Source of the DNA: Halogranum amylolyticum | GTDB taxonomy: Archaea; Halobacteriota; Halobacteria; Halobacteriales; Haloferacaceae | Direction of reading: 5' to 3' | Assembly (NCBI RefSeq): GCF_900110465.1 | Contig: NZ_FODV01000008.1 | Span: forward strand, 62,001 to 126,000 | DNA: 64,000 nt | Part shown: in pieces, positions 1 to 64,000 of the stretch | Layout: every line of letters starts with the position of its first letter | How positions within the stretch are numbered: the stretch's first letter is position 1 | Notes under the pieces: model-generated | Seen by the model: only the letters and a program-made list of their open reading frames with translations | Told to the model about the DNA's origin: nothing | Database searches by the model: none | Made by a program: the position numbers and the translations under genes

Positions 1-572
1 TTCCGATCCGCGTGGGCGTGAAGGAAGCCCGCCGCGTCGTATTCCGCACAGGTCGCTCCCCGGAGAAACCCGAGGGTCTCGCTCCGGATGGCAAACAAGA
101 GTGCTGTCGCGAGCGTATCGTCAAGGTCGACGTCGAGTTCACGCACGTACTGGGTGAGCATCGTCGCAGCGGCCCCGAGTTCCTCCCGGTGATCGACGAA
201 CCTGGCATCAATGCCTTCGGCAGGATGGTGGTCGATCACGATATCCACGGCAGTTCCCGGGGGAACCCGATTGTTCGCGCCCGGAACCGAGTGGTCGACG
301 AAGGCCAGCAACGAGCCCGGAGGGAGATCCTGAATGGCCGCGGGATCGAATTGTTTGAGGTCGATCTCGAGCAGGTTGACGAACGCCCGATTCTGCTGGT
401 GGGAAATATCGCCGCTGTAGAAGATGTGGCGCTCGTCGATGCCCGCCGCTGACGCAATCCGCCCCAACGCGAGCGCGCTCGCCAGGCAATCCGGATCGGG
501 ATTGTTGTGACAGACGATATTGAGCTCGCTGCCTTCGGTGAGGAGGTCGTGGAGTTGCTGGGCCGTGCTCAT
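1..572 (-). CDS. DHH-family phosphoesterase, N-terminal part (runs off the window)
   Basis: The reading frame opens at an ATG at 572 and stays open to the window edge, so about 190 N-terminal residues are visible. The N-terminus has the NPDPDCLASALALG motif (residues about 24-37) and a later VIDHHPAEG motif; together these are the metal-binding DHH signature of NrnA/RecJ-like phosphoesterases. The family hydrolyses short oligonucleotides or phosphorylated nucleotides such as pAp and acts in the cytosol. The C-terminal DHHA1 substrate-binding half, and any fused TrkA-type domain, would lie outside the window, so the substrate cannot be decided. No partner gene shares its strand closely; 232 bp separate it from the next gene. 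Confidence 0.85.
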   Translation of the reverse strand, partial: MSTAQQLHDLLTEGSELNIVCHNNPDPDCLASALALGRIASAAGIDERHIFYSGDISHQQNRAFVNLLEIDLKQFDPAAIQDLPPGSLLAFVDHSVPGANNRVPPGTAVDIVIDHHPAEGIDARFVDHREELGAAATMLTQYVRELDVDLDDTLATALLFAIRSETLGFLRGATCAEYDAAGFLHAHADR

Positions 573-804
573 GGTCCTACCTAGACGCTCGAGCGAGTTA
601 GGAGTGCGTAGCTGTCTTGCGTCGGTAAGGACAATCTCTCAGGCGACGATTGGTAGGAGATCCTGCAAGATGCGCGCTCTGTATCTAACGACGCAACCCG
701 TCGATAGCGACTACTCCGTTCGTGACCGATTCGCGCTCTCTATTCAGCACACCGATTTCGACAGTTAAACGATGTGTAACGTCGGGAAAGTACGAAAGCT
801 TACG

Positions 805-2103
805 CTAATTACTGTCGGGGTTGCTGTCGTTCCACGTCGCCATCCGCCGGTGCTCGGCGGCGATCTCGGCCACCTCGTCGGCGTCGAGCACGCCCGATTC
901 AGTGACGAGACCGGCGACGAGGTCGCCCGGCGTCCGGTCGAAGATAGGGTTGCACACGTCGACGTCGCGGTCGCCGTCGTACACCGCCTCGGCGTCGCCG
1001 AACTCGGGGTGAAAGTCGTCGCCGGAGCTGATCTTGTCGCGGGCGGTGACGACGTAGAGGGGGACGTCCGCCCGCGCCGCGGCCAGCGCGAGCAGTCGCG
1101 TGCCGACCTTGTTGGCGACGGTCGCGTCGGCGAAGACGGTGTCCGCGCCGACAAACGCCGCGTCGACGGACTCCTCGGCGAGCACGTAGCCCGTCGCGGC
1201 GTCGGTGACGAGCGTCACGTCGAGTCCGGCACGGGCGAGTTCGTCGGCGACGCCGACACCCTCGCGAGCAGGCCGCGACTCGGCGACGACGACGCGGTCG
1301 GGTCGCGCCGAGAGCAACGCGCCGAGCACCGTCCCCGAGCGCGAGAGCGTGAGGACGGTCCCCGAGAGCAGTTCTGCGGCGTTCGCCGCCGCCTCCTCGT
1401 CGGCGCGGACCGCGTCGTCGACGGCGGCCTGCGCCCGGTCGCGTACCGCCTCGGGGATGTGACCAGCCTCGGCTGCCTCCGTCGTTTCAGTCGTCTCGTT
1501 GACCTCGGTCGCTTCACTCGCTTCGCTCATCACCCGGTCGATTCGGTTCCGCAGCGCGGCCATACTGGGACGTGCGTCCCGGAGCTCGCGGGCGACGGTC
1601 GCCACGGCCGCCCAGTCGTCGGCGACGGCCGCGCAGTCGCGGAGTACCTCGAGCGCCCGTACCGAGACGTACGCCGACCCGTGAGTCTCGTCGTCGCGGA
1701 CGTCGGCGACGGTCGGTGCGACGGCCTCGTACGCCGCCCAGAGCGCGGGAACCGTCGCCCGATCGAGGACGGCCGGTGGGTGGACCCACTCGACGGCCGC
1801 CAGTTCCTCGTTCGGCGCGAGTTCGCCGTCGTCGTTCCACTCGAAGAGGAGGGGGTGGACCGTCCACTCGCGGTCGCCGTCGACGACCTCGATGGGGTCG
1901 CCCGCCCGGACGAGCGTCGCGTCGAGTACCCCGACTTCCTCGGCGAGTTCACGGCGTGCGTCGGTCAGCGCGTCGTCCGGGTCGCCCTCGACGTAGCCGG
2001 AGATCCCACCCCAGCGATCGGGATACGTCCCGACCGCGTCGCTGCGGCGGACGAGGAGAATCCGACCTCGATGGCGGAGAAAGGCGGTGACGACGTCGGT
2101 CAT
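805..2103 (-). CDS. Nudix hydrolase fused to an eIF2B/ribose-1,5-bisphosphate isomerase-like domain
   Basis: This 432-residue protein has two parts. Residues about 1-130 form a Nudix domain: the REL-AEE-VG half of the Nudix box is intact at 51-58, but the preceding G-x5-E half is not a perfect match. Residues about 220-420 match the eIF2B alpha/MtnA/ribose-1,5-bisphosphate isomerase fold, with an ESRP..EG segment, GADTVFAD and NKVGT. The middle is a Glu/Ala/Thr-rich linker. In archaea the isomerase family feeds ribose from NMP breakdown into central metabolism; a Nudix partner that hydrolyses a nucleotide sugar would fit, but that link is inference. The gene is divergent from the phosphatase gene, with 57 bp between starts. 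It could also have only a regulatory eIF2B-like role. Confidence 0.8.
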   Translation of the reverse strand: MTDVVTAFLRHRGRILLVRRSDAVGTYPDRWGGISGYVEGDPDDALTDARRELAEEVGVLDATLVRAGDPIEVVDGDREWTVHPLLFEWNDDGELAPNEELAAVEWVHPPAVLDRATVPALWAAYEAVAPTVADVRDDETHGSAYVSVRALEVLRDCAAVADDWAAVATVARELRDARPSMAALRNRIDRVMSEASEATEVNETTETTEAAEAGHIPEAVRDRAQAAVDDAVRADEEAAANAAELLSGTVLTLSRSGTVLGALLSARPDRVVVAESRPAREGVGVADELARAGLDVTLVTDAATGYVLAEESVDAAFVGADTVFADATVANKVGTRLLALAAARADVPLYVVTARDKISSGDDFHPEFGDAEAVYDGDRDVDVCNPIFDRTPGDLVAGLVTESGVLDADEVAEIAAEHRRMATWNDSNPDSN

Positions 2104-2160
2104 AGCTCTCCTTTGCCGTCGGGCACAACGACTTTTGCGGTGCTGAGCGGAGACCGGAGT

Positions 2161-2655
2161 ATGGAACTAGCGCTCATCAGCGACACGCATCTGCCCGGAC
2201 GAGCCAGCGACGTTCCCGACTGGGTACGGAGACGAGTCGAGGCCGCGGACCACACCGTTCACGCCGGCGACTTCGACGCGCCGGCGACGGTCGAGTTGGT
2301 CGAGTCGCTCGCCGACGGGAGCCTGACCGCCGTCGGCGGCAACGTCGACGGCGCGGACGTCGATCTCCCGGACGTCGCGACGCTCACCGTCGAGGGGGTC
2401 ACGTTCGTCGTCACCCACGGCACCGGGTCGCGGGCGGGGTACGAAAAGCGCGTCGCCGGTCTCGTCCGTAACAAGGCCGGTCCGGACGCCGTCGGCGTCG
2501 CCGGCCACACCCACGAACCGATGGACGACGTCGTCGAAGGCGTCAGGCTGCTGAACCCGGGGACGGCGACGGCCGCGAACCCGGACGACGAGGCGACGAT
2601 GATGACGCTCGACGTCGAGGACGGCGAGTTCACCGTCCACCTCCACCGCGAGTGA
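2161..2655 (+). CDS. YfcE/MJ0936-type metallophosphoesterase
   Basis: A 164-residue calcineurin-fold phosphoesterase. The metal-ligand blocks appear in family order: ISDTHLP (residues 6-12), HAGDF, a GNVD-type GGNVDG, VVTHGTG and GHTHEP. This is the compact YfcE/MJ0936 family, which hydrolyses phosphodiesters in vitro and uses Mn or Ni; the cellular substrate is unknown. I chose the ATG at 2161 because the protein then starts directly with the first beta strand (MELALISDTH). Upstream codons in the same frame are antisense to the Nudix-fusion gene. The gene sits 75 bp upstream of cofE on the same strand, so co-transcription is possible. Confidence 0.88.
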   Translation: MELALISDTHLPGRASDVPDWVRRRVEAADHTVHAGDFDAPATVELVESLADGSLTAVGGNVDGADVDLPDVATLTVEGVTFVVTHGTGSRAGYEKRVAGLVRNKAGPDAVGVAGHTHEPMDDVVEGVRLLNPGTATAANPDDEATMMTLDVEDGEFTVHLHRE

Positions 2656-2730
2656 GCGGCCGGCGGCGTCGACACCGGTTCCCTTCGCCACCTTCGGCGG
2701 CCTTTTGAGCGCACGTCACACATCCTCGGT

Positions 2731-3486
2731 ATGGAACTGTTCGCCGTCCCGGACCTCCCGGAGGTTCAACCGGGAGACGACCTCGGGGCACTCATCCGCG
2801 AGCGGGTCGACCTGCGCGACGACGACGTGGTCTGTGTCGCCTCCACCGTCGTCTCGAAGGCCGAGGGTCGACAGGCAGACCTCGACGACTTCCCGGCGGG
2901 GCCGCGAGCGACGGAACTCGCCGCTCGCCTCGGCGAGATCGCCGGCGAGGAGAAAGACCCCCGGTTCGCACAGGCGGTGCTCGAAGAGAGCACCGAGATC
3001 ATCATGGAGGCACCGTTCCTCCTGACCGAGAGCAGGTTCGGCCACGTCGGCGTCAACGCGGGGATCGACCGCTCGAACGTCCCGGACGCCGATCTCCTCT
3101 TGCTCCCGACGCGACCGACCCGGAGCGCCGAGCGCATCCGTAGCGAGATCGAGGCCGATAACGTCGTCGTCACCGACACCTGCGGTCGACCCTTCCGCCA
3201 CGGCCAGCGCGGCGTCGCAATCGGGTGGGCAGGGATCTCGGCGAGTCGCGACTGGCGTGGCGAGACCGACCGCGACGGGCGGGAGCTCGGCGTCACCGTC
3301 CAGAACGTCGTCGACGAACTCGCCGCCGCGGCCAACCTCGTCGCCGGCGAGGGTGCCGGAGGGACGCCCGTCGTCGTCGTCCGCGGGTTCGAGTTCGGCG
3401 ACCACGCCGGCAGCGACAACCACTTCCGGGACGTCGAGAGCGACTTCGTCCGACAGGCGCTGCGCGAGTGGGAGTACGAGGGCTGA
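2731..3486 (+). CDS. cofE: Coenzyme F420-0:L-glutamate ligase
   Basis: The 251-residue length is normal for the family. CofE uses GTP to add glutamates to F420-0, giving F420-1 and F420-2, in the cytosol. Recognisable blocks are VVSKAEGR (the GTP/metal-binding lysine region, about 44-51), ESTEIIMEAPFLLTESRFGHVGVNAGIDRSN-type text across about 86-116, and VTDTCGRPFRHGQRGVAIG across about 147-165. Its TGA overlaps the ATG of the next gene by one base, so the two are almost certainly translated together. The next gene encodes an F420-dependent oxidoreductase, so cofactor synthesis and a cofactor user are coupled. Archaeal CofE is often a single-domain protein like this one, without the bacterial nitroreductase fusion. 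Confidence 0.93.
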   Translation: MELFAVPDLPEVQPGDDLGALIRERVDLRDDDVVCVASTVVSKAEGRQADLDDFPAGPRATELAARLGEIAGEEKDPRFAQAVLEESTEIIMEAPFLLTESRFGHVGVNAGIDRSNVPDADLLLLPTRPTRSAERIRSEIEADNVVVTDTCGRPFRHGQRGVAIGWAGISASRDWRGETDRDGRELGVTVQNVVDELAAAANLVAGEGAGGTPVVVVRGFEFGDHAGSDNHFRDVESDFVRQALREWEYEG

Positions 3487-4463
3487 TGTTCGGCGTCGAA
3501 CTCACCCCCGAGCATCCCGTCTCGCGACTGACCGACCTCGGCGTGCGGGCCGAGGAGGAGGGGTACGACGTGGTCTTCACGAGCTGTCACTACAACAACC
3601 GCGACCCCTTCGCCGCCCTGACGAGCATCGCCGCGGCGACCGACGAGATCCGACTCGGGCCGGGCGTCGCCAACCCCTACGAGACCCACCCGGTGACGCT
3701 CGCCTCGAAGGTCGCGACGCTCGCGGAGACGAGCGACGGGCGGGCCGTCTTCGGCATCGGCCCCGGCGACCCCTCGACGCTCCGGAACCTCGGACTCGAG
3801 GACCAGCGCGGGCTCCGGCCGGTCATCGAGGCGTTCAAGACGGCCCGGAAGCTCTGGGCGGGCGAGCGCGTCGACGTCGACGGGACGTTCACCGCCCGCG
3901 ACGCCGGGCTCAACTACGACCCGCCGGGCGAGATCCCGGTCTACGTCGGCGGCGAGGGACCGCACATGTGCCGGATGGCCGGCAAGCACGCCGACGGCCT
4001 GCTGTTCAACGGGTCGCACCCTGACGACCTCGCGTGGGCGCGCGAGCAGGTCGAGCAGGGGAAAGAGGACCGCCTCAGTGAGTTGGGAGCGTTCGACCTC
4101 GCCGCCTACGCCTCGGTGAGCGTCGCCGAAGACGGCGAGGCCGCCCGCGAGGCCGCCCGCCCGCCCGTGGCGTTCATCGCCGCGGGTGCCGCCCCACCCG
4201 TGCTCGCTCGCCACGGCATCGACGAGGAACTGGCGAGCGACATCGGCGAGAAGATCAGCGCGGGCGAGTTCTCCGAAGCGTTCGGCCTCGTGACGCCCGC
4301 GATGGTCGACGCGTTCTGCATGGCCGGCACTGTCGAGGAGGTCGGCGAGAGAATGGCGGCGGTGCGCGAACACGCGGACAGTCTCGTGGTCGGATCGCCG
4401 CTGGGCCCCGACCTCGAGGAGGCGATTACTCTTGCTGCGGCGGCTTCCCGGCTTCGAAGCTGA
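3486..4463 (+). CDS. F420-dependent LLM-class oxidoreductase (methylene-H4MPT reductase-like)
   Basis: A 325-residue TIM-barrel protein of the bacterial-luciferase-like monooxygenase family. The N-terminus (GVELTPEHPVSRLTDLG), DVVFTSCHYNNRDPF, GPGVANPYETHPV and FGIGPGDPSTLRNLGL segments resemble archaeal 5,10-methylenetetrahydromethanopterin reductase (Mer). Haloarchaea do not make methane and use folates, so the substrate is probably another C1 carrier or hydride acceptor; haloarchaeal members are usually annotated Mer only by similarity. The start is the ATG inside the cofE stop codon. The last 38 bp overlap the convergent small membrane-protein gene on the other strand. Confidence 0.85.
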   Translation: MFGVELTPEHPVSRLTDLGVRAEEEGYDVVFTSCHYNNRDPFAALTSIAAATDEIRLGPGVANPYETHPVTLASKVATLAETSDGRAVFGIGPGDPSTLRNLGLEDQRGLRPVIEAFKTARKLWAGERVDVDGTFTARDAGLNYDPPGEIPVYVGGEGPHMCRMAGKHADGLLFNGSHPDDLAWAREQVEQGKEDRLSELGAFDLAAYASVSVAEDGEAAREAARPPVAFIAAGAAPPVLARHGIDEELASDIGEKISAGEFSEAFGLVTPAMVDAFCMAGTVEEVGERMAAVREHADSLVVGSPLGPDLEEAITLAAAASRLRS

Positions 4464-4665
4464 TAGCGCCGCCGAACAGTTCGGCCACCGCGCCGAGCAC
4501 AAGGTAGCCGAAGAAGGCGACCGAGATGCCGACGAAGATACTGCCGGAGACGAACGCGAAGATGGACAGCGGGTCGCCGCCGCCGACGACGTCGAACAGG
4601 AAGATCCGAACGAGGTCGACCACGCTCGTCAGCAACTGTACGATGAACTCCGTAACTGAGACCAT
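4426..4665 (-). CDS. Small membrane protein, two transmembrane segments
   Basis: A 79-residue protein of unknown function. I chose the ATG at 4665 (MVSVTEFIVQLL) because the residues encoded further upstream are charged and not conserved-looking. A first hydrophobic stretch lies at about 6-26 and a second, longer one at about 33-66, followed by a short polar tail (EAGKPPQQE). It overlaps the 3' end of the convergent oxidoreductase gene by 38 bp. There is no signal peptide or Cys motif. It is probably an integral cytoplasmic-membrane protein; nothing in the context indicates its role. Confidence 0.7.
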   Translation of the reverse strand: MVSVTEFIVQLLTSVVDLVRIFLFDVVGGGDPLSIFAFVSGSIFVGISVAFFGYLVLGAVAELFGGAISFEAGKPPQQE

Positions 4666-5070
4666 GTCGAGTCCTTTGCAGTAGGGGTACTTGTGTGTTC
4701 GTGGTTGACGTGGGCGATCGGCGACTCGACGGAGCGGCGAGACGGTGAGCGCCGTTCGATCGGTGTCCAAAGACGCCGCGACGACCTCGCCGTCAGACGG
4801 GAGATTTCGGCGGTCGTGCTGAACGAGGGCGCACATGCGTCAGTAGAGTCAGCGATGACGAGATTCCTCTGAGGCGTAAGAGATGGGAACTACCGATACC
4901 GCGGAAGTCAGAGATCGTTGTGCCGAACCAACCACTGAGTCCGAACGGAACTAACGTATCCGTAGAGGGAAAAACTAAATCGGGCAGTAATTGGCCAATC
5001 ATGGTATCATGTTCAACGATTTTTCAAAACGCCCGAGGCTTTATCCGCGTGAAGTGCTGTGTTTAGTGAA
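4666..5070. other. Gene-free stretch, start of a lower-GC island
   Basis: About 400 bp in which I see no convincing gene. From about 4850 onward the base composition is visibly less GC-rich than the flanking genes, with A/T runs (for example the ggccaatcatggtatcatg region near 4993-5012 and a TTTTT run near 5021). The only regulatory-looking element is a TATA-like TTTATCC at 5040-5046, about 26-30 bp before the ATG at 5071. The composition suggests acquired DNA together with the ORFs that follow. Confidence 0.5.
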
Positions 5071-5172
5071 ATGGAAACTGCAGTTCTTCACTCACACCGA
5101 GTCATCGGACTCGCGAAAGCGTTCGAGATGAACGGCCGCTCGAATCGACATCATGATTCAAGAGAAACTTGA
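5071..5172 (+). CDS. Possible 33-residue leaderless ORF of unknown function
   Basis: The ORF begins METAVLHSHRVIGLAKAF and ends at a TGA at 5170-5172, overlapping the start of the next ORF by 20 bp in another frame. A TATA-like TTTATCC at 5040-5046 sits at the distance expected for a leaderless archaeal transcript. The text resembles no family I recognise. It may be a real micropeptide or the truncated N-terminus of a lost transposase-type gene in this low-GC island. The support is promoter spacing only. Confidence 0.25.
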   Translation: METAVLHSHRVIGLAKAFEMNGRSNRHHDSRET

Positions 5173-5353
5173 TCGGGATACGAGCGGCGAAGACGATCGA
5201 TCGTCCCCTCCGCAAAACGAAGACGGATACTACCTCTGTTATCGGGAGTGTGAGGACGGGACCCCGTGTCAAAGAACCACGTTCACACCACGAAAACCCT
5301 GTTATCAGCACTTCGGCCGACAACCGGTGGAGATGGGAGGAGAGAACAGATGA
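5153..5353 (+). CDS. Small Cys/His protein, putative zinc finger
   Basis: A 66-residue ORF with four Cys and a His arranged as CYRECEDGTPC followed by CYQHFG (Cys at about 29, 33, 39 and 49, with His 52). That spacing could bind one zinc ion. The N-terminal part is acidic, as usual for haloarchaeal small proteins. Its TGA overlaps the ATG of the next ORF (ATGA), which supports both as translated genes. The family is not one I can name. It lies in a lower-GC patch between the F420 genes and an IS200/IS605 right end, so horizontal acquisition is plausible. Confidence 0.55.
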   Translation: MIQEKLDRDTSGEDDRSSPPQNEDGYYLCYRECEDGTPCQRTTFTPRKPCYQHFGRQPVEMGGENR

Positions 5354-5631
5354 CCGAATCGAACGACAGGGAGACAGAGACAGTCTACAAATGCAGTAAC
5401 GGGCGTTATTACGGTGATACGGACGTGTGGACCCGTCTCGAATCGGGAGCCTGGAAACCTTTTTGCTGGGATACGGAGTCTGGAGAAGAGTGGGTGGAGA
5501 CACAACAGGAAGAGACACTCCTTCTGGTCCCGATCCCCCACAGCTCTCTGCCCGAGGAAGTGGAAACCGAACGTGTCTCTGCCGGTATCAGCGTCACTCT
5601 CAGTCGTTCCACCCATCCTGACGAACGATGA
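5350..5631 (+). CDS. Hypothetical protein translationally coupled to the Cys/His protein
   Basis: A 93-residue protein starting at an ATG that overlaps the upstream stop by 4 bp. The N-terminal half has aromatic and glycine-rich strands (CSNGRYYGDTDVWTRLESG, then AWKPFCWDTESGEEW), suggesting a small beta fold; two Cys are present. There are no membrane segments or signal peptide. The ORF ends 19 bp before an IS200/IS605-type right-end palindrome, so its C-terminal part could have been reshaped by an insertion. Function unknown. Confidence 0.5.
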   Translation: MTESNDRETETVYKCSNGRYYGDTDVWTRLESGAWKPFCWDTESGEEWVETQQEETLLLVPIPHSSLPEEVETERVSAGISVTLSRSTHPDER

Positions 5632-5650
5632 ATAGACAGAGCCGCAAACT

Positions 5651-5693
5651 CCCCTTCGGGGAATCCCACGACTTCAGTCGTGTGGAGGATGTC
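5651..5693 (+). mobile_element. Orphan right end of an IS200/IS605-group (IS1341-type) element
   Basis: The segment carries CCCCTTCGGGG followed by GAATCCCACGACTTCAGTCG and then TGTGGAGGATGTC. This is the pattern of haloarchaeal IS1341/IS605 right ends: a GAATCCCACG..CGTG hairpin with a TTCA loop, followed by GGAGGATGTC. One base (the T at 5683) interrupts the second arm. No TnpA or TnpB coding sequence lies upstream; instead there are the two small ORFs. The right end of a complete element overlaps the 3' part of the TnpB-associated RNA, so this may be a remnant of that RNA. Confidence 0.65.
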
Positions 5694-5770
5694 GAGTCGA
5701 TACGTCATCGTGTTCGCGAAATGGGAGCGACAGTCGTCACCCCTAAACAGGGTCGCCGACAGGACGAACC

Positions 5771-5983
5771 ATGAACGAGGATCGGTCGCTGGACGACTTC
5801 GTGGAGAGCAACGCCGACGAAACCGGAGAGGACGAGAGCGAGAAGCGAGCGCAGACCGAACCGGCCACGCCGACCTACCGCTTCTCGCCCGAGGGCGTCG
5901 GCTGCGACGCCTGTGACGTCACGGTGCAGAAACGCTGGCAGGACGACGGACGGTTCGTCTGCGCCGACTGCAAGGAGTGGTAG
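5771..5983 (+). CDS. Small haloarchaeal zinc-finger protein
   Basis: A 70-residue protein with an acidic, probably disordered N-terminal half (residues 1-35) and a C-terminal CDAC..CADC pair (Cys at about 45, 48, 64 and 67), a classic single zinc ribbon. It ends in KEW. Many such one-ribbon proteins occur in haloarchaea and some affect growth or biofilm, but no function can be read here. Its stop codon directly abuts the stop codon of the convergent PspA-like gene, with no spacer. Confidence 0.8.
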   Translation: MNEDRSLDDFVESNADETGEDESEKRAQTEPATPTYRFSPEGVGCDACDVTVQKRWQDDGRFVCADCKEW

Positions 5984-6727
5984 CTACTCCGAGTCGTCGA
6001 GGTCGTCCGCGTCGTCCCGCCGCCTCTCACCGGTGTCCGTCTTCCGCTCGTCTCTCCCCATCTCCTTACGAATCGTCGACAGCTCGTCCTCGATCTCGTC
6101 GTCCGTCCGCAACTGGGCGAGCTCCGCCTCGAGATCCTCCTCGTCGTCGAAGACGCCGCGCTCCTCCAGCTCTTCGAGCGCCGCGGCGCGGGCCTCGCGC
6201 TCGTCGATCTCCTCGGCGGCGGAGTCGGCGTAGCGACCGGCCTCGCCGCCGACGTCGCCGACGCCGCCCTTCGCCGCGAGGTCGGCGTGAGCGGCCGTCT
6301 CGCGGGCGGCGGTCCGGGCGCGCTCGGCGCGGTAGTGGTCGACCCGACGTTCCAGCTCCTCGCTGCGCTCGACGAGTTCCTCCTGGGCGTCGGCGAGGTC
6401 GGCGATCTGCTCGTCGAGGTCCTCCAGGTCGTTCAACTCGCGCTGTTTCTTCCGAAGCAGCTCGCGGGCGAGGTCGTCGCGGCCCGCGGCGACCGCCTCG
6501 CGGGCCTGCTCGTTTCGCTCCTCGATCCGCTCCTGGAGTCGGTCGCGCCGCTGCTCCAGTCGTTTCTTCTCGGTGACGAGGTCGAGAATCGCCTCCTTGA
6601 CGCGCCTCAGTTCGTCGCGGAGGCGTTCGACGGCGTAGTCTGCGCTCTCGGCGTCGTCTTCGAGGCGGTCGAGGAGGGCGTTCACGCGGGTGTTCAACAG
6701 GTCGGTGGTCCGGTCGGTGAGACCCAT
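5984..6727 (-). CDS. PspA/IM30-like coiled-coil protein
   Basis: A 247-residue, highly charged protein that is almost entirely helical heptads from about 20 to 155 (LRRVKEAILDLVTEKKRLEQ is typical), with a second helical block at about 175-225 and an acidic tail. This is the layout of the PspA/IM30/Vipp1 (ESCRT-III-like) family, which binds and protects the cytoplasmic membrane. The N-terminal helix MGLTDRTTDLLNTRVNALLD fits the family's amphipathic membrane-binding helix. It lies 68 bp downstream of mutL on the same strand and may share readthrough, but there is no functional link. A generic coiled-coil protein is the alternative. Confidence 0.75.
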   Translation of the reverse strand: MGLTDRTTDLLNTRVNALLDRLEDDAESADYAVERLRDELRRVKEAILDLVTEKKRLEQRRDRLQERIEERNEQAREAVAAGRDDLARELLRKKQRELNDLEDLDEQIADLADAQEELVERSEELERRVDHYRAERARTAARETAAHADLAAKGGVGDVGGEAGRYADSAAEEIDEREARAAALEELEERGVFDDEEDLEAELAQLRTDDEIEDELSTIRKEMGRDERKTDTGERRRDDADDLDDSE

Positions 6728-6795
6728 GCTTCGAGATAGCCGTCGCAGAACTTAGCAGTTGTCCGAGACGTGGAGCGCGCGAGGTGGCGAGCGCG

Positions 6796-8448
6796 TCACC
6801 CGAGTCGCGTCCCACCGCGGCCGAACCCCGTCGCGAACGTCTCCTCGTCGATGGAGAGTACCGTCGGCCGCCCGTGTGGACAGGCGAACGGTCGCTCGCA
6901 CTCGCCGAGGCGGCCCAGCAGATCGGCCGCCGTCTCGCCGTCGAGCGTGTCGCCGGCCTTCAGCGACGGGTGACAGGCGAGATCCTTCAGCAACTCGTCG
7001 CGGGCGTCCTCGGGGTCGTCGCCGGCGCGGAGCGCGTCGACGGCGTCCCGGAACGCCGAGACGTCGGCCACGCGACCGAGCGGGGCCGGAAGCCCCGTCA
7101 CTCGATACGTCCCGCCGCCGAACGTCGAGAACTCGAAGCCGAGTCGCGCGAGCGTCTCGCGTTCGTCGGCGGCGACGGCGGCCTCCGCAGGCGAGAGCGA
7201 GACGGTCTCGGCGGGGTCGACGAGCGCCGAGTCGACCGGCGAGTCCGCCAGCGCCGCTCGCAGTCGTTCGTAGTTGATGCGCTCGTGGGCGGCGTGCTGG
7301 TCGACCACGAGCAGGTCGTCGTCGGCCTCACAGAGCAGGTAGAGCTCTCTGAACTGGCCGATGACGGTCACCTCGTCGAACAGCGAGTCGCCGTCGACGC
7401 GTTCGAGCGTCGTCTCCAGATCCATCGCCACCTCGCCGCTCTGCCGGAGGTCGGCGGTCGTCAGCGCCTCGTGGACTGCTTCCTCGACGGCAGACTCGAC
7501 TGCGTCGCCGTCGGCGAACGCCACCTCGTCCTTCGAGGGGTGGACGTTGGCGTCGACAAGCGCGGGCGAGAGCGACACCGAGACGACGGCGATCGGGTCA
7601 CGACCCGAGGGGAGCAGCGTCCCGTACCCCGAGACGACGGCGCGCTTCAGCCCCGCGTTGCCGACGACCCGCCCGTTGACGGCGGCGTGGACGTGGTCGC
7701 GACGGGAGCGCGTCACCGAGGGGTAGACGAGCAGTCCCTCGACGGTGAGTGAGTGCTCGTCGCCGTCGATCTCGACCGCTGCCTCGTGGTCGAACGTCGT
7801 GCTCTGGCCGGCGACGGTGCGGTCGTAGACGCCGAGGACGGCGTCGGTGTAGCTCCCGGAGCCGGGCGTAGAGAACACGTCGCGGCCGTCGTGACGCAGC
7901 CGGAACCGGACGTCGGGTCGGACGAGCGCGTAGCGGGAGACGACGTCGCTGATCCGGCCGAACTCGGTGTTCGAAAGCGACTTTCGTCGGGCGGGCCGGT
8001 TGTGGAACAGCTCTCGGACCTCGACGGTCGTCCCGGTCGCCCGGCCCGCAGGCGACGTGGTCGTCTCGCCGTCCTCGACGAGCACCCGCGTGCCGCGTGG
8101 GCCGCCGTCGTTCGTCGTCACGTCGAGCGTCGCGACGGCGGCGACGCTCGGCAGCGCCTCGCCCCGGAAGCCGAGCGTCGAGACGCGCTCGATGTCGTCG
8201 CTCCCGCTCAGCTTGCTCGTCGTGTGGTGGTCCACGGCGAGTTCGGCGTCCGCCTCGGACATCCCGTGACCGTCGTCGGCGACTTTCAGCCGCTCGGTCC
8301 CGTCGCCGTCGACCTCGACGGTGACGCTCCCCGCGCCGGCGTCGAGGCTGTTCTCGACGAGTTCCTTCACGACACTCGCCGGGCGAGTGACCACCTCGCC
8401 CGCGGCGATGCGTTCGACCGTCTCGCTGTCGAGTCTTCTAACTGTCAT
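6796..8448 (-). CDS. mutL: DNA mismatch repair protein MutL
   Basis: A 550-residue MutL. The GHKL ATPase occupies residues 1 to about 330: [10 protein letters not shown] at 29-38, DDGHGM at 58-63 and TLGFRGEAL at 91-99. The C-terminal dimerisation/endonuclease domain has [12 protein letters not shown] at 383-394, the DQHA-x2-E-x4-E metal motif, plus [10 protein letters not shown] at 491-500 and CPHGRP at 523-528. It is therefore a nicking-type MutL, as expected in an organism without MutH. The linker between domains is short compared with bacterial MutL. Its start overlaps the end of mutS by 11 bp, so translation is coupled. Mismatch repair by these proteins has been reported dispensable for low mutation rates in Halobacterium. 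Confidence 0.95.
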
Positions 8449-11206
8449 CGAGTAGGTTCTTGAGGTCGTTCAGCGTGGTGAGCGCCTCCAGCGGCGTCGT
8501 CTGGGCGACGTCGACGGCGTCGAGCTCGGCGGCGACCGCTTCGAGCGCCGCCTCGCGTCCGTGTCGCGGTGTCTCGGCCCCGTCGCCCCCACCGACGCCG
8601 TTCGTCAGCGTCGTCTGCCGCCCGGCCTCTTGGGCACCCACCTCGCCGTGTCCGTTCGACCGTGGTTGGGGCCGCGGCGACTTGCGGGTTTCGTCCGGTG
8701 AACCCTCCTCGTCGCCCGGTGCGTCGTCGACGTCGTTTCTGTCTTCCGCATCGCTTCTGCCGTTCGCGTCGCTCCCACCGGCCTCGCTCTCGACCAGTTC
8801 CTGCGAGCGGGCGACGACCCGGTCGGGGACGCCCGCCATCCGTGCGACCTCGACGCCGTACGACGAGGAGGACGCGCCGGGTTCGACGCGGTGGAGGAAC
8901 GTCACGTCGTCACCGTCGCTCTCCGCCGTGAAGTGGAGGTTGAACACGTCCTCGCGCTCGTCGGCGACGGCCGTGAGTTCGTGGTAGTGGGTCGCAAACA
9001 GCGTGTACGCGCCGACCTCGTCGTCGACGAACTCCGTCGTCGCACGGGCGATGGCCCGACCGTCCGCCGTCGAGGTGCCGCGACCGACCTCGTCCAAGAG
9101 GACCAGCGAGTGCTCGGTCGCACCGTGGAGGATGTCGGTCAGTTCGGCCATCTCGCGCATGAACGTCGACTGGCCGCCCGCGATGTCGTCACTCGCGCCG
9201 ACGCGGGTGAACACGCGGTCGACGACGGGGAGCCGTGCGGCGTCGGCCGGGACGAAACTCCCGGTCTGCGCCAGCACGACGATCAGCGCGACCTGCCGCA
9301 TGTAGGTGGACTTCCCGGACATGTTCGGCCCGGTGACGACGGCGACGTTCCCCTCGTCGCCGCCGAGTCGGGTGTCGTTCGGGACGAACTCCGACCGCGT
9401 GCGCTCGACGACGGGGTGGCGACCACCCTCGACGTGGATACCGCGCTCCCCGTCGGTGTGGAACGTCGGGCGGACGTAGTCGTTGTCGACGGCGACGGCC
9501 GCCAGCGTCGCGAGCACGTCGAGTTCCGAGAGCGCCGCGGCGACCGCCTGCACCCGGTCGGCTTCGGCGGCGACGTCGCTCCGGACGTCGGTGAACAGCT
9601 CGTACTCCAACTTGTCGGCCCGCTCTGCGGCGCCCAGAATCTCGTCCTCTCGGCGTTTGAGCTCGGGCGTGTAGAACCGCTCGGAGTTCTTCAGCGTCTG
9701 CCGGCGCTGGTAGTCGTCCGGAACCCGATCGAGGTTGGGGTTCGTCACCTCGATGTAGTAGCCGTGGACCTGGTTGTAGCCGACGTCCAGCGAGTCGATC
9801 CCCGTCCGCTCGCGTTCGCTCGCTTCGAGGTCGGCCACCCACTCGCGACCCTCCCGTTCCGTCCGCCGGAGGTCGTCCAGTTCGTCGTCGAACCCCTCGC
9901 GGACGACGCCGCCCTCCGTGATCTCGACGGGCGGGTCCTCGGCGACGGCGCGGTCGATCAACTCCCGGACGTCCGCGAGTTCGTCGAGCGCGTCGCGGAG
10001 TTCGCGGAGTCGCTCGGCGTCGACGTCGCGCAGCTCGGCTCTGAGTTCGGGGACGACGTCGAGCGTCGTCTTCAGCGAGCGCAGGTCGCGGGCGTTCGCC
10101 CGACCACGGGAGACCCGCGCGACGAGTCGCTCGACGTCGTAGACGTCTTTGAGCCGTTCGTGAACCGCTTCGCGGACGAGCGGCGTCTCGACGAACTCCG
10201 CGACGGCGTCGTGCCGCGCCGCGATACGTTCGCGGTCGACGAGCGGCCGGCGGAGCCACTGGGTTAGTTCCCGACGACCGAGCGCACAGGCGGTGTCGTC
10301 CAGCACGTCGACGAGTGCGTGGCCCGAACTCGCCCCACGTGTCTCGAACAGTTCGAGGCTTCGCAAGGCCGTCGCGTCGAGTCGAAGCGACTCCCGCGGG
10401 TCGTAGCGCGTCACCCGTGAGACGTAGTCCAACCGTTCGTCGCCTTGCGTGTACTCGGCGTAGGCGAGCAGGCCGCCGCACGCCCGGAGTTCGGCGTCGT
10501 TGGCGACGACGGCCTCCGGGGAGGGGACGTACCCGGCGAGCGTGTCGCGAGCGGAGTCGGGGTCGAAGGCGTCGGCGTCGAAGTCGGTCACCATCGCCTC
10601 GGCGGCGACGACGTCGGGGTCGAAGGCGTCGGCGTCGACGTCCGACCCGAAGAGCAGCTCGGCGGGTGCGACGCGTTCGAGTTCCTCGACGATTCGCTCG
10701 CGGTCGGCGCTGGTGACGAGACACTCGCCGGTAGAGACGTCGACTGCGGCCAGCGAGAACACGTCGTCTTCGCGGGCGAGGGCGGCGACGTAGTTCGTCG
10801 TCCCCGCCGACAGCAGTTCCTCGTCGACGACGGTGCCCGGCGTGACGATTCGGGTCACCGCACGGTCGACGAGTCCGGAGGCCTCCTCGGCGTCCTCCAC
10901 CTGGTCGGCGACGGCGACGCGGTAGCCGGCGTCCAGGAGGCGTTCGACGTAGGAGGCGGCGTTGTCGATGGGGATGCCCGCCATCGGGTAGGTGCCCGTC
11001 GAGTCCTCGCGTTTGGTGAGCGTCACCTCGCAGATGCGGGCGACGGCCGCCGCCGCGTCGCAGAACGCCTCGTAGAAGTCGCCCACCTGGAAGAGCACGA
11101 GCGACGCCTCGTACTCCTCACAGAGGGCGAGATACTGCGACATCATCGGCGTGAGGTCCTCGCGGACGGCGACCATCTTCTCGGGTGGGCCGGTCACCGA
11201 AGTCAT
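8438..11206 (-). CDS. mutS: DNA mismatch repair protein MutS
   Basis: A 922-residue MutS1-type protein. The mismatch-binding Phe-x-Glu motif (GDFYEAF) is at 42-48, the connector, lever and clamp regions follow, and the ABC-type ATPase carries Walker [10 protein letters not shown] at 626-634 and Walker [12 protein letters not shown] from 701. The acidic, low-complexity stretch near 785-860 ([20 protein letters not shown] and on) is a haloarchaeal insertion before the C-terminal dimerisation helices. Upstream ATGs are absent; [20 protein letters not shown] is used, with the internal Met11 as an alternative start. It is the first gene of a mutS-mutL pair with an 11-bp overlap. Confidence 0.96.
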
Positions 11207-11429
11207 GTCCGAACGGGGGTGACGAACGGGCTTAAGCGACCGGGAAACGAGTCGGTAGTCGAGATGCAGTCGGACGAGGGGACCGCGTTACCTCCCGGCA
11301 GAGTTAGGTGGTTTCCGTGACAAGAGAGCCTGTGAATCGTGTGCACGGACCACGAACGGCGAACCACAGTCCGGCACAAGAGACTTATCAGCTGCCGGAG
11401 CAGTGTTCGGCGGGTCCCCAGAGATACAA

Positions 11430-12398
11430 ATGACTGACGCAGAGACGACCGAGGCCGAAGTCAGCGACCGTACCGCACTCCCAGTGTCCGAGGCCGCCGA
11501 CCTGAGCGCGCGCATCACCGAGAACGTCGAACGGGTCATCGTCGGTCACCACGACGCCATCGAGCACATCCTCATCGCCACGCTCGCCCGCGGTCATCTC
11601 CTCTTGGAGGACGTGCCGGGCGTCGGCAAGACGATGCTCGCACGCTCGCTCGCGAGGTCGGTCGACGGCAGTTTCAAGCGGGTGCAGTTCACGCCCGATC
11701 TGCTACCGTCGGACGTCACCGGCGTGAACGTCTTCAACCAGCAGACGCGGGAGTTCGAGTTCCAGCCCGGACCCGTGTTCGCGAACCTGGTGCTCGGCGA
11801 CGAGATCAACCGCGCGCCGCCGAAGACCCAGTCGTCGCTGCTCGAGGCGATGGAGGAAGGACAGGTGACCGTCGACGGCGTGACGCGCGAACTCCCCGAC
11901 CCCTTTACCGTCGTCGCGACGCAGAACGACGTCGAACAGGGGCGGACGTACGACCTGCCGGTCGCCGAGATCGACCGGTTCATGAAGAAACTGCGACTGG
12001 GCTACCCCGACGAGGCCGCCGAGACCGACATGCTGGGCCGGGTCGCCGGACGACACCCCATCGAGTCGCTGGAACCCGTCGCGACGGTCGAGGAACTCCG
12101 ACGGGCACGTACGACCGTCGCCGAGGTCGAGGTGTCGGAGCCAGTGCGTAGCTACGTCAGTCGACTCGCGGGCTACACCCGGAACCGCGCGCAGTTGGGC
12201 GTCAGCCCCAGAGGGAGCATCGCCCTGCTCCGGGCCGCACAGGCGCGAGCGGTGCTCGACGAACGCGACTACGTCGTCCCGGACGACGTCCAGACGGAGG
12301 CGCCGACCGTCCTCAGCCACCGCATCGTCACACAGTCGGCGACGGAGACCGGAGGGGCGGTCGTCGAGGACGCCCTCGACGCCGTCGCGGTCGAATGA
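11430..12398 (+). CDS. MoxR-family AAA+ ATPase
   Basis: A 322-residue AAA+ protein. Walker A GVGKTMLARS lies at about 65-74, Walker B VLGDEINRAPPKTQSSLLEA follows, with sensor 1 TQND and a C-terminal lid domain containing SPRGSIALLRAAQ. MoxR proteins are chaperone-like ATPases that help mature or insert partner proteins. I chose the ATG at 11430 because the residues before it (FGGSPEIQ) are not family-like. The next gene (DUF58) starts inside its stop region with a 4-bp overlap; MoxR, DUF58 and transglutaminase genes are a recurrent trio in bacteria and archaea. Confidence 0.93.
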   Translation: MTDAETTEAEVSDRTALPVSEAADLSARITENVERVIVGHHDAIEHILIATLARGHLLLEDVPGVGKTMLARSLARSVDGSFKRVQFTPDLLPSDVTGVNVFNQQTREFEFQPGPVFANLVLGDEINRAPPKTQSSLLEAMEEGQVTVDGVTRELPDPFTVVATQNDVEQGRTYDLPVAEIDRFMKKLRLGYPDEAAETDMLGRVAGRHPIESLEPVATVEELRRARTTVAEVEVSEPVRSYVSRLAGYTRNRAQLGVSPRGSIALLRAAQARAVLDERDYVVPDDVQTEAPTVLSHRIVTQSATETGGAVVEDALDAVAVE

Positions 12399-13405
12399 GG
12401 CTCACCCGCCGCGGGAAGGCGCTCGTCGCCGTCTGCGTCGGCGGGTTCGTCCTCGCCGCCCTCTTCGGTGCCCGCGCGCTGAACGCCGTCGTCCTCCCCG
12501 GCGTCGTCGCGCTCGCGGCCGGCGCGCTCCAGATCCGGAGTCTCGACCCACCGACCGTCGACCGCGACGTCCCAGGGGACGACTTCGTCGGGTCGACACA
12601 CGAGGTGACCCTTCGGTTCCGCGACGTCGGCCGCCCGTTCGTCGGCACCGTCACGGACGAGGTCAGCGAGGGACTGACGAGCGAACAGCGGGAGACGACG
12701 ACCACCGTCGGCGACGGACCGGTCACCTACTCGGTCACCTACGAGACCCGCGGCGAGCACCGACTCGGTCCCGCCCGCGTCGTCGGTCGGGACGTTTTCG
12801 GTCTGTTCGAGCGAGAGCTCCGCTGTTCCGGCGACGACTCGTTTCTGGCGTATCCGACGGTTTACGGCGTCGCCGGCGGGGTCAGACGTGACCTCCTCGC
12901 CCTGCACGAGACCGACAGCGCCGACGAGCGCGCGGAGTTCGACAACCTTCGGGAGTACGTCCGCGGCGACGCACTCAGAGACGTCCACTGGAAGTCCAGC
13001 GCCAAGCGCGACGACCTCGTCGTCCAGGAGTTCACCGCCGACCGCGACCTCGTCGACGTCACCATCGCCGGCGGCACGACGGCCGCGGGGGCCGACCGGT
13101 TGGCCGAGGCGGTCGCGAGTCTCGCCGCGGCTCTCAACGACGCGGACGTCCCGGTGGCGCTGGCGCTTCCGAACGGGCGCGTCGAGGCCGACGCCGACCG
13201 CGTCGGACGGACGCGCCTCCTCGAACACTGCGCACGGGTCGTCGACGGGCCGGTGCCGACCGACGAGGCGGACGTCGTCGTCGAAGCACGCGACTCGAGC
13301 GTCGAGATCAGACTCAGAGACCGACGGCTGACGTTCGACGACGTGCAGGGACGCGAGACGCTGTCGGCGACGGCGGATGGACCGCCGAGGGGGACGACCG
13401 CATGA
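12395..13405 (+). CDS. DUF58 domain protein (MoxR partner)
   Basis: A 336-residue protein. Two transmembrane helices occupy residues about 8-50, a beta-rich region follows, and the DUF58 signature FDNLREYVRGDALRDVHWKSSAKRDDLVVQEF-type text spans about 181-212 (key residues R-E-Y..GD..R.V.W..SA). DUF58 proteins are von Willebrand-A-related and are thought to be clients or co-factors of MoxR. ATGA overlaps tie it to the MoxR gene before it and the transglutaminase gene after it, so the three form one operon. The membrane anchor places the soluble domain close to the cytoplasmic membrane. Confidence 0.9.
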   Translation: MRLTRRGKALVAVCVGGFVLAALFGARALNAVVLPGVVALAAGALQIRSLDPPTVDRDVPGDDFVGSTHEVTLRFRDVGRPFVGTVTDEVSEGLTSEQRETTTTVGDGPVTYSVTYETRGEHRLGPARVVGRDVFGLFERELRCSGDDSFLAYPTVYGVAGGVRRDLLALHETDSADERAEFDNLREYVRGDALRDVHWKSSAKRDDLVVQEFTADRDLVDVTIAGGTTAAGADRLAEAVASLAAALNDADVPVALALPNGRVEADADRVGRTRLLEHCARVVDGPVPTDEADVVVEARDSSVEIRLRDRRLTFDDVQGRETLSATADGPPRGTTA

Positions 13406-15663
13406 CGGCTGTCTCCAGAGACGGAGAGGGGGGCGGGGTCGGAGGCGAATCCGGCTTCGACCTCCGCCAACCGGCGCTGCTCGGGGTGGTCGCCCTGACG
13501 CTCTCGTATCTGAGCGTGCTCTACCACGTCACGGACGTCGTCGGCGGCAGCACGACGCTGCTGCTCGTCGTCGGCGCGACGCTCGCGCTGGCGACGGTGC
13601 TCGGCCGGTTCCTCCGCGTGCGGAGCGCGCTCGTCCTCACCGCGCTCATCCTCGGGGGCGGGCTGGCCGCGTACTTCTTCTCGGTGCCGGCGAGCAACCG
13701 GGCGCTGTTCACCGTCGAGCGGGTCGTCTCGGACACGGTCGCCCTCCTGACCGGGCTCTCTGTGCTCCGACTGACGAAGGCCGGCACGTGGGCGCTCGCC
13801 ATCGCCCCCGGTCCGGTGTTTCTCTCGTGGTACCTCGCCGTCCGACGGAAGTACGTCTGGTCGGTCGTCGTCGGCGGCGGCGCGCTCGTCTTCTTCGTGC
13901 TGACGGGCGACGCCGGGACGACGACGACGCTGTTCGGCGTTGTCGGCGCGGCGGCCGCCGTCGGCCTCGCGACGCTCGGTGACCGCAGTGCGTGGGCCGC
14001 ACAGCTCGACACGCTCGCGCTCGTGTTGGCGGCGATGGTCGTCCTGTCGGCGACGCTCTCTGTCGTCCCCGGCGGCGCGGCTCAACCGCTCCTACAGGAC
14101 CGGGGGTCGCCGACCGTCGAGTCGAGTCTCGTCTCCTCGAACGACCAGGTGAACATCCTCGGGAGCATCCGCCTGTCGCCGGAGGTCCGCTTCGAGGTCA
14201 GAAGCGACTCCAGGGAGTACTGGCAGACCGCCGCGTACGACCGCTACACCGGCGACGGCTGGGTGCGCTCCGGCGAGGACGAGGCGTACTCGGGGCGACT
14301 CGGCGGGCCGCCGGGGAGTTCGCGAACCGTCGTCCAGAACGTGGAGGCGAAGACGCAGATGTCTGCGCTGCCGGCGGCGTGGAGGCCCGTGAAGGTCGAC
14401 GGTATCTCGGAGTCGTCGCTTCGGGTCACCCACCAGGGGAGCGTCGTGACGACGGAGACGCTGGAGACGAACGACAGTTTCCAGGTCCGCTCGGAGGTGC
14501 CGCGCTACACCCGCGAGCAGCTCCGCCGCTCCGGCGACGACTACCCCGATCGCGTCGCGGAGAACTACCTCCAACTGCCGGGCACCACCTCGGACCGCGT
14601 CCGCGAGCAGGCCGCGGAGATCGCCGGCAACGAGACCAACGCCTACGACAAGGCACGGGCCATCGAGCGGTATCTCGAGTCGAGCAAGGAGTATTCGCTG
14701 ACGGTCCAGCGACCCGACGGCGACATCACCGAGTCGTTCCTCTTCGAGATGGATGCGGGATACTGTACCTACTACGCGACGTCGATGGTCGTCATGCTCC
14801 GGTCACAGGGCGTCCCGGCGCGGTTCGTCACCGGCTACACGTCGGGCCAGCAGGTCGCCGACGACAAGTACGTCGTTCGTGGACTCGACTCCCACGCCTG
14901 GGTTCAGATCTACTTCCCCGAGGTGGGGTGGGTCGACTTCGATCCGACGCCCGGCGACGCGCGGGAGAACGCCGAGAACGCCCGACTGGAGGAGGCGCGC
15001 CAGAACCAAGCGGAGGGCGTCGACACCGACGAGACGACGCCGGAGACGCCGACGCCCGGCGAGGAGGACACCGAGACACCGACGCCCGGCGAGGAGGACA
15101 CCGAGACATCGACGCCCGGCGAGGAGAACGCGACGAACCAGTCGACGACGAACCGATCGACGCTGAACCCGAACCGCATCCTCAGCGACGCGGCGGGCGG
15201 GGGGTCGTCGGCCGCGACGAGTCCCGTGACGACGCCCGACTCGAGCGGCGGACTGCCGTCGCTGCCGTCGCGTGAGACGCTCGGGGTGGGACTGGCGCTG
15301 ATGGTCGGACTCGCCGCCGGAGCGCGACGGACCGGCGCGACGACGCGGGTCGCACGCTTCGTCTGGATGTACTACCAGGGGGCGCGACGTGATCCGACGA
15401 CCGACACCGAACGAGCGTTCGGTCGGCTGGAGTATCTGCTCGAACGGCAGTACAGGCCGCGTCGGCCGCGTGAGACGCCGCGGAGCTATCTCACGGCGCT
15501 ATCGAAGGTCGGCCTCGACGAGCGGGCGACGGAGGTCGGGCGTCTCTACGAACGGGCCCACTACGGGCCGGGTGTCTCACGCGACGAGGCGGACCGCGCA
15601 ATCGAACTCGTCGACGAGTTAGTCCGCGAGCAGTTGCCGGTCGTCGGTCGACGCCGGAACTGA
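13402..15663 (+). CDS. TgpA-like membrane transglutaminase/protease
   Basis: A 753-residue protein. Six to seven N-terminal membrane helices (about 20-225) precede an extracytoplasmic transglutaminase-like domain. The catalytic Cys is in DAGYCTYYATSMVVMLRSQG (about 450-469), the His in LDSHAWVQIYF and the Asp in GWVDFDPTPG, giving a Cys-His-Asp triad. A Pro/Thr/Glu/Gly linker with 30-bp tandem repeats follows, then another membrane helix (about 632-650) and a C-terminal DUF4129-like cytoplasmic domain (ERAFGRLEYLLERQYRPRRP). It is the third gene of the MoxR-DUF58-TgpA operon. The family is linked to envelope protein processing; the substrate here is unknown. Confidence 0.9.
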   Translation: MTAVSRDGEGGGVGGESGFDLRQPALLGVVALTLSYLSVLYHVTDVVGGSTTLLLVVGATLALATVLGRFLRVRSALVLTALILGGGLAAYFFSVPASNRALFTVERVVSDTVALLTGLSVLRLTKAGTWALAIAPGPVFLSWYLAVRRKYVWSVVVGGGALVFFVLTGDAGTTTTLFGVVGAAAAVGLATLGDRSAWAAQLDTLALVLAAMVVLSATLSVVPGGAAQPLLQDRGSPTVESSLVSSNDQVNILGSIRLSPEVRFEVRSDSREYWQTAAYDRYTGDGWVRSGEDEAYSGRLGGPPGSSRTVVQNVEAKTQMSALPAAWRPVKVDGISESSLRVTHQGSVVTTETLETNDSFQVRSEVPRYTREQLRRSGDDYPDRVAENYLQLPGTTSDRVREQAAEIAGNETNAYDKARAIERYLESSKEYSLTVQRPDGDITESFLFEMDAGYCTYYATSMVVMLRSQGVPARFVTGYTSGQQVADDKYVVRGLDSHAWVQIYFPEVGWVDFDPTPGDARENAENARLEEARQNQAEGVDTDETTPETPTPGEEDTETPTPGEEDTETSTPGEENATNQSTTNRSTLNPNRILSDAAGGGSSAATSPVTTPDSSGGLPSLPSRETLGVGLALMVGLAAGARRTGATTRVARFVWMYYQGARRDPTTDTERAFGRLEYLLERQYRPRRPRETPRSYLTALSKVGLDERATEVGRLYERAHYGPGVSRDEADRAIELVDELVREQLPVVGRRRN
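15051..15127 (+). repeat. 30-bp in-frame tandem repeat in the transglutaminase linker
   Basis: About two and a half copies of a 30-bp unit beginning GACGCCCGGCGAGGAGGACA; copies start at 15051, 15081 and 15111. The unit encodes TPGEEDTETP-like decapeptides that lengthen the acidic extracytoplasmic linker. Near-perfect identity between copies indicates recent slippage, so the copy number probably varies between strains. Confidence 0.85.
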
Positions 15664-15718
15664 TCGCGAACAGTCGTCGTCGCCGTCTTTTCCGCCGGTG
15701 TGCAAAGTCCCGATACTG

Positions 15719-15726
15719 TTTAATAT
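15719..15726 (+). promoter_or_regulatory. TATA box of the aIF1 gene
   Basis: TTTAATAT lies about 26-30 bp before the ATG at 15752, the spacing for a leaderless or near-leaderless archaeal transcript. The 88-bp gap has no other feature. Confidence 0.65.
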
Positions 15727-15739
15727 CCCCATCGTGTAG

Positions 15740-16045
<306 letters not shown>

Positions 16046-16149
16046 TCGTACTGTAACGCCGGCGCGTCGAGCGATTTTTTCCAGAACCGTACCGAGAGCC
16101 ACTGCACCGTGGGGACAACTGTCATTAGCCCGACCGGCGAACGCTCCGC

Positions 16150-18201
16150 ATGGTCCGTGGCGTCGTCTTCCTGGTTGTCCTCGCGACGCTCGCGGGTGCC
16201 GTCGCACCGGTCGCTGGCACCGCGCCGAGCGACGTCGACGCCGACCGGACGGCGCGGCTGACGCAGTCGTCGACGGCCGAGACGCTCGACCTGACGACGA
16301 CGTTCCGACTGACGCCGAAACGCCCAGGAGAGGTGGCCGTGGTACTCGAGTACGACGTCCCGAGTCGCGTCACCCGGGTCGAGACGCGCCTCCCGGCGAA
16401 CGCGACGGTCGTCTCCAGCGACGGGTTCACGCGGCAGTCGACGGGCCGATACCGCTGGCAGGGCGACACCGACCGGCCGAGGCTCACCTACCGGCTCTCG
16501 GTGAACGAGACGGCGAACGGCCGACTCCCGCTGGCCAGCGACGGGAGCTACCTCTTCGCCGACGTCGGCCCGTGGGCGCTGTTCCGCCGTCCCTCGGCGG
16601 GGACGCGCTGGGCGTGGCACGGGAGCGAGGTGTCGCTCACGCGGTCGACGACCGTCGACGGCGAGGGCGTCGTCGGCAGCGAGTTCGTCTTCCTCGGTGA
16701 GTACACCGACCACCGACGCGAAGCCGACGGACAACGGTTCCGACTCGTCGTCCCCGAGGCGGCACGGCTGTCGGCGGAGCCGTCGGCGATCCTCGACAGC
16801 TACGCCGACGCCTCTGATCGACTCCGCGTCGGCGAGCGCGACGATCGGGTGTTGGTCGTCGCGGCACCGACGGAGGGGATAGAGTGGGGCGTCCGCGGGC
16901 TCCACACCGGCGAGTCGGACATCTGGGTGCGGGACCACGAGTCGCTTTCGACGCCGAACAACGTCTGGCTCCACGAGTACGTCCACAGCCGGCAGTCGTA
17001 TCGGCCGGCGACGAAGATCAGGTGGCTCACCGAGGGGAGCGCGACCTACTACGCGGCCGCACTGACGCTCCAGCAGGGCCGAATCGGTTACAGCGAGTTC
17101 GCGGGGTGGCTCGCACTCGGCGGGAGAGATCCCTACGCGGAGACGGTGCTCGCGACGCCCACGACGTGGGGACGGGAGGGCCACTACCACAAGGGAGCGC
17201 TTGTCGCGGGCTATCTGGATTACCGCATCCGCGTCGCTTCCGACGGTGAGGCGTCGCTCGACACGGTGCTCGCGGCGACGAACGATCACGAGGGGACCGT
17301 CACCGCCGAGCGGTTCTGGAGGTTCGTCGGCGACGCGGGCAACGCGTCGGTCCGCGAGGACGGAACACGGTACGCGACGACGCGAAACGCCCCGTCGACG
17401 TGGACGCACCCCCAGCACGTCGACGCGTTCGGCCCGTTCCCGCCGCACGTCGACGCGCGGTTCACAGTCGACCCGTCGACGCCGGCGCGCGTGACCGGAC
17501 CGTACCGGAACGGGACCGTCACGCGCGCCGGCGTCGTCCTCGTGCCGAACGAGACGCTCGAACTCCCGGTCGACGTGACCAACGACGGCGGCAGTCGAGG
17601 GTCGTACGACGTGGCGGTTCGCACCGATGGGCAGGTCGTCGAGCGACTCACGGGCGAACTCGACTCGGGAGAGACGGCGACCGAGACCGTCGGTCGGACG
17701 TTCGAGACGACGGGGACCTACACGCTCACGGTCGGCGAGGAGCGGTACACCGTGTTCGTCCGCGACCCAGCGGAGGCGCAGGTCGTCGACCTGTCGGCGA
17801 CGCCGCTCCGGGTCCGTGCGGGCGAGGAAGTGACCGTGCGAGCGACGGTGAGGAACCCCGAGTCGCGTCCGGCGGCGACGACGGTGACGGTCAGACTCGA
17901 CGAGGAGGTCGTCTCCCGCCAGCGGGTGCGTGTCGACGCCGAGAGCGAGACCACCGTGTCGACGACGGTGATGCCGTCGATCCCGGGGACGTACCGGCTC
18001 GACGCGGGTGGGCCGACGACGATACTCGTCGACGTCGTCGCCGCGACCGACGGGACGGCGGCCGCCGTCGACGAGGGAGCGACCTCGGCGGCGGGCGAGT
18101 CGTCGACGACGACGCCCGGGTTCGGATGGGTCGTCACGCTGTTCGCCGCGGTCGTCGGGATTGTCGTGACTCTCGTCGCGGCGAGGTGGCGGACGCGGTG
18201 A
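16150..18201 (+). CDS. Membrane-anchored gluzincin metallopeptidase with CARDB-like domains
   Basis: A 683-residue exported protein: signal peptide at 1-23 (VVFLVVLATLAGAVAPVAG), an N-terminal beta domain, then HEYVH at 275-279 and WLTEGSATYYA with the third ligand Glu295. HExxH followed about 16 residues later by an E-G/SA segment is the gluzincin zinc site. After the peptidase come two Ig-like/CARDB-type domains (about 440-645, with NPESRPAATTVTVRLDEEVV) and a C-terminal anchor helix (GWVVTLFAAVVGIVVTLVAA, about 658-677) ending in WRTR. It should face outside. The substrate is unknown; it may be a surface protease of the M61-like group. It stands alone, convergent with the rhodanese gene. 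Confidence 0.82.
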   Translation: MVRGVVFLVVLATLAGAVAPVAGTAPSDVDADRTARLTQSSTAETLDLTTTFRLTPKRPGEVAVVLEYDVPSRVTRVETRLPANATVVSSDGFTRQSTGRYRWQGDTDRPRLTYRLSVNETANGRLPLASDGSYLFADVGPWALFRRPSAGTRWAWHGSEVSLTRSTTVDGEGVVGSEFVFLGEYTDHRREADGQRFRLVVPEAARLSAEPSAILDSYADASDRLRVGERDDRVLVVAAPTEGIEWGVRGLHTGESDIWVRDHESLSTPNNVWLHEYVHSRQSYRPATKIRWLTEGSATYYAAALTLQQGRIGYSEFAGWLALGGRDPYAETVLATPTTWGREGHYHKGALVAGYLDYRIRVASDGEASLDTVLAATNDHEGTVTAERFWRFVGDAGNASVREDGTRYATTRNAPSTWTHPQHVDAFGPFPPHVDARFTVDPSTPARVTGPYRNGTVTRAGVVLVPNETLELPVDVTNDGGSRGSYDVAVRTDGQVVERLTGELDSGETATETVGRTFETTGTYTLTVGEERYTVFVRDPAEAQVVDLSATPLRVRAGEEVTVRATVRNPESRPAATTVTVRLDEEVVSRQRVRVDAESETTVSTTVMPSIPGTYRLDAGGPTTILVDVVAATDGTAAAVDEGATSAAGESSTTTPGFGWVVTLFAAVVGIVVTLVAARWRTR

Positions 18202-18285
18202 GTCCGGGGCGCGAACCGGAGAACAGCGAGCGGGGAGCGAAAAGCGAGACGAGTCCGAGAACGCGAGAGAGGGGAGGGAGACCGC

Positions 18286-18645
18286 TCAGAACGGCGCGTC
18301 GGGTCCCTCGTCGGCCGTCGCCTGTTCGACGTCGGTCTCGAGGTCGCCCGACCAGGCGTCGAGTCCGCCGGCCATGCTGTCGACGCGGGCCTCGCCGGTT
18401 CCCTCGTAGGACTTGATGAGTCGGGCCGCCTGGACGCTCGCCTGTCCGTGAGGGCAGACGGTGACAATGTGGTCTGCACCCTCGAGCGACGCGATGCGGT
18501 TGGGGAGTTCGTTGAAGGGGACGTTCTCGCTGCCGGGGATATGTCCCCGAGAGAACGACGCCGGTTGGCGGATGTCGACGATTCGGGGTGGGGCGTCGCT
18601 CCGAAGGAGTTCTTCGACCTCCTCGGGGGAGATTTCGCCGTCCAT
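18286..18645 (-). CDS. Rhodanese-like sulfurtransferase
   Basis: A 119-residue single-domain rhodanese. The active-site loop is CPHGQAS with the nucleophile Cys64; upstream are the VDIRQPASFSRGHIPGSENVPF substrate-site block (about 23-44) and downstream GGLDAW near 92-97. Single-domain rhodaneses carry persulfide sulfur for thio-modification or detoxification. It is the last gene of a same-strand run from RimI to here, but gaps of 37 bp or more make a strict operon uncertain. There is no partner (Moe, TusA) nearby to specify a role. Confidence 0.9.
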   Translation of the reverse strand: MDGEISPEEVEELLRSDAPPRIVDIRQPASFSRGHIPGSENVPFNELPNRIASLEGADHIVTVCPHGQASVQAARLIKSYEGTGEARVDSMAGGLDAWSGDLETDVEQATADEGPDAPF

Positions 18646-18682
18646 ACAGGCACCAAACGACCGAGGTGGATAAGTGCCTCGC

Positions 18683-19252
18683 CTACAGCAACCCTTCGTC
18701 CTGGGCGAGCAGGATCCCCTCGACCGTCGCGTCGTTGGTCGGTGACGCGCGAGCGACGTCGAGCGCCTCGTCGACCGGGATCGACCGCGGCGTCAGGAAC
18801 TCGTTGGAGTCGAGTTCGCGCTCGCCGAGTTCGAGCCCCTCGGCGAACACGAAGCCGCGGCGGTGCCGGAGCAGCCCGGTCGAACACCAGAACTCCTGCA
18901 GCAGCGACGTGCTCGACGGGTCGAAGCCGGTCTCCTCGCGGAGTTCGCGTGCGGCGGCGGCCGTGAACGACTCGCCGCCCTCGACGATGCCGGCGGGAAG
19001 TTCTAGTTGCGTCTCGCGGATGGTCGGCCGGTACTGTTCGACGAAGAGCACCTGCCCGTCGGTGACGGCGACGACGACGACAGCCGTCGCGAGTTCGGCC
19101 CAGTAGTACTTCTTCCGACTCCCGTCGGGCTGTTCGACGAGGTCGTAGCCGCCGGTGAACCAGCCCGTCTCGTACTCGACTTGCGAGTCGAGGACGGGCC
19201 ACTCGGGGTCGGGAAGCTGTTCGTGTCGACGGCCGTCTGACTGCTCGCTCAT
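18683..19252 (-). CDS. Nudix hydrolase, ADP-ribose pyrophosphatase-like
   Basis: A 189-residue Nudix protein. The Nudix box is complete: GGESFTAAAARELREETGF (about 93-111) with the REL-EE-G core. The preceding EQYRPTIRETQLELPAGIVE block is typical of ADP-sugar and NADH-type Nudix enzymes (NudF group). It probably hydrolyses ADP-ribose or a related nucleotide sugar in the cytosol. Its ATG overlaps the stop of the upstream small membrane-protein gene by 4 bp. Confidence 0.88.
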   Translation of the reverse strand: MSEQSDGRRHEQLPDPEWPVLDSQVEYETGWFTGGYDLVEQPDGSRKKYYWAELATAVVVVAVTDGQVLFVEQYRPTIRETQLELPAGIVEGGESFTAAAARELREETGFDPSSTSLLQEFWCSTGLLRHRRGFVFAEGLELGERELDSNEFLTPRSIPVDEALDVARASPTNDATVEGILLAQDEGLL

Positions 19253-19635
19253 GGGTGGACGACTTCGACACGGTAGCGCTCGCCCTTATACTCCACGAGG
19301 ACGGCGTCGCCGTCGCGGGCGTCGGGGTTCTGGACGACGAGCGAGTCGAACTCGTCGAACGGCGAGTGGGTGAACGACCCCTTCAGACCGAGCGGCCCCT
19401 TCCGGTAGCCGTCCGATCGGCCGTCTTCGAGCGCCCCCGTCAGGTAGGGGTAGCGCCGGGCCGAGACGTTGCTGACGTCGACCGTCTCGACCGACTCGTT
19501 CGTCCTGTCTGCTGTCTCGGCGGTCAGATAGTACGGATCGCCCGTCCCGAGATAGCTCGGCAACGCGCCGAGCGCCAGCAGGGCGACGACGACGAGACCG
19601 ATACCGACGAGGAGATTTCGCGTTACGCGTCGCAC
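19249..19635 (-). CDS. Membrane-anchored hypothetical protein
   Basis: A 128-residue protein with one N-terminal transmembrane helix (NLLVGIGLVVVALLALGALP, residues 7-26) and an extracytoplasmic-looking beta domain containing YYLTAETADRTNESVETVDV and RYRVEVVHP at the end. There are Asn-x-Ser/Thr sequons in the exported part (NES at about 46, NVS at 54), compatible with N-glycosylation. It is translationally coupled to the downstream Nudix gene. No family is recognised; it is haloarchaeal in style. Confidence 0.75.
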   Translation of the reverse strand: MRRVTRNLLVGIGLVVVALLALGALPSYLGTGDPYYLTAETADRTNESVETVDVSNVSARRYPYLTGALEDGRSDGYRKGPLGLKGSFTHSPFDEFDSLVVQNPDARDGDAVLVEYKGERYRVEVVHP

Positions 19636-19686
19636 GGGTGGAGTTGGGGAGCGGTGGGTATGGTGGTTTCGACCGCCAGCGAGAGA

Positions 19687-20109
19687 CTACTCCTCGAACG
19701 CCGGTCGATAAATCCGACCGAACGCCTGTCGCCGGAGCGTCCCCACGGCGGCGTCGCGCTCCTTCTGGTAGGTCGCGGCCACGGCCGTCTCCGCGAAGGG
19801 GGCAGCGTGCCAGACGACGTTGTCGACGTTCTCGCTACCCGTCTCGTGGATCTCGTAGTCGGGGTGGCTCTCCCGCCACTCGTCGAACGCCGCTCGGTCG
19901 CCGACGTGAACCTCCAAGAGCGAGGCGAACAGCGCGTCGCGGGCCGTCTCGACGACGTCACTCGTCACGCGGTCGCGGTACTCCTCGCGGTCGAACGCCA
20001 TCGCCCGCACCGTCTCGCGGACGACGACCTGAGCGGCGGGACCGGCGTCTGCGTAGGCGTCGCTCGCCTCCTCGATCGTCTCGGGTGCGTAGACCCCCTC
20101 TGTCTCCAT
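19687..20109 (-). CDS. Conserved haloarchaeal protein (DUF5809-like)
   Basis: A 140-residue acidic protein without membrane segments. Text such as METEGVYAPETIEEASDAYA and ENVDNVVWHAAPFAETAVAATYQKE resembles the DUF5809 family, which is found in haloarchaea beside DUF5810; the next gene upstream is DUF5810-like, which supports the assignment. Several helices alternate with a strand-rich centre. Function is unknown. It lies 54 bp from the DUF5810-like gene on the same strand. Confidence 0.75.
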   Translation of the reverse strand: METEGVYAPETIEEASDAYADAGPAAQVVVRETVRAMAFDREEYRDRVTSDVVETARDALFASLLEVHVGDRAAFDEWRESHPDYEIHETGSENVDNVVWHAAPFAETAVAATYQKERDAAVGTLRRQAFGRIYRPAFEE

Positions 20110-20163
20110 GTTCGGGTGGTCTCGCGCGCGACGCTTACACCTTTCCGTCTCTCGGTTCGGTGG

Positions 20164-20577
20164 CTACTGCTCGTCGTCGTCGGCCGCGTCCGTCTCGGCG
20201 GGGTCGTCCGCGGCGTCCTCGTCGCCCGCCATCATCTGCTCGGTGAGTTCCTGTGCCTCGCGGAGCACCTGCTGGGTCTCGCCGTCGAGGTTCCCCCCCT
20301 GCCGGATAGCCGGACCGCCGCGACCGCCGGCGTGGTCGTGCGGGTGGTCGTGTCCGTCGGTCGTGTCCTCGAACACTTCCTCGAAGTCCCGCTCGTCGGC
20401 GTGGTCGACGACGCGGTCGGCGAGTTCGGGAGCGTTCAGCTCGCTCCAGCCGTCGACGTGGTCGTCCAGCCACGTCTCGTGGTCCTCGTGGCGGAGCAGC
20501 GCCGTGAACGCCAGATGGTTGGCGAGATGCTTCCCGTCGCGCTGTGGCACGTCGCAGACCGGGCAGGCGTATCCCAT
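20164..20577 (-). CDS. Conserved haloarchaeal zinc-finger protein (DUF5810-like)
   Basis: A 137-residue protein beginning MGYACPVCDVPQRDGKHLANH: a CPxC pair and a following H..H form a C2H2-like metal site (Cys5, Cys8, His17, His21). A second His-rich patch (DGHDHPHDHAGG) lies in the middle and the tail is a long acidic run. I chose the ATG at 20577 because the preceding residues in frame are Arg/Cys-rich and unlike the family. Its neighbours are DUF5809-like and RimI genes on the same strand. Confidence 0.8.
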   Translation of the reverse strand: MGYACPVCDVPQRDGKHLANHLAFTALLRHEDHETWLDDHVDGWSELNAPELADRVVDHADERDFEEVFEDTTDGHDHPHDHAGGRGGPAIRQGGNLDGETQQVLREAQELTEQMMAGDEDAADDPAETDAADDDEQ

Positions 20578-20635
20578 ACGCGCCGTTCGACACCGAGAGA
20601 CAAAAGGAGCGCGCACTCCGAGCCCGTCGGCGGCG

Positions 20636-21175
20636 TCACCTGTCGTTGCCGTCGGCGTCGACGGCGACGTCGAGATCCGGGCCGGCCGGCGTCCCCGTCG
20701 CCCACTCGTCGAGGTCGAGCACCATCACGAGCGCCGCCTCGCCGTCCTGATAGTAGCGGGGGACGCGTCGCATCGGTTCGAACCCCTCGTCGCGGTAGAG
20801 CGCGAGCGCCGGGTCGTTGCTCTCGCGGACCTCTAGTTTGACGAGGCCGACGTCGTCGACGAACAGGTCCGTGAGCGCTCGGTTCAGTAGCGTCCGGCCG
20901 ATGCCCTGTCCGCGGGACTCCGGGTGGACCGCGAGGTCCTTGATGTGGCCGATGTCCCGGCCGTAGTTCGGGACGACGTCGGCGACGGTGTAGCCGAGGA
21001 CGACGCCGTCGCGTTCGGCGAGGAGAAACCCCGACTCGTCGAGGAACTGCTCGAAAGCGGCGTACGGCCACGGTTGGGAGAAGCACTGCTTCTCGATGCG
21101 GAAGACGTCCAGCAGATCCGCGCGCTCGACCTGCCGGATGGAGAGCGGCCGACTGTCCGCGGGAGCAGTTGTCAC
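20636..21175 (-). CDS. rimI: Protein N-acetyltransferase RimI/Ard1-like (GNAT)
   Basis: A 179-residue GNAT acetyltransferase. The acetyl-CoA pyrophosphate loop HPESRGQGIGRTLL (about 83-96, R-G-Q-G-I-G) is intact, as are the EKQCFSQPWPYAAF start and the C-terminal ESNDPALALYRDEGFEPMRR block typical of RimI and archaeal Ard1. It acetylates N-termini of ribosomal or general proteins. The C-terminal extension after LDLDEW is acidic. The gene is divergent from the hypothetical gene at 21364, with 188 bp between starts. Confidence 0.9.
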   Translation of the reverse strand: MTTAPADSRPLSIRQVERADLLDVFRIEKQCFSQPWPYAAFEQFLDESGFLLAERDGVVLGYTVADVVPNYGRDIGHIKDLAVHPESRGQGIGRTLLNRALTDLFVDDVGLVKLEVRESNDPALALYRDEGFEPMRRVPRYYQDGEAALVMVLDLDEWATGTPAGPDLDVAVDADGNDR

Positions 21176-21363
21176 GGGCCGACGTTAGCACTTCACCGCT
21201 AAAAACGGTGCGGCTAGACGACTCGACGTCCGTTCCGTGGTATCCCCGGCCTACCGTCGGTACGGAGTGTGTACGACACACACAGTCACTCCAGAGTTAT
21301 ACCGGCGACCGTCGTCGTCTCAAGACGAGAACGACGGGTCGACGACCCGCACTCACCGACCAC

Positions 21364-21993
21364 ATGCCCTCCACACTGCGAGAGACGGCCACTGGATTCG
21401 CCCGCACCGGAGACTGGCTGGACGTCGTCGAACACGGCGAACACGTCTCCTGTGCGCTCGTCGAACTGGACGCGATTCGAGACGACTTCGCCGACTCGGT
21501 CGCCGCGTGGGAACGCTGGCGGCCGAAGGCAGACGAACGACTCCGTCGCGACGTCGGCGTCCGCACCGCCGACCACACGAGCGGCCACGGCGACGACACC
21601 GAGCGGGACCCCCGCTGGCGACGGGGACTCCGTCGCGTCGAGCGGTTCCTCTACCTCCACGTCATGACGCTCGTCTCGCCGTACTACTTCGACACGCCCC
21701 ACCTCCACGCGAGCATCGACCGCCACGACTCGCTGCGTCGACGACAACGCTACCGACTCGACATCTCCGTCGTCGACGACGACCTCCGTGCTCGGATGCG
21801 CGAACTGCTCTACGAGTACGAGACGTCGGTGCCCCGGTGGCATCTCGCCGCCGCGAAGACGACCGAGACGGTCGTCGCCGCCGAGGGTCACGACCTCTCG
21901 CCGCGAGAGGAGACGGACGCCACCGACGCGCCGCTCCAACACGCGGTCAACCTCTCGCAACTGCAGCGAGCACACGCCCCGGCCGACGACTGA
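21364..21993 (+). CDS. Conserved haloarchaeal hypothetical protein
   Basis: A 209-residue soluble protein rich in Arg, His and Asp. Long helices are predicted at about 25-65 and 90-150. A distinctive centre reads FLYLHVMTLVSPYYFDTPHLHASID. There are no Cys clusters, signal peptide or membrane helix. The ATG at 21364 is preferred because the upstream in-frame codons are in the divergent promoter region. No function can be proposed; neighbours are rimI and the convergent aconitase gene, 87 bp downstream. Confidence 0.65.
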   Translation: MPSTLRETATGFARTGDWLDVVEHGEHVSCALVELDAIRDDFADSVAAWERWRPKADERLRRDVGVRTADHTSGHGDDTERDPRWRRGLRRVERFLYLHVMTLVSPYYFDTPHLHASIDRHDSLRRRQRYRLDISVVDDDLRARMRELLYEYETSVPRWHLAAAKTTETVVAAEGHDLSPREETDATDAPLQHAVNLSQLQRAHAPADD

Positions 21994-22080
21994 GTGCGAA
22001 CGGAGGATGGAGCAGCGCGCGAACGCTGGCGCTCACAGCGCAGCGTCGAAAAAATGGGGACGGTCGTCGGTGCAGGAGAC

Positions 22081-24054
22081 TCAGTCGTCTGCGGGTGCAG
22101 CGCCGGAGTCGGACTCGTACTGCTGTTTCGTCCACGAGAGCTTGCCACCGGCGGCGAGGATCTTGCGCTCGCGCTCGGAGGCCTTCAACGTGGCCGTCGC
22201 CTCCCAGTCGTCGTTCACGCGGACCGTGAACTCTTCGGCACCGGACTCGACGGCGTCGGCGACGTCGTCGACGATCTCGACGTCGTCACCCTGCTCGATC
22301 TTCTCGTACGTCTCCTCGTCGATGGTGAGGGGAACGATACCGAAGTTGAACAGGTTCGCCTTGTGGATGCGGGCGAACGACTGTGCGAGGACGCCCTCGA
22401 TGCCGAGGTACATCGGGCACATCGCGGCGTGCTCGCGGGAGGAACCCTGCCCGTAGTTCTCGCCGGCGACGAGGAAGCCGCCGTCGGCGTCCGCGGCGCG
22501 CTGGGCGAACGTCTCGTCGACGCGCGAGAGCGTGAACTCCGAGAGCCGCTCGATGTTCGAGCGGAACTTGAGGATGTCCGACGTGGCCGGGATGATGTGG
22601 TCCGTCGTGATGTTGTCCTCCATCTTCAGCAGCGCCTCGCCCTCGATGTCGGCGGCGAGCGGGTCCTTCAGCGGGACGTTGCCGATGTTGGGGCCCTTGA
22701 TGAGGTCGTCGTCGATGGCCTCGTCGGGCGTGATGATGTCGGACTTCGAGCCGTCGTACTTCTCGGGGAGCTCCATGCCGGGCGCCTCGAGGTCGCCGAG
22801 TTCGTCGGCGAGGTCACGCGGGTCGACGATCTCGCCCTTGATGGCGGCAGCAGCCGCGACTTCCGGCGAGCAGAGGAAGACGGAGTCGTCCTCGATGCCG
22901 GAGCGACCCTCGAAGTTGCGGTTGAACGTGCGCAGCGAGACGGAGTCGGAGGCGGGGACGTGGCCGATACCGATACACGGTCCACACGTCGCCTCGGAGA
23001 CGTTGACGCCTGCGGCCATCATCTCGGCGGTCCAGCCCTGGCGGGCGAGCATCTCGCTGGCCTGCTTCGAACCGGGTGCGACGATCATCTCGATGTGCTT
23101 CGCGATCTCGCGGTCCTTGACCATCTTCGCGGCCGGGAGGACGTCCTCGTAGCCGCCGTTGGTACAGGAACCGACGATGACCTGCTCGACGCGCTCGCCC
23201 TCGACTTCGCGGACGGGAACGACGTTGTCCGGCATCGACGGCTTGGCGATGAGTGGTTCGAGGTCGGCGAGGTCGATGACGACCTCGTCGGCGTACTCCG
23301 CGTCCTCGTCGGCCGAGAGTTCGACGTACTCGTCGCCGCGGCCCTGGCGCTCCAGGTAGTCTTTCGTCTTCTCGTCGGTCTCGAAGAGAGAGGACGTCGC
23401 GCCGAGTTCGGTCCCCATGTTGGTGATGGTGGTCCGCTCGGGGACGGTAAGCGACTCCGCACCCTCACCGGTGTACTCGAAGACCTTGCCGACGCCGCCC
23501 TTCACGCTGAGGCGACGGAGCATCTCGAGGACGATGTCCTTGGCGGTCGCCCACTCGGGGAGCTCGCCTTCGAGTTTGACGTTGACGACTTCCGGCATCT
23601 CGACGTAGTACGCGCCGCCACCCATGGCGACGGCGATGTCGAGGCCACCCGCACCGATCGCGAGTTCGCCGAGGCCACCGGGCGTCGGCGTGTGGGAGTC
23701 CGACCCGAGCAGCGTCTTGCCGGGGGCGGCGAAGTTCTCCTTGTGGACGTTGTGACAGATACCGTTGCCCGGACGGGAGAAGTAGGCACCGTACGTGCCG
23801 GCTGCCGAGCGGAGGAAGCGGTGGTCGTCCGTGTTCTTGAAGTCGAACTGGTAGGTCTGGTGGTCACAGTACTGCGCGGCGAGCTCCGTCTGGACCTCGT
23901 CGAGGTCGAGCGCCTCGAACTGCAGCCAGACCATCGTTCCGGTCGTGTCCTGTGCGAGTACCTGGTCGATCTCGATACCGATCTCCTCACCCGGCGTGAG
24001 GTCGCCCTCGACGAGATGATCGTCGAGGATTTTCTCTGTGAGCGTCTGTCCCAT
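22081..24054 (-). CDS. acn: Aconitate hydratase
   Basis: A 657-residue aconitase that isomerises citrate and isocitrate in the TCA cycle and carries a [4Fe-4S] cluster. The cluster Cys are in GSCTNGGYED and ATCGPCIGIGH (CxxC). The swivel domain with GENYGQGSSREHAAMCP (about 535-551) is at the C-terminus. This is the shorter archaeal/AcnX-like mitochondrial-type organisation. I chose the ATG at 24054 (MGQTLTEKILDDHL) rather than an upstream Met because a TATA box lies about 30 bp before it. It is monocistronic, convergent with the hypothetical gene and divergent from the dUTPase gene. Confidence 0.95.
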   Translation of the reverse strand: MGQTLTEKILDDHLVEGDLTPGEEIGIEIDQVLAQDTTGTMVWLQFEALDLDEVQTELAAQYCDHQTYQFDFKNTDDHRFLRSAAGTYGAYFSRPGNGICHNVHKENFAAPGKTLLGSDSHTPTPGGLGELAIGAGGLDIAVAMGGGAYYVEMPEVVNVKLEGELPEWATAKDIVLEMLRRLSVKGGVGKVFEYTGEGAESLTVPERTTITNMGTELGATSSLFETDEKTKDYLERQGRGDEYVELSADEDAEYADEVVIDLADLEPLIAKPSMPDNVVPVREVEGERVEQVIVGSCTNGGYEDVLPAAKMVKDREIAKHIEMIVAPGSKQASEMLARQGWTAEMMAAGVNVSEATCGPCIGIGHVPASDSVSLRTFNRNFEGRSGIEDDSVFLCSPEVAAAAAIKGEIVDPRDLADELGDLEAPGMELPEKYDGSKSDIITPDEAIDDDLIKGPNIGNVPLKDPLAADIEGEALLKMEDNITTDHIIPATSDILKFRSNIERLSEFTLSRVDETFAQRAADADGGFLVAGENYGQGSSREHAAMCPMYLGIEGVLAQSFARIHKANLFNFGIVPLTIDEETYEKIEQGDDVEIVDDVADAVESGAEEFTVRVNDDWEATATLKASERERKILAAGGKLSWTKQQYESDSGAAPADD

Positions 24055-24081
24055 AACGTCCGTTGGTCGTTCCTCTGCGGA

Positions 24082-24088
24082 TATAAAT
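24082..24088 (-). promoter_or_regulatory. TATA box of the aconitase gene
   Basis: On the minus strand the sequence reads ATTTATA, centred about 26 bp upstream of the expected transcript start near 24059, five bases before the ATG. A short leader is normal for haloarchaea. Confidence 0.7.
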
Positions 24089-24231
24089 CCCGCGTGTTTC
24101 CGTTCCAATTACCGTGTGAAATAAGCGCTGTCCGGCAATTTTCGCGCGTGGTTCTAAACTAACTCGTGTCTGAGTTGTAATCCTCTGCAACGAGTCAGCA
24201 GTTTTTTCGTCGGGTGAGTGGACGAACGACC

Positions 24232-24711
24232 ATGTACAAAGCCGGGTCGTTCGTCGCAGAACACGTCAGTCCGCTCACCGAAGCGCAGATCCAGCCCAAC
24301 GGCGTCGATCTCACGCTCGACGCCGTCTTCGAGCAGCGCGACCCTGGCCGCATCGGCGTCGACGGGAAGGAGATCGGCGAGCGGCAGGCCGTCGAACGGG
24401 AGGAACGGGACGAAGGAACCGACTCGTACTACCTGCCGGCGGGTGGCTACATCGTCCGCTACGCGGAGACGGTCCACATCCCCGAGGGTCACGTCGGCTT
24501 CATCTACCCGCGGTCGTCGCTGATGCGGAACTCCTGTATGCTCAACACCGCCGTCTGGGACGCCGGCTACGAAGGGCGAGGCGAAGGACTGCTCCAGGTG
24601 CACCACGACGTCGAACTCGAACGCGACGCCCGGATCGCGCAGTTGGTGCTCGCCGAGGGGAGCCACGACGACGCCTACGACGGGAGCTATCAGGGCGAGA
24701 ACCTCGAGTAG
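24232..24711 (+). CDS. Deoxyuridine triphosphatase / dCTP deaminase family
   Basis: A 159-residue trimeric-dUTPase fold protein. Key blocks are QPNGVDLTLD (about 21-30), the uridine/phosphate-binding IYPRSSLMRNSCMLNTAVWDAGYEG block (about 94-118) and the closing VLAEGSHDDAYDGSYQGE tail. This arrangement is the archaeal dCTP deaminase/dUTPase subfamily and removes dUTP (or dCTP) to keep uracil out of DNA; sequence alone does not separate monofunctional from bifunctional members. I chose the ATG at 24232 because MYKAGSFV starts the first strand. Confidence 0.88.
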   Translation: MYKAGSFVAEHVSPLTEAQIQPNGVDLTLDAVFEQRDPGRIGVDGKEIGERQAVEREERDEGTDSYYLPAGGYIVRYAETVHIPEGHVGFIYPRSSLMRNSCMLNTAVWDAGYEGRGEGLLQVHHDVELERDARIAQLVLAEGSHDDAYDGSYQGENLE

Positions 24712-24837
24712 TCGACGTGTCTGCACGGCGAGACTGTCACCCCGGTCGATCACGTCCCGAAGTCATCTCTTTTCGGACAGTCTAGCCACAATCAAGCCCT
24801 CAGCGAGCGATATCTCTCTTCGGAGGAGGGAGACACA

Positions 24838-25467
24838 ATGGTAGAGACAACACAGGTACGAATCGGGCACTGCTGTCCAGACGCGTCGGGCGTGGACATC
24901 TATCTGAACGACGACCGGGCGTTCGACAACGTCAAATTCGGGAACGTCAGCGAGTACGCCTCGTTGCAACCGGGCGAGTACGAGATCGCGGTCGTCCCGA
25001 AGGGTGAAGACCGCTCGAAAGCGGTCATCGACGAGACGCTGACCCTGAAGCAGGGTCAGGACTACTCGGTGCTCGCGACGGGGTTCGCCGACGACATCCA
25101 GCCGCTCGTCCTGACCGACGAGAACGGGGACGTCCCGCAGGGGAAGTGTCACGCGCGCTTCGTCCACTGTTCGCCGGACGCCCCGAAACTGGACGTCCGA
25201 ACGACCGACGGGCAGACGCTCTTCGAGAACGTCGGGTTCCGGAAAGCGAGCAACTACGAACCCGTCGACGCCGGGACCTACGACCTCGAACTGTGCCGCG
25301 CCGGCACCGACGAGGTCGTCCTCGAACTGTCGGACTGCCAGTTCGAGGGCGGCGAGACGTGTACGGTGTTCGGTATCGACACCGCCTCGTCGCTGGAGGC
25401 GATTATCACCCGCGACGCCGGGTCACCGGCGGCGAAGGGCGGCGGGAAGCGCGGTCGGGCGTACTGA
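24838..25467 (+). CDS. DUF4397 domain protein
   Basis: A 209-residue beta-sandwich protein made of two similar halves. The first starts VRIGHCCPDASGVDIYLND and the second ARFVHCSPDAPKLDVRTTD (about 103-121). The HxSPDAPxVDVY-like signature is DUF4397, usually found in exported or surface proteins. Unusually, no signal peptide, lipobox or membrane helix is present here; the protein starts MVETTQVRIGH. The C-terminal tail is basic and Gly-rich (GGGKRGRAY). Function is unknown. Confidence 0.85.
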   Translation: MVETTQVRIGHCCPDASGVDIYLNDDRAFDNVKFGNVSEYASLQPGEYEIAVVPKGEDRSKAVIDETLTLKQGQDYSVLATGFADDIQPLVLTDENGDVPQGKCHARFVHCSPDAPKLDVRTTDGQTLFENVGFRKASNYEPVDAGTYDLELCRAGTDEVVLELSDCQFEGGETCTVFGIDTASSLEAIITRDAGSPAAKGGGKRGRAY

Positions 25468-25563
25468 CGACCGACGTCGACAAAGTACGCCACAGAGCCG
25501 GTTTTTTAATTCAGAACTGACGAGCGCAGAACGACTTATCTCTGTTGCCGGCAGCTACGTGTC

Positions 25564-25899
25564 GTGAATACAGGGGACGTTGGAACTCTCGGTCTCGGCG
25601 TCGTCTTCGGATTCGTCGGCTGGTCGTTGTTCAGTCCGCTCGGGGCAGTTCCCGCATTTCTCGTCGGTACGTGGGTCGGTGGAAGACTGGCGACGTTGAG
25701 CGAGCAGATCGAGTCGTTGGAAGCGCGGATTGTGGAACTAGAAGCGGAGCGAGATGGGGGACGTGTGATTGCAGAACCGAACAACCGCCGTGGCGCGTGG
25801 CTTCGCGGCGACGGCCGCGAACCACGCACGCGAGGTTTTCGCGAGCATCGCGAGCGAAGGGCAGCAAGAGCGAAGCTCTTGCGAGGGATGACTGAGTGA
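25564..25899 (+). CDS. Small membrane protein with a repeat-encoded C-terminal tail
   Basis: A 111-residue protein from a GTG at 25564. Two hydrophobic segments (GLGVVFGFVGWSLFSPLGAV, about 9-28, then AFLVGTWVGGRLATL) are followed by a short coiled coil (SEQIESLEARIVELEAERDG). From about residue 75 the text becomes Arg-rich and low-complexity (REHRERRAARAKLLRGMTE). That portion is encoded by the GC-rich repeat that leads into the dispersed element at 25911, so the ancestral protein probably ended sooner. Function unknown. Confidence 0.55.
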   Translation: MNTGDVGTLGLGVVFGFVGWSLFSPLGAVPAFLVGTWVGGRLATLSEQIESLEARIVELEAERDGGRVIAEPNNRRGAWLRGDGREPRTRGFREHRERRAARAKLLRGMTE

Positions 25900-25910
25900 A
25901 CGAGCACTGC

Positions 25911-25946
25911 GAGTGAACGAAGGAATCGGTTGGGGAGGGTGTGGCC
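25911..25946 (+). repeat. Dispersed repeat, copy 1
   Basis: The segment contains AGTGAACGA followed by AATCGGTTGGGGAGGG and GTGGCC. A second copy lies at 60514-60548; about 32 of 35 aligned bases are identical. Both copies are intergenic and follow a GCGAGGGA-rich lead-in. Similar sequence is scattered in other haloarchaeal genomes to my recollection. Confidence 0.75.
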
Positions 25947-26018
25947 GTGCTGTCAGGGCGGGACTTTCGAGGTGTCCGTAGCGTACTTGCCACTGCAAGG
26001 TAGCACATCAACGAAAGT

Positions 26019-26101
26019 GGGCCGGGAGGGACTTGAACTACGCCCAGACGTGCTCGCTCACTTACGTTCGCTGCGCGCGACTGGTCTGCTTCAAGTCCCT
26101 C
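26019..26101. repeat. Copies of the tRNA-Lys 3' end as direct and inverted repeats
   Basis: GGGCCGGGAGGGACTTGAAC at 26019-26038 is identical to the 3' end of the tRNA gene at 26173-26192. A 12-base inverted copy, TTCAAGTCCCTC, lies at 26090-26101 and can pair with GAGGGACTTGAA at 26026-26037; an inner CAGAC/GTCTG pair (26045-26049 with 26084-26088) extends the stem. The rest of the tRNA is not duplicated. Such fragments are typical of tRNA-targeted integration or of a small element built from tRNA ends. Confidence 0.7.
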
Positions 26102-26117
26102 GTAGCCGCACACTGCA

Positions 26118-26157
26118 ACACGCGAGTGGCGAGCACACGAGGTGCTCGCTGGCGTGT
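26118..26157. other. Imperfect hairpin just downstream of tRNA-Lys
   Basis: ACACGC (26118-26123) pairs with GCGTGT (26152-26157), and GCGAGCAC (26129-26136) pairs with GTGCTCGC (26142-26149) around a five-base loop, with a small asymmetric internal loop between the stems. It starts about 15 bases past the tRNA 3' end and could act in termination or 3' processing. There is no T-tract beside it. Confidence 0.45.
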
Positions 26158-26171
26158 AGGTTCCGTAGAAG

Positions 26172-26286
26172 CGGGCCGGGAGGGACTTGAACCCCCGACC
26201 GTCTGGTGTCTCCCGCAACCACGCGCAAAACCGCTCGCGTAGTCACGATAAAAGCCAGACGCTCTGCCGAACTGAGCTACCGGCCC
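26172..26286 (-). tRNA. tRNA-Lys(UUU) with a 41-nt intron
   Basis: The minus strand starts GGGCCGG and closes with CCGGCCC plus a G discriminator; CCA is not encoded. The D arm is GCTC..GAGC, the anticodon stem TCTGG/CCAGA, the loop CTTTTA then A38, giving anticodon TTT, and the T arm GGGGG-TTCAAGT-CCCTC. Between bases 37 and 38 lies a 41-nt intron (26209-26249). A bulge-helix-bulge forms: a 5' bulge T36-A37-T, a four-pair central helix (C32-T35 with the intron 3' end), a 3' bulge A-C-A38, then an intron helix. The cut sites fall after the second base of each 3-nt bulge, as the archaeal splicing endonuclease requires. Confidence 0.93.
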
Positions 26287-26311
26287 TCACTTCCACCTTA
26301 CTGCACTACCG

Positions 26312-26317
26312 TATAAG
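26312..26317 (-). promoter_or_regulatory. TATA box of tRNA-Lys
   Basis: The minus strand reads CTTATA, centred about 26 bp upstream of the tRNA 5' end at 26286, which fits transcription starting at or just before the mature 5' end. Confidence 0.65.
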
Positions 26318-26369
26318 CGTTTACGATTATCTCGAAGCCCTTACCGCACCACTCCTCGTCACCTCATCC

Positions 26370-27620
26370 ATGACAGACCTCCGGACGTTCGCCGAAGCCC
26401 TCCTCCGATTCGACACGACAGGCGGCGACGAGGCCGCCGCGCAGGCGTGGTTCCGCGAGCGACTCTACGATCTCGGGTTCGAGACCTACGAGTGGACCGC
26501 CGACGCCGACCAACTCGCCGAGCACCCCTCCTTCCCCGACGACCCCGCCGACATCGACGTGGCGGATCGACCGAGCGTCGGTGGCGTTCTGGAGTTCGGA
26601 GACCCCGAGGCGGGCAAGACGCTCGTCCTGAACGGCCACGTCGACGTGGTGCCGGTCGAACGCGACCTCTGGAGCAGCGATCCGTTCGAACCGACGTGGA
26701 TCGAAGACGGGGAGAACCTCCGAGCACGCGGCGCGGCGGACATGAAGTCCGGACTCACGGCGTGCGTCTTCGCGGCACTGGCGCTGCGGAAAGAACACGA
26801 CGAGCACGAGTCCCTCGATGGCCGCGTCGTCGTCGAGTCCGTCGTCGGCGAAGAGGAGGGTGGCATCGGTGCGGCGGCCGCGGCGCTCGACAACCCCTAC
26901 CCCTTCGAGCGGGACGCCGCGCTCGTCGCCGAACCGACTAATTTGCGGGTCGTGACGGCGACGGAAGGGAGCGTGATGAAGCGACTCCATCTCACCGGTC
27001 GGTCCGCGCACGCCGCGACGCGGTGGGTCGGCGAGTCCGTGCTGCCACACTTCGAGACGGTTCGCCACGCCTTCGAGGAGCTGGAGCAGGAACGAGGCGA
27101 GTCGGTGTCACATCCGCTGTACAACGAGTTCCCGATTCCGTGGCCGGTCGTCTTCGGAACCGTGCAGGCCGGGTCGTGGGCGTCGACGGTCCCGGCGGAG
27201 TTGACGGCTGAGGTCCGCATCGGCGTCGCCCCGGGCGAGACCGTCGACGAGGTCGAAACACAGTTCGAGGAGCGACTGGCCGAGGTCGTCGCCGACAGCG
27301 AGTGGCTCTCGGCACGCCCGCCGAAGTTCGAGCGGTTCTCCGTCCAGTTCGAGGCGGGTGAGACCGCCCCCGACGAGTCGGTCGTCGCGGCGCTCCGAGG
27401 CGGGATGCGAGAGGCGGGACTCGACGACACCGACCCGCGAGGTGCGACCTACGGGGCGGACTCGCGACACTACGTCGCCGCCGGGATCCCGACGGTGCTC
27501 TTCGGACCGGGAACGATAGAACAGGCGCACTACCCCGACGAGACGGTCCGTTGGTCGGACGTCGAACGAGCGCGCGAGACGATTACCGCGAGCGCACGGC
27601 GCTATCTCTCCGCGAAGTAG
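26370..27620 (+). CDS. M20-family metallopeptidase (ArgE/DapE-like)
   Basis: A 416-residue zinc hydrolase. Metal-site blocks are LNGHVDVVP (about 90-98), ARGAADMKSGL (about 122-132) and VVGEEEGGIGA (about 158-168), with the final ligand His in FGPGTIEQAHYPDE near the C-terminus and a dimerisation domain in between (about 195-310). The family deacylates N-acyl amino acids or dipeptides; ArgE, DapE and carboxypeptidases cannot be told apart here. I chose the ATG at 26370 (MTDLRTFAEALLRFDTTGG), because codons upstream lie in the tRNA gene. The 3' end overlaps the convergent gene by 19 bp. Confidence 0.88.
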   Translation: MTDLRTFAEALLRFDTTGGDEAAAQAWFRERLYDLGFETYEWTADADQLAEHPSFPDDPADIDVADRPSVGGVLEFGDPEAGKTLVLNGHVDVVPVERDLWSSDPFEPTWIEDGENLRARGAADMKSGLTACVFAALALRKEHDEHESLDGRVVVESVVGEEEGGIGAAAAALDNPYPFERDAALVAEPTNLRVVTATEGSVMKRLHLTGRSAHAATRWVGESVLPHFETVRHAFEELEQERGESVSHPLYNEFPIPWPVVFGTVQAGSWASTVPAELTAEVRIGVAPGETVDEVETQFEERLAEVVADSEWLSARPPKFERFSVQFEAGETAPDESVVAALRGGMREAGLDDTDPRGATYGADSRHYVAAGIPTVLFGPGTIEQAHYPDETVRWSDVERARETITASARRYLSAK

Positions 27621-28276
27621 TCGTCGAGGGCGTCGGCGACGACGTCGCCGGGCGTCCGGTTCTGCACCGACGCGCGGCGGCGGAGTTCGTTGTACAGCTC
27701 CGGCGGCAGGTCGAGACCGATCCGCCCCGGTCTGACGCCGTAGCCGCGGAGCGCGTCGGCCGGATCGGTGCCGTCGTTGATCTCGCTGGCGATGGCGCGC
27801 ACCTCTCGGACCGTCAGGTCGCTGTCGATGGTCGCCCACGCGAGTGTGAACCGCGCCTCCCCGGGGACGCGAGCGATGTGTTTCGCCGCCGTCGGCGCGA
27901 TGTGGCCGCGGGCGACGTGTCGCCGGATCGACTGCGGGAGGTCGTGCACCCGCGCCCACTTGCGGATGAAGGCGATCGAGGCGACGCCGTCAGTCCGTTC
28001 TGCGGCGGCCTTGTAGGAGCCGACGCCGCGGACGAGTGCCGCACACGCTGCCGCCCCGCGGAGCATGTAGACGTTGTCCTCGGCACCGGCGGTATTCTGC
28101 GCGAACGCGCTGACCGTCTCGGCGGCCTCGGCGACGCTCTCGGGGTCGTCGGGGTCGAAGCCGACCGCCTCCGAGGCCCGTTCGCCGGTGACGGCCGGGT
28201 CCGCACGCACGACGGGCTCGCCGACCGGTTCTTCGCGGTCGGCCGGCAGTCTCGTCTGCGGCGACTCGTCTGTCAT
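27602..28276 (-). CDS. DNA-binding protein with ParB-type HTH and ribbon-helix-helix segments
   Basis: A 224-residue soluble protein. Residues about 98-166 (IRKWARVHDLPQSIRRHVA, then GHIAPTAAKHIARV and SDLTVREVRAIASEI) follow the KorB/ParB central HTH pattern, including the 'is..hA..l' and 'lsvre' blocks. Residues about 184-222 (RIGLDLPPELYNELRRRASV through DALDDYF) look like a ribbon-helix-helix domain. No ParB CTP-binding GERR box is visible. This family is common in haloarchaea (I believe it is named DUF7119). A transcriptional or chromosome-associated role is inference; no ParA lies nearby. The gene is monocistronic. Confidence 0.7.
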   Translation of the reverse strand: MTDESPQTRLPADREEPVGEPVVRADPAVTGERASEAVGFDPDDPESVAEAAETVSAFAQNTAGAEDNVYMLRGAAACAALVRGVGSYKAAAERTDGVASIAFIRKWARVHDLPQSIRRHVARGHIAPTAAKHIARVPGEARFTLAWATIDSDLTVREVRAIASEINDGTDPADALRGYGVRPGRIGLDLPPELYNELRRRASVQNRTPGDVVADALDDYFAER

Positions 28277-28376
28277 ACAGTGTCAGATTGTGTGGTTGCT
28301 ACCAAAAGCATCTCGCTGTCGCGTAAGATTTGCACAGGTGGGTCGGTTCGTGGTACGTCGGTGGGTTACGAAGTGG

Positions 28377-28511
28377 CTACTCGTCCGCTTCCTCCCGGCG
28401 CTCCGAGAGATGTTCCCAGATCTCGGTACAGCCGGACCCGTCTTCGAGGTCGTTCAGATGGGCGTCGTGTCGCTCGTCGGCGTCGTTGAGTTCGGCTGCG
28501 GGCTCACTCAT
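28377..28511 (-). CDS. 44-residue acidic protein
   Basis: The frame MSEPAAELNDADERHDAHLN continues DLEDGSGCTEIWEHLSERREEADE and ends at TAG at 28377-28379. It is strongly acidic, one amphipathic helix is likely, and there is a single Cys. Its start overlaps the stop of the tiny upstream ORF by 8 bp, so the two could be coupled. The haloarchaeal amino-acid bias and codon use argue for a real gene, but at this length chance cannot be excluded. Confidence 0.5.
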   Translation of the reverse strand: MSEPAAELNDADERHDAHLNDLEDGSGCTEIWEHLSERREEADE

Positions 28512-28608
28512 CGGTCCGCGCCCCCTGCGAGGGTTCGTACAGTTCCGGGGCGACGTCTGCGGAGACGTGGTCGCGAACGTCGCGGTCGGGTTCGTGGCTA
28601 CTCATCAT
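28504..28608 (-). CDS. 34-residue hydrophilic protein
   Basis: Starts at one of two adjacent ATGs (28608 or 28605) and reads MMSSHEPDRDVRDHVSADVA, then PELYEPSQGARTDE. It is acidic with no Cys or hydrophobic segment. It overlaps the following 44-residue ORF by 8 bp. Codon use matches the neighbours. Function unknown; the evidence is the coupled arrangement and the composition. Confidence 0.45.
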   Translation of the reverse strand: MMSSHEPDRDVRDHVSADVAPELYEPSQGARTDE

Positions 28609-28823
28609 CACCTCGTTAGACGAGAACGTCCATAAGGCCGCCTCTAGACGTAACCTTCACCCCTGCTCCCGCGTCCCAGACTGTGTTGCCGGTATCTCTG
28701 ACGACGAATTTCGTCGAAACCGCACGACGGGGTCGGTACCTACACGAACCTTCCCGTCGCGAACTCGCCGCAGGGTTTGCAGTCGCCGACTGCTACAGGA
28801 GGGTGGAGGACGAACGAGAGAGT

Positions 28824-29147
28824 ATGTCCGTCGCCCTTCGCATCCTCGACGACGGTGCGTGGATCTCCGTCAACGACCACAGAGAGGTCAGCGTCAGCGA
28901 ACTCTGGCGGTTCGTCGATCCGGAGTTCTGCGCCTGTCGCCTCCCCGATATGGTCGTCGAGAACTTCATCGAGGTCGGCGTCGACGGCCGCACCGTCGAG
29001 GTCCGCGTCTACGGCCAGTGTATCGCCTGCGGAGCGAAGGAGACGACCCAGTGGCTTCCCGTCGGGCGAATCCGCGACGGGGAGTTCCACGGCCTCGACC
29101 GCGAGAACGTCCTCGCACCGACCGGCGTGACAACGCGCCGAGAGTAG
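28824..29147 (+). CDS. Small Cys-rich protein, probable metal-binding
   Basis: A 107-residue protein with CAC (Cys38 and Cys40 region, PEFCACRLPDMV) and CIAC (YGQCIACGAKETTQW) pairs, an arrangement suited to one zinc or iron site. The rest is mixed beta strands (VDGRTVEVRVYG). I chose the ATG at 28824 because upstream in-frame codons are not haloarchaeal in composition. It lies 87 bp before the nitrite/sulfite reductase gene on the same strand, so it might be co-regulated, but there is no direct functional link. Confidence 0.65.
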   Translation: MSVALRILDDGAWISVNDHREVSVSELWRFVDPEFCACRLPDMVVENFIEVGVDGRTVEVRVYGQCIACGAKETTQWLPVGRIRDGEFHGLDRENVLAPTGVTTRRE

Positions 29148-29234
29148 GCAACAATCTCCTGTTTGTGGGAGCACCGGGAAGGGTTGACGGCATGCGCGCC
29201 CCCTTACGTATGTGTCCAAAAGGGAGGCACAGAG

Positions 29235-31013
29235 ATGCCTACGGACGTCGAAAACTGGAAGTCGGAGGTGTACGGCAACGAGATTCGAGAGCACCTCCTC
29301 GAATTTGCCGAGAAGGGGTGGGACTCGATTCCCGAAGACGAACACGACGCCTGGTTCGAGCGCTTCAAATGGTGGGGGCTGTACCACCAGCGCAACGGAC
29401 AGGAGAGCTACTTCATGATGCGGATCGGGACGCCGAACGGCGTGCTGACGCCGGGGCAGACCGAAGTCGTCGCCGAAGTGGCAGACGAGTACGCCCGCGG
29501 CCCTGCCGACAATCCCATCTTCGGCGACGGCTACGTCGACTGGACCACCCGCCAGTCGATCCAACTACACTGGATCAAACTCGAGGACATCCCGGAGATC
29601 TTCGACAAGCTCGAATCCGTCGGGCTGTCGACCCAGCAGGCCTGTGGTGACTCCTGGCGGAACATCGTCGGCTGTCCCGTCGCCGGCAAGGACAAGCACG
29701 AACACGTCGAGGCGCTCCCCGTCGCGATGGAGCTCAACGAGGAGTACAAGGGGAACGACGACCACTCGAACCTCCCCCGGAAGTGGAAGGTCTCGATCAC
29801 CGGCTGCCGCGAAGGCTGTGGCCAGGGCGACATCAACGACCTCGCGCTCGAACCCGCGACGAAGGAGATCGACGGCGAGGAGGTCAAAGGGTTCAACATC
29901 CGCGTCGGCGGCGGCCTCTCGCGGAACGAACCGCGACTCGCCCGCGACATCGACGTCTTCGTCACGCCCGAGCAGGCTTCGGAAGTCTCCGGTGCCATCT
30001 CCGCGCTCTTCCGCGACAACGGCGACCGCGAGAACCGGTACAACGCCCGCATCAAGTTCCTGATGGACGAGTGGGGACCGGAGAAGTTCCGGAACGTCCT
30101 CCAGGAGGAGTACGTCGACTACGAACTGAAAACGGCAGGGGAAGACCTTCGCTCGGAGTACTCCTACAACTCCGGCTACGCCAACGGCGGTCACTCCGAC
30201 CACGTCGGTATCCACGAGCAAGCCGACGGCAACTACTACGTCGGTCTCGACGTCCTCGTCGGTCGGATGGGCGTCGACGACACGAAAGAGCTCGCCCGTC
30301 TCGCCGACGAGTACGGCTCCGGCGAGATCCGCATCACGCAGCGGCAGAACGTCATCGTCACCGACGTCCCCGAGGAGAAGCTCGACGCGCTCAAGCAGGA
30401 GGACCTGCTGGAACACTACTCGCCGGACCCTCATCCGTTCATGCGCGGGTCGGTCGCCTGTACGGGCACGGAGTTCTGTTCGCTCTCCATCGTGGAGACG
30501 AAGAACCGCCAGGTGCGCTACGCCCGCTGGCTGAAGGAGAACGTCGACCTCCCCGACGGCGTCGAGGACTTCCACATCCACCTCTCGGGCTGTACGGCCT
30601 CCTGCGCACAACCGCAGATCGCCGACGTCTCCCTGCGCGGCATGAAGACCCGCAAGGACGGCGAACCGGTCGAGGCACTCGACATCGGTCTCGGCGGCGG
30701 TCTCGGCGAGAACCCGCACTTCGCCGACTGGGTCGCCCAGCGTATCCCAGTCGACGAGGTACCCGGTGCCATCAAGAACCTGCTCGCGAACTTCGAAGAG
30801 CAGAGGGAAGGAGGCGAGACGTTCCGCGAGTTCGTCGAGCGCACCGACGAGGAGAGCCTCGCCGACCTGATCGAACCCGAGGAGACCAGCTACGACGACC
30901 CGATGATGCACAACACGAAGATGACGTGGTACCCCTACGCCGACGACGACTCGATGGACGCGAGTCCCGCGCCGACGGACGGCGAGGGTAACACGCTGCC
31001 CGCGGACGACTGA
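29235..31013 (+). CDS. Ferredoxin-dependent nitrite/sulfite reductase
   Basis: A 592-residue siroheme/[4Fe-4S] reductase that takes six electrons from ferredoxin. The two half-domains each carry the NiR/SiR core: TGCREGCGQGDINDLAL near 189-205 and the cluster motif C409-x5-C415 with C453-x3-C457 (ACTGTEFC and SGCTASC). N-terminal ferredoxin-like half-domains contain RIGTPNGVLTPGQ and LVGRMGVDDTKELA. It resembles haloarchaeal assimilatory nitrite reductase (NasD/NirA); sulfite as substrate is the alternative. A GGGAGG ribosome-binding site lies just before the ATG. No nitrate reductase, nitrate transporter or siroheme genes are in the window. Confidence 0.88.
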   Translation: MPTDVENWKSEVYGNEIREHLLEFAEKGWDSIPEDEHDAWFERFKWWGLYHQRNGQESYFMMRIGTPNGVLTPGQTEVVAEVADEYARGPADNPIFGDGYVDWTTRQSIQLHWIKLEDIPEIFDKLESVGLSTQQACGDSWRNIVGCPVAGKDKHEHVEALPVAMELNEEYKGNDDHSNLPRKWKVSITGCREGCGQGDINDLALEPATKEIDGEEVKGFNIRVGGGLSRNEPRLARDIDVFVTPEQASEVSGAISALFRDNGDRENRYNARIKFLMDEWGPEKFRNVLQEEYVDYELKTAGEDLRSEYSYNSGYANGGHSDHVGIHEQADGNYYVGLDVLVGRMGVDDTKELARLADEYGSGEIRITQRQNVIVTDVPEEKLDALKQEDLLEHYSPDPHPFMRGSVACTGTEFCSLSIVETKNRQVRYARWLKENVDLPDGVEDFHIHLSGCTASCAQPQIADVSLRGMKTRKDGEPVEALDIGLGGGLGENPHFADWVAQRIPVDEVPGAIKNLLANFEEQREGGETFREFVERTDEESLADLIEPEETSYDDPMMHNTKMTWYPYADDDSMDASPAPTDGEGNTLPADD

Positions 31014-31020
31014 AAAATCC

Positions 31021-31065
31021 CGGCCAAAAAAGGCCGCGAGGCCTGCGAGGCCCGAGAGGCCCGAG
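31021..31065 (+). terminator. Hairpin and GAGGCC repeats after the reductase gene
   Basis: CGGCC-AAAAAA-GGCCG forms a small stem 8 bp past the reductase stop codon, followed by GCGAGGCCT, GCGAGGCCC and GAGAGGCCC short repeats. There is no T-tract, so termination is only a possibility; it lies between convergent genes. Confidence 0.35.
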
Positions 31066-31105
31066 CTTCGCGGTGAGTGAACTGGTTCCTACCGCCGTCG
31101 TCGCC

Positions 31106-31768
31106 TCACTGCCCGCCGCCACCGAACAGCACCATCGGATCGCGCGTCTGGACCCAGACGCGACCGTCGCCTTCCAGCCGCGTGACGAACCCCTCGCCGC
31201 CGAGCAGCGAGGATTTGATGTTCGAGTCCTTCGTTCGCGAGACGGAGAGGCCATCCGTCCACGCGAGCAGGTGGTCCTCGTCGACGACGAGCGGGTCGTC
31301 GGGAGTGACAGTCTCCTCGCGCACCGCGCCGAACGCCGAGACGAATGCAGTGCCGGAGCCGCCGAGTCGCAGGACGGTGAGTTCACCCGACGAGAAGAAG
31401 TTCCCCGCCTCGTTGGCGGCGGTACTCCGCTCGACGTCGGTCGTCCACGCGAGCAGCCCACCGGACTGCACCTTCACGGGGCCGGTCTCGTCGAGGTCCA
31501 GTCGAGTGATGTCGCCGAGGTAGTCCGGGGCGAGAACAGTCCGTGACCCGTCAGCCTCGGCTTCGAGGAACGTCGTGAGCACGTCGAGTTCGTCGGAGAT
31601 GGCGCGTTTGAACATCCCCCCGAGGCCGCCCTCGCCCGCGTTCGTCTCCGAGCGGATGGCGTCGCTCCGCGTCACCATCGAACCGGGGTCGACACCGATG
31701 CGGTCACCGGCATCCATCGTCACTTCCAGCGTCGCGTAGCTCCGTCCGTCGGCGATCTCGAACTTCAT
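31106..31768 (-). CDS. AIM24/TIGR00266 family protein
   Basis: A 220-residue protein made of beta repeats with conserved glycine turns: MVTRSD, GGLGGMFKRAIS, APDYLGDITRLDL, FFSSGELTVLRLGGSGTAFVSAFGA and the closing RDPMVLFGGGGQ. This is the AIM24/TIGR00266 fold; the mitochondrial homologue supports inner-membrane organisation, while archaeal roles are unknown. It is probably a homotrimer in the cytosol. It is a single gene with its start at 31768, divergent from nothing close. Confidence 0.88.
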   Translation of the reverse strand: MKFEIADGRSYATLEVTMDAGDRIGVDPGSMVTRSDAIRSETNAGEGGLGGMFKRAISDELDVLTTFLEAEADGSRTVLAPDYLGDITRLDLDETGPVKVQSGGLLAWTTDVERSTAANEAGNFFSSGELTVLRLGGSGTAFVSAFGAVREETVTPDDPLVVDEDHLLAWTDGLSVSRTKDSNIKSSLLGGEGFVTRLEGDGRVWVQTRDPMVLFGGGGQ

Positions 31769-31877
31769 ACTCGCGAGTATCTCGGCCTCGTATAAATTAT
31801 TGGTGAGGTGAAATGTGAGAACGACGAACGTCGCGACTGCCGAGTCCCGAACCGTCGGGTCGAGGTCGGAGGGTCCG

Positions 31878-32180
31878 CTACGGCGTCCGATAGACGCTGA
31901 TGACGCCGTCGTTCTCGACGACGACGCGGAACTGCTCGACGTCGAACTCGAACCGCCAGTGTCCGCCGATGACGTCGCTGTACCGGTCGAACAGCGCGTC
32001 GAGCGCGCTCGGGTCGATGTACTCTGCGAGCGTCCACCCCGTCGCCGTCGGTTCGGCGTCGTCTGCCGCCGCCACCGCCGACGCGACCGCGGTACTGAGC
32101 GGTTCGCCGCTCTCGTGGGCGTGTCGCGTCATGTGAACCAAGGACTGCTCGGAGGGGACAGTCACTTGCGTTCGTGCCAT
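31878..32180 (-). CDS. HalOD1 output-domain protein
   Basis: A 100-residue protein whose C-terminal 60 residues (GWTLAEYIDPSALDALFDRY through FEFDVEQFRVVVENDGVISVY) match HalOD1, a haloarchaeal domain often fused to bacterio-opsin activators or response regulators and presumed to be a signalling output. Here it stands alone with a short Ser/Ala-rich N-terminus. I chose the ATG at 32180 (MARTQVTVPSEQSL). It is divergent from the DUF6360-like gene, with 90 bp between starts. Confidence 0.85.
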   Translation of the reverse strand: MARTQVTVPSEQSLVHMTRHAHESGEPLSTAVASAVAAADDAEPTATGWTLAEYIDPSALDALFDRYSDVIGGHWRFEFDVEQFRVVVENDGVISVYRTP

Positions 32181-32270
32181 TGTACCAGAATGTTCTCGGG
32201 AGAAGATAACTGTTCCCCCGCCGGACTCCGTGGCGACAACCGTTTGTACGCGAGGGTCCCACGAGTTCCC

Positions 32271-32558
32271 ATGCCCGACCGACTGCTGCGCATCAACGCC
32301 TACACCACGTTCGACATGCTCGACGGCACCGCCACGGGACACGACTTCGAAGAGGCGGCCTTCGCGGTGCTCAACGTCACGGCACCCCGCGAGAACCCCG
32401 ACCACGTGAAACTGGAACTGGAACTCGACAACACACAGTTGGACCGCCTCCCCGCGCACGCCGACCGCGTCACGCTCTCTGCGGATCAGGCGCGGACGCT
32501 CGCCGGCGAGTTAGAGAAGTACGCTGACCGCGTCGACGCCGCCCGAGACGAGGAGTAG
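32271..32558 (+). CDS. Conserved haloarchaeal protein (DUF6360-like)
   Basis: A 95-residue acidic protein: MPDRLLRINAYTTFDMLDGT, a central beta strand LNVTAPRENPDHVKLELELD, and a C-terminal helix ADQARTLAGELEKYADRVDAA. It has no Cys, signal peptide or membrane segment. The pattern matches the small haloarchaeal family I know as DUF6360; function is unknown. It is a single gene, followed by 314 bp holding the EamA promoter and leader. Confidence 0.75.
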   Translation: MPDRLLRINAYTTFDMLDGTATGHDFEEAAFAVLNVTAPRENPDHVKLELELDNTQLDRLPAHADRVTLSADQARTLAGELEKYADRVDAARDEE

Positions 32559-32718
32559 CGCCGTCCGTCGGCCCACAGTCGCCGACCCGCCCCGACTCGT
32601 TCTCACACGCTCCGTGTCCGACGACCGCCGGATCGACACCACCTCGGATAGACAGTGTCTACCGTGTCCTCTTCTGACGCGTGTGAGTGGCATATTGTCA
32701 CGCTAGATCGCCACCCAA

Positions 32719-32730
32719 CGAAAATAAGTA
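32719..32730 (+). promoter_or_regulatory. TATA-like box of the EamA leader transcript
   Basis: AAAATAAGTA lies in an AT-richer patch about 26 bp before an expected start near 32750. That places the 36-codon upstream ORF and the leader hairpin inside the transcript. The stretch 32559-32718 shows nothing else. Confidence 0.5.
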
Positions 32731-32766
32731 GTAGCGAACACAGCGTTTAGTTGAGGAACCCAACAC

Positions 32767-32877
32767 ATGGGCTGTCAGTATCTCGACGTGCGTTCTCGTA
32801 TCGGCTCGACGACTCCCGGTTTCGGTGCCCGCAATACACACAATGCGGGCGTCCCGAAACCGGGGGTGCGGCGATGA
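32767..32877 (+). CDS. 36-codon upstream ORF in the EamA leader
   Basis: The ORF starts at ATG 32767 (MGCQYLDVRSRIGSTTPGFG) and ends ..GVPKPGVRR; its TGA at 32875-32877 overlaps the EamA ATG as ATGA. The second half is encoded by the leader hairpin, so ribosomes reading it would open the structure next to the transporter start codon. Whether it encodes a functional peptide, a control peptide or nothing cannot be decided. The overlap with the start codon is the best evidence for translation. Confidence 0.4.
   Translation: MGCQYLDVRSRIGSTTPGFGARNTHNAGVPKPGVRR
32812..32867 (+). promoter_or_regulatory. Long two-tier hairpin immediately before the EamA start codon
   Basis: ACTCCCGGTTTCGG (32812-32825) pairs with CCGAAACCGGGGGT (32854-32867), 14 bp with one G-U pair. 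Inside it GCCCGC (32827-32832) pairs with GCGGGC (32845-32850) around a 12-base loop. The hairpin ends 6 bases before the transporter ATG and would cover a normal ribosome-binding site. It could be a translational switch; no known riboswitch class is recognised. Confidence 0.65.
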
Positions 32878-33821
32878 GTTCCCGCGGTACGCTCACTCTC
32901 TTCGGTGCGGCGTCGGTGTGTCTCGGCACCTCCTTCGTAGCCATCAAAGCCGGACTCGCGACGGTGCCGCCGGTGCTGTTCGCCGCCTTCCGGTTCGACG
33001 TCGCCGCCGTCCTCCTCCTGGCGTTCGTCGCCGTCGCCTACGACTCGTGGCTCCCTCGAACGCGCAGCGACGTCGTCGGCGTCGTCGCCAGCGCCGTCTT
33101 CGTCGTCGGCGTCAACAACGCGCTGCTGTTCGTCGGCCAGCAGTACACCGCCAGCGGCGCGGCAGCCGTCATGTACAGCCTGATGCCGGTCGTCTCGCCG
33201 GTGTTCGCCTACCTCGCGCTCGGCGACCGGGTCGCACGCTGGGACGTCGCCGGCATCCTCCTGGGACTGGTCGGCGTCGTCGTCATCGTCCAACCCTCGC
33301 CCGACCAACTCGGCTCGGGGACGTTCGGCCAGTCGCTCGTCCTCCTCGCCGCACTCAGCGTCTCGCTCGGGAGCGTCCTGCTTCAGCGCGCCCGACCGCA
33401 GTTGGCGACGCTGCCGCTGTCGGCGTGGGCGATGCTCGTCGGCGCGGTCGGCCTCCACGTCGCCAGTCTCGTCGTCGGCGAGTCGGTGGCGACGATACCG
33501 TGGACGGCGGAGACGATCGTCGCAGTCGGCTACGTGGGCGTCCCCGGGACGGCCGTCGCCTACGGCGCGTACTTCCTGCTCATCGCGGAGGCCGGACCGG
33601 TCCGCGCCAACCTCGTCTCCTACGCCGTCCCCGCGGTGGCGTCGGTGACGGCGTGGCTGCTGCTCGGTGAGCAGCTCGCGGCGACCACGCTGGTCGGCTT
33701 CGGCGTCATCCTCGTTGGCTTCGCGGTGCTCCAGCGCCGACAGCTCCGTACGGAGATCGACCGCCTCGTCGCGACCGTCGAACGCGACGCGAGACGGTTC
33801 GACGCCGACCGCGACGACTGA
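32874..33821 (+). CDS. EamA/DMT-superfamily transporter
   Basis: A 315-residue ten-helix permease made of two EamA repeats. The N-terminal half has LFGAASVCLGTSFVAIKAGL and YTASGAAAVMYSLMPVVSPVFAYLALG; the C-terminal half has VRANLVSYAVPAVASVTAWLLLGEQL. EamA proteins export metabolites such as amino acids, nucleobases or sugars. I chose the ATG at 32874 (MSSRGTLTLF), which overlaps the stop of the upstream ORF, instead of a TTG at 32751. It is preceded by a strong leader hairpin, which suggests post-transcriptional control. Convergent with the 5'-nucleotidase gene. Confidence 0.88.
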   Translation: MSSRGTLTLFGAASVCLGTSFVAIKAGLATVPPVLFAAFRFDVAAVLLLAFVAVAYDSWLPRTRSDVVGVVASAVFVVGVNNALLFVGQQYTASGAAAVMYSLMPVVSPVFAYLALGDRVARWDVAGILLGLVGVVVIVQPSPDQLGSGTFGQSLVLLAALSVSLGSVLLQRARPQLATLPLSAWAMLVGAVGLHVASLVVGESVATIPWTAETIVAVGYVGVPGTAVAYGAYFLLIAEAGPVRANLVSYAVPAVASVTAWLLLGEQLAATTLVGFGVILVGFAVLQRRQLRTEIDRLVATVERDARRFDADRDD

Positions 33822-33862
33822 GCGAGCTCCCCACCTCACTCTTCGGACCGAACCTGTCGCGC

Positions 33863-35212
33863 TCAGATGTCCTGGAGTCGTCCGTCCAGTTCGACGTCCA
33901 GCCCCCGCTCACGGGCGTAGGCGACGATGGCGTCGTACTGGACGCCGTGGTCGGCGACGACGTCCTCCCGGGTCGGAGCCGGGAACTGCTCGGCACCGAC
34001 GACGAACCCGTTGGTCGCGAGCGTGTACGTCGCCGCCGGGTCCACCGGATCGCCTTCGTGGGTCAGTTCGACGAGCTCCATCGCCTCGCGGTCCCACACG
34101 ACCGCCAGCCCCGAGACGTGGCCGAACCAGCGCTTGCCGTCCAGGTCTGCCGAGAGCGTGGCCGCACGCTCGACGAGCGCACGTAGGTCGTCCCCGCGGA
34201 CTTCGGCCGTCCGGAGTCGCCCCGCGAACGGCGAGAGGCCGACGAGGTCGGCGACGGTCACCTCGCCGTCGAGCGACGGGCCGTCGCGCAGTCCGCCGGT
34301 GTTGGTGAAGGCGACGTCCGCGTCGGTCACCCAGCGGTAGGCGTCGGCGACGAGGTTGCCGACGCGACACTCCCCGCCGAACCGCCGCTCGCGGTCGCGG
34401 ACGATGGGGTCGGACGCGACGGCGACGACCTCCGAGAGCCCCGTCGCGTCCATCAGCGTCCGGAGTCGGTCGGCGACGGCGGCGTCGACGGTCGTCTCGG
34501 TGACGTCGTGGCGCGTCGCCGTCGCCCCCGTTTCGTCGAGTTCGACCTCCCACAGCACCGCTCCGTTCGGGCCAGGGCGAGTCAGGAGCGTCCCCGCGAC
34601 GCGGTCACGGCGTTCGCTGTGGAGGTGGCCGCCGAGAATCACGTCGACGTCGACGGTGCGGGCCAGTTCGTCGTCGCCGCGGCCCAGATGTGAGAGGACG
34701 ACGACGTGGTCGACGCCGCGGGCGCGCAGGTCGGCGACGGTCTCGCGGGCCGCCGCCACGGGGTCGGCGAACACGAGGTCGGCGGCGGGGGGACACATCG
34801 CCGGCGTCTTCGGGTCGGTGAGACCGAGCAGTCCGACCGAGGTTCCGTCGCGCTCTATCACGAGGCCGGGTGCGGCGTCGGCGAACCGTCGCTCGCCGTC
34901 GGGCTCGTAGACGTTCGCGCTCAGCCACGGTTGGGGAGAGTCGGCGACGACGTCGCGGGTGTTCGCGGGACCGAAGTCGAAGTCGTGGTTGCCGAACGTC
35001 TCGGCGTCCGGGGCGACGGCGTCGAAGAACTCCAGCGCCTGCCGTCCCTCGGTCTCAAGGGCGAGCACGCCCGGGGCGGTGTCGTCGCCGGTACCGACGA
35101 CGAGCGTCCGGTCGTCGCGACGGGCGTCGATGGTCGCGGCGAGCCGACCGATCCGGGTCGGGTCGTCGTAGGCGTTCTCGAGATCCGAGTAGTGGAGGAG
35201 GCGGAGAGTCAT
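33863..35212 (-). CDS. 5'-nucleotidase-type bifunctional metallophosphatase
   Basis: A 449-residue protein of the UshA/5'-nucleotidase family. The N-terminal calcineurin domain has LHYSDLENAY (in place of the usual HTND start, note the H-Y-S-D), GTGDDTAPGV, GNHDFDFG, VVLSHLG and GGHLHSE. The C-terminal domain has NLVADAYRWVTDADVAFTNTGGLRDG and YTLATNGFVVG. No signal peptide is present, unlike periplasmic UshA, so it is probably cytosolic or loosely attached. It hydrolyses nucleotides or nucleotide sugars. Single gene, convergent with EamA. Confidence 0.87.
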   Translation of the reverse strand: MTLRLLHYSDLENAYDDPTRIGRLAATIDARRDDRTLVVGTGDDTAPGVLALETEGRQALEFFDAVAPDAETFGNHDFDFGPANTRDVVADSPQPWLSANVYEPDGERRFADAAPGLVIERDGTSVGLLGLTDPKTPAMCPPAADLVFADPVAAARETVADLRARGVDHVVVLSHLGRGDDELARTVDVDVILGGHLHSERRDRVAGTLLTRPGPNGAVLWEVELDETGATATRHDVTETTVDAAVADRLRTLMDATGLSEVVAVASDPIVRDRERRFGGECRVGNLVADAYRWVTDADVAFTNTGGLRDGPSLDGEVTVADLVGLSPFAGRLRTAEVRGDDLRALVERAATLSADLDGKRWFGHVSGLAVVWDREAMELVELTHEGDPVDPAATYTLATNGFVVGAEQFPAPTREDVVADHGVQYDAIVAYARERGLDVELDGRLQDI

Positions 35213-35459
35213 ACGACCGAATCTGTATACTGTGTGAAAAATCTTCAGGCCGCGAGAGACACAGCGTGTGCCACCAGTCGGAGCTTCGTCGGCGACTCAG
35301 AGTTCGCTGCCGAGTACCGTCGCCCCGGTGAGTACGGGGACTCACACCGGACAGAACGCCAGCGCATAGGCGGGGTCGAGCCGTTCGAGTTCCGACACGG
35401 GCGTTCCGGCGTCGCGTGAGTCTGCAGACGATGGCGGCCCGTCGAGAACGGACCCCGAC

Positions 35460-36692
35460 TCACAGCTCGACGACGTCGCCGACCGCGGGCGCGCTGGCGT
35501 CGTAGTCGTCCTCGCGCAGCTCGGCGGCGAAGCTCTCGCAGTCGTCGCCGTGGTTGACGAGCACCCGTGTCCCTTCGTACGGGGCGAGGAACTCTCGGAG
35601 CCCGTCGTGGTCGGCGTGTGCGGAGAAGTCGTAGGACTCTGCCCGCGCCGAGATCGGCATGATCCGCCCGTCGATCTCGGCGCGACCGCGTTCGAGCAGT
35701 TCGCGACCCGGCGTCCCCTCGACCTGGTATCCCGTCATCGTGATCTTGTTCGTCGGGTCGCCACGAACCTCGGGTATGTACGTCATCGCCGGGCCGCCCG
35801 AGAGCATCCCGCTCGTGGTGACGACGACGGTGTTCTGTCTCGCGATGCGCTTGCGCTGGCCGTCGCGTCCGGTGACGAACCGGGCGTGGGACGTCGCCCG
35901 GCTGAGGGCGTCGGCGTCGCGGACGAACTCGGGGTGGTTCCGCAGCATCCGAGTGACGTCCTTCCCCATGCCGTCGACGTAGCATTCGAGGTCGTGGGCG
36001 TCGCAGACCAGCAGCATCTCCTGGGTGCGGCCGATGGCGAACGCCGGGACGACGACGGTGCCGCCCTCCCACATCGTCGTCTGGAGGCTCTCGGCGAACC
36101 GGCGTTCGACCTCCTCGCGCGGGTCGTGGTCGACGCCAGCGTAGGTGCTCTCGCAGACGACGACGTCGGCGTCGGGCCGTGCGGTCGTCCCCGAGACCAA
36201 CCGCTGGTCCCCGGTGTGGAAGTCGGCCGTGTAGAACAGCCGCGTGTCGCCGTCGTCAACGAGGACGTGCGCACTGCCGGGGATGTGACCGGCGTTGTAG
36301 AGCGTCACCTCGTGGCCCGCCGCCTCGAACGTCTCGCCGTACCCGTGGGGGTTCGACACCTGCGTCATCCGCTGGACGTGCGTCTCGGTGAACGGGCAGT
36401 CGTAGGTGCCGCCGTGCAACTTGAGCGTGTCGCGGGCGAGCGTCATCGCGAGTTCGTACGTCGGCGGCGTCCAGTGGACCGGTGGGCGACGGTCACCCGA
36501 GAGGAGCGTCGGCACCGCGCCGACGTGGTCGAGATGACCGTGAGAGACGACGACCGCTTCGGGGTCCGGGGAGGCGACGGGGTACTGCGGCGGGTTGCCG
36601 GTCAGCATCCCGTAGTCCAAGAGCAGGGCGTCGTTGACGAGGATGGCGCTGCGCCCCACCTCGCGTGCCCCGCCGAGGAACTGGAGTTTCAT
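35460..36692 (-). CDS. Metallo-beta-lactamase/beta-CASP nuclease
   Basis: A 410-residue protein. The MBL half has VVVSHGHLDHVG (HxHxDH motif, about 48-59), the NAGHIPGSAHV block with a metal His, and LFYTADFHTG with Asp; the beta-CASP half contains PAFAIGRTQEML, TSGMLSGGPAMTYIP and the terminal ARAESYDFSAHAD and NHGDD motifs. This is the archaeal CPSF/RNase J-like group (aCPSF2-type, without KH domains), which cuts or trims RNA in the cytosol. No partner lies next to it. Confidence 0.9.
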   Translation of the reverse strand: MKLQFLGGAREVGRSAILVNDALLLDYGMLTGNPPQYPVASPDPEAVVVSHGHLDHVGAVPTLLSGDRRPPVHWTPPTYELAMTLARDTLKLHGGTYDCPFTETHVQRMTQVSNPHGYGETFEAAGHEVTLYNAGHIPGSAHVLVDDGDTRLFYTADFHTGDQRLVSGTTARPDADVVVCESTYAGVDHDPREEVERRFAESLQTTMWEGGTVVVPAFAIGRTQEMLLVCDAHDLECYVDGMGKDVTRMLRNHPEFVRDADALSRATSHARFVTGRDGQRKRIARQNTVVVTTSGMLSGGPAMTYIPEVRGDPTNKITMTGYQVEGTPGRELLERGRAEIDGRIMPISARAESYDFSAHADHDGLREFLAPYEGTRVLVNHGDDCESFAAELREDDYDASAPAVGDVVEL

Positions 36693-36777
36693 TGCCAGCG
36701 AGTAGCGACTCGGGGCCTATTCGTTCGTCGGTTTCGTGACGTGGGAATCTAAGTGTCGCCGTCGTGGTAGCTCAGCC

Positions 36778-37977
36778 GTGACGCCCTCCACTCCGCTCTC
36801 CCGCCGTGGGCTTCTCGGTCTGGCCGGCACGGCCGCCGCCGGGAGCGTCCTCCTCGACCCCGCGTGGTTCCGCAGCCCCCAACGACTCGACGCCACCGTC
36901 CCAGACGACGCGTGGCCGATGGCCCGCCGCGACCCCGGTCGGACGGGGTTCGCAGAGCGGGGGCCGACCGAGGACGTCGGCGTCGCGTGGGCGCACGAAC
37001 TGGACGACTCCTTTCCCGGCATCGGTCCGCCCGTCGTCGTCGCCGACGGAACCGTGTTCACGGCGACGCGCTGCCTGGTCCACGCGCTCGACGCCGAGTC
37101 GGGCGAACCAGACTGGCAGTACGAGTTCGGCAGCGACGGCTGGCTCGGGGGCAGAGCGCAGTTCGTCCAGAGTCGGCCGGTCGTCGACGACGAGGGCGTC
37201 TACGTCAGCGCCGGGGTAAGTCTGTTTTCGGTGACCCACGGTGGCGGGTCGCGTTGGCAGTACGAGACGACCAGCAGTTTCGATCGACCGCTCGTCGCGG
37301 GCAACACGGCGTACTTCACCTCGGATCTCGACGACGACACGCTTCTCGCACTCGACACGGCGACGGGGCTCACCCGGTGGCGGGACGCGCCCGCGACGAT
37401 CCGGCCCGAGGCGTACGCCGACGGCGTGGTCGTCGGTGCGGCGGTCGAGGACTCGGAGACGACGCTCGGCGCGCTGTTCGCACAGACGGGGCAGACGCGC
37501 TGGACACGCGATCTCCCTGTCGGCGACAGCACTCGACTCCTCCCGACCGTCTCTGACGGCACCGTCTTCTACGGGACGGGGACGCTCTACGCGCTCTCGC
37601 TCGACGACGGGTCGACACAGTGGAGACGGGACGTCAGCGAGGAACCGAGAGGTCTCCACACCGTCGTCGACGACGAGACGGTCTACACCGTCGCTGCCGA
37701 TGCCGGGCGGGTCGTCGCCCTCGATGCCGACACGGGCGAGACACGGTGGGAACACGCCGTCGAGGCGCTGCGAGCGACGCTGTCTCCGGCTGTGACGGAC
37801 GACACGCTGTACGTCTCGGCGGGACCGATGGTCGTCGCTCTCGACACCGAGGACGGGTCGGAGCAGTTCAGGCTCCGCGTGCCCGGGAGTGGGGCGGAGT
37901 TCTTCGCGTTGGCAGCGGGGACGCTCTACGCCGGGAGCGGGCAGACCCTCGTCGCGCTCCGGGAGGGCGCACGATGA
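36778..37977 (+). CDS. Exported PQQ-type beta-propeller protein (twin-arginine signal)
   Basis: A 399-residue protein with a signal SRRGLLGLAGTAAAG (twin Arg 8-9), so Tat export is likely. After WPMARRDPGRTGF come repeated blades such as VHALDAESGEPDWQYEFGSD, LLALDTATGLTRWRDAP, LYALSLDDGSTQWRRD and VVALDADTGETRWEHAVE: the PQQ/BamB-like propeller, about seven to eight blades. I chose GTG 36778; GTG 36736 is an alternative that would bury the signal. BamB itself is bacterial; here a ligand- or protein-binding role outside the cell is inference. A 4-bp overlap couples it to the following membrane-protein gene. Confidence 0.82.
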   Translation: MTPSTPLSRRGLLGLAGTAAAGSVLLDPAWFRSPQRLDATVPDDAWPMARRDPGRTGFAERGPTEDVGVAWAHELDDSFPGIGPPVVVADGTVFTATRCLVHALDAESGEPDWQYEFGSDGWLGGRAQFVQSRPVVDDEGVYVSAGVSLFSVTHGGGSRWQYETTSSFDRPLVAGNTAYFTSDLDDDTLLALDTATGLTRWRDAPATIRPEAYADGVVVGAAVEDSETTLGALFAQTGQTRWTRDLPVGDSTRLLPTVSDGTVFYGTGTLYALSLDDGSTQWRRDVSEEPRGLHTVVDDETVYTVAADAGRVVALDADTGETRWEHAVEALRATLSPAVTDDTLYVSAGPMVVALDTEDGSEQFRLRVPGSGAEFFALAAGTLYAGSGQTLVALREGAR

Positions 37978-38399
37978 GCGAGAGCGGGTGGAACGCGACG
38001 AAACGAGCGTTCGGGGAACTCGGCCGCTTCCTGCTCGTGGTGTTCGGCCTGAGCCACGTGGCCGGTGTCGGACTCGCGCTCGTCGTCGCCCCGGCCCTCG
38101 TCAACGAACCGTGGAACCTCGCGACGTCGTGGGCGCTTCCCGTGACCGGTGTCGTCGTCGTCGGTCTGCAGCGGATGGACGTGCACCCTACCGTCCGTCA
38201 GACGTGGACGTTCGGCGTCGCGGCGCTCGTCGGCTTCCTCTGTCTCCGCCTCGTCGGCGTCGGCGACGTGCGACTCAGCGGATCGCTCTACCCGGTGCTC
38301 CACGGACTGCTGGCGTACGTCGCCGTCCTCGCGTTTGCCGGATTCGTCGCCGATGTCGGCGCAGACGACGTGCGGCGACTGGCGAAGACCGGAGACTGA
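37974..38399 (+). CDS. Four-helix membrane protein coupled to the propeller protein
   Basis: A 141-residue integral membrane protein with four hydrophobic helices: FLLVVFGLSHVAGVGLALVV, TSWALPVTGVVVVGLQ, FGVAALVGFLCLRLVGV and LHGLLAYVAVLAFAGFVADV. It starts ATGA inside the stop of the beta-propeller gene, so the two form an operon. Function is unknown; it could anchor or work with the exported propeller. The C-terminus is short and charged. Confidence 0.75.
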   Translation: MSESGWNATKRAFGELGRFLLVVFGLSHVAGVGLALVVAPALVNEPWNLATSWALPVTGVVVVGLQRMDVHPTVRQTWTFGVAALVGFLCLRLVGVGDVRLSGSLYPVLHGLLAYVAVLAFAGFVADVGADDVRRLAKTGD

Positions 38400-38415
38400 C
38401 TCGCAGTGGGCGAAA

Positions 38416-39135
38416 CTACTCGTCGCCCGTCTCCTCGTCGTACCTCACCGCCACCGCCACCTCGTTGCGCCGCATGAACGGCGGTGTGAAGGGGTCGTTG
38501 TACTGCAGGAGGAACGGGTCGCCGCGGCGGTCGACGTCGTGCTCGGCGAGCGTGTCGAGGAGTGCAGACTGCTGCTTCGCGACCCGCCCGTCCGTCGCGT
38601 ACCACGAGAAGGCCTTCACGGCGAGCGTCTGCGACGGTTGCACGACCAGCCGGACCCGCGAGTCGGTCGGCGTCGGTGCCGTCGCCGGCGTGTAGTCCGC
38701 CGGGAGGTAGAACGACATGGTGACGTCGCCGCCGTCGCCCGTGGTGCGGACGGGTGCGGTCATCGATACGTCCTCGTTCGACTCGCGCTCGTCGGCCGCG
38801 CGGTCCGTGCGTACCGGTGTAGTCATCGACACCGACTCGCCGCTGCTCGCTTCGTCGGCGTCGCTGGCGACGGGGGCCGTCATCTCGACGTCCTCGCTCG
38901 ACTCGTTCGCGCCGGAGATGTACCGGAACAGGCGGCGGAACGCTTCTTCGTTACTGTCGGCCGTCGTCTCGACGAGCACCGTCCGCGGGTAGCGTCGGAT
39001 CTCGACGTCGCCGACGGTGGCGACCGACTCGTACGGGACGCGTTCGGTCGTCCGGTTCACGTACAGTCCCCACCCGATCCAGCAGGCGAGTGCGCCGCCG
39101 CCGACCGCGAGCAGTCCTTTCGAGAGGTGTCGCAT
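38416..39135 (-). CDS. SOUL-family heme-binding-like protein
   Basis: A 239-residue protein with one N-terminal membrane helix (LLAVGGGALACWIGWGLYV, about 8-26) and a SOUL/HBP domain: VEIRRYPRTVLVET, AFRRLFRYISGANESSEDVEM, MTAPV repeated three times in the middle, and a C-terminal FSWYATDGRVAKQQSALLD..DPFLLQYNDPFTPPFMRRNEV block. The three MTAPV/MTTPV strands separated by acidic loops are typical of haloarchaeal members. It may bind heme or tetrapyrrole at the membrane. It is separated by 37 bp from the DUF7521-like gene on the same strand. Confidence 0.88.
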   Translation of the reverse strand: MRHLSKGLLAVGGGALACWIGWGLYVNRTTERVPYESVATVGDVEIRRYPRTVLVETTADSNEEAFRRLFRYISGANESSEDVEMTAPVASDADEASSGESVSMTTPVRTDRAADERESNEDVSMTAPVRTTGDGGDVTMSFYLPADYTPATAPTPTDSRVRLVVQPSQTLAVKAFSWYATDGRVAKQQSALLDTLAEHDVDRRGDPFLLQYNDPFTPPFMRRNEVAVAVRYDEETGDE

Positions 39136-39172
39136 AGGGGAACAAGGCGCGCAAGCGACAAAACGTGTCCGT

Positions 39173-39469
39173 TCACTTCACCGTCACGTAGGTAAGAAAT
39201 GCGATGGCGACGAGTTGGAGGCACCGGAGCGCGAGGATGGCCGTCTGGACGACCGGGTCGCCCGAGTAGAGCATCGTCGTACTGAAGAAGAAGTAGATGG
39301 CCAGCGCGTTCTCCAAGAGCATCGCCACGCCGAAAGCGATGAGTCCGAGCGTCAGCGTCGACTCGAACGTCCGATAGTTCCGTACCCACACCGCCGTCAG
39401 GACGGACAGAAGCAGGATGCTCAGCCCGGACAGCGCGGTCGCGATCGTCAGCGTCGTGCTCATTGCCAT
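39173..39469 (-). CDS. Small membrane protein (DUF7521-like)
   Basis: A 98-residue protein with three transmembrane helices (about 8-27, 38-60 and 75-95: TLTIATALSGLSILLLSVLT, TLGLIAFGVAMLLENALAIY, LALRCLQLVAIAFLTYVTVK). It lies 2 bp downstream of a winged-helix regulator gene. Pairs of a small three-helix membrane protein and a winged-helix protein are common in haloarchaea and the membrane partner is often annotated DUF7521. It may be the signal-sensing partner of the regulator; that is inference. Confidence 0.75.
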   Translation of the reverse strand: MAMSTTLTIATALSGLSILLLSVLTAVWVRNYRTFESTLTLGLIAFGVAMLLENALAIYFFFSTTMLYSGDPVVQTAILALRCLQLVAIAFLTYVTVK

Positions 39470-39471
39470 GG

Positions 39472-39747
39472 TTAGTCCATCTTCGTCAGAATCTCTTCGA
39501 ACTGCTCGCGGTGTTGCTCGAAGCGGTCGGTGAGAAAGTACATGGTCCCGTAGGACTCCTCGCCCTTCTCGACGACGTCGTGCTCGACGAGTAGATCGAG
39601 GTGGTAGCGGACAGTGTTGTACTCGACACCGAGAACGTCGGAGAGTTGGTTCGCGTTCCGAGGGCGCTCGATGAGCGCACGGATGATTCGCGCCCGGTTC
39701 TCACCGCCGCGCATCCCGGCCAGCAGATACCAGAGCGCTTTCTCCAT
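39472..39747 (-). CDS. Winged-helix transcriptional regulator (ArsR-like)
   Basis: A 91-residue winged helix-turn-helix protein: ENRARIIRALIERPRNANQL (helices 1-2), then SDVLGVEYNTVRYHLDLLVEHDVVEKGEE with the recognition helix and GTMYFLTDRFEQH wing. There are no sensor Cys as in metal-sensing ArsR. It is followed after 2 bp by the DUF7521-like gene, and a TATA-like CTATATCCC near 39781-39789 at the end of the preceding molybdoenzyme gene is a plausible own promoter. Confidence 0.86.
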   Translation of the reverse strand: MEKALWYLLAGMRGGENRARIIRALIERPRNANQLSDVLGVEYNTVRYHLDLLVEHDVVEKGEESYGTMYFLTDRFEQHREQFEEILTKMD

Positions 39748-39790
39748 CCGATCTCACCTCTACTATCTGAGAGAAGCGGGATATAGGTAG

Positions 39791-41326
39791 TCATCGCCCC
39801 TGGACGGTCCGCGACACCCACCCGGACGGCCCACTCGGAAACGGCGAGGCCTCCTCTCGTGACTGGAGTGTCCCGGTCCCGTCAGTCGCCCGGACGACCA
39901 CCTCGTGTTCGTCCGCCGGCCGGTCGTAGCTGTAGAGCCACTGTCGCCAGACGTCGGTGCCGGGCAGCGGTTCGGAGAGCGTCGCGTCGGCCCACGTCCG
40001 ACCCCCGTCGACCGAAACTTCGACGCGTTCGATACCGCGCGTCCCGGCGTAGGCGTGCCCTGCGACCCGCTTCCGGCCGTCGCCGAGATCGGTGACGACG
40101 TGGAGTTTCGCGACGGTGTTCACCGGGCCGGTGCCGTGCCAACCGCGTTTCTCCCAGTAGCCGTCTTCCGGCCGTTCGAGAATCTCGATCTCGGTGAGCC
40201 ACTTCACGTTGATCTCGCCCCAGTGGCCGGGGATGAGCGCCCGTGCGGGGTAGCCGTGGCCGACCGGGAGCACGTCGCCGTTCATGCCGAACGCGAGAAA
40301 GCCGTCTCGGAGGGCCGACAGCGGGAACTCCTCGTAGAAGCCGTCGGCAGCGCGGAGCATCACACAACAGCCCTCGGACACCCCGGCCGGTTCGACGAGG
40401 TCCATGATTGGGACGCCGGTCCACAGCGCGTTGTCCAGTTTCTTCCCGTTGAGCGACTCGCCGACGCACCGCAGCGAGACGAACCGGTGTTCCGGGTCCA
40501 TCGTGGCGACGTCCGCGTAGCTGTAGCTGACCTCCTCGTCGACTGCGCCGGTAACCGTCAGCGTCCACTCGCTGGCGTCGACCGTCGGGTTCGTCGAGTT
40601 GATGTCGACCTCGTAGAACTGGTCGCTGACGAGGGGTTCCAGCCCGTCGACACCGAGTGACTTCTCGGTCGCCTCGGCCAGCAGTGCGTCGACGTCCGGC
40701 CCGGCCCACGGTTGGCCGACGTCGACTGTCGACTCGGTGGTCGACGACTGCCGCTGTCTCTGGGCACCGAGGACGTAGCCGCCGACGGCGAGCGGGAGCG
40801 CAGTCGCGACTGCTGCGAGGACGCGCCGTCGTTCGGTTCTCGGGTTACCGGACTCGCTTCCGAGTGTCGTGGGCACCCCACGAGTCGCGACGAGGTCGGC
40901 GACGGCGACGACGACGCCCGTCGCGACACCTGCGCCCAGCGACGAAACGAGTGCGCCGGTCACCACGAACGCGACTGCTGCCACCGATGCCGCCGCAACC
41001 GGCCCGGCGACCAGTCGGTCGAGTCGTCGACCGAGTCCGAGCGCGGCCAGCGCCGCTCCCGCGAACAGGAGAACCGAGAGGACCAGCGCCGTCACCACGT
41101 TGAGTTGACTCCCCAGGTCCCCGAGCACCACGATGCCGAACGTGATGACCGACCCGGGAAGCCGGCGAGCGAGAAAGCCCGCGATAGGACCTGCGACGAA
41201 CGCGGGCGTGAACGATGCGACGGCGAACGAACCGGCGACCCCCGCTGTGCCCGCTAACAGTGCCACGAGGGCGGTCCATGCAGGAGGGAGGCGGTCGGCG
41301 AGGGTGCGTGGTGTTCGAGAGGCCAT
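39791..41326 (-). CDS. Membrane-anchored sulfite oxidase-like molybdenum oxidoreductase
   Basis: A 511-residue protein. Five to six N-terminal membrane helices (about 15-185) are followed by a sulfite-oxidase/SorA-type molybdopterin domain: FVSLRCVGESLNGKKLDNALWTGVP with the Mo-ligand Cys, PVGHGYPARALIPGHWG and KWLTEIEILERPEDGYWEKRGW. The C-terminal dimerisation domain has GTRGIERVEVSVDGGRTW. The family oxidises sulfite or reduces oxidised methionine (YedY-like). Start at ATG 41326; ATG 41365, which overlaps the upstream stop by 8 bp, is possible. It sits 32 bp after the spondin-domain gene, so both are likely one transcript. No cytochrome partner is visible apart from its own membrane domain. 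Confidence 0.85.
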   Translation of the reverse strand: MASRTPRTLADRLPPAWTALVALLAGTAGVAGSFAVASFTPAFVAGPIAGFLARRLPGSVITFGIVVLGDLGSQLNVVTALVLSVLLFAGAALAALGLGRRLDRLVAGPVAAASVAAVAFVVTGALVSSLGAGVATGVVVAVADLVATRGVPTTLGSESGNPRTERRRVLAAVATALPLAVGGYVLGAQRQRQSSTTESTVDVGQPWAGPDVDALLAEATEKSLGVDGLEPLVSDQFYEVDINSTNPTVDASEWTLTVTGAVDEEVSYSYADVATMDPEHRFVSLRCVGESLNGKKLDNALWTGVPIMDLVEPAGVSEGCCVMLRAADGFYEEFPLSALRDGFLAFGMNGDVLPVGHGYPARALIPGHWGEINVKWLTEIEILERPEDGYWEKRGWHGTGPVNTVAKLHVVTDLGDGRKRVAGHAYAGTRGIERVEVSVDGGRTWADATLSEPLPGTDVWRQWLYSYDRPADEHEVVVRATDGTGTLQSREEASPFPSGPSGWVSRTVQGR

Positions 41327-41357
41327 AGCGCGGAGTAGATCGGTCGGACGACCGTCG

Positions 41358-42206
41358 TTACCCATCCATCGTTTCGCCCGGCGTGACGGTGAGTTTGACG
41401 ACGGAAGCAGTATCCGGGTAGTCGTACCCGTCGTCGACGTCGCTGATTCGGCGGACCGTTCCATCCTCGCTCGGCCCGGTGTCCGGCCCGGACTGCCGCG
41501 GGGCCTGGTTCGGCCCGACACCGGGTTCCTCGTTCACTTCGGTCCCGGCGTCCCACAGCAGGAGCAGCTCGGTCTTGTCGCCCTCGATGGGTTGCTCATC
41601 CTCGAACAGCGGGATACCCGCCGGTTCGGGCGCGTAGAACAGGTCGTTCGACTGGACGAACATCGTCGCCAGCGAGAGTCGTTGGCCCGCGTGAGCCTCG
41701 ACGGAGAACGTGTACGCACCGCCGGGACCGATTGGACCGGGTGTCTCGCCACCCTTGGGGACGGCGGCCGAACCGGCTTTGTCGACACTCATCGATACCT
41801 CTTCGACGAGTCCCGTCGGCCCACCGTCCTCGGCGAGCATCTCCAGTCCGTCGCCGGCAGCCTCACCCTCGGTGAACAGCGAGACGTCCGCTCCGTGGAC
41901 TGCGTAGGCCACGGGAGCGAGCACCATCGGGACCGGACCCTCTGACGTCCGGAGCGACTCTTCAGTTCCAACGTTCTCGACGCGAACCGTGAACCTCGTC
42001 GCCATCATCTCCGACGACTCGGTCGTCGTCTCGTTCATCCCGTCGGTCATCTCGGAGGACGTCGTCTCCGTCATCTCGGCGTCACCCATCCCGTCGGTCG
42101 TCGTGGCTTCGCTCCCGCCGCCACCACCGGTACACCCGGCTATCGCCACCGTGCCGACTGTTCCGACACCTAGCAGGAACCGCCGCCGCGTCGTACTTTG
42201 CGACAT
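41358..42206 (-). CDS. Tat-exported spondin-domain lipoprotein
   Basis: A 282-residue exported protein. The N-terminus RRRFLLGVGTVGTVAIAGCTGG combines a twin-arginine motif with a lipobox (Cys about 25), so it is a Tat lipoprotein. A Ser/Thr/Met/Glu-rich spacer (ETTTESSEMM) precedes the spondin-N-like domain: FTVRVENVG, VPMVLAPVAYAVHGADVSLF, GPGGAYTFSVEAHAGQRLSLATMFVQSNDLFYAP, and EDGYDYPDTASVVKLTV at the end. It is the first gene of a likely operon with the molybdoenzyme. The domain binds ligands or surfaces; its role here is unknown. Confidence 0.87.
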   Translation of the reverse strand: MSQSTTRRRFLLGVGTVGTVAIAGCTGGGGGSEATTTDGMGDAEMTETTSSEMTDGMNETTTESSEMMATRFTVRVENVGTEESLRTSEGPVPMVLAPVAYAVHGADVSLFTEGEAAGDGLEMLAEDGGPTGLVEEVSMSVDKAGSAAVPKGGETPGPIGPGGAYTFSVEAHAGQRLSLATMFVQSNDLFYAPEPAGIPLFEDEQPIEGDKTELLLLWDAGTEVNEEPGVGPNQAPRQSGPDTGPSEDGTVRRISDVDDGYDYPDTASVVKLTVTPGETMDG

Positions 42207-42281
42207 GACGAGAGAAGAGATGTCGTCTTCGACGATATCAATTTTTCAAACTCGAACTCAATTCGAATGAAACTCTCTTGT

Positions 42282-42297
42282 AACTCTCTCTAGAGTT
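42282..42297. promoter_or_regulatory. Inverted repeat between divergent genes
   Basis: AACTCT-CTCT-AGAGTT is a 6-4-6 inverted repeat about 80 bp upstream of the spondin-gene ATG, with a second AACTCTCT copy at 42271-42278 and a palindromic ATTCGAAT at 42261-42268. It could bind a regulator of the spondin/molybdoenzyme operon or of the 42355 gene. An AT-rich, TATA-like patch follows at about 42230-42240. Confidence 0.4.
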
Positions 42298-42354
42298 GGG
42301 CACAGTATGCCGACACGCCGGTGGACTCATCTCGTCAGCCACCTACATCACCGC

Positions 42355-42645
42355 ATGGTCAACACCGAGACACAGTCACTGCTCTCGGAGCTCGCCGCCC
42401 GACTCGACGCGACGGCCGAGCGGCCGATGCGGCCCGAGGTGACCCACTGGGTCGCCGAAGCCGACGCCGTCGCGAGCGACGTCGCCGATGCGGACGCCGA
42501 CCTTCCGGTCGACGTCGTCCGCACACGCGTCGGGCACGTCAGAGAGCTCCTGTCGCACGTCGAGGAGACAGGCGACGAGGAAGCCGACGAACACGTGACG
42601 GCGGCCAAGACGCTCGCCGACGAGGTTCTGGACCGACTCGACTGA
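42355..42645 (+). CDS. Conserved acidic helical protein
   Basis: A 96-residue protein starting MVNTETQSLLSELAARLDAT. It is acidic and almost all helix (VADADADLPVDVVRTRVGHV, then RELLSHVEETGDEEADEHVT). An upstream ATG at 42307 adds a His/Arg-rich 16-residue leader (MPTRRWTHLVSHLHHR), which looks like a spurious extension. There are no Cys or membrane segments. Function is unknown; its neighbour is divergent. Confidence 0.65.
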   Translation: MVNTETQSLLSELAARLDATAERPMRPEVTHWVAEADAVASDVADADADLPVDVVRTRVGHVRELLSHVEETGDEEADEHVTAAKTLADEVLDRLD

Positions 42646-42738
42646 GGCGTTCACACCACCACAACACACTTCTCGAACAGCCGGAACAGCTATCGACCGA
42701 CGACTCGCCGAGAGACGGTAGGTCGCCTGGGCAACCAG

Positions 42739-43017
42739 CTACTCTCGCGGGACGCGCTCGACCTGGAACTCCCGGTAGTCGCCGTAGGCGACGTCGAGCG
42801 CGCCGAGCCACCAGTTCCAGCGCGACGGGAGAGCGGTTCCCTCGGGGGCGTCCGCGAGGTTTTCGATCACTTCCTCGACCGTCAGCGGGCGGCCACGGTC
42901 GGCCTCGTGTTTCCCGGAGTCCGAGAGGTCACGAGCCTGTCGGGCGACGACGCGTCGCTCCGCGTCGGTGCCGCCGAACGCCGATTCGAGCGCCGTCTCG
43001 AGCTCTTCGGGGTCCAT
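42739..43017 (-). CDS. Small conserved haloarchaeal protein
   Basis: A 92-residue protein starting MDPEELETALESAFGGTDAE, with an acidic helical first half and a second half reading SRWNWWLGALDVAYGDYREF followed by QVERVPRE. The aromatic cluster suggests a compact fold. I chose the ATG at 43017 because the preceding codons run into the upstream gene on the same strand, 38 bp away. Function unknown. Confidence 0.6.
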   Translation of the reverse strand: MDPEELETALESAFGGTDAERRVVARQARDLSDSGKHEADRGRPLTVEEVIENLADAPEGTALPSRWNWWLGALDVAYGDYREFQVERVPRE

Positions 43018-43055
43018 GTCGGCGACGAAGCGGTCGACGCACGTGAGTGTTCGCC

Positions 43056-43865
43056 CTACGCGACCCACGCCAGCAGAACGAACAGCGCCCCCCACGCGGC
43101 GAGCACCCAGCCGATGCCGTCCGTCTGCGTGGCGAATTCGAGCGCCGCCGCGACGGCGACGAACAACAGCCCGATCCCGACGAGGATCGCCCGGTCGGCG
43201 GTCAGTTTCGGTTCGCTCGCCTCGTTCCGTTCGCTCAACTGTCTCAGTGCGGGGCGAACCTCGTCGAACACGTCCGCGGGGACGACCAGTCCGAACGGTG
43301 CGTCGAGCGCGTTCCCCTGCGTGTGACGGAGCGCACAGACGACGTACGGGCCGAGTCGGAACGATCGAAACGACTTGAGCCCACTGAGGTCGTGTTCGAG
43401 TCGTCGGTCGTCGTGCTCGCGGGTGAGCACACCGGTCTCGGTGTCGAGCGTCCCACCCTTCGACCCGGTGGTCGCGACGGTCCACGCGAAGAGGCCGACC
43501 ACCGTGTAGACGAGAATCAGCCACGGGGCCGCCCCGAGGCTCAGGAAGAGCGCGAACCCGACCGGCGTCGCGAGCGCGAGCCACCGGAGTTCGAGCTCCG
43601 GGAGGTGGTCGCGGAGCGTCCGTTTCTCCTCGTCCTCGCCGTAGCGAAGCGCGTACCAGAGGTAGAGCAGCGAGAACGGCCCGCCCACGACGAGGACGAC
43701 GACGAAGAGGAGGACGAACTCCAGCGACCCGCCGAGCGCCACCGCGGCGATAGCGAACGCGAGCGAGAGCGCGACGGCGAGGTAGACGCCGGCACCGACG
43801 TGTCTGACGACCGCGGCGAGTCGGCCCGGCGGCCGACCCGACCACTCGACCGTGGAGGGGACCAT
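43056..43865 (-). CDS. Membrane protein with an internal soluble domain
   Basis: A 269-residue protein with four N-terminal transmembrane helices (about 22-45, 47-70, 92-112 and 115-130; examples AGVYLAVALSLAFAIAAVAL and LVYTVVGLFAWTVATTG) and two at the C-terminus (ILVGIGLLFVAVAAALEFAT, IGWVLAAWGALFVLLAWVA). A soluble domain of about 75 residues lies in between (TGVLTREHDDRRLEHDLSGL), resembling small PH-like domains of haloarchaeal membrane proteins. Function unknown. Confidence 0.7.
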   Translation of the reverse strand: MVPSTVEWSGRPPGRLAAVVRHVGAGVYLAVALSLAFAIAAVALGGSLEFVLLFVVVLVVGGPFSLLYLWYALRYGEDEEKRTLRDHLPELELRWLALATPVGFALFLSLGAAPWLILVYTVVGLFAWTVATTGSKGGTLDTETGVLTREHDDRRLEHDLSGLKSFRSFRLGPYVVCALRHTQGNALDAPFGLVVPADVFDEVRPALRQLSERNEASEPKLTADRAILVGIGLLFVAVAAALEFATQTDGIGWVLAAWGALFVLLAWVA

Positions 43866-43910
43866 GCGGTGGGCTACTCAGCTACTCGACAAAAGACTGG
43901 GGTCGAGCGG

Positions 43911-44996
43911 TCAGTTCCACCACTCGCTGCGCCGCTCGCGGTAACTCGCGTCGCGGAACGGGTCGGGTCGTTCGGCGGCGTCCTCCATCCCGAGCCCGTA
44001 GGCCAGCCAGTTGCCGACGTGCCAGCCCACGGCGGGCGTGTCGAGGTCGACGAGCGTGATACGGAGCGTGGCGTAGGTCTCGATGGCGCCGTCGCCGTCG
44101 GGGTCCGGACCGAGCGTCTGGAAGCACGAGCCCGCACCCTGTCCGCAGGGAGAGGTCTCGCTGAACTGGACGACGACGTCCGCCCGCTCGGGCGAGTCGA
44201 CGAACCGGAACGAGAGGTTGCCGGGGACGCTGTTGCTCCCGTCGGCACCGTTCTCGTAGTAGGTCAGCGCGTGCTGGACCTGCTCGCGCGTCGCCGCCGG
44301 GTCCGAGACGTTCCGCTCGTCGACGTAGACGGTGAACTCGGAGTCGGGCCACGGGAAGTCACGGTCGGTCGCGTTCGGCTGTTTCGGGGTGTAGAGCACC
44401 GACTCGGCGCGCATCACGTCCTGTGGGGCGTCGTCGTGGCGAAGCCCGAGCGTGTGTCCGAGTTCGTGTCTCAACACGAGCGTCGTCGACTCCGTGGAGA
44501 GACCAGTCTTCACGTAGACCTGTTCGGGACGGTCGATCTGTCCGGCGTCGGTGACGAGCGGGGCACAGCCGACGGCGTCGTGGGTGTCGCCACAGGCGGG
44601 GACGTCGTCGACGAAGTTCACGACGAGATCCGGCTCCTCGGCGTCGGGGACGACCCGGTAGTCGACGTCGAAGCCGGCGTACTGTCTCGCCCGTTGTTCC
44701 CAGTAAGCGGTCGCAGCCTCGACGACGTCGACGTGCCCCCGGTCGGCGGGCCCCTCGACGCCGACGACGAGCGGGTCGTCGCCCCACGGGTTCGGCTTCG
44801 CCGGGACGGCCGTCCCGGCGGCGGCGGTCGCGTTCGCCGTCGAACCTACGGGGGTCCCCGTCGCGGTCGCCGTCTCCCCGCTGTCTGCTAGCGGATCGTC
44901 GGTCGTCGGAGGAGCGGCGTCGTCGAACGTCACGCCGAGACAGCCCGAGACGAGTAACAGACAGACGAGAGCGAGTGTGAGCGCCGCGTTCCGCAT
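43911..44996 (-). CDS. Secreted metzincin-type lipoprotein protease
   Basis: A 361-residue exported protein: signal with lipobox LLVSGC (Cys19), then a Thr/Ala-rich spacer, then a catalytic domain with HELGHTLGLRH (HExxHxxGxxH, 177-187), the zinc motif of matrixin-like metzincins, and a likely Met-turn around VMRAE. Two disulfide-type Cys pairs are visible (ACGDTHDAVGC; PCGQGAGSC). It should be lipid-anchored on the outside. It probably degrades or trims surface proteins. Single gene with 45 bp to the membrane-protein gene downstream. Confidence 0.87.
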   Translation of the reverse strand: MRNAALTLALVCLLLVSGCLGVTFDDAAPPTTDDPLADSGETATATGTPVGSTANATAAAGTAVPAKPNPWGDDPLVVGVEGPADRGHVDVVEAATAYWEQRARQYAGFDVDYRVVPDAEEPDLVVNFVDDVPACGDTHDAVGCAPLVTDAGQIDRPEQVYVKTGLSTESTTLVLRHELGHTLGLRHDDAPQDVMRAESVLYTPKQPNATDRDFPWPDSEFTVYVDERNVSDPAATREQVQHALTYYENGADGSNSVPGNLSFRFVDSPERADVVVQFSETSPCGQGAGSCFQTLGPDPDGDGAIETYATLRITLVDLDTPAVGWHVGNWLAYGLGMEDAAERPDPFRDASYRERRSEWWN

Positions 44997-45076
44997 TGTT
45001 TCATTCTCCGTCGGACGAACGTAAGAGCGTTGCGGCGCAGGTCACTACCTCGGTCTGTCGGCCGACGTCACACCGG

Positions 45077-46033
45077 TCAATCGTGGGTCGTCGGTCGGTG
45101 ACAGTCGAAGGCGGCGGTCTCGACGTGTGCGCCCTCCAACTGGAGCGTGGCGTGGTCGACGCCGAACCGGTCGCCGAGCAGTCGCTGGGTCTGCCCGAGA
45201 ATCGCGTCGCCGTCGGCCTCGGCGGTCGTGACGAGATGACCGCTCAGCGCGACCCGCTGTGAGTCGAGCGCCCAGACGTGGAGATGGTGGACGTCGGCGA
45301 CGCCGTCGACGGCGGCCAGCGCCGCGCGTATCTCGTCGACGTCGAGTCCACGGGGCGTCCCCTGCAAGAGGATGTTGAGACTGTCGCGGAGCAGGTCCCA
45401 CACAGAGTAGGAGACGAGCGCGGCGACGACGAGCGCGAACACCGGATCGAGCACGTACCAGTCGGTGACGAGGAGAGTGAGACCGAGAACGACGGCGGCG
45501 ACGCTCCCGGCGGCGTCGGCCAACAGGTGGAGGAACGCCCCTTCGACGTTCAGCGAGTCGCGGTGACCCGAGAGCACCCACGCGGCGACGAGGTTCGCGA
45601 CGAGGCCGACGACGCCCACGGCGACGACGAGCGACGCGTCGACCGGACGTGGGTCGCCGAACCGCCGGAGCGCGTCGTAGACGACGTAGCCGACGACGCC
45701 GAGGAGAAACAGCCCGTTGACGAGCGCGCCGAGCACCTCCGCCCGGTGGTAGCCGTAGGTGCGCCGGGCGTCTGCCGGGCGGGTCGACACCCACGCGGCG
45801 AACAGCGCCAAGAGGAGACTGGCGCTGTCGGTGAGCATATGCGTCGCGTCGGCGAGGAGCGTCACCGAGTCCGCCAGCAGCGCTCCGACCAGTTCGACGA
45901 CGAAGAACGCGGTGTTGATCGCGAGGGCGACGAGGAGCGCCCGCCGACTGGCGGCCGCGTGGTCGGGGTGACCGGCGTGGCTACCGTGCCCGGCGTGCCT
46001 CGCGTCCTCGCCGTGGCTGGGGTCGCCGGACAT
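45077..46033 (-). CDS. Cation diffusion facilitator metal exporter
   Basis: A 318-residue CDF protein with a His-rich N-terminus (HGEDARHAGHGSHAGHPDH) and six membrane helices. Metal-site residues appear in ADATHMLTDSASLLLALFA (H-x3-D) and HLLADAAGSVAAVVLGL; the C-terminal cytosolic domain (DVHHLHVWALDSQRVALSGHLV) has the ferredoxin-like metal-sensing fold. It expels Zn2+ (or Cd/Co/Ni) by proton antiport. The start is 9 bp downstream of the CPx-ATPase stop codon, so the two are one operon. Confidence 0.92.
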   Translation of the reverse strand: MSGDPSHGEDARHAGHGSHAGHPDHAAASRRALLVALAINTAFFVVELVGALLADSVTLLADATHMLTDSASLLLALFAAWVSTRPADARRTYGYHRAEVLGALVNGLFLLGVVGYVVYDALRRFGDPRPVDASLVVAVGVVGLVANLVAAWVLSGHRDSLNVEGAFLHLLADAAGSVAAVVLGLTLLVTDWYVLDPVFALVVAALVSYSVWDLLRDSLNILLQGTPRGLDVDEIRAALAAVDGVADVHHLHVWALDSQRVALSGHLVTTAEADGDAILGQTQRLLGDRFGVDHATLQLEGAHVETAAFDCHRPTTHD

Positions 46034-46042
46034 CGGAGCACC

Positions 46043-48700
46043 TCAGTCGTGGTCGGTGTGACTGTGGTCGGCGTGGTCGTGGCCGTCGTGACCCTCGTTG
46101 CCGCCGTCGCCGTGTTCCCACCCGTTCGACTCGGGGGAGACGCCGGCGAGTCGCATCGCGTTGCCCGTGACACCGAGGCTCATCCCCATGTCGCCGACGA
46201 CGACGGCGACGATGACGGAGACGAGACCCAGCGGCGCGCCGACCGCGAGGACGGCCTTCACCGCGAGCGACGCCCAGATGTTCTGCCGGATGACGCTGTT
46301 GGCCTGCGAGGCGAGGTCGTAGAGGTAGGGCATCCGCGTCAGGTCGTCGGCCATCAGCGCGACGTCCGCCGTCTCCAGCGCCGTGTCGGTGCCGGCCGCA
46401 CCCATCGCGATGCCGACCGTCGCCGTCGCCAGGGCGGGCGCGTCGTTGACGCCGTCGCCGACCATCGCGACGCCGCCGTCGTACTGCTTGCGCAGGCGTT
46501 CGACGACTTCGACCTTCTGTTCGGGCAGCAGATCCGCCCGCACTTCGTCGACGCCGACCTGCTGGGCGATGGCCTGCGCGGTGCGTTCGTTGTCGCCGGT
46601 GAGCATCACGACGTGTTCGACGCCGAGTTCGCGCAGTCGTGAGACGGCCCACTTCGCCTCCGGGCGGACCGTGTCGGCGATGGCGACGACGCCCTCCAGT
46701 TCGTCTTCGGTGCCGACGAGGACGACCGACTTCCCCTCGGCCTGCAGTCGGGGGATGGTCTCGTTGACGAGATCGAGGTAGGTGCCGTGCTCGCAGTCGC
46801 GGGGGGCCGCGGCGTCGCCGTCGTCGCCGGCGACGATTGGACCACTACCCGTCGCCGCGCCGCCATCGGTCCTGATGTGCGTGTGCTCCAACTCGAAGCC
46901 GAGCTCCGCGAACAGACCGGGTTTGCCGGCGTAGTGGGTCGTTCCGTCGAGGTCGGCCTTCACGCCCTTGCCGGTGATCGCCTCGAAGTTCGCGATCTCG
47001 CGGTCGGGGACGCCGTGGCGCTCGGCGTGGTCGACGATGGCGGCGGCGATGGGGTGTTCGCTGCGCTGTTCGAGCGCGCGGGCACAGCGCAGGAGGTCCG
47101 ACTCGGACGTGCCGTTGAGCGTGATGACGTCCGTCACGGCGAGTTCGCCGGTCGTGAGCGTCCCCGTCTTGTCGAAGGCGACGGCGTCGACCTCGCCCAT
47201 CGCCTCGAGGTGGTTTCCGCCCTTGATCAGCACGCCGTTTCGAGCGGCGCTCGTGATACCCGAGACGACCGAGACGGGCGTCGAGATGACGAACGCACAC
47301 GGACAGGCGATGACGAGCAGCGTCAGACCGCGGACGAACGCCTCGGTCCACGTGACGCCGAAGACGGTCGGCGAGAGCAGCGTCGTCCCGATCGCGAGGG
47401 CGACGATCACCGGCGTGTAGTAGCGCGCGAAGCGGTCGACGAACTGCTCTGACTCCGTTCTGTTGGACTGGGCGTCCTCGACCATCTCGATGACGCGCGA
47501 GAGCGTCGACTCCGCCGCGGTCGTCGTCACTTCGATCTCGAGGTAGCCGCTCTCGACGATGCTGCCGGCGTACACCTCGTCGCCGGCGGCCTTGTCGACA
47601 GGGACGCTCTCGCCGGTGATCGGCGACTCGTCGATCGGACTCGACCCCTCGCGGACGACGCCGTCGATCGGTACCTTGTCGCCGGGGCGGACGACGACCG
47701 TCTCGCCGACGGCGACGTCCTCGACGGCGACGGTCGTCTCCTCGCCGTCGCGGAGCACCGTCGCGGTGTCCGGCGACAGCTCCATCAGCTCTCGCATGGA
47801 GTTGCGCGCTCGGTCCATCGAGAACCGCTCGAGCAGTTCGGCCACGCTGAACAGCACGGCCAGCGTCGCCGCCTCGAACGGCAGGTCGACGAGCAGTGCG
47901 CCGACGATCCCCGTCGCCATCAGGAAGTCGATGTCGAGATTGCGGTTCTTCGCCGAGTAGTAGCCGTTACGGACGATGGCCTGTCCGGCAGCGAGGACGG
48001 CGGCGAGGTAGAACGCCCACGCGACGGTGACGTCGCGGCTGAAGACGGTGACGAGCGTCACGTCGAGACCGGTGAGCAGGAACTCGACGACGATTCCGAA
48101 GAGCAGGAACACGGCACCTGCAATCGTCTTCAGTGCGCGGGGACTCCGCCAGACGGCGCTCGAGGAGTCGTCGGTGTCGCCGGACTCGACGGCGTAGCCA
48201 GCGCCCTCGATGGCGGCGACGACCGACCCGCGACTCGTGCGGGCCGGGTCGTAGGTGACGAGGACGCGCCCCGTCGTCGGTTGTGTCTCGTACTCGACGA
48301 CGCCGTCGACGGTGGCCAGCGCGTTCTCGACTTTCCCCGCGCAGGAACCGCAGTCCATGTCGGGGACGTCGAACGCCTCCTGCTCGCTGTCGGCGACGGC
48401 GTACCCCGCACCCTCGACGCGCTCGCGGATGGCGTCGGGTCCCGTCACTGCCGGGTCGTACTGGACGACGAGCGTCCCCGTCGTCGGCCGCGGGTCGGTC
48501 GCGTGGAGCCCGTCGAGACCAGCCAACGCGTTCTCGACTTTCCCCGCACAGGAACCGCAATCCATCTCCGGTACCGACAGCTGGAGCGTCTCGCCGCGCT
48601 CGGCCGTCGGTGTCGCGTCGGCGTGGACGTGGCTCTCTTCCGCCTCGTGGCTACAGCCACACGAACCGCCGCCGCAACTGTTCTCCGTCTCGTCAGTCAT
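46043..48700 (-). CDS. P1B-type heavy-metal ATPase (Zn/Cd type)
   Basis: An 885-residue heavy-metal P-type ATPase. The N-terminus is Cys/His-rich (SCGGGSCGCSHEAEESHVH) and followed by two HMA domains with MDCGSC at 46-51 and 115-120. The catalytic core has CPC at 466-468, DKTGT at 510-514, GDGVNDAPALA, and a His-rich C-terminal tail (HGDGGNEGHDGHDHADHSHT). The layout fits a Zn/Cd/Pb exporter of the ZntA type rather than a Cu pump. It has a TATA box about 26-30 bp upstream of the ATG and is followed by a CDF gene; together they form a metal-efflux operon. Confidence 0.92.
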   Translation of the reverse strand: MTDETENSCGGGSCGCSHEAEESHVHADATPTAERGETLQLSVPEMDCGSCAGKVENALAGLDGLHATDPRPTTGTLVVQYDPAVTGPDAIRERVEGAGYAVADSEQEAFDVPDMDCGSCAGKVENALATVDGVVEYETQPTTGRVLVTYDPARTSRGSVVAAIEGAGYAVESGDTDDSSSAVWRSPRALKTIAGAVFLLFGIVVEFLLTGLDVTLVTVFSRDVTVAWAFYLAAVLAAGQAIVRNGYYSAKNRNLDIDFLMATGIVGALLVDLPFEAATLAVLFSVAELLERFSMDRARNSMRELMELSPDTATVLRDGEETTVAVEDVAVGETVVVRPGDKVPIDGVVREGSSPIDESPITGESVPVDKAAGDEVYAGSIVESGYLEIEVTTTAAESTLSRVIEMVEDAQSNRTESEQFVDRFARYYTPVIVALAIGTTLLSPTVFGVTWTEAFVRGLTLLVIACPCAFVISTPVSVVSGITSAARNGVLIKGGNHLEAMGEVDAVAFDKTGTLTTGELAVTDVITLNGTSESDLLRCARALEQRSEHPIAAAIVDHAERHGVPDREIANFEAITGKGVKADLDGTTHYAGKPGLFAELGFELEHTHIRTDGGAATGSGPIVAGDDGDAAAPRDCEHGTYLDLVNETIPRLQAEGKSVVLVGTEDELEGVVAIADTVRPEAKWAVSRLRELGVEHVVMLTGDNERTAQAIAQQVGVDEVRADLLPEQKVEVVERLRKQYDGGVAMVGDGVNDAPALATATVGIAMGAAGTDTALETADVALMADDLTRMPYLYDLASQANSVIRQNIWASLAVKAVLAVGAPLGLVSVIVAVVVGDMGMSLGVTGNAMRLAGVSPESNGWEHGDGGNEGHDGHDHADHSHTDHD

Positions 48701-48725
48701 TGGCTGAGCGTAGTAACTCCGGGAG

Positions 48726-48732
48726 TATTAAT
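48726..48732 (-). promoter_or_regulatory. TATA box of the metal-ATPase operon
   Basis: Minus-strand ATTAATA, centred about 26 bp upstream of a start near 48703, three bases before the ATG. A leaderless transcript is expected. Confidence 0.6.
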
Positions 48733-48777
48733 CTCTCTGCCACAGCTACATCAGTGGATAATACAGATTAACAATTT

Positions 48778-48793
48778 TTAACGACATCGTTAA
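48778..48793. promoter_or_regulatory. 7-2-7 palindrome between rnpB and the metal-ATPase gene
   Basis: TTAACGA-CA-TCGTTAA lies about 45 bp upstream of the metal-ATPase TATA box and about 30 bp past the 3' end of rnpB. It could be an operator for a metal-responsive repressor or activator; the neighbouring AT-rich run could also serve rnpB termination. Confidence 0.45.
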
Positions 48794-48825
48794 TAACTCG
48801 TCGCTCGAAGTCGTCACTTCGGGGT

Positions 48826-49255
48826 CCGTGACGTGGCTGAGAGGAGTAAGCCCCCTTCTGTTCCTCCCGACATTCGGCTGAGCGTCCGCGTCCGTCGTCC
48901 GGACTACCTTCGGGCGGCCGACGACACACGAATCGTGTCCTCGGCCGCCGCGTGGCGCGGACTTGCACCGGCGAGGATTCGCCGTTCCATCCGTTCTCGG
49001 CCGTCGGTGGCGGGCGTGACGCCCGCACACGGGGAGATGCTGATCACATCTCGCGACCCTCGACGGGTTAACTCCCCTTCCTCGCGGTCGGGTTCGCACG
49101 TCTCATCGGTCGGGCCGAGTGGTCTCGTTTCTGTTCCAGAGCCAGTCGTCTCCGACTCCGGGCTTGCGCCCGGTCACCTGTCCGGACGGTGGGGGGACTT
49201 TCCTCATGCCCCGCAGAACGGGGCACGGGGGTCGGGCTCTCTCTGCCGACTGGAC
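48826..49255 (-). ncRNA. rnpB: RNase P RNA (archaeal type A)
   Basis: The minus strand from about 49255 to 48826 (roughly 430 nt) reads as RNase P RNA. The universally conserved TGAGGAAAGTCC (CR I) is at 49206-49195, preceded by a TGCCCCG-TTCTG-CGGGGCA P3 hairpin; ACAGAAAC follows in the specificity half, and GTGCAAGTCC plus the 3' CR V ACAGAAGGGGGCTTA (48861-48847) close the catalytic half. GGTCC near 49256 can pair with GGACC near 48823 as P1. A TATA box precedes it. The RNA cuts tRNA 5' leaders with its protein subunits. Exact ends are estimates. Confidence 0.95.
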
Positions 49256-49267
49256 CTAGCTTGGCCA

Positions 49268-49277
49268 CTTAAATAAG
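49268..49277 (-). promoter_or_regulatory. TATA box of rnpB
   Basis: Minus-strand CTTATTTAAG, about 22-26 bp before the estimated 5' end of RNase P RNA. It is a strong AT-rich match in a GC-rich context. Confidence 0.75.
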
Positions 49278-49370
49278 CCGTTCGATACCGTTAACCGTCT
49301 CCTAATATTCCTCATGATTCATCTTGTCCGAAGGGAAGCGTTCAAGTCTCTCGGTACCTAGTGTGCGGGT

Positions 49371-49982
49371 ATGTCCGAGGCGCAGACCGTACGCCTCTCC
49401 TACGAGGATGGGGCTCGGGCGGTCGAACTAGCGCGGGAGTCGGTCGAATCGTACGTTCTTCACGGGCAACGTGAGCAACCCGGCAGCATGCGGGACGCCT
49501 TCTACAACCGCACCGGGGCGTTCGTCCGGATAACCTCGACGCGGGGTCGAGGTCGCGTGCGCGGCTGTGCGGGCACCTATCGAGGAAAGAACCAACTCGG
49601 TCACGCCATCGTCGACGCGGCCATCCAGGCCGCCTCCGGCGACTCCTGTGGCTCCGAAATCGAACCGCCCGAACTCCAGAATCTCAACATCTCGGTCTGC
49701 ATCGTCTCGAACCACATTCTCACCAACGACCCGCTCGCCGATCTCGAACTCGGCAAACACGGTGTCGCCGTCGACAAGGGTGGTAACCACGGCTGGCTCT
49801 ACCCCACGATCCCCGTCGAGAACAACTGGAGCGAGGAGAAGTACCTCAGTCGCGTCTGCCGCAAGGCCAAACTGTCGCCGCTGGCGTGGCAGGACGACGA
49901 CACGATGGTGACGCTCATCGAGGGACAGGTGTTCCGAGAGCGTCCCGACGGCGGCAGCGTCCAAGAGCTTCAGATCAAGTAA
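49371..49982 (+). CDS. AMMECR1 family protein (TIGR00296)
   Basis: A 203-residue AMMECR1-domain protein. The signature RGCAGTYRGKNQLGHAIVDAA (about 64-84, the human LRGCIG motif) and the following PPELQNLNISVCIVSN block are present; the C-terminal NNWSEEKYLSRVCRKAKLSPLAW block is also typical. Archaeal AMMECR1 proteins often occur as fusions with or next to Memo or AmmeMemoRadiSam genes; here it is alone. Function is unknown, with a redox or ligand-binding role suspected because of the conserved Cys. It is divergent from rnpB. Confidence 0.93.
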   Translation: MSEAQTVRLSYEDGARAVELARESVESYVLHGQREQPGSMRDAFYNRTGAFVRITSTRGRGRVRGCAGTYRGKNQLGHAIVDAAIQAASGDSCGSEIEPPELQNLNISVCIVSNHILTNDPLADLELGKHGVAVDKGGNHGWLYPTIPVENNWSEEKYLSRVCRKAKLSPLAWQDDDTMVTLIEGQVFRERPDGGSVQELQIK

Positions 49983-50057
49983 CGCCGCCTCTTCTCACCC
50001 GTTCGCCGAGATCGGAGGGCCCGCCTCTCGAAGACGGACATCCGCCACGACGAGTGA

Positions 50058-51224
50058 CTACTCTTGGGTCGCGGTTCCGAACCCCGTCAGCGCCGCGTCC
50101 TCGACCGCCCGTTCGGCCGCCGAATCCAGGTCGAACGCGTCTTCGGCGACGAGTTCGCCGTCCCGGAGCAGCGGTTCCAGCAGCGACTCGGCGTCCGCCG
50201 GCGCCTCTCGCCCGCGGAGTCCGACGTGGTGGCCGCCGTCGGCCGTCCGGTAGACCTCCTTCACACCCGAGAGTTTGCCGCGTTTGGCCGCCGGTTCGCC
50301 CTCGATCTCGACGATGTCGAGCGCGAAGTCCACCGGGTCGGCGTTCGAGACGTACCCGCCGACGCCGAACCCGTCGACGACGTCGCGGAGTCGTCGCAGG
50401 TCCGCCGGCCCGAGTCCGCCGCTGACGAAGATGTCGACGTCGTCCTTCCCACGGGCTTCGAGTTCCCAGCGCACCTCCCGGCAGATGTGCCGGAAGTCGC
50501 CGCGGCGCGAACTCGTCGTGTCGAGTCGGACCCCCGAGAGGCGGTCGCCGAGCGCCTCGACGGCCCGGACGACCTCGTCTTTCTCGTCGGAGTAAGTGTC
50601 ACAGAGCGCGATACGTGGGACGTCCTCGTCGACGGCCTCGTCGAACGCCAGCCACGCCTGCTCCTGGTTGCCGCGGCCGAACGCGATCAGCAGCGCGTGC
50701 GGCATCGTCCCGCCTGCCTCCCGACCGAGGACGTCGCCCGCGGCGACGTGCGAGAAGCCGTCGAACCCCCCCAGCAGCGCGCTCCGTTCGACCATCGCCG
50801 CCATCGACGGGTGGACGTGGCGCGCACCGAACGACAGCACCTGGGAGTCGGGTGCCGCCCGGCGGGTCTCGAGGGCGGCGGTCGCGATCCCCGAGGCGTG
50901 CGAGAGGAAGCCGAGGAGCGACGTCTCCAGACGGCCGAACTCGAGGTACGGTCCCTCGATTCGCATCACCGGGCCGCCGTCGAACAGTCGGCCCTCGGGG
51001 ACGGCGTCGACGTCGACGGCATGTCCCTCCAGGAGATGCGCGGCGTCTTTCAGTCCGGCGAGGAGCTCGAATCCGCCGTCGGGGAACTGGTCGGCGGTGA
51101 CTTCGGCGACGACGTGGGGGTTCTTCCCCGCGTGGCGGAGCGTCGTCTCCGTGCGGTCGAAGTAGGCGTCGGTGGCGCGACCCGACAGGATGGCCTCCTC
51201 GTCGACGATGTCGAACGCGGTCAT
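50058..51224 (-). CDS. pncB: Nicotinate phosphoribosyltransferase
   Basis: A 388-residue archaeal type enzyme that makes NaMN from nicotinate and PRPP in NAD salvage. Visible blocks are TLRHAGKNPHVVAEVTADQFP, FGARHVHPSMAAMVERSALLGG, VRLDTTSSRRGDFRHICREV with the DT/S..RG substrate-binding pair, and IFVSGGLGPADL. The short length and the GARHVHP motif fit the archaeal/MTH-type group. Its partner in the pathway, nicotinamidase, lies about 6 kb away on the other strand (56925). A single gene; convergent with AMMECR1. Confidence 0.92.
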   Translation of the reverse strand: MTAFDIVDEEAILSGRATDAYFDRTETTLRHAGKNPHVVAEVTADQFPDGGFELLAGLKDAAHLLEGHAVDVDAVPEGRLFDGGPVMRIEGPYLEFGRLETSLLGFLSHASGIATAALETRRAAPDSQVLSFGARHVHPSMAAMVERSALLGGFDGFSHVAAGDVLGREAGGTMPHALLIAFGRGNQEQAWLAFDEAVDEDVPRIALCDTYSDEKDEVVRAVEALGDRLSGVRLDTTSSRRGDFRHICREVRWELEARGKDDVDIFVSGGLGPADLRRLRDVVDGFGVGGYVSNADPVDFALDIVEIEGEPAAKRGKLSGVKEVYRTADGGHHVGLRGREAPADAESLLEPLLRDGELVAEDAFDLDSAAERAVEDAALTGFGTATQE

Positions 51225-51312
51225 TGGGCCCCCTTCTTTCGGGGAATTGAAAAAGACACCCGTTCGGTCGGTGACGTCGAAGAGAATCCGTCTTCGATGT
51301 CGGGTCCGGTAC

Positions 51313-52698
51313 TCAGTTCCGCCGGTGGACGGCGGCGAGTTCCGCCACCGACGGGGCGTTGACGATCGTGACGCGACTGCCCCGATGAGTCACTCGGAAG
51401 GCGTCGCCGAACGGGCGGTCCTCGGGGACCCGGTAGACGCGCGGAGCGACGCGTTCGCCGCCCAGTTCGTCGACGAGGATGCTCTCGTAGGCGGAGACGA
51501 ACTGACGGGCGTCCCGCTCTGTGTCCCACTCGAGCGCCCAGACGTAGCCGTACTCGTTCTGGCCGCTCTCGTACGGGACGACCCGGTCGCCGCCCCACCC
51601 GGCGCTCGCCGGATGCGTGTAGTTGTACGCGGAGTAGTCGCTCTCGTCCTGCCGGAACGACGCCCGGTCGACGTAGCCGTTCTGCCACAGCATGGCGTAC
51701 AGCGACGCCTCGCCGACGGTGTCGGCCTGCGGGTTCAGGTCGAACCGGGACCAGTTCCCCGCAGAACGATCCGGGACCGACACGTCGACGGGAGCCTCGT
51801 CGGGGTACGTCTCGGGATGAATGAGCTGCTCCGTGCTCGCCGGGGAGTTCTCGTAGACGGCGTCGACAGCGTCCCAGCCGCCGCGTCGGTACAATCGGTC
51901 GACCAGTGCGGGACCTTCGCTGTACGGCGTGTAGACCGTGACGAAGACGCCGGGGACCGAGAGGCCGCTCGCGCCGCCGCTCGTCCCCGACTCGGGCGTC
52001 GGGACGCAGTCGAACGTCCCGCGCTCACACCGCTGTTCGTACAGATACTCGACGTACCGCGCGTCGCCCTCGACGATGCCGCTGCGGGCGAGTTGGCCGT
52101 CCTGCGTCCGGGCGTCGTTGCCGAGGCCGAACTGCTGGTCTTGGAGCGCGTGGACGAGTTCGTGTGCCAGCGTCGCGCGGTCGATCTGTGGCGTCTCCGA
52201 GTCGCTGACCACGACGATGCGCTCGCGACTCGACGAGTAGAACCCCGCGACCGACCCGCCGTACAGCTCCTCCAGCACGTCGCTCGCCTCGCGGTCCTCG
52301 CCGACGAGGAGCAGCGCCTCCCACACCTGGTCGTTCCACGCCCGGTACTCGGCGTTCCGGTCGCCCTGCGTGGACCGACCCTGTCGGCTCTGTCGGTACT
52401 GTTCGCGGCTGACGACGTCGACGGGGACGGGGCGCTCGAACTCCAGCCCGCGGATGCGTTCGACGCGGGCCATCGTCCGCGCGACGAGCGCCTCGCGTTC
52501 GTCCGCGTCGAGTCCGTCCGACTGGTCGACGTCGAGCGACTCGTTGTACCAGTAGCCGTTCTCCCAGCCGAGACGGTCGCTCGGCGGGTCGTCAGGCCAC
52601 TCCCAGTCCGGGTCGGCGGCCGTCGGCGGCGTCACCGGCGCTGCACACCCGGCGAGCACGACGAGGAAGACCGCGAGCACGGCGAGTTGTCGGGACAC
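51313..52698 (-). CDS. Hvo_1808-family surface protein, copy 1 (lipoprotein)
   Basis: A 461-residue secreted protein with a lipobox (LVVLAGC, Cys18) anchoring it outside. The family signature GWENGYWYNESLDVDQSDG is at 44-62. HELVH at 179-183 (after TLA) plus a downstream VEGDARYVEYLYEQRC gives a gluzincin-like zinc site: two His from HExxH and Glu from the VEGD/E-x2-Y segment. The C-terminal beta domain ends AFRVTHRGSRVTIVNAPSVAEL. Function is unproven; peptidase activity is an inference from the motif. It is the first of three tandem paralogues, with 100 bp to the next. Confidence 0.85.
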   Translation of the reverse strand: MSRQLAVLAVFLVVLAGCAAPVTPPTAADPDWEWPDDPPSDRLGWENGYWYNESLDVDQSDGLDADEREALVARTMARVERIRGLEFERPVPVDVVSREQYRQSRQGRSTQGDRNAEYRAWNDQVWEALLLVGEDREASDVLEELYGGSVAGFYSSSRERIVVVSDSETPQIDRATLAHELVHALQDQQFGLGNDARTQDGQLARSGIVEGDARYVEYLYEQRCERGTFDCVPTPESGTSGGASGLSVPGVFVTVYTPYSEGPALVDRLYRRGGWDAVDAVYENSPASTEQLIHPETYPDEAPVDVSVPDRSAGNWSRFDLNPQADTVGEASLYAMLWQNGYVDRASFRQDESDYSAYNYTHPASAGWGGDRVVPYESGQNEYGYVWALEWDTERDARQFVSAYESILVDELGGERVAPRVYRVPEDRPFGDAFRVTHRGSRVTIVNAPSVAELAAVHRRN

Positions 52699-52798
52699 GT
52701 CGACTCTCGGTCGGCCGTCGACAAAGGTCGTTCGCCGACGGCGTCGCGGTGGACCGGGAGCGCGACGGTGACTCGCTGCCTGTCGGGCCCTCTCCCCG

Positions 52799-54340
52799 TC
52801 AGTCGTCGTTCGCGGGTGCGTGGACCCGCGAGAGGTCGTCGACGGTCGGCGCGTTCGTCACGACGACGGTGTCGCCGCGCTGGACGACGCGGAACGCGTC
52901 GCCGAACCCGTTGGGGTCGTCCTCGGCGATGCGGTAGACCGTCCCCGGACTGTCGGCGTCGGCGACCTCGCTGGCGTTCCGGTGGTCGAGCAGCTGGCCG
53001 TAGCCGTCGCGGAACTCGTCGGCCGACGACTCGTTCTCGAACTGGATCGTCCAGACGTAGCCCGTCTCGTCGTCGGCGTTCACGTAGGAGACGAGTCGGT
53101 CGCCCGCGAAGCCGTCGGTGTACGGGTTGTCGTAGCTCAGCGGGTCGAACTGTCGCGGGTCGCCGCTCTCGTTCGTGTTGAGCCACTGTTCCGGCGAGAC
53201 GATGCGTGCCCCCGGCTTCTCGTACAGCGGCGTGACGAGCATGCTCGCGAGCCCCGCCTCGCCGACCTCGGCGTAGTTCGCCCGGCCGTCGACGTCGATG
53301 CGCTCCCAGGACCCCGACGTCCGGTCTGTGACTGTCGGTTCCGTCGGAGCGTCGTCGGGGTACTGCTCGGGGTGGATGACCTGCGACGTCGACGCCGGCG
53401 GGTTCTCGTAGACGGCGTCGACGGCGTCCCAGCCACCCGCCTGGTACGTCGCGTAGACGAACGCCGGCCCGTCGGAGTAGGGCTGGTACTTCAGGAGGTA
53501 CGGGCCGATGGCGGAGAGGCCGCCGGAGCCGGTGTCGCTCGCGTTCGCGCCGCCGCCGCTCTGACCGGCCTGACCGCTCTCGCCGTCCGCGGTCTGACCG
53601 TCGGTCAGACAGGACCACTCGTCGCCACACCGCTGACCGTACAGGTAGTCGACGAGGTTCCCGTCGCCCTCGACGATGCCGTCGACGGCGTTGTGGTCCT
53701 CGCGGGTCGACTGCTCGTACGAGGAGATGTCGAACTGCTGGTCCTGCAGCGCGTGGAACAGCTCCTGAGAGAGCGTCACTTCCGAGAGCTTCGGCGACTC
53801 GGAGTTCCCGCTGACGAGGACGATCCGCTCCTCGCGCGGCGAGTAGTAGCCGCCGATGGCGGCCTGTCGGTTCTGCGTCTGGACGGCCAGCGAGTCGGTC
53901 GACTCGTTGATCATGAACAGCGCCTCGAACTTCGCGTTGTCGAAGCGACTGCGGTTGGGCGACGTAGTGTTGTTGTTACTGGGGGTCGAGAACTCGTCGC
54001 GGCCGACGACCTCGACGGGGACCGACCGCTCGAACTCCAGTCCACGGATGTACTCGACGCGGGCCATCGATCGGTTGGTGACGGCGGCGAGTTCCGAGTC
54101 GTTCAGTCCGTCGGACTGATCGACGTCGATCGACTCGTTGTACCAGTATCCGCCCTCCCAGCCGAGACGGTCCTCGGCGGGGTCCGAGAGGTCGGCCGGC
54201 GCGGGTTCGACGTCGGCGTGGACGTCGTCGTCGGGGACGACGGTGTCCGAAGCGCTGCCGGAGTCGGCGAACGGGACCGACCCGACACAGCCAGCGAGCA
54301 GTACGAGAGCAACGGTAGCGAGAGCAGGGAGGCGACGCAC
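52799..54340 (-). CDS. Hvo_1808-family surface protein, copy 2 (lipoprotein, HExxH broken)
   Basis: A 513-residue paralogue with a lipobox (LVLLAGC, Cys18) and the family GWEGGYWYNESIDVDQSDGL segment at 60-79. The zinc motif reads QELFH at 192-196: the first His of HExxH is replaced by Gln (codon CAG), while copies 1 and 3 have HELVH. The third ligand region VEGDGNLVDYLYGQRC is still present. The enzyme is therefore probably inactive, or binds a metal differently, or has become a binding protein. It has a longer Gly/Ser insertion (SGQAGQSGGGANASDTGSGG). C-terminal VVQRGDTVVVTNAPTVDDL is conserved. Confidence 0.85.
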   Translation of the reverse strand: MRRLPALATVALVLLAGCVGSVPFADSGSASDTVVPDDDVHADVEPAPADLSDPAEDRLGWEGGYWYNESIDVDQSDGLNDSELAAVTNRSMARVEYIRGLEFERSVPVEVVGRDEFSTPSNNNTTSPNRSRFDNAKFEALFMINESTDSLAVQTQNRQAAIGGYYSPREERIVLVSGNSESPKLSEVTLSQELFHALQDQQFDISSYEQSTREDHNAVDGIVEGDGNLVDYLYGQRCGDEWSCLTDGQTADGESGQAGQSGGGANASDTGSGGLSAIGPYLLKYQPYSDGPAFVYATYQAGGWDAVDAVYENPPASTSQVIHPEQYPDDAPTEPTVTDRTSGSWERIDVDGRANYAEVGEAGLASMLVTPLYEKPGARIVSPEQWLNTNESGDPRQFDPLSYDNPYTDGFAGDRLVSYVNADDETGYVWTIQFENESSADEFRDGYGQLLDHRNASEVADADSPGTVYRIAEDDPNGFGDAFRVVQRGDTVVVTNAPTVDDLSRVHAPANDD

Positions 54341-54445
54341 GTCTGTGCCGACGTTGGGGGTCGAGACGCAAAGGTCTGCTGTCCGAGCATCTCTCGGACG
54401 TCCACAAAGTCACGTAAGGCGTGCGATCGAGGCGGTGCCAACGCG

Positions 54446-55969
54446 TCAGCGACGGCCGACCGCAGCAGCGAGCGCGACGAGTACGACTGCGAGCGCCGTC
54501 AGGGCCGCGAGGACGCCGAGCCCGGGGGCGGTGGTCGACGACGTCTCCGGCGCGGTCGTCTCACGCTGTCCACGCGGGCGGACGTCGGCGAGGTCGTCGG
54601 CCGTGGGCGCGTTGACGACGGTGACCGTGGTCCCCTGGCGGGTGACTCGGAACGCGTCGGCGAACTCGCCGTCCTCGACGACGTAGACGTCAGACCCCTG
54701 CGACTCGGCCCCGTTCGCCCGCAGCATAGAGAGGTACGTGCTGCGGAACTCGCGGGCGTCCTTGGGCGTGTCCCACTCTAAGAGCCAGACGTAGCCGTAC
54801 TCGGCGTCGTCGCCGCTTCCCTTGGCGTATGGGAACAGCCTGTCGTTCGCCCACCCCTCGGTCGGCGTCGACTGGTAGTTGTAGCGGTCGTACCGGCTCT
54901 CTCTGTCGGCGATACGCTGCCACTCGAAGCCGTCGAACCCCTCGGTGGCGATTCGGTCTTGGTACCAGAACATGGCGAACAGCGATGCCTCGCCGACGGT
55001 GTCCGACCCGTTCTGCCCCTCCTCGAACAGCGACCAGCCGTCGCGGGCGCGGTCGGTGTAGTCGATGGGCACCGGCTGCTCGTCGGTCCGGTGGATCACC
55101 TGTTCGGTAGAGACCGGCGGATCCGCGAACCGGTCGTCGACGGCGTCCCAGCCGCCGTCCTGCCGCAGGTCGTGGACGTACGGCGGCCCGTCGGAGTACG
55201 GCTGGAAGATGGTGAGGAAGATCCCGAGGTTGACGTCGCTGTCGCCGGGACCGCTCCCGCCCGAACGGGGCGTCTCGACGCACTCCCACTCGCCGCCGCA
55301 TCGGTCCGCGTAGAGCTGTTCGATGTAGTTGGCCTCGCCCTCGACGACGCCGGAGACCGCGAGGTCGCCGTCCTGCGTCTTCCCGGTGTAGGTGTCGCTC
55401 GACAGGTTGTGGTACTGGTCCTGCATCGCGTGGACGAGTTCGTGGTGCAGCGTCGCGTTGTCGACGACCGGTTCGTCGGGCGAGTCGGTGACGATCTTGA
55501 TCTCACTGTCTTTCGGCGAGTAGAACCCGGCGACTGCCGACCCGAGCGTCGACCCGAGTTCGCGCTGAACGTTCTCCTGTTCGCCGGTGACGAACAACGC
55601 CTCCCACACCTGGTTGTTCCACGCCTCGAAGGAGGCGTTGGTCTTCGACTGGTTCGCGGAGCGCTGTCTGTACTGCTCGCGGGAGACGACCGACACCGGC
55701 ACCTCCTCTTTGAACTCTCGGTCTCTCAGGTGCTCGACGCGAGCCATCGACCGGGCGACGTACGCCTCGAGTTCGGCGTCCGAGAGCCCGTCAGACTGGT
55801 CGATATCGATCGACTCGTTGTGCCAGTAACCGTTCTCCCAACCGACGACGTCGCTGTCGGGGTCCGGCGGCGCGTCGGTCTGCTGGGCGGCGGCGTCTGC
55901 GGTCGCGACCGGCACGAGACCGGCGGAGACGACGAGCGAGACGAGACAGAGGGCGAGGAACCGTCGCAT
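54446..55969 (-). CDS. Hvo_1808-family surface protein, copy 3 (C-terminally anchored)
   Basis: A 507-residue paralogue with a normal Sec-type signal (ALCLVSLVVSAGLVPVATADA) and no lipobox. It has GWENGYWHNESIDIDQSDGL at 43-62, an intact HELVH at 176-180 followed by VEGEANYIEQLYADRC, and a C-terminal TTAPETSSTTAPGLGVLAAL helix ending VGRR. The PGL-hydrophobic-RR tail resembles PGF-CTERM signals handled by archaeosortase, though the tripeptide is PGL. So the three neighbours use two anchoring routes. Peptidase activity is inferred from the motif. Confidence 0.85.
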   Translation of the reverse strand: MRRFLALCLVSLVVSAGLVPVATADAAAQQTDAPPDPDSDVVGWENGYWHNESIDIDQSDGLSDAELEAYVARSMARVEHLRDREFKEEVPVSVVSREQYRQRSANQSKTNASFEAWNNQVWEALFVTGEQENVQRELGSTLGSAVAGFYSPKDSEIKIVTDSPDEPVVDNATLHHELVHAMQDQYHNLSSDTYTGKTQDGDLAVSGVVEGEANYIEQLYADRCGGEWECVETPRSGGSGPGDSDVNLGIFLTIFQPYSDGPPYVHDLRQDGGWDAVDDRFADPPVSTEQVIHRTDEQPVPIDYTDRARDGWSLFEEGQNGSDTVGEASLFAMFWYQDRIATEGFDGFEWQRIADRESRYDRYNYQSTPTEGWANDRLFPYAKGSGDDAEYGYVWLLEWDTPKDAREFRSTYLSMLRANGAESQGSDVYVVEDGEFADAFRVTRQGTTVTVVNAPTADDLADVRPRGQRETTAPETSSTTAPGLGVLAALTALAVVLVALAAAVGRR

Positions 55970-56100
55970 ACTCGGGAGTGGGACCGGTGTGTGAAGTACC
56001 TTGCCCGCGTACGGCGGTTCGAGGAGTTTGAGTCCACTCGTCTCGGCGGCACTTCGACTGTGCTCCGAACCGACGTTGTCGTGTTCCTCGTGTTTATGTA

Positions 56101-56466
56101 ATTGTCAGGCGCTAAAACCCCGTTCTTCAGGGCGGGGAAACAGCGCCGTCTTTGGTTGTGAACACTGTGAACCGAACGTACAACTGCTCACACGACGTTT
56201 CTGTGACTGTCGTTGCGATGGTTCCTCCATCGTGATTGACTGTCCGAAAACTGGCAGTTGACTCGGTGTTTGCCTCATCAAAACGTAATCCTTCGGACGA
56301 CCCAACCGACACAAAATAATCAGATAACTCTGAGTCCTCGTGGAGAGGATAGGAGTAACGGTAGCGTGGCCCTGCCAGCACTTGTCGGGTGTTAAACCGC
56401 AAATCTCCCAACTCAGCGGGCCTTTGCTCGTGGGAAGCCCCGCCGTTTACGGCGGGGAGGAGGTCA
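56101..56466 (+). mobile_element. Transposase-less IS200/IS605-type element (MITE-like)
   Basis: The left end reads TGTCAGGCGCTAAAACCCCG followed by a TTCTTCAGGGCGGGG hairpin half, and the right end has a perfect 9-bp hairpin CCCCGCCGT-TT-ACGGCGGGG then AGGAGGTCAC at 56438-56466; both are typical of haloarchaeal IS1341/IS605 elements. The right-end lead-in (AACTCAGCGGG, CGTGGGAAG) resembles the scaffold of TnpB-associated (omega/re) RNA. No TnpA or TnpB gene fits in about 365 bp. The interior is clearly lower in GC than the flanks. The element sits between the surface-protein array and pncA. Confidence 0.75.
56127..56411 (-). CDS. 94-residue ORF inside the IS605-type element
   Basis: The frame starts ATG at 56411 and reads MGDLRFNTRQVLAGPRYRYS, later SLRFDEANTESTASFRTV-type text and ends GAVSPP within the left-end hairpin. 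Its codon use and GC content are unlike the host genes. It may be a spurious reading of element DNA, a remnant of a transferred gene, or a small cargo gene. No family is recognised. It fills almost the whole interior of the element, which is why it is listed. Confidence 0.3.
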   Translation of the reverse strand: MGDLRFNTRQVLAGPRYRYSYPLHEDSELSDYFVSVGSSEGLRFDEANTESTASFRTVNHDGGTIATTVTETSCEQLYVRFTVFTTKDGAVSPP

Positions 56467-56492
56467 CTCTAGCTCCGGCAAAACAATCACAC

Positions 56493-56879
56493 ATGAGAAT
56501 CGGTCCCGGAACGAAAGTCGTCCTCCTCGACGCGTTCCTCGCCGCCTCCACGTTTCTCCAGTACTGGTTGACTCGACAGTTCACGACGAGCGACGACTGG
56601 TGGATCGCTGGCGTCGTTGCGCTCGTTACGTTCGTGCTGTTCACTGCCGCCGATAGGAGTCGCGTCGGCCTCTGGGCGCTGGTTGCTGCAGGGTTGCTCG
56701 CGATGGCGGCGTTCGTCTGGATGGGTGCGACCGGCACGCTCGGAACGTACCCCTTCGGATGGTTCTTCCTCGGACTCACTATCGCGATAGCCGTGAATCG
56801 CTTCGCTTTCGGCGTGGTTCGCCCCGTCCCGGAAGCACGTCGCCGCCGCGTGGATCCATCATACTGGGTGAACGAGTAA
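56493..56879 (+). CDS. Membrane protein of unknown function
   Basis: A 128-residue protein with four transmembrane helices (about 8-26, 35-55, 60-80 and 85-105; for example VALVTFVLFTAADRSRVGLW). The basic tail (RPVPEARRRRVDP) suggests a cytosolic C-terminus. I chose the ATG at 56493; the frame is open upstream into the IS605-type right end (encoding VGSPAVYGGEEV-like text), which looks like a relic of a TnpB C-terminus rather than part of this protein. The insertion may have replaced its original promoter. Confidence 0.65.
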   Translation: MRIGPGTKVVLLDAFLAASTFLQYWLTRQFTTSDDWWIAGVVALVTFVLFTAADRSRVGLWALVAAGLLAMAAFVWMGATGTLGTYPFGWFFLGLTIAIAVNRFAFGVVRPVPEARRRRVDPSYWVNE

Positions 56880-56924
56880 CGAACCGAGCCAACCGTTTTG
56901 CTCCTCTCTCCCGAACCGACAGCT

Positions 56925-57497
56925 ATGAGCTTCGACCCCGACCGCACCGCCGTCGTCGTCGTCGACATGCAGAACGGGTTCTGTCACCCGGACGGGAGCC
57001 TCTACGCACCCGGAAGCGAAGACGCGATCGACCCCGTCACCGACGTCGTCGCGATCGCCCGCGAGGCCGGCGCGGCCGTCGTCTACACGCGCGACGTCCA
57101 CCCGCCCGAACAGTTCGAGGGGAACCACTACTACGACGAGTTCGACCGCTGGGGCGAACACGTCGTCGAGGGCTCCTGGGAGGCCGAACTGGTCGACGAG
57201 CTCGACGTCCGCGAGGAGGACCACGTCGTCGTCAAGCACACCTACGACGCCTTCCACCAGACCGAGTTGGAGGGGTGGCTCGACGCCCACGGCGTCGACG
57301 ACCTGCTGATCTGCGGGACGCTCGCGAACGTCTGCGTGCTCCACACCGCCGGCAGCGCCGGCCTCAGAGACTACCGACCGGTGCTGGTCGAGGACGCGCT
57401 GGGGTTCATCGAGGAGGACCACCGCGAGTACGCCGTCGACCACGCCGACTGGCTGTTCGGCGAGCTGACGACGCGCGACGAACTCGGCCTCGAGTGA
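56925..57497 (+). CDS. pncA: Nicotinamidase (isochorismatase family)
   Basis: A 190-residue cysteine hydrolase converting nicotinamide to nicotinate. The catalytic triad is Asp14 (VVVDMQNGF), Lys104 (VVVKHTYDAF) and Cys137 (GTLANVCVLHT). The metal-binding block DVHPPEQFEGNHYYDEFD (about 57-74) is the nicotinamidase version of the family rather than the isochorismatase one. The ATG at 56925 (MSFDPDRTAV) is preferred to an upstream Met. Its product feeds pncB at 50058-51224. The genes are separated by the Hvo_1808 array and the IS605-type element. Confidence 0.9.
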   Translation: MSFDPDRTAVVVVDMQNGFCHPDGSLYAPGSEDAIDPVTDVVAIAREAGAAVVYTRDVHPPEQFEGNHYYDEFDRWGEHVVEGSWEAELVDELDVREEDHVVVKHTYDAFHQTELEGWLDAHGVDDLLICGTLANVCVLHTAGSAGLRDYRPVLVEDALGFIEEDHREYAVDHADWLFGELTTRDELGLE

Positions 57498-57515
57498 GTC
57501 CGAGCGTGCGAGGAG

Positions 57516-57983
57516 TCACCGAAACAGTCGGTAGGCCGCCTGCCCCGTCGCGACCGCTTCGGTGCCCCCCTCGGGCGTCGGACTCTCGACGGTGACGGTG
57601 CTGACGCCGATAGAGCCGCCCGCACGGACGACGTCGGCAGTCGCGGTGAGGTTGCCGGACGCCCGTCGGAGGTAGTTCACGTTGAGGTTCACCGTCACCA
57701 CGCCGCCGTCCAGCGGGTCGTCGAGCATCGTCCGCTGGGCGACCCCGCCCGCCGTGTCGATCAGCGTCGCGGCGACGCCGCCGTGCATCCCCAGCGAGTC
57801 GGCGTCAACCTCTCCGGCGGGGGGTTTGTTCGTGAGTTTCTCGTCGAACGGGACGGTCATCACGACGCGTCCGTAGTCGATGGCGTCGACGGTCGTGTTC
57901 AGCCACGCGAGGAAGTCGTGACGGTCCTCGATGTACTCTTGGACCCAGCGGGCGGTGTCCGCGGGGAACTCGTCTGTCGGCAT
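57516..57983 (-). CDS. PaaI-family hotdog thioesterase
   Basis: A 155-residue hotdog-fold protein. The conserved LGMHGGVAATLIDTAGG block (about 74-90) contains the G-G..L-D catalytic region of the PaaI/YiiD group; NVNYLRRASGN is the substrate-tunnel strand. It hydrolyses acyl-CoA esters, probably aromatic or short chain. I chose the ATG at 57983 (MPTDEFPADTARW) because the preceding codons are Arg/Pro-rich and unlike the family. Single gene, convergent with pncA, stop codons 18 bp apart. Confidence 0.85.
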   Translation of the reverse strand: MPTDEFPADTARWVQEYIEDRHDFLAWLNTTVDAIDYGRVVMTVPFDEKLTNKPPAGEVDADSLGMHGGVAATLIDTAGGVAQRTMLDDPLDGGVVTVNLNVNYLRRASGNLTATADVVRAGGSIGVSTVTVESPTPEGGTEAVATGQAAYRLFR

Positions 57984-58122
57984 ACCTCCACCACACGGAA
58001 CACGGGTTTGTAGTCGTCGGTCGGCGGCGTCGACCGCCAGACTCGACGGGAACCGGGGGAGGGCGGGGAGTTGTGATGCGTCGGCCAAAACGCGTTACTG
58101 CCGGAGACACCACCGCCCGAAC

Positions 58123-58410
58123 ATGAGCACGTACACCGCGCTCGTCGACGTCGCAGATGCCAACGTCCAGAACGTCCAGGAGTTCGCCTCCGTCTGGGGC
58201 GACATCAGACAAGACATCGAGGGCTGTGGCGGCGAACTGCAGGACGCCTACGCCATCCTCGGCGAGCACGACTTCCTCGTGCTGTTCGAGGCCGAAGACC
58301 AGCAGGCGGCGCTGCAGATCGCTCTCTCGATGGAGCGGTACGGACTCGACACTCAGACGATGGAGATCATCCCCGTCGAACGGTTCGGCGAACTCGTCGA
58401 GGACATCTAG
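58123..58410 (+). CDS. GYD-domain protein
   Basis: A 95-residue ferredoxin-like-fold protein: MSTYTALVDVADANVQNVQE, then DIEGCGGELQDAYAILGEHDFLVLFEAEDQQAALQIAL and ERFGELVEDI. The GG.....Y...G.yD.....E..D....A pattern is the GYD family of small dimeric (Dabb-like) proteins. Function is unknown; some members may be monooxygenase- or heme-related. A single gene followed by a broken DUF4385 gene 30 bp downstream. Confidence 0.85.
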   Translation: MSTYTALVDVADANVQNVQEFASVWGDIRQDIEGCGGELQDAYAILGEHDFLVLFEAEDQQAALQIALSMERYGLDTQTMEIIPVERFGELVEDI

Positions 58411-58440
58411 GCCGACAGAGCGAGGTGACCGGCCGTCGAA

Positions 58441-58847
58441 GTGAACCCCGTGACCGGAGACGACGGCCCCGAGTACGACACTGATTTTCGCGACCGTCCC
58501 GAGGAGTACCGCGTCGGTCGCGGCGAGGAGGACGTGTTCAAGATCGGGCCGACGAGGCGGGTGAGGCTATCTACGAGCGCTTCTGCGAGTACCGCGAGAA
58601 CGACGAGTTCGTCGGGATGGACATGGCGCGGAAGTACCTCCAGATGGGATACACACGGGCGATGCGCTACGCGCGGTATCCCGGTGGCCGGAAGTACGGC
58701 GACGATGGAGCCGAACGCGACCCCGAACACTGGGCCGACCACGACAAGCGCGAGGCGGCGCTGGGGTACGAGGTCTGGTGGAACCGCGTCGAGGACAACG
58801 AGGCCTACCAGCGGGCGAAGGAGGCCCACCGCGAACGCGTCGACTAA
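58441..58847 (+). pseudogene. DUF4385 gene, disrupted by an internal deletion and frameshift
   Basis: The first frame reads MNPVTGDDGPEYDTDFRDRP, then EEYRVGRGEEDVFKIGP up to about 58551. From 58548 the continuation is in another frame: ADEAGEAIYERFCEY, ENDEFVGMDMARKYLQMGYT, YPGGRKYGDD, and to the stop at 58847. Both halves match DUF4385, whose members keep a YK.E.LP.W.F segment between them; that segment is missing, so about 35 bp seem deleted together with the frame. The C-terminal 76 codons could still be translated from ATG 58617 but lack the N-terminal half. Confidence 0.8.
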
Positions 58848-59701
58848 CCGAGTCGGACCGGGTCGTCGGTCGGCCGGATCGTCAGTTCGACCGCGTCGCC
58901 GACGGCGAACTCGTGGTCGAAGGCGACGAGTTTCGCGCCGAACGCGGCGTCCTGCGCGGCGAAAAGCGAGAGACCGACGATGCGCTCGCCGTTCGCGAGC
59001 AGTTCGACGTCGTCCCACGCCACGTCGCGTCCGTCGGCGACGCCGACCGGCGTGCCGAGAAACGAGAGCGGACCGCGCGGTCCCTGCGTCGCCCGCGGCG
59101 TCAACACGCCGCCACCGCCGTAGTGCGTGAGTCCGCCGTCGAGCACCGCGCCGTCGTCGGCGGCGATACCGACGAACGACTCGCCGGGTGCGGGGTGCGT
59201 CGGGGCGTCGAGCACGGCGTACGTCTCGCCGACGGCGACGACCTCGCCCGTCCCGTCCCACGCCAGCGGTTCGACGTCGACGGCGACGTCGACGGGCAGC
59301 GATCCCGAGGCGCGGTACGGGTTCTGCCCCCGTTCGCGGAAGCCGAGGTGGACGTGGTTGTCGACCCACTGACCGAAGAACCCCGAACGGACCATCTCCC
59401 CGAGCGAGTCGCCGACGGCGACGACGTCGCCCGCCTCAACCGCCGGGTCGACGTGGAGGACGCGCGCGAGAGCGTCCCCGCAGTCGAGGACGATCAGATG
59501 GTCGTGGTCGGTCGCGTACGAGCGGTCCGGACAGCGGACGGTCCGCGTGGCGACGACCTCGCCGGCGACGGGCGAGATGCCCTCGTTCGTCTCGGGGTAG
59601 AGATCGATCGCACAGCCGTGGTCGTGGGCCGGATACGGCGAGTTGTACAACGAGAAGCGTCGGTAGCGCCGGAGGACGTCCGCCGAGAGCGTGACCGCCA
59701 T
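58844..59701 (-). CDS. M23/LytM-like protein
   Basis: A 285-residue cytosolic protein without a signal peptide. The N-terminal half resembles the LytM/M23 fold: HDHGCAIDLYP (His28 and Asp33), a barrel-like series (ISPVAGEVVATRTVRC, LHVDPAVEAGDVVAVGDSLGEM) and NHVHLGF, the HxH pair. M23 enzymes cut peptidoglycan, which archaea lack, and spacing of the first motif is not the canonical HxxxD, so catalysis is doubtful; a carrier/biotinyl-lipoyl hammerhead-like fold is another reading. The C-terminal half is beta-rich (FGAKLVAFDHEFAVGDAVELTIRP). Stop overlaps the pseudogene's end by 4 bp. Confidence 0.6.
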   Translation of the reverse strand: MAVTLSADVLRRYRRFSLYNSPYPAHDHGCAIDLYPETNEGISPVAGEVVATRTVRCPDRSYATDHDHLIVLDCGDALARVLHVDPAVEAGDVVAVGDSLGEMVRSGFFGQWVDNHVHLGFRERGQNPYRASGSLPVDVAVDVEPLAWDGTGEVVAVGETYAVLDAPTHPAPGESFVGIAADDGAVLDGGLTHYGGGGVLTPRATQGPRGPLSFLGTPVGVADGRDVAWDDVELLANGERIVGLSLFAAQDAAFGAKLVAFDHEFAVGDAVELTIRPTDDPVRLG

Positions 59702-59753
59702 GGACGCTCTCGGCGACGGGAGCGCTTAGGTACGTCGGGTTCTATCGTCGACT

Positions 59754-60443
59754 ATGCGCGTCATCCGCGGGCGGGCGGCGACCCCCGAAGCCGACCGGGA
59801 ACTGACCGCCGAGCTGCTCGCCGAGGTGGCCGAGCGCGGCGTCCCGGCCATCCGCGTCTGGGCCCCCCACCGACAGGTCGCCTTCGGGCGGCGGGACAGC
59901 CACGCCGACGGCTACGAGCGTGCGAAGAACGCCGCCGAGGAACGCGGCTACCCGGCCGTCGAGCGGAGCGTCGGCGGACGAGCGGTCGCCTACACGGGCG
60001 AGACGACGCTGGCGTTCGCCACGGCGGTCCCCGTCGACGACCTGCGGCAGGGGCTCGACCGCCGGTACGAGGAGACGACGACGACGGTGCTCGACGCCCT
60101 CCGCGACCTCGGCGTCGTCGCCCGACGCGGCGAACCCGACGAGTCATTCTGTCCGGGCGCGCACTCGGTGCAGCGCGACGGGAAGCTCGCGGGCATCGCC
60201 CAGCGCGTGACGAGCGGGTCGGCGCTGGTCTCCGGCTGTCTGCTCGTCGCCGAGCGCGAGGAGGTCGTCGACGTGCTCGACCCGGTGTACGACGCGCTGG
60301 ACGTCCCGTTCGACCGCGACTCCGTGGGCACCGTCGCCGACGCCGGCGGCCCCGACGACCCCGAAGACGTTGCCCGCGCCGTCGAACGAGCGTTCGTCGG
60401 CGACGACGAGATGGACGTGGAATCCGTCGACGACCGATCCTGA
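59754..60443 (+). CDS. Lipoate-protein ligase family protein
   Basis: A 229-residue BPL/LplA/LipB-fold protein. Typical blocks: VWAPHRQVAFGRRDSHADGYERA (about 35-57), RSVGGRAVAYTGETTLAFATAVP with the R-x-GG-x-A-V core, and KLAGIAQRVTSGSALVSGCLLV where Lys is the expected acyl-AMP ligand. Haloarchaeal members of this group are shorter than LplA and may act as octanoyl/lipoyl transferases or as LplA C-terminal-less ligases for the glycine cleavage or 2-oxoacid dehydrogenase complexes. The assigned subclass is uncertain. Confidence 0.85.
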   Translation: MRVIRGRAATPEADRELTAELLAEVAERGVPAIRVWAPHRQVAFGRRDSHADGYERAKNAAEERGYPAVERSVGGRAVAYTGETTLAFATAVPVDDLRQGLDRRYEETTTTVLDALRDLGVVARRGEPDESFCPGAHSVQRDGKLAGIAQRVTSGSALVSGCLLVAEREEVVDVLDPVYDALDVPFDRDSVGTVADAGGPDDPEDVARAVERAFVGDDEMDVESVDDRS

Positions 60444-60915
60444 CCCCACTGGCGCGCGCTGGCAGTCGCTCCGTCGACTGCCGAGTGCGTGCGAGGGACG
60501 AGGGAGAGAACGCAGTGAACGAGCGAATCGGTTGGGGAGGGCGTGGCCGGTGCGGTCTGCTGTCTCTCGGTGTATTTCGGGAGTCGTGGAGCACTCACCG
60601 AGACTACCTCACGACGAGCAACAGAGCTAACAGATATCACAGTGAGAGGTCGGTAGTGAACCACGCGAAGCTCTCCTGACACCTCGGACTCGCGGGCGGT
60701 GCACTCACCGCCGTGGCGTCGGGGTCTCGTCTCCCCTCGGAGTGTCGAACAGACCTCGCGCTCGCGACGAACGCGCTGGGTGTCGTCGGTGGCCTGATCC
60801 TCGTCGTCGCCACGGCCTCCATCCTCCTCGTGTCGACTCGCCGGAACGACTCCTCGATCGAACACTCTCCACCCGAAGCCACGACCTTTAGCACCCGGCG
60901 ACGAACACTCCCGAT
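60444..60915. other. Gene-free stretch with a repeat and a hydrophobic ORF remnant
   Basis: About 470 bp without a convincing gene. It starts with a dispersed repeat (see 60514). From 60680 a frame directly after a TGA reads HLGLAGGALTAVASG, later LALATNALGVVGGLILVVATASILLVSTRR to about 60830, a membrane-helix-rich fragment that has no good start (only GTG at 60713) and runs into pyrC in a different frame. It looks like the tail of a decayed small membrane protein gene. The pyrC promoter must lie in 60840-60915. Confidence 0.5.
60514..60548 (+). repeat. Dispersed repeat, copy 2
   Basis: AGTGAACGAGCGAATCGGTT followed by GGGGAGGGCGTGGCC matches the copy at 25911-25946 in about 32 of 35 bases. 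Both copies are on the + strand. Confidence 0.75.
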
Positions 60916-62205
60916 ATGCTCTTTCAACACGCGACCCTCGCCGACGGGCGGACCCGCGACGTCCGCGTCGAGGGTGAGCAGATTGCAGCGGTCGACGCCG
61001 ACCTGACTCCCGCAGACGACGAGCGCGTCGTCGACGCCACCGACAGACTCCTGCTTCCCGGCGCGATCGACGCGCACGTCCACTTCCGGCAACCGGGGTA
61101 CGAACACAAAGAGACGTGGGAGACGGGGTCGCGAAGTGCCGCCGCGGGCGGCGTCACGACGGTCGTCGACCAGCCGAACACGTCGCCGCCGACGACCTCC
61201 GGCGAGGCGTTCGACGAGAAGGCCGCGTTCGCCGAGCAGTCGCTCGTCGACTGGGGGATCAACGGCGGCGTCACCGGCGAGTGGGACCCCGACTCGCTGT
61301 TCTCCAGACCGCTCTTTGCGCTCGGCGAGGTGTTCCTCGCCGACTCGACGGGCAACATGGGTATCGAGGCCGACCTGTTCGCCGACGCCGTCGCCCGCGC
61401 CGCCGAGGAGGACGTGGTCGTCACCGTCCACGCCGAGGACGCCACGCTGTTCGACCAGTCGGCGAAGGAACGCGCCGCCGACGACTACGACGCCTGGAGC
61501 GCCTACCGTGCTGCCGAGGCCGAGGCGGCCGCCGTGGAGCGGGCGCTGGCGGTCGGCGGCGACTCCGCCGCACAGATCCACATCGCCCACACCTCCACGC
61601 CCGAGGGCGCAGACCTCGCCCACGACGCCGGGGCGACCTGCGAGGTGACGCCGCACCACCTCTTTCTCTCCCGGGACGACTACGACGAACTCGGGACGAA
61701 GGGGCGGATGAACCCGCCGCTGCGGAGCGAGGAGCGCCGCGCCGGGATGGTCGACCGCCTCGTCGACGGGACGATCGACGTCGTCGCGACCGACCACGCG
61801 CCGCACACCGAAACCGAGAAGGACGCCGGCATCTGGGACGCGCCGAGCGGCGTCCCCGGCGTCGAGACGATGCTCCCGCTGCTGCTCGAAGAAGCTCGCA
61901 ACGGGACGCTCTCCCACGAGCGCGTCCGGGACGTCACCGCCGCGAACGTCGCCGAGATCTTCGATCTGCCCCGGAAGGGGAGCGTCGAGGTCGGCAACGA
62001 CGCCGACCTCGTGCTCGTCGACCCCGAGGCGAGCAGGGAGATCCGCGGCGACGAGCTCCACTCGAACTGCGGGTGGACGCCGTTCGAGGGCCGACAGGGC
62101 GTGTTCCCCGAGTTGACCCTGGTTCGCGGCGACGTCGCCTACGAACGCGACGGGGACGGCGGCGAGTCGTTCGGTGACGCGGCGGGACAGAACGTCCGGC
62201 AGTAG
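60916..62205 (+). CDS. pyrC: Dihydroorotase
   Basis: A 429-residue type I (amidohydrolase-superfamily) dihydroorotase for pyrimidine synthesis. The zinc site blocks are GAIDAHVHFRQPGYEHKETW (about 49-68, HxHxR), the VHAEDATLF and IHIAHTSTPEGAD His ligands, TPHHLFLS, and the catalytic ATDHAPHTETEK Asp-His near 293-304. The KG-RMNPPLRS substrate loop is also present. It starts at ATG 60916. Other pyr genes are not in the window. A single gene after a 470-bp gene-poor region. Confidence 0.94.
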   Translation: MLFQHATLADGRTRDVRVEGEQIAAVDADLTPADDERVVDATDRLLLPGAIDAHVHFRQPGYEHKETWETGSRSAAAGGVTTVVDQPNTSPPTTSGEAFDEKAAFAEQSLVDWGINGGVTGEWDPDSLFSRPLFALGEVFLADSTGNMGIEADLFADAVARAAEEDVVVTVHAEDATLFDQSAKERAADDYDAWSAYRAAEAEAAAVERALAVGGDSAAQIHIAHTSTPEGADLAHDAGATCEVTPHHLFLSRDDYDELGTKGRMNPPLRSEERRAGMVDRLVDGTIDVVATDHAPHTETEKDAGIWDAPSGVPGVETMLPLLLEEARNGTLSHERVRDVTAANVAEIFDLPRKGSVEVGNDADLVLVDPEASREIRGDELHSNCGWTPFEGRQGVFPELTLVRGDVAYERDGDGGESFGDAAGQNVRQ

Positions 62206-62425
62206 GTAGTTACGGCCGCGGTTGCCGCGAGCGGGCGAGGCGACTCTACTCGACCAGAGAGAGAAGTACGCCTCGCTGTGGCGTGCGCAGACGGGGAGTG
62301 AACTGCCGCAGTAGTGGGGTCTGGTGTGCCGCTTCGTTGCCCTGTGCGACAGAGTCATCTGCGCGAGGCCGACTGACTGACTGACCGCGGAAGTCGGTCG
62401 AGAGAGGGTGCTCTACACCGCGACG

Positions 62426-62626
62426 TCACCACCCGAACGAGACGGCCCACAGGCCGACGACGACGAGGAACAACGCACCGAATCGGTCGGCAGTTCGCCC
62501 GGCGTCACTGCGTTCGGCCGTGTCGAAGAAGGGGTCGAGCCGGTAGAGGAGCGACGGGTCGGAGAACCCGACCACACCAGTGACGATGGCGACGACGCCG
62601 AGTGCGACGAGGGAGGGGTGTTGCAC
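62426..62626 (-). CDS. 66-residue membrane protein
   Basis: Two transmembrane helices (LVALGVVAIVTGVVGFSDPS, about 6-25, and FGALFLVVVGLWAVSFGW at the C-terminus) separated by a charged loop (LDPFFDTAERSDAGRTADR). Similar small double-helix proteins are widespread in haloarchaea without a known role. It lies 42 bp downstream of another small membrane-protein gene on the same strand. Confidence 0.65.
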   Translation of the reverse strand: MQHPSLVALGVVAIVTGVVGFSDPSLLYRLDPFFDTAERSDAGRTADRFGALFLVVVGLWAVSFGW

Positions 62627-62668
62627 GGCCGAGAGGTTCTCAGAACGATGTAAAAAACGACGGGCTGG

Positions 62669-63001
62669 TCAGACTCCACCGACGACGACCGTCGCCACCG
62701 CCGACCCGACCATCACGCCGAAGCCGAAACTCCCGATCCGAGCCATCGCGCGGCGGGAGTTCGTCTCGGTCCACCCCGACGCCGCGTCCAACTGGTCCTG
62801 CATCGCCTCGACGCTGTTGGCGGCGAGGATCGACCCCGACCAACCCAGCAGTCCGAACCCGAAGGCGAGCGCCCCGAGGAGAAACACCGTGTCGCTCGCG
62901 GCGCGGACGCTCCCGAGTGCGACGACGGCGGAGAGGAGTCCGGCCGCGCCGACGACGAGTCCGACCGCGAGGGCCAACCCGACGAGGCGCAGTCGGGACA
63001 T
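62669..63001 (-). CDS. Three-helix membrane protein
   Basis: A 110-residue protein with hydrophobic segments at about 5-30, 36-60 and 90-108 (LRLVGLALAVGLVVGAAGLL, TVFLLGALAFGFGLLGWSGS, FGFGVMVGSAVATVVVGGV) and a short polar loop (NSVEAMQDQLDAASGWTETN). It starts directly after the ABC-permease stop codon, so it may be co-transcribed with the transporter genes. Function unknown. Confidence 0.65.
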   Translation of the reverse strand: MSRLRLVGLALAVGLVVGAAGLLSAVVALGSVRAASDTVFLLGALAFGFGLLGWSGSILAANSVEAMQDQLDAASGWTETNSRRAMARIGSFGFGVMVGSAVATVVVGGV

Positions 63002-63946
63002 CTAGTCGACCGCTTCCCGCATCCGCGGGTCGAGCGCGTCGCGCATCCCGTCACCGAGCAGGTTGAAGCCGAGGACGGTGATGGCGAGAAGCAAGCCGGG
63101 GAAGAACGACCACCACCACTCGCCGGTGAGCAGCCCCTGTTTGACCCCGTTCGAGAGGATGAGCCCCCACGAGGGCGTCCCGGCCTCGGCACCGAAGCCG
63201 AGGAACGAGAGCGCCGCGAGGTCGAGGATGGCCAGCCCGAAGTTGAGCGTCGACTGGACCGTGATGGGAGCGAGGCAGTTCGGCAACACGTGCCGGACGA
63301 GCACCCGTGGGTCCTTCGCGCCGAGCGCGACGGTCGCGTCGATGTACTCGTCTTCGAGCACCTTCAGCGCCGCGCCGCGGACGACGCGGGCGAACCGCGG
63401 CGTGTAGACGAGCGTCAGCGCCGTCACCGCGCGCCACAGGCCGAGTTCGTCCGGGAAGATGGCGACGAGCGCCAGCGCGAGCAGCAGCGACGGGAACGCC
63501 AAGAGGACGTCCATCGTCCGCATGATGACGTTGTCCGTGATGTCGCCGTAGTACGCCGCGACGATGCCGAGGCCGACCCCGAGCGTCGTCGAGATGCTGA
63601 CGGTGACGGTGCCGAACATCATCGCGAGCCACGCGCCGTAGAGCACGCGACCGAAGATGTCGCGCGCCTGGAGGTCGGTACCGAACGGATGTTCTGCGCT
63701 CGGCGGGGCGAGACTGGGGTTCGTGCCGATCTGCGTCGTCTTCAGCGTCGCAAGGTCGGGTGCGATACCGACGAGCGCGCCGAAGCGCGCGTAGAGAGCG
63801 ATGGCGACCATCGCGAGGATGATGAGCATCCCGGCGACGGCGAGGCGGTTCGACAGCAGATCAGAGAGGAACGGTGACGCCTGCAAGCGAGCGAGAAAGC
63901 CCCGCTGGGTGGCAGTGCGCTCCGCGTTCTGTGTTTCCGTGCTCAT
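63002..63946 (-). CDS. ABC transporter permease (DppC/OppC type)
   Basis: A 314-residue inner-membrane permease for peptides, nickel or sugars (family PepT). An N-terminal cytosolic segment is followed by six helices; the HPFGTDLQARDIFGRVLYGAWLAM entry block and the coupling-helix EYIDATVALGAKDPRVLVRHVLPN (EAA motif, about 212-235) are intact, as is the GDGMRDALDPRMREAVD end typical of DppC. Its start overlaps the stop of the upstream permease by 3 bp. The substrate-binding protein and ATPases are outside the window. Confidence 0.92.
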   Translation of the reverse strand: MSTETQNAERTATQRGFLARLQASPFLSDLLSNRLAVAGMLIILAMVAIALYARFGALVGIAPDLATLKTTQIGTNPSLAPPSAEHPFGTDLQARDIFGRVLYGAWLAMMFGTVTVSISTTLGVGLGIVAAYYGDITDNVIMRTMDVLLAFPSLLLALALVAIFPDELGLWRAVTALTLVYTPRFARVVRGAALKVLEDEYIDATVALGAKDPRVLVRHVLPNCLAPITVQSTLNFGLAILDLAALSFLGFGAEAGTPSWGLILSNGVKQGLLTGEWWWSFFPGLLLAITVLGFNLLGDGMRDALDPRMREAVD

Positions 63947-64000
63947 TGTTCGATCCTCGGATCGAGATACGTGTAGGTCAGGTCGACGCCCAGGTTCACC
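63943..64000 (-). CDS. ABC transporter permease (DppB/OppB type), C-terminal end only
   Basis: Only the last 18 codons are in the window (VNLGVDLTYTYLDPRIEQ, then TGA). The NLxVDLxYxYLDPRI ending is characteristic of DppB/OppB permeases, and the 3-bp overlap with the DppC-type start is typical of these operons. Confidence 0.85.
   Translation of the reverse strand, partial: VNLGVDLTYTYLDPRIEQ

What the first reader, a model, noticed from the sequence alone, without database searches (positions are those of the whole stretch)
32719..32877. Leader hairpin with a 36-codon ORF overlapping the EamA start
Directly before the transporter ATG lies a 14-bp stem (32812-32825 with 32854-32867) with a second 6-bp stem inside and a 12-base loop. 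An ORF starting at 32767 runs through the whole structure and ends in an ATGA overlap with the transporter start codon. Translation of that ORF would open the hairpin, and a folded hairpin would block the ribosome-binding region. This looks like a translation-coupled switch or attenuator, possibly responding to the transported compound. I know no archaeal riboswitch class with this shape. The pairing and the ATGA overlap are visible; the regulatory role is inferred.
Basis: partly seen in the sequence, partly recalled or inferred. Interest (0 to 1): 0.65.

Follow-up and report, generated by a model that had tools for sequence, protein, structure and literature searches.

The report
Conserved translational-coupling leader of haloarchaeal transporter
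In several genera of salt-loving archaea, one membrane-transporter gene is preceded by a tiny overlapping gene and an evolutionarily maintained RNA hairpin that hides the transporter's ribosome-binding site, so ribosomes probably have to translate the tiny gene to reach the transporter.

Summary
A 14-bp stem (32812-32825/32854-32867), an 8-bp inner stem and a 10-nt loop lie inside a 36-codon ORF (32767-32877) that ends in ATGA over the EamA start at 32874. The window is from Halogranum. All 24 close EamA orthologues found, in five genera of the family (one probably Haloferax), carry a strong hairpin ending a few bases before the start and an overlapping 33-38-codon uORF. The inner stem has three double compensatory changes among three Halogranum species. 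Between genera most pairs outside the Shine-Dalgarno strand differ, and swapping arms costs about 15 kcal/mol. The 3' arm always holds an SD motif (GGGGGTG to GGGAGGTG), predicted 90-100% paired. Covariance models found the element only before this gene, and more distant EamA genes lack it. The uORF peptide and the loops are not conserved across genera, which speaks against an aptamer or a specific arrest peptide. Best reading: a cis-acting translational-coupling leader, in which uORF translation melts the SD hairpin and ribosomes reinitiate at ATGA. A ligand-responsive switch is possible but unsupported. It works like known translational coupling; the conserved structured uORF leader appears to be a new haloarchaeal variant. 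No expression data were available.

The parts
32721..32728 (+). TATA-like promoter element (AAAATAAG); implied transcript start about 32749-32753
   Evidence: Identical in the two congeners within the block GAAAATAAGTAGT; start inferred from the usual archaeal TATA-start distance, not measured
32753..32756 (+). SD-like GAGG before the uORF start
   Evidence: GAGGA recurs before the uORF start in Halogranum, g18 and g24, and TGAGAA in g26; predicted anti-SD pairing about -6 kcal/mol in the first three
32767..32877 (+). uORF, 36 codons, MGCQYLDVRSRIGSTTPGFGARNTHNAGVPKPGVRR, stop TGA overlapping the EamA ATG
   Evidence: counterparts of 33-38 codons in all 24 close orthologues
32812..32825 (+). 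5' arm of outer stem
32826..32833 (+). 5' arm of inner stem
   Evidence: three pairs with compensatory double changes in congeners
32834..32843 (+). 10-nt loop, sequence not conserved between genera
32844..32851 (+). 3' arm of inner stem
32854..32867 (+). 3' arm of outer stem, holding most of the SD motif
32862..32868 (+). Shine-Dalgarno motif GGGGGTG of EamA, buried in the stem
   Evidence: Predicted anti-SD duplex -12.5 kcal/mol; mean unpaired probability 0.02
32874..33821 (+). EamA/DMT-family transporter, 315 aa
   Evidence: Pfam PF00892 E=4.5e-36; third-position substitution pattern begins at this start codon

Best explanation
This is a cis-acting translational-coupling leader. A promoter upstream of about 32750 gives a transcript whose first ORF is the short uORF. 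Ribosomes start on the uORF, from an approximately 15-nt leader in Halogranum and probably leaderless in the Haloferax-like genus. They translate into the hairpin, pull apart its 5' arm and terminate at the TGA that overlaps the EamA start codon. There the freed GGGGGTG can pair with 16S rRNA and the ribosome reinitiates on EamA. Without uORF translation the folded hairpin buries the SD and partly the start codon, so EamA stays off. The peptide itself is probably a by-product; the act of translating it matters. Shown by sequence: the anatomy, its conservation, the compensatory pairing, predicted SD burial, and restriction to this gene. Inferred: transcription start, uORF translation, the dependence of EamA on it, and reinitiation. 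Not known: whether any signal modulates the coupling.
For: All 24 close EamA orthologues in five genera have a stable hairpin just before the start (MFE -31 to -49 kcal/mol in 75 nt, z -2.2 to -6.9) and an overlapping uORF of 33-38 codons. In 23 it ends in xTGA; in L041 a 1-nt deletion shifts it to end at TAG in ATGAGTAG, still overlapping (read). Three inner-stem pairs in Halogranum change on both sides and all 66 cells pair, against 30-52% for slid partners; one outer-stem pair in g9 changes on both sides. Native arms pair at -42 kcal/mol on average, arms swapped between genera at -27. The hairpin persists in g24, where the intergenic DNA just upstream is only 38% G+C. SD zone mean P(unpaired) is 0.00-0.10 in 12 representatives, with anti-SD energies of -12 to -16; the anti-SD TGGATCACCTCCT occurs in 7 of 10 relatives tested. 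Two covariance models hit only EamA leaders above chance in 392 genomes. The EamA frame shows no coding pattern upstream of the ATG and is closed there in two genera. In H. volcanii the overlapping pairs tested were strictly coupled, and SD removal cut reinitiation by 20-80% in most pairs (PMC6728339).
Against: No transcript, ribosome-profiling or reporter data. The pre-hairpin half of the uORF has no third-position excess of changes, so there is no selection evidence that the peptide is made. H. volcanii does not use SDs for de novo initiation in 5' UTRs, and overlapping genes there are strictly coupled anyway (PMC6728339), so why the hairpin is needed is unclear. Two of three frames are often open in this G+C-rich DNA, so openness alone is weak evidence. 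RNA folding was modelled at standard conditions, not molar KCl.
Confidence: 0.66

Rival explanations
1. Regulated translational attenuator: ribosome speed or stalling on the basic, arginine-rich uORF, set by an amino acid, a drug-like substrate or stress, decides whether the hairpin opens, so the leader senses a condition tied to the exporter.
For: Same anatomy as bacterial attenuators. uORF peptides are basic (pI 9.3-12). An R-I or R-T dipeptide recurs at codons 10-12 in four lineages, where the leading edge of a ribosome would meet the stem base.
Against: The peptide is not conserved across genera. Arginine richness is expected of noncoding frames in G+C-rich DNA. There is no codon run for one amino acid. 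The ligand is unknown.
Confidence: 0.17
2. Metabolite riboswitch, with the hairpin as aptamer or expression platform.
For: A structured leader directly before a transporter start.
Against: Single hairpin; loops and internal loops differ between genera; only the SD strand is constant. No Rfam match in the leader at gathering thresholds.
Confidence: 0.04
3. Binding site for an RNA-binding protein or sRNA that controls EamA mRNA translation or decay; the uORF is incidental.
For: A conserved, covarying hairpin would suit a protein site.
Against: No conserved loop or bulge motif between genera. The uORF overlap is maintained in all 24, even after a frameshift in L041.
Confidence: 0.08
4. The leader encodes an N-terminal extension of EamA; the uORF is spurious.
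For: The EamA frame is open back to 32751 in the window.
Against: That frame is closed in two genera. The third-position pattern of changes starts at the ATG.
Confidence: 0.03
5. A conserved sequence kept for DNA reasons (operator) or a transcription terminator.
For: An inverted repeat in a leader.
Against: Compensatory changes at the inner stem; no T-run after the hairpin as archaeal termination would need; position fixed to the start codon.
Confidence: 0.02

Closest known systems
Translational coupling by termination-reinitiation in Haloferax volcanii (Huber et al. 2019, PMC6728339)
   Same: ATGA overlap, SD inside the upstream ORF, haloarchaeal host
   Different: There both ORFs are ordinary genes; here the upstream ORF is a short uORF with a non-conserved peptide and the SD lies in a conserved, covarying hairpin
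RNA-unfolding translational coupling in bacteria and phages (e.g. f1 VII/IX, MS2 coat-lysis, rpmI-rplT; review PMC12548453)
   Same: A hairpin hides the downstream start site until upstream translation opens it; f1 VII/IX also has a -4 spacing and a long hairpin
   Different: Bacterial and phage gene pairs; here an archaeal leader with a dedicated uORF
mgtQ short ORF before the Salmonella mgtB transporter (PMC8092293)
   Same: A short ORF whose translation frees the sequestered RBS of a transporter gene
   Different: 8 codons, lies between two genes, depends on acidic residues that destabilise ribosomes; the uORF here is longer and basic, and its peptide is not conserved
Bacterial leader genes with reinitiation (PMC4833913) and the Corynebacterium ilvB-II uORF (PMC10272879)
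   Same: A short leader ORF close to the main start controls or boosts expression
   Different: ilvB-II is thought to act by transcription attenuation with a BCAA-rich peptide; no such codon bias here

Membership tests
Translational coupling by termination-reinitiation | Overlapping or very close stop and start codons | tested here: met
   xTGA overlap in 23 of 24 orthologues, 8-nt overlap in the other
Translational coupling by termination-reinitiation | SD motif for the downstream gene within the upstream ORF (common, not essential) | tested here: met
   GGGGGTG/GGGAGGTG, -12 to -16 kcal/mol with the anti-SD
Translational coupling by termination-reinitiation | Downstream translation depends on upstream translation | not testable with these tools
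   Needs a reporter with an early uORF stop
RNA-unfolding coupling / translational attenuator | RNA structure sequesters the downstream RBS | tested here: met
   Predicted P(unpaired) 0.00-0.10 in the SD zone; compensatory changes; arm-swap test. Prediction only, no probing data
RNA-unfolding coupling / translational attenuator | The hairpin lies within the upstream ORF, so its translation would open it | tested here: met
   Both arms within 32767-32877
Regulated attenuator with stalling leader peptide | Conserved peptide or codon bias that senses a signal | tested here: not met
   Peptide differs between genera; no third-position excess before the hairpin
Riboswitch | Conserved aptamer sequence and structure | tested here: not met
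   Loops vary; no Rfam match at gathering threshold
Riboswitch | Ligand binding | not testable with these tools
   Needs in-line probing

The most novel reading that the evidence does not exclude
An archaeal translational attenuator: elongation through the basic uORF, perhaps paused where its arginine-rich segment meets the hairpin, reports a cellular condition or exported substrate and sets exporter synthesis. It would be the first signal-responsive uORF/SD-hairpin switch in haloarchaea known to me.
Probability: 0.16. Interest if true: 0.8.

Novelty: new variant of a known kind. Interest (0 to 1): 0.5.

Why it matters
Structured leaders are described as atypical for haloarchaea (PMC4983044), and SD motifs there are thought not to work for de novo initiation but to help reinitiation (PMC6728339). 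A naturally selected SD-hiding hairpin inside a dedicated uORF, kept across five genera, is a ready native test of how archaeal ribosomes open RNA structure and reinitiate. It seems to occur in a Haloferax-like genus, so genetics should be feasible. It also warns that short uORFs in haloarchaeal leaders may be functional even when their peptides are not conserved.

Tried and rejected
A P1 helix (GUUGAG/CUCGAC) enclosing the first half of the leader: present in the window and L003 sequences but not in L002, dropped. Second copy of the element in the genome or elsewhere: none; the weak covariance-model hits L220-L226 were inspected and do not show the element before a start codon. N-terminal extension of EamA: rejected. 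The cross-genus MAFFT alignment A1 misaligns the arms, so covariation was counted within genera and tested between genera by arm swapping. Own-genome 16S 3' end not found; the anti-SD was checked in relatives instead. phmmer found no solved relative of this EamA, and no NCBIfam model passes its cut-off for it. The ribosome-passage simulation is only illustrative, since it lets pairs span the ribosome. Papers on H. volcanii translation were searched for this gene or uORF without a hit.

Full report
WHAT IS THERE. EamA starts at ATG 32874 and ends at 33821. Before it lies a 36-codon ORF, 32767-32877, whose TGA overlaps that ATG. Inside the ORF is a hairpin: 14-bp outer stem, 2-nt bulge, 8-bp inner stem, 10-nt loop. 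The fold beats all shuffles (z -3.65 for 141 nt; z -5.3 for 75 nt).

COMPARATIVE EVIDENCE. Orthologues were found by whole-genome search in the genus, family and order. Twenty-four close orthologues (54-100% identical, the window's own included) fall in five genera: Halogranum (3), g24 (1), g18 (2), g9 (15) and g26 (3). g9 is probably Haloferax, since a contig of one member best matches a Haloferax plasmid. Synteny supports orthology: a nitrite/sulfite-reductase-like gene, DUF6360 and EamA recur in this order in all the compared loci whose genes could be called, with a beta-CASP protein downstream in most. All 24 have a hairpin ending a few bases before the EamA start. More distant EamA genes (52-54%, g17, f4) and other paralogues lack it.

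PAIRING IS SELECTED. Among the three Halogranum species three inner-stem pairs changed on both sides (GC to AU, CG to GC, CG to UA) with 100% of cells paired; slid structures pair 30-52%. In g9 one outer pair changed CG to UA in two distinct sequences. The number of sequences is small, so shuffle controls are modest (22/500 and 12/500 for the covariation score). Between genera the arms differ in sequence: native arms pair at -42 kcal/mol on average, arms swapped between genera at -27 (sd 4.6). The hairpin is also kept in g24, where the intergenic DNA just upstream is 38% G+C but the hairpin 63%. A covariance model from Halogranum alone recovers the g24 leader (E 8e-6) and g18 leaders (E 0.003 and 0.04) but not the g9 or g26 leaders, whose sequences differ more.

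WHAT THE HAIRPIN HIDES. The constant part is the 3' arm: GGGGGTG in Halogranum and g18 (GGGGTG in L041), GGGGGTC in g24, GGGGGGTGG in g9, GGGAGGTG or GGGGGGTGG in g26. It lies at Shine-Dalgarno distance from the start and is predicted to bind the 16S tail at -12 to -16 kcal/mol; its mean unpaired probability is 0.00-0.10. The tail sequence was found in 7 of 10 relatives.

THE uORF. Every orthologue has an ATG/GTG-started ORF of 33-38 codons overlapping the EamA start. In L041 a 1-nt deletion shifts the frame, yet the ORF read from its ATG ends at TAG in ATGAGTAG, still overlapping. In the region between uORF start and EamA start the third frame carries 21 stops across the set, the EamA frame 2 and the uORF frame none apart from L041. 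An SD-like GAGG or GAGA lies before the uORF start in four lineages; in g9 the TATA-to-GTG distance implies a leaderless start (inference). The peptide is not conserved between genera, is basic (pI 9.3-12), and its first half shows no third-position excess of changes, while EamA does from its first codons. So translation of the uORF, not its product, is the likely function.

SPECIFICITY. The element is single-copy. In 1.66 Mb of Halogranum DNA no other site scored significantly.

MECHANISM. The simplest account is coupling: the ribosome on the uORF opens the stem and reinitiates at ATGA. Overlapping pairs in H. volcanii are strictly coupled, with gene-dependent help from the SD (PMC6728339). 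A structure masking SD and AUG is used to control translation in synthetic riboswitches in H. volcanii (PMC8241225). The puzzle is that SDs are thought inactive for de novo initiation there, so the hairpin may serve to limit or tune reinitiation rather than to block new ribosomes. I rate coupling at 0.66 and a signal-responsive attenuator at about 0.17.

LIMITS. All evidence is sequence-based. Transcript start, uORF translation and dependence of EamA on it are untested. The transported compound is unknown: the best NCBIfam matches (YedA-like exporter, carboxylate/amino acid/amine transporter) are below their cut-offs. Paper searching covered open-licence papers only, so an earlier description elsewhere cannot be excluded.

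Noticed in passing
L004, L005, L006 (EamA paralogues, 45-48% identical, in the three Halogranum genomes), immediately before the start codon: A second EamA gene also has a short overlapping uORF (23-35 codons, ATG start, GTGA overlap), with GGAGGTGG before the start in L004, but no comparable conserved hairpin.
   Followed up: partly
window 32797-32802 (uORF codons 11-12): An Arg-Ile (or Arg-Thr, Arg-Val) pair recurs at uORF codons 10-12 in four lineages although the rest of the peptide differs; similar nucleotides (TCGTATCG) recur too. Unexplained.
   Followed up: partly
window 26172-26286, minus strand: Rfam tRNA match spanning 115 nt, suggesting an intron-containing tRNA; ARAGORN with the tool's settings did not report it.
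   Followed up: no
window 32268-32558: The DUF6360 gene lies next to EamA and a nitrite/sulfite-reductase-like gene in the compared genera; a functional link is possible.
   Followed up: no
G000 (window's own genome): The 16S rRNA 3' end GGCTGGATCACCTCCT is absent from the held assembly, which is also flagged 10.8% contaminated; rRNA contigs are probably missing.
   Followed up: no
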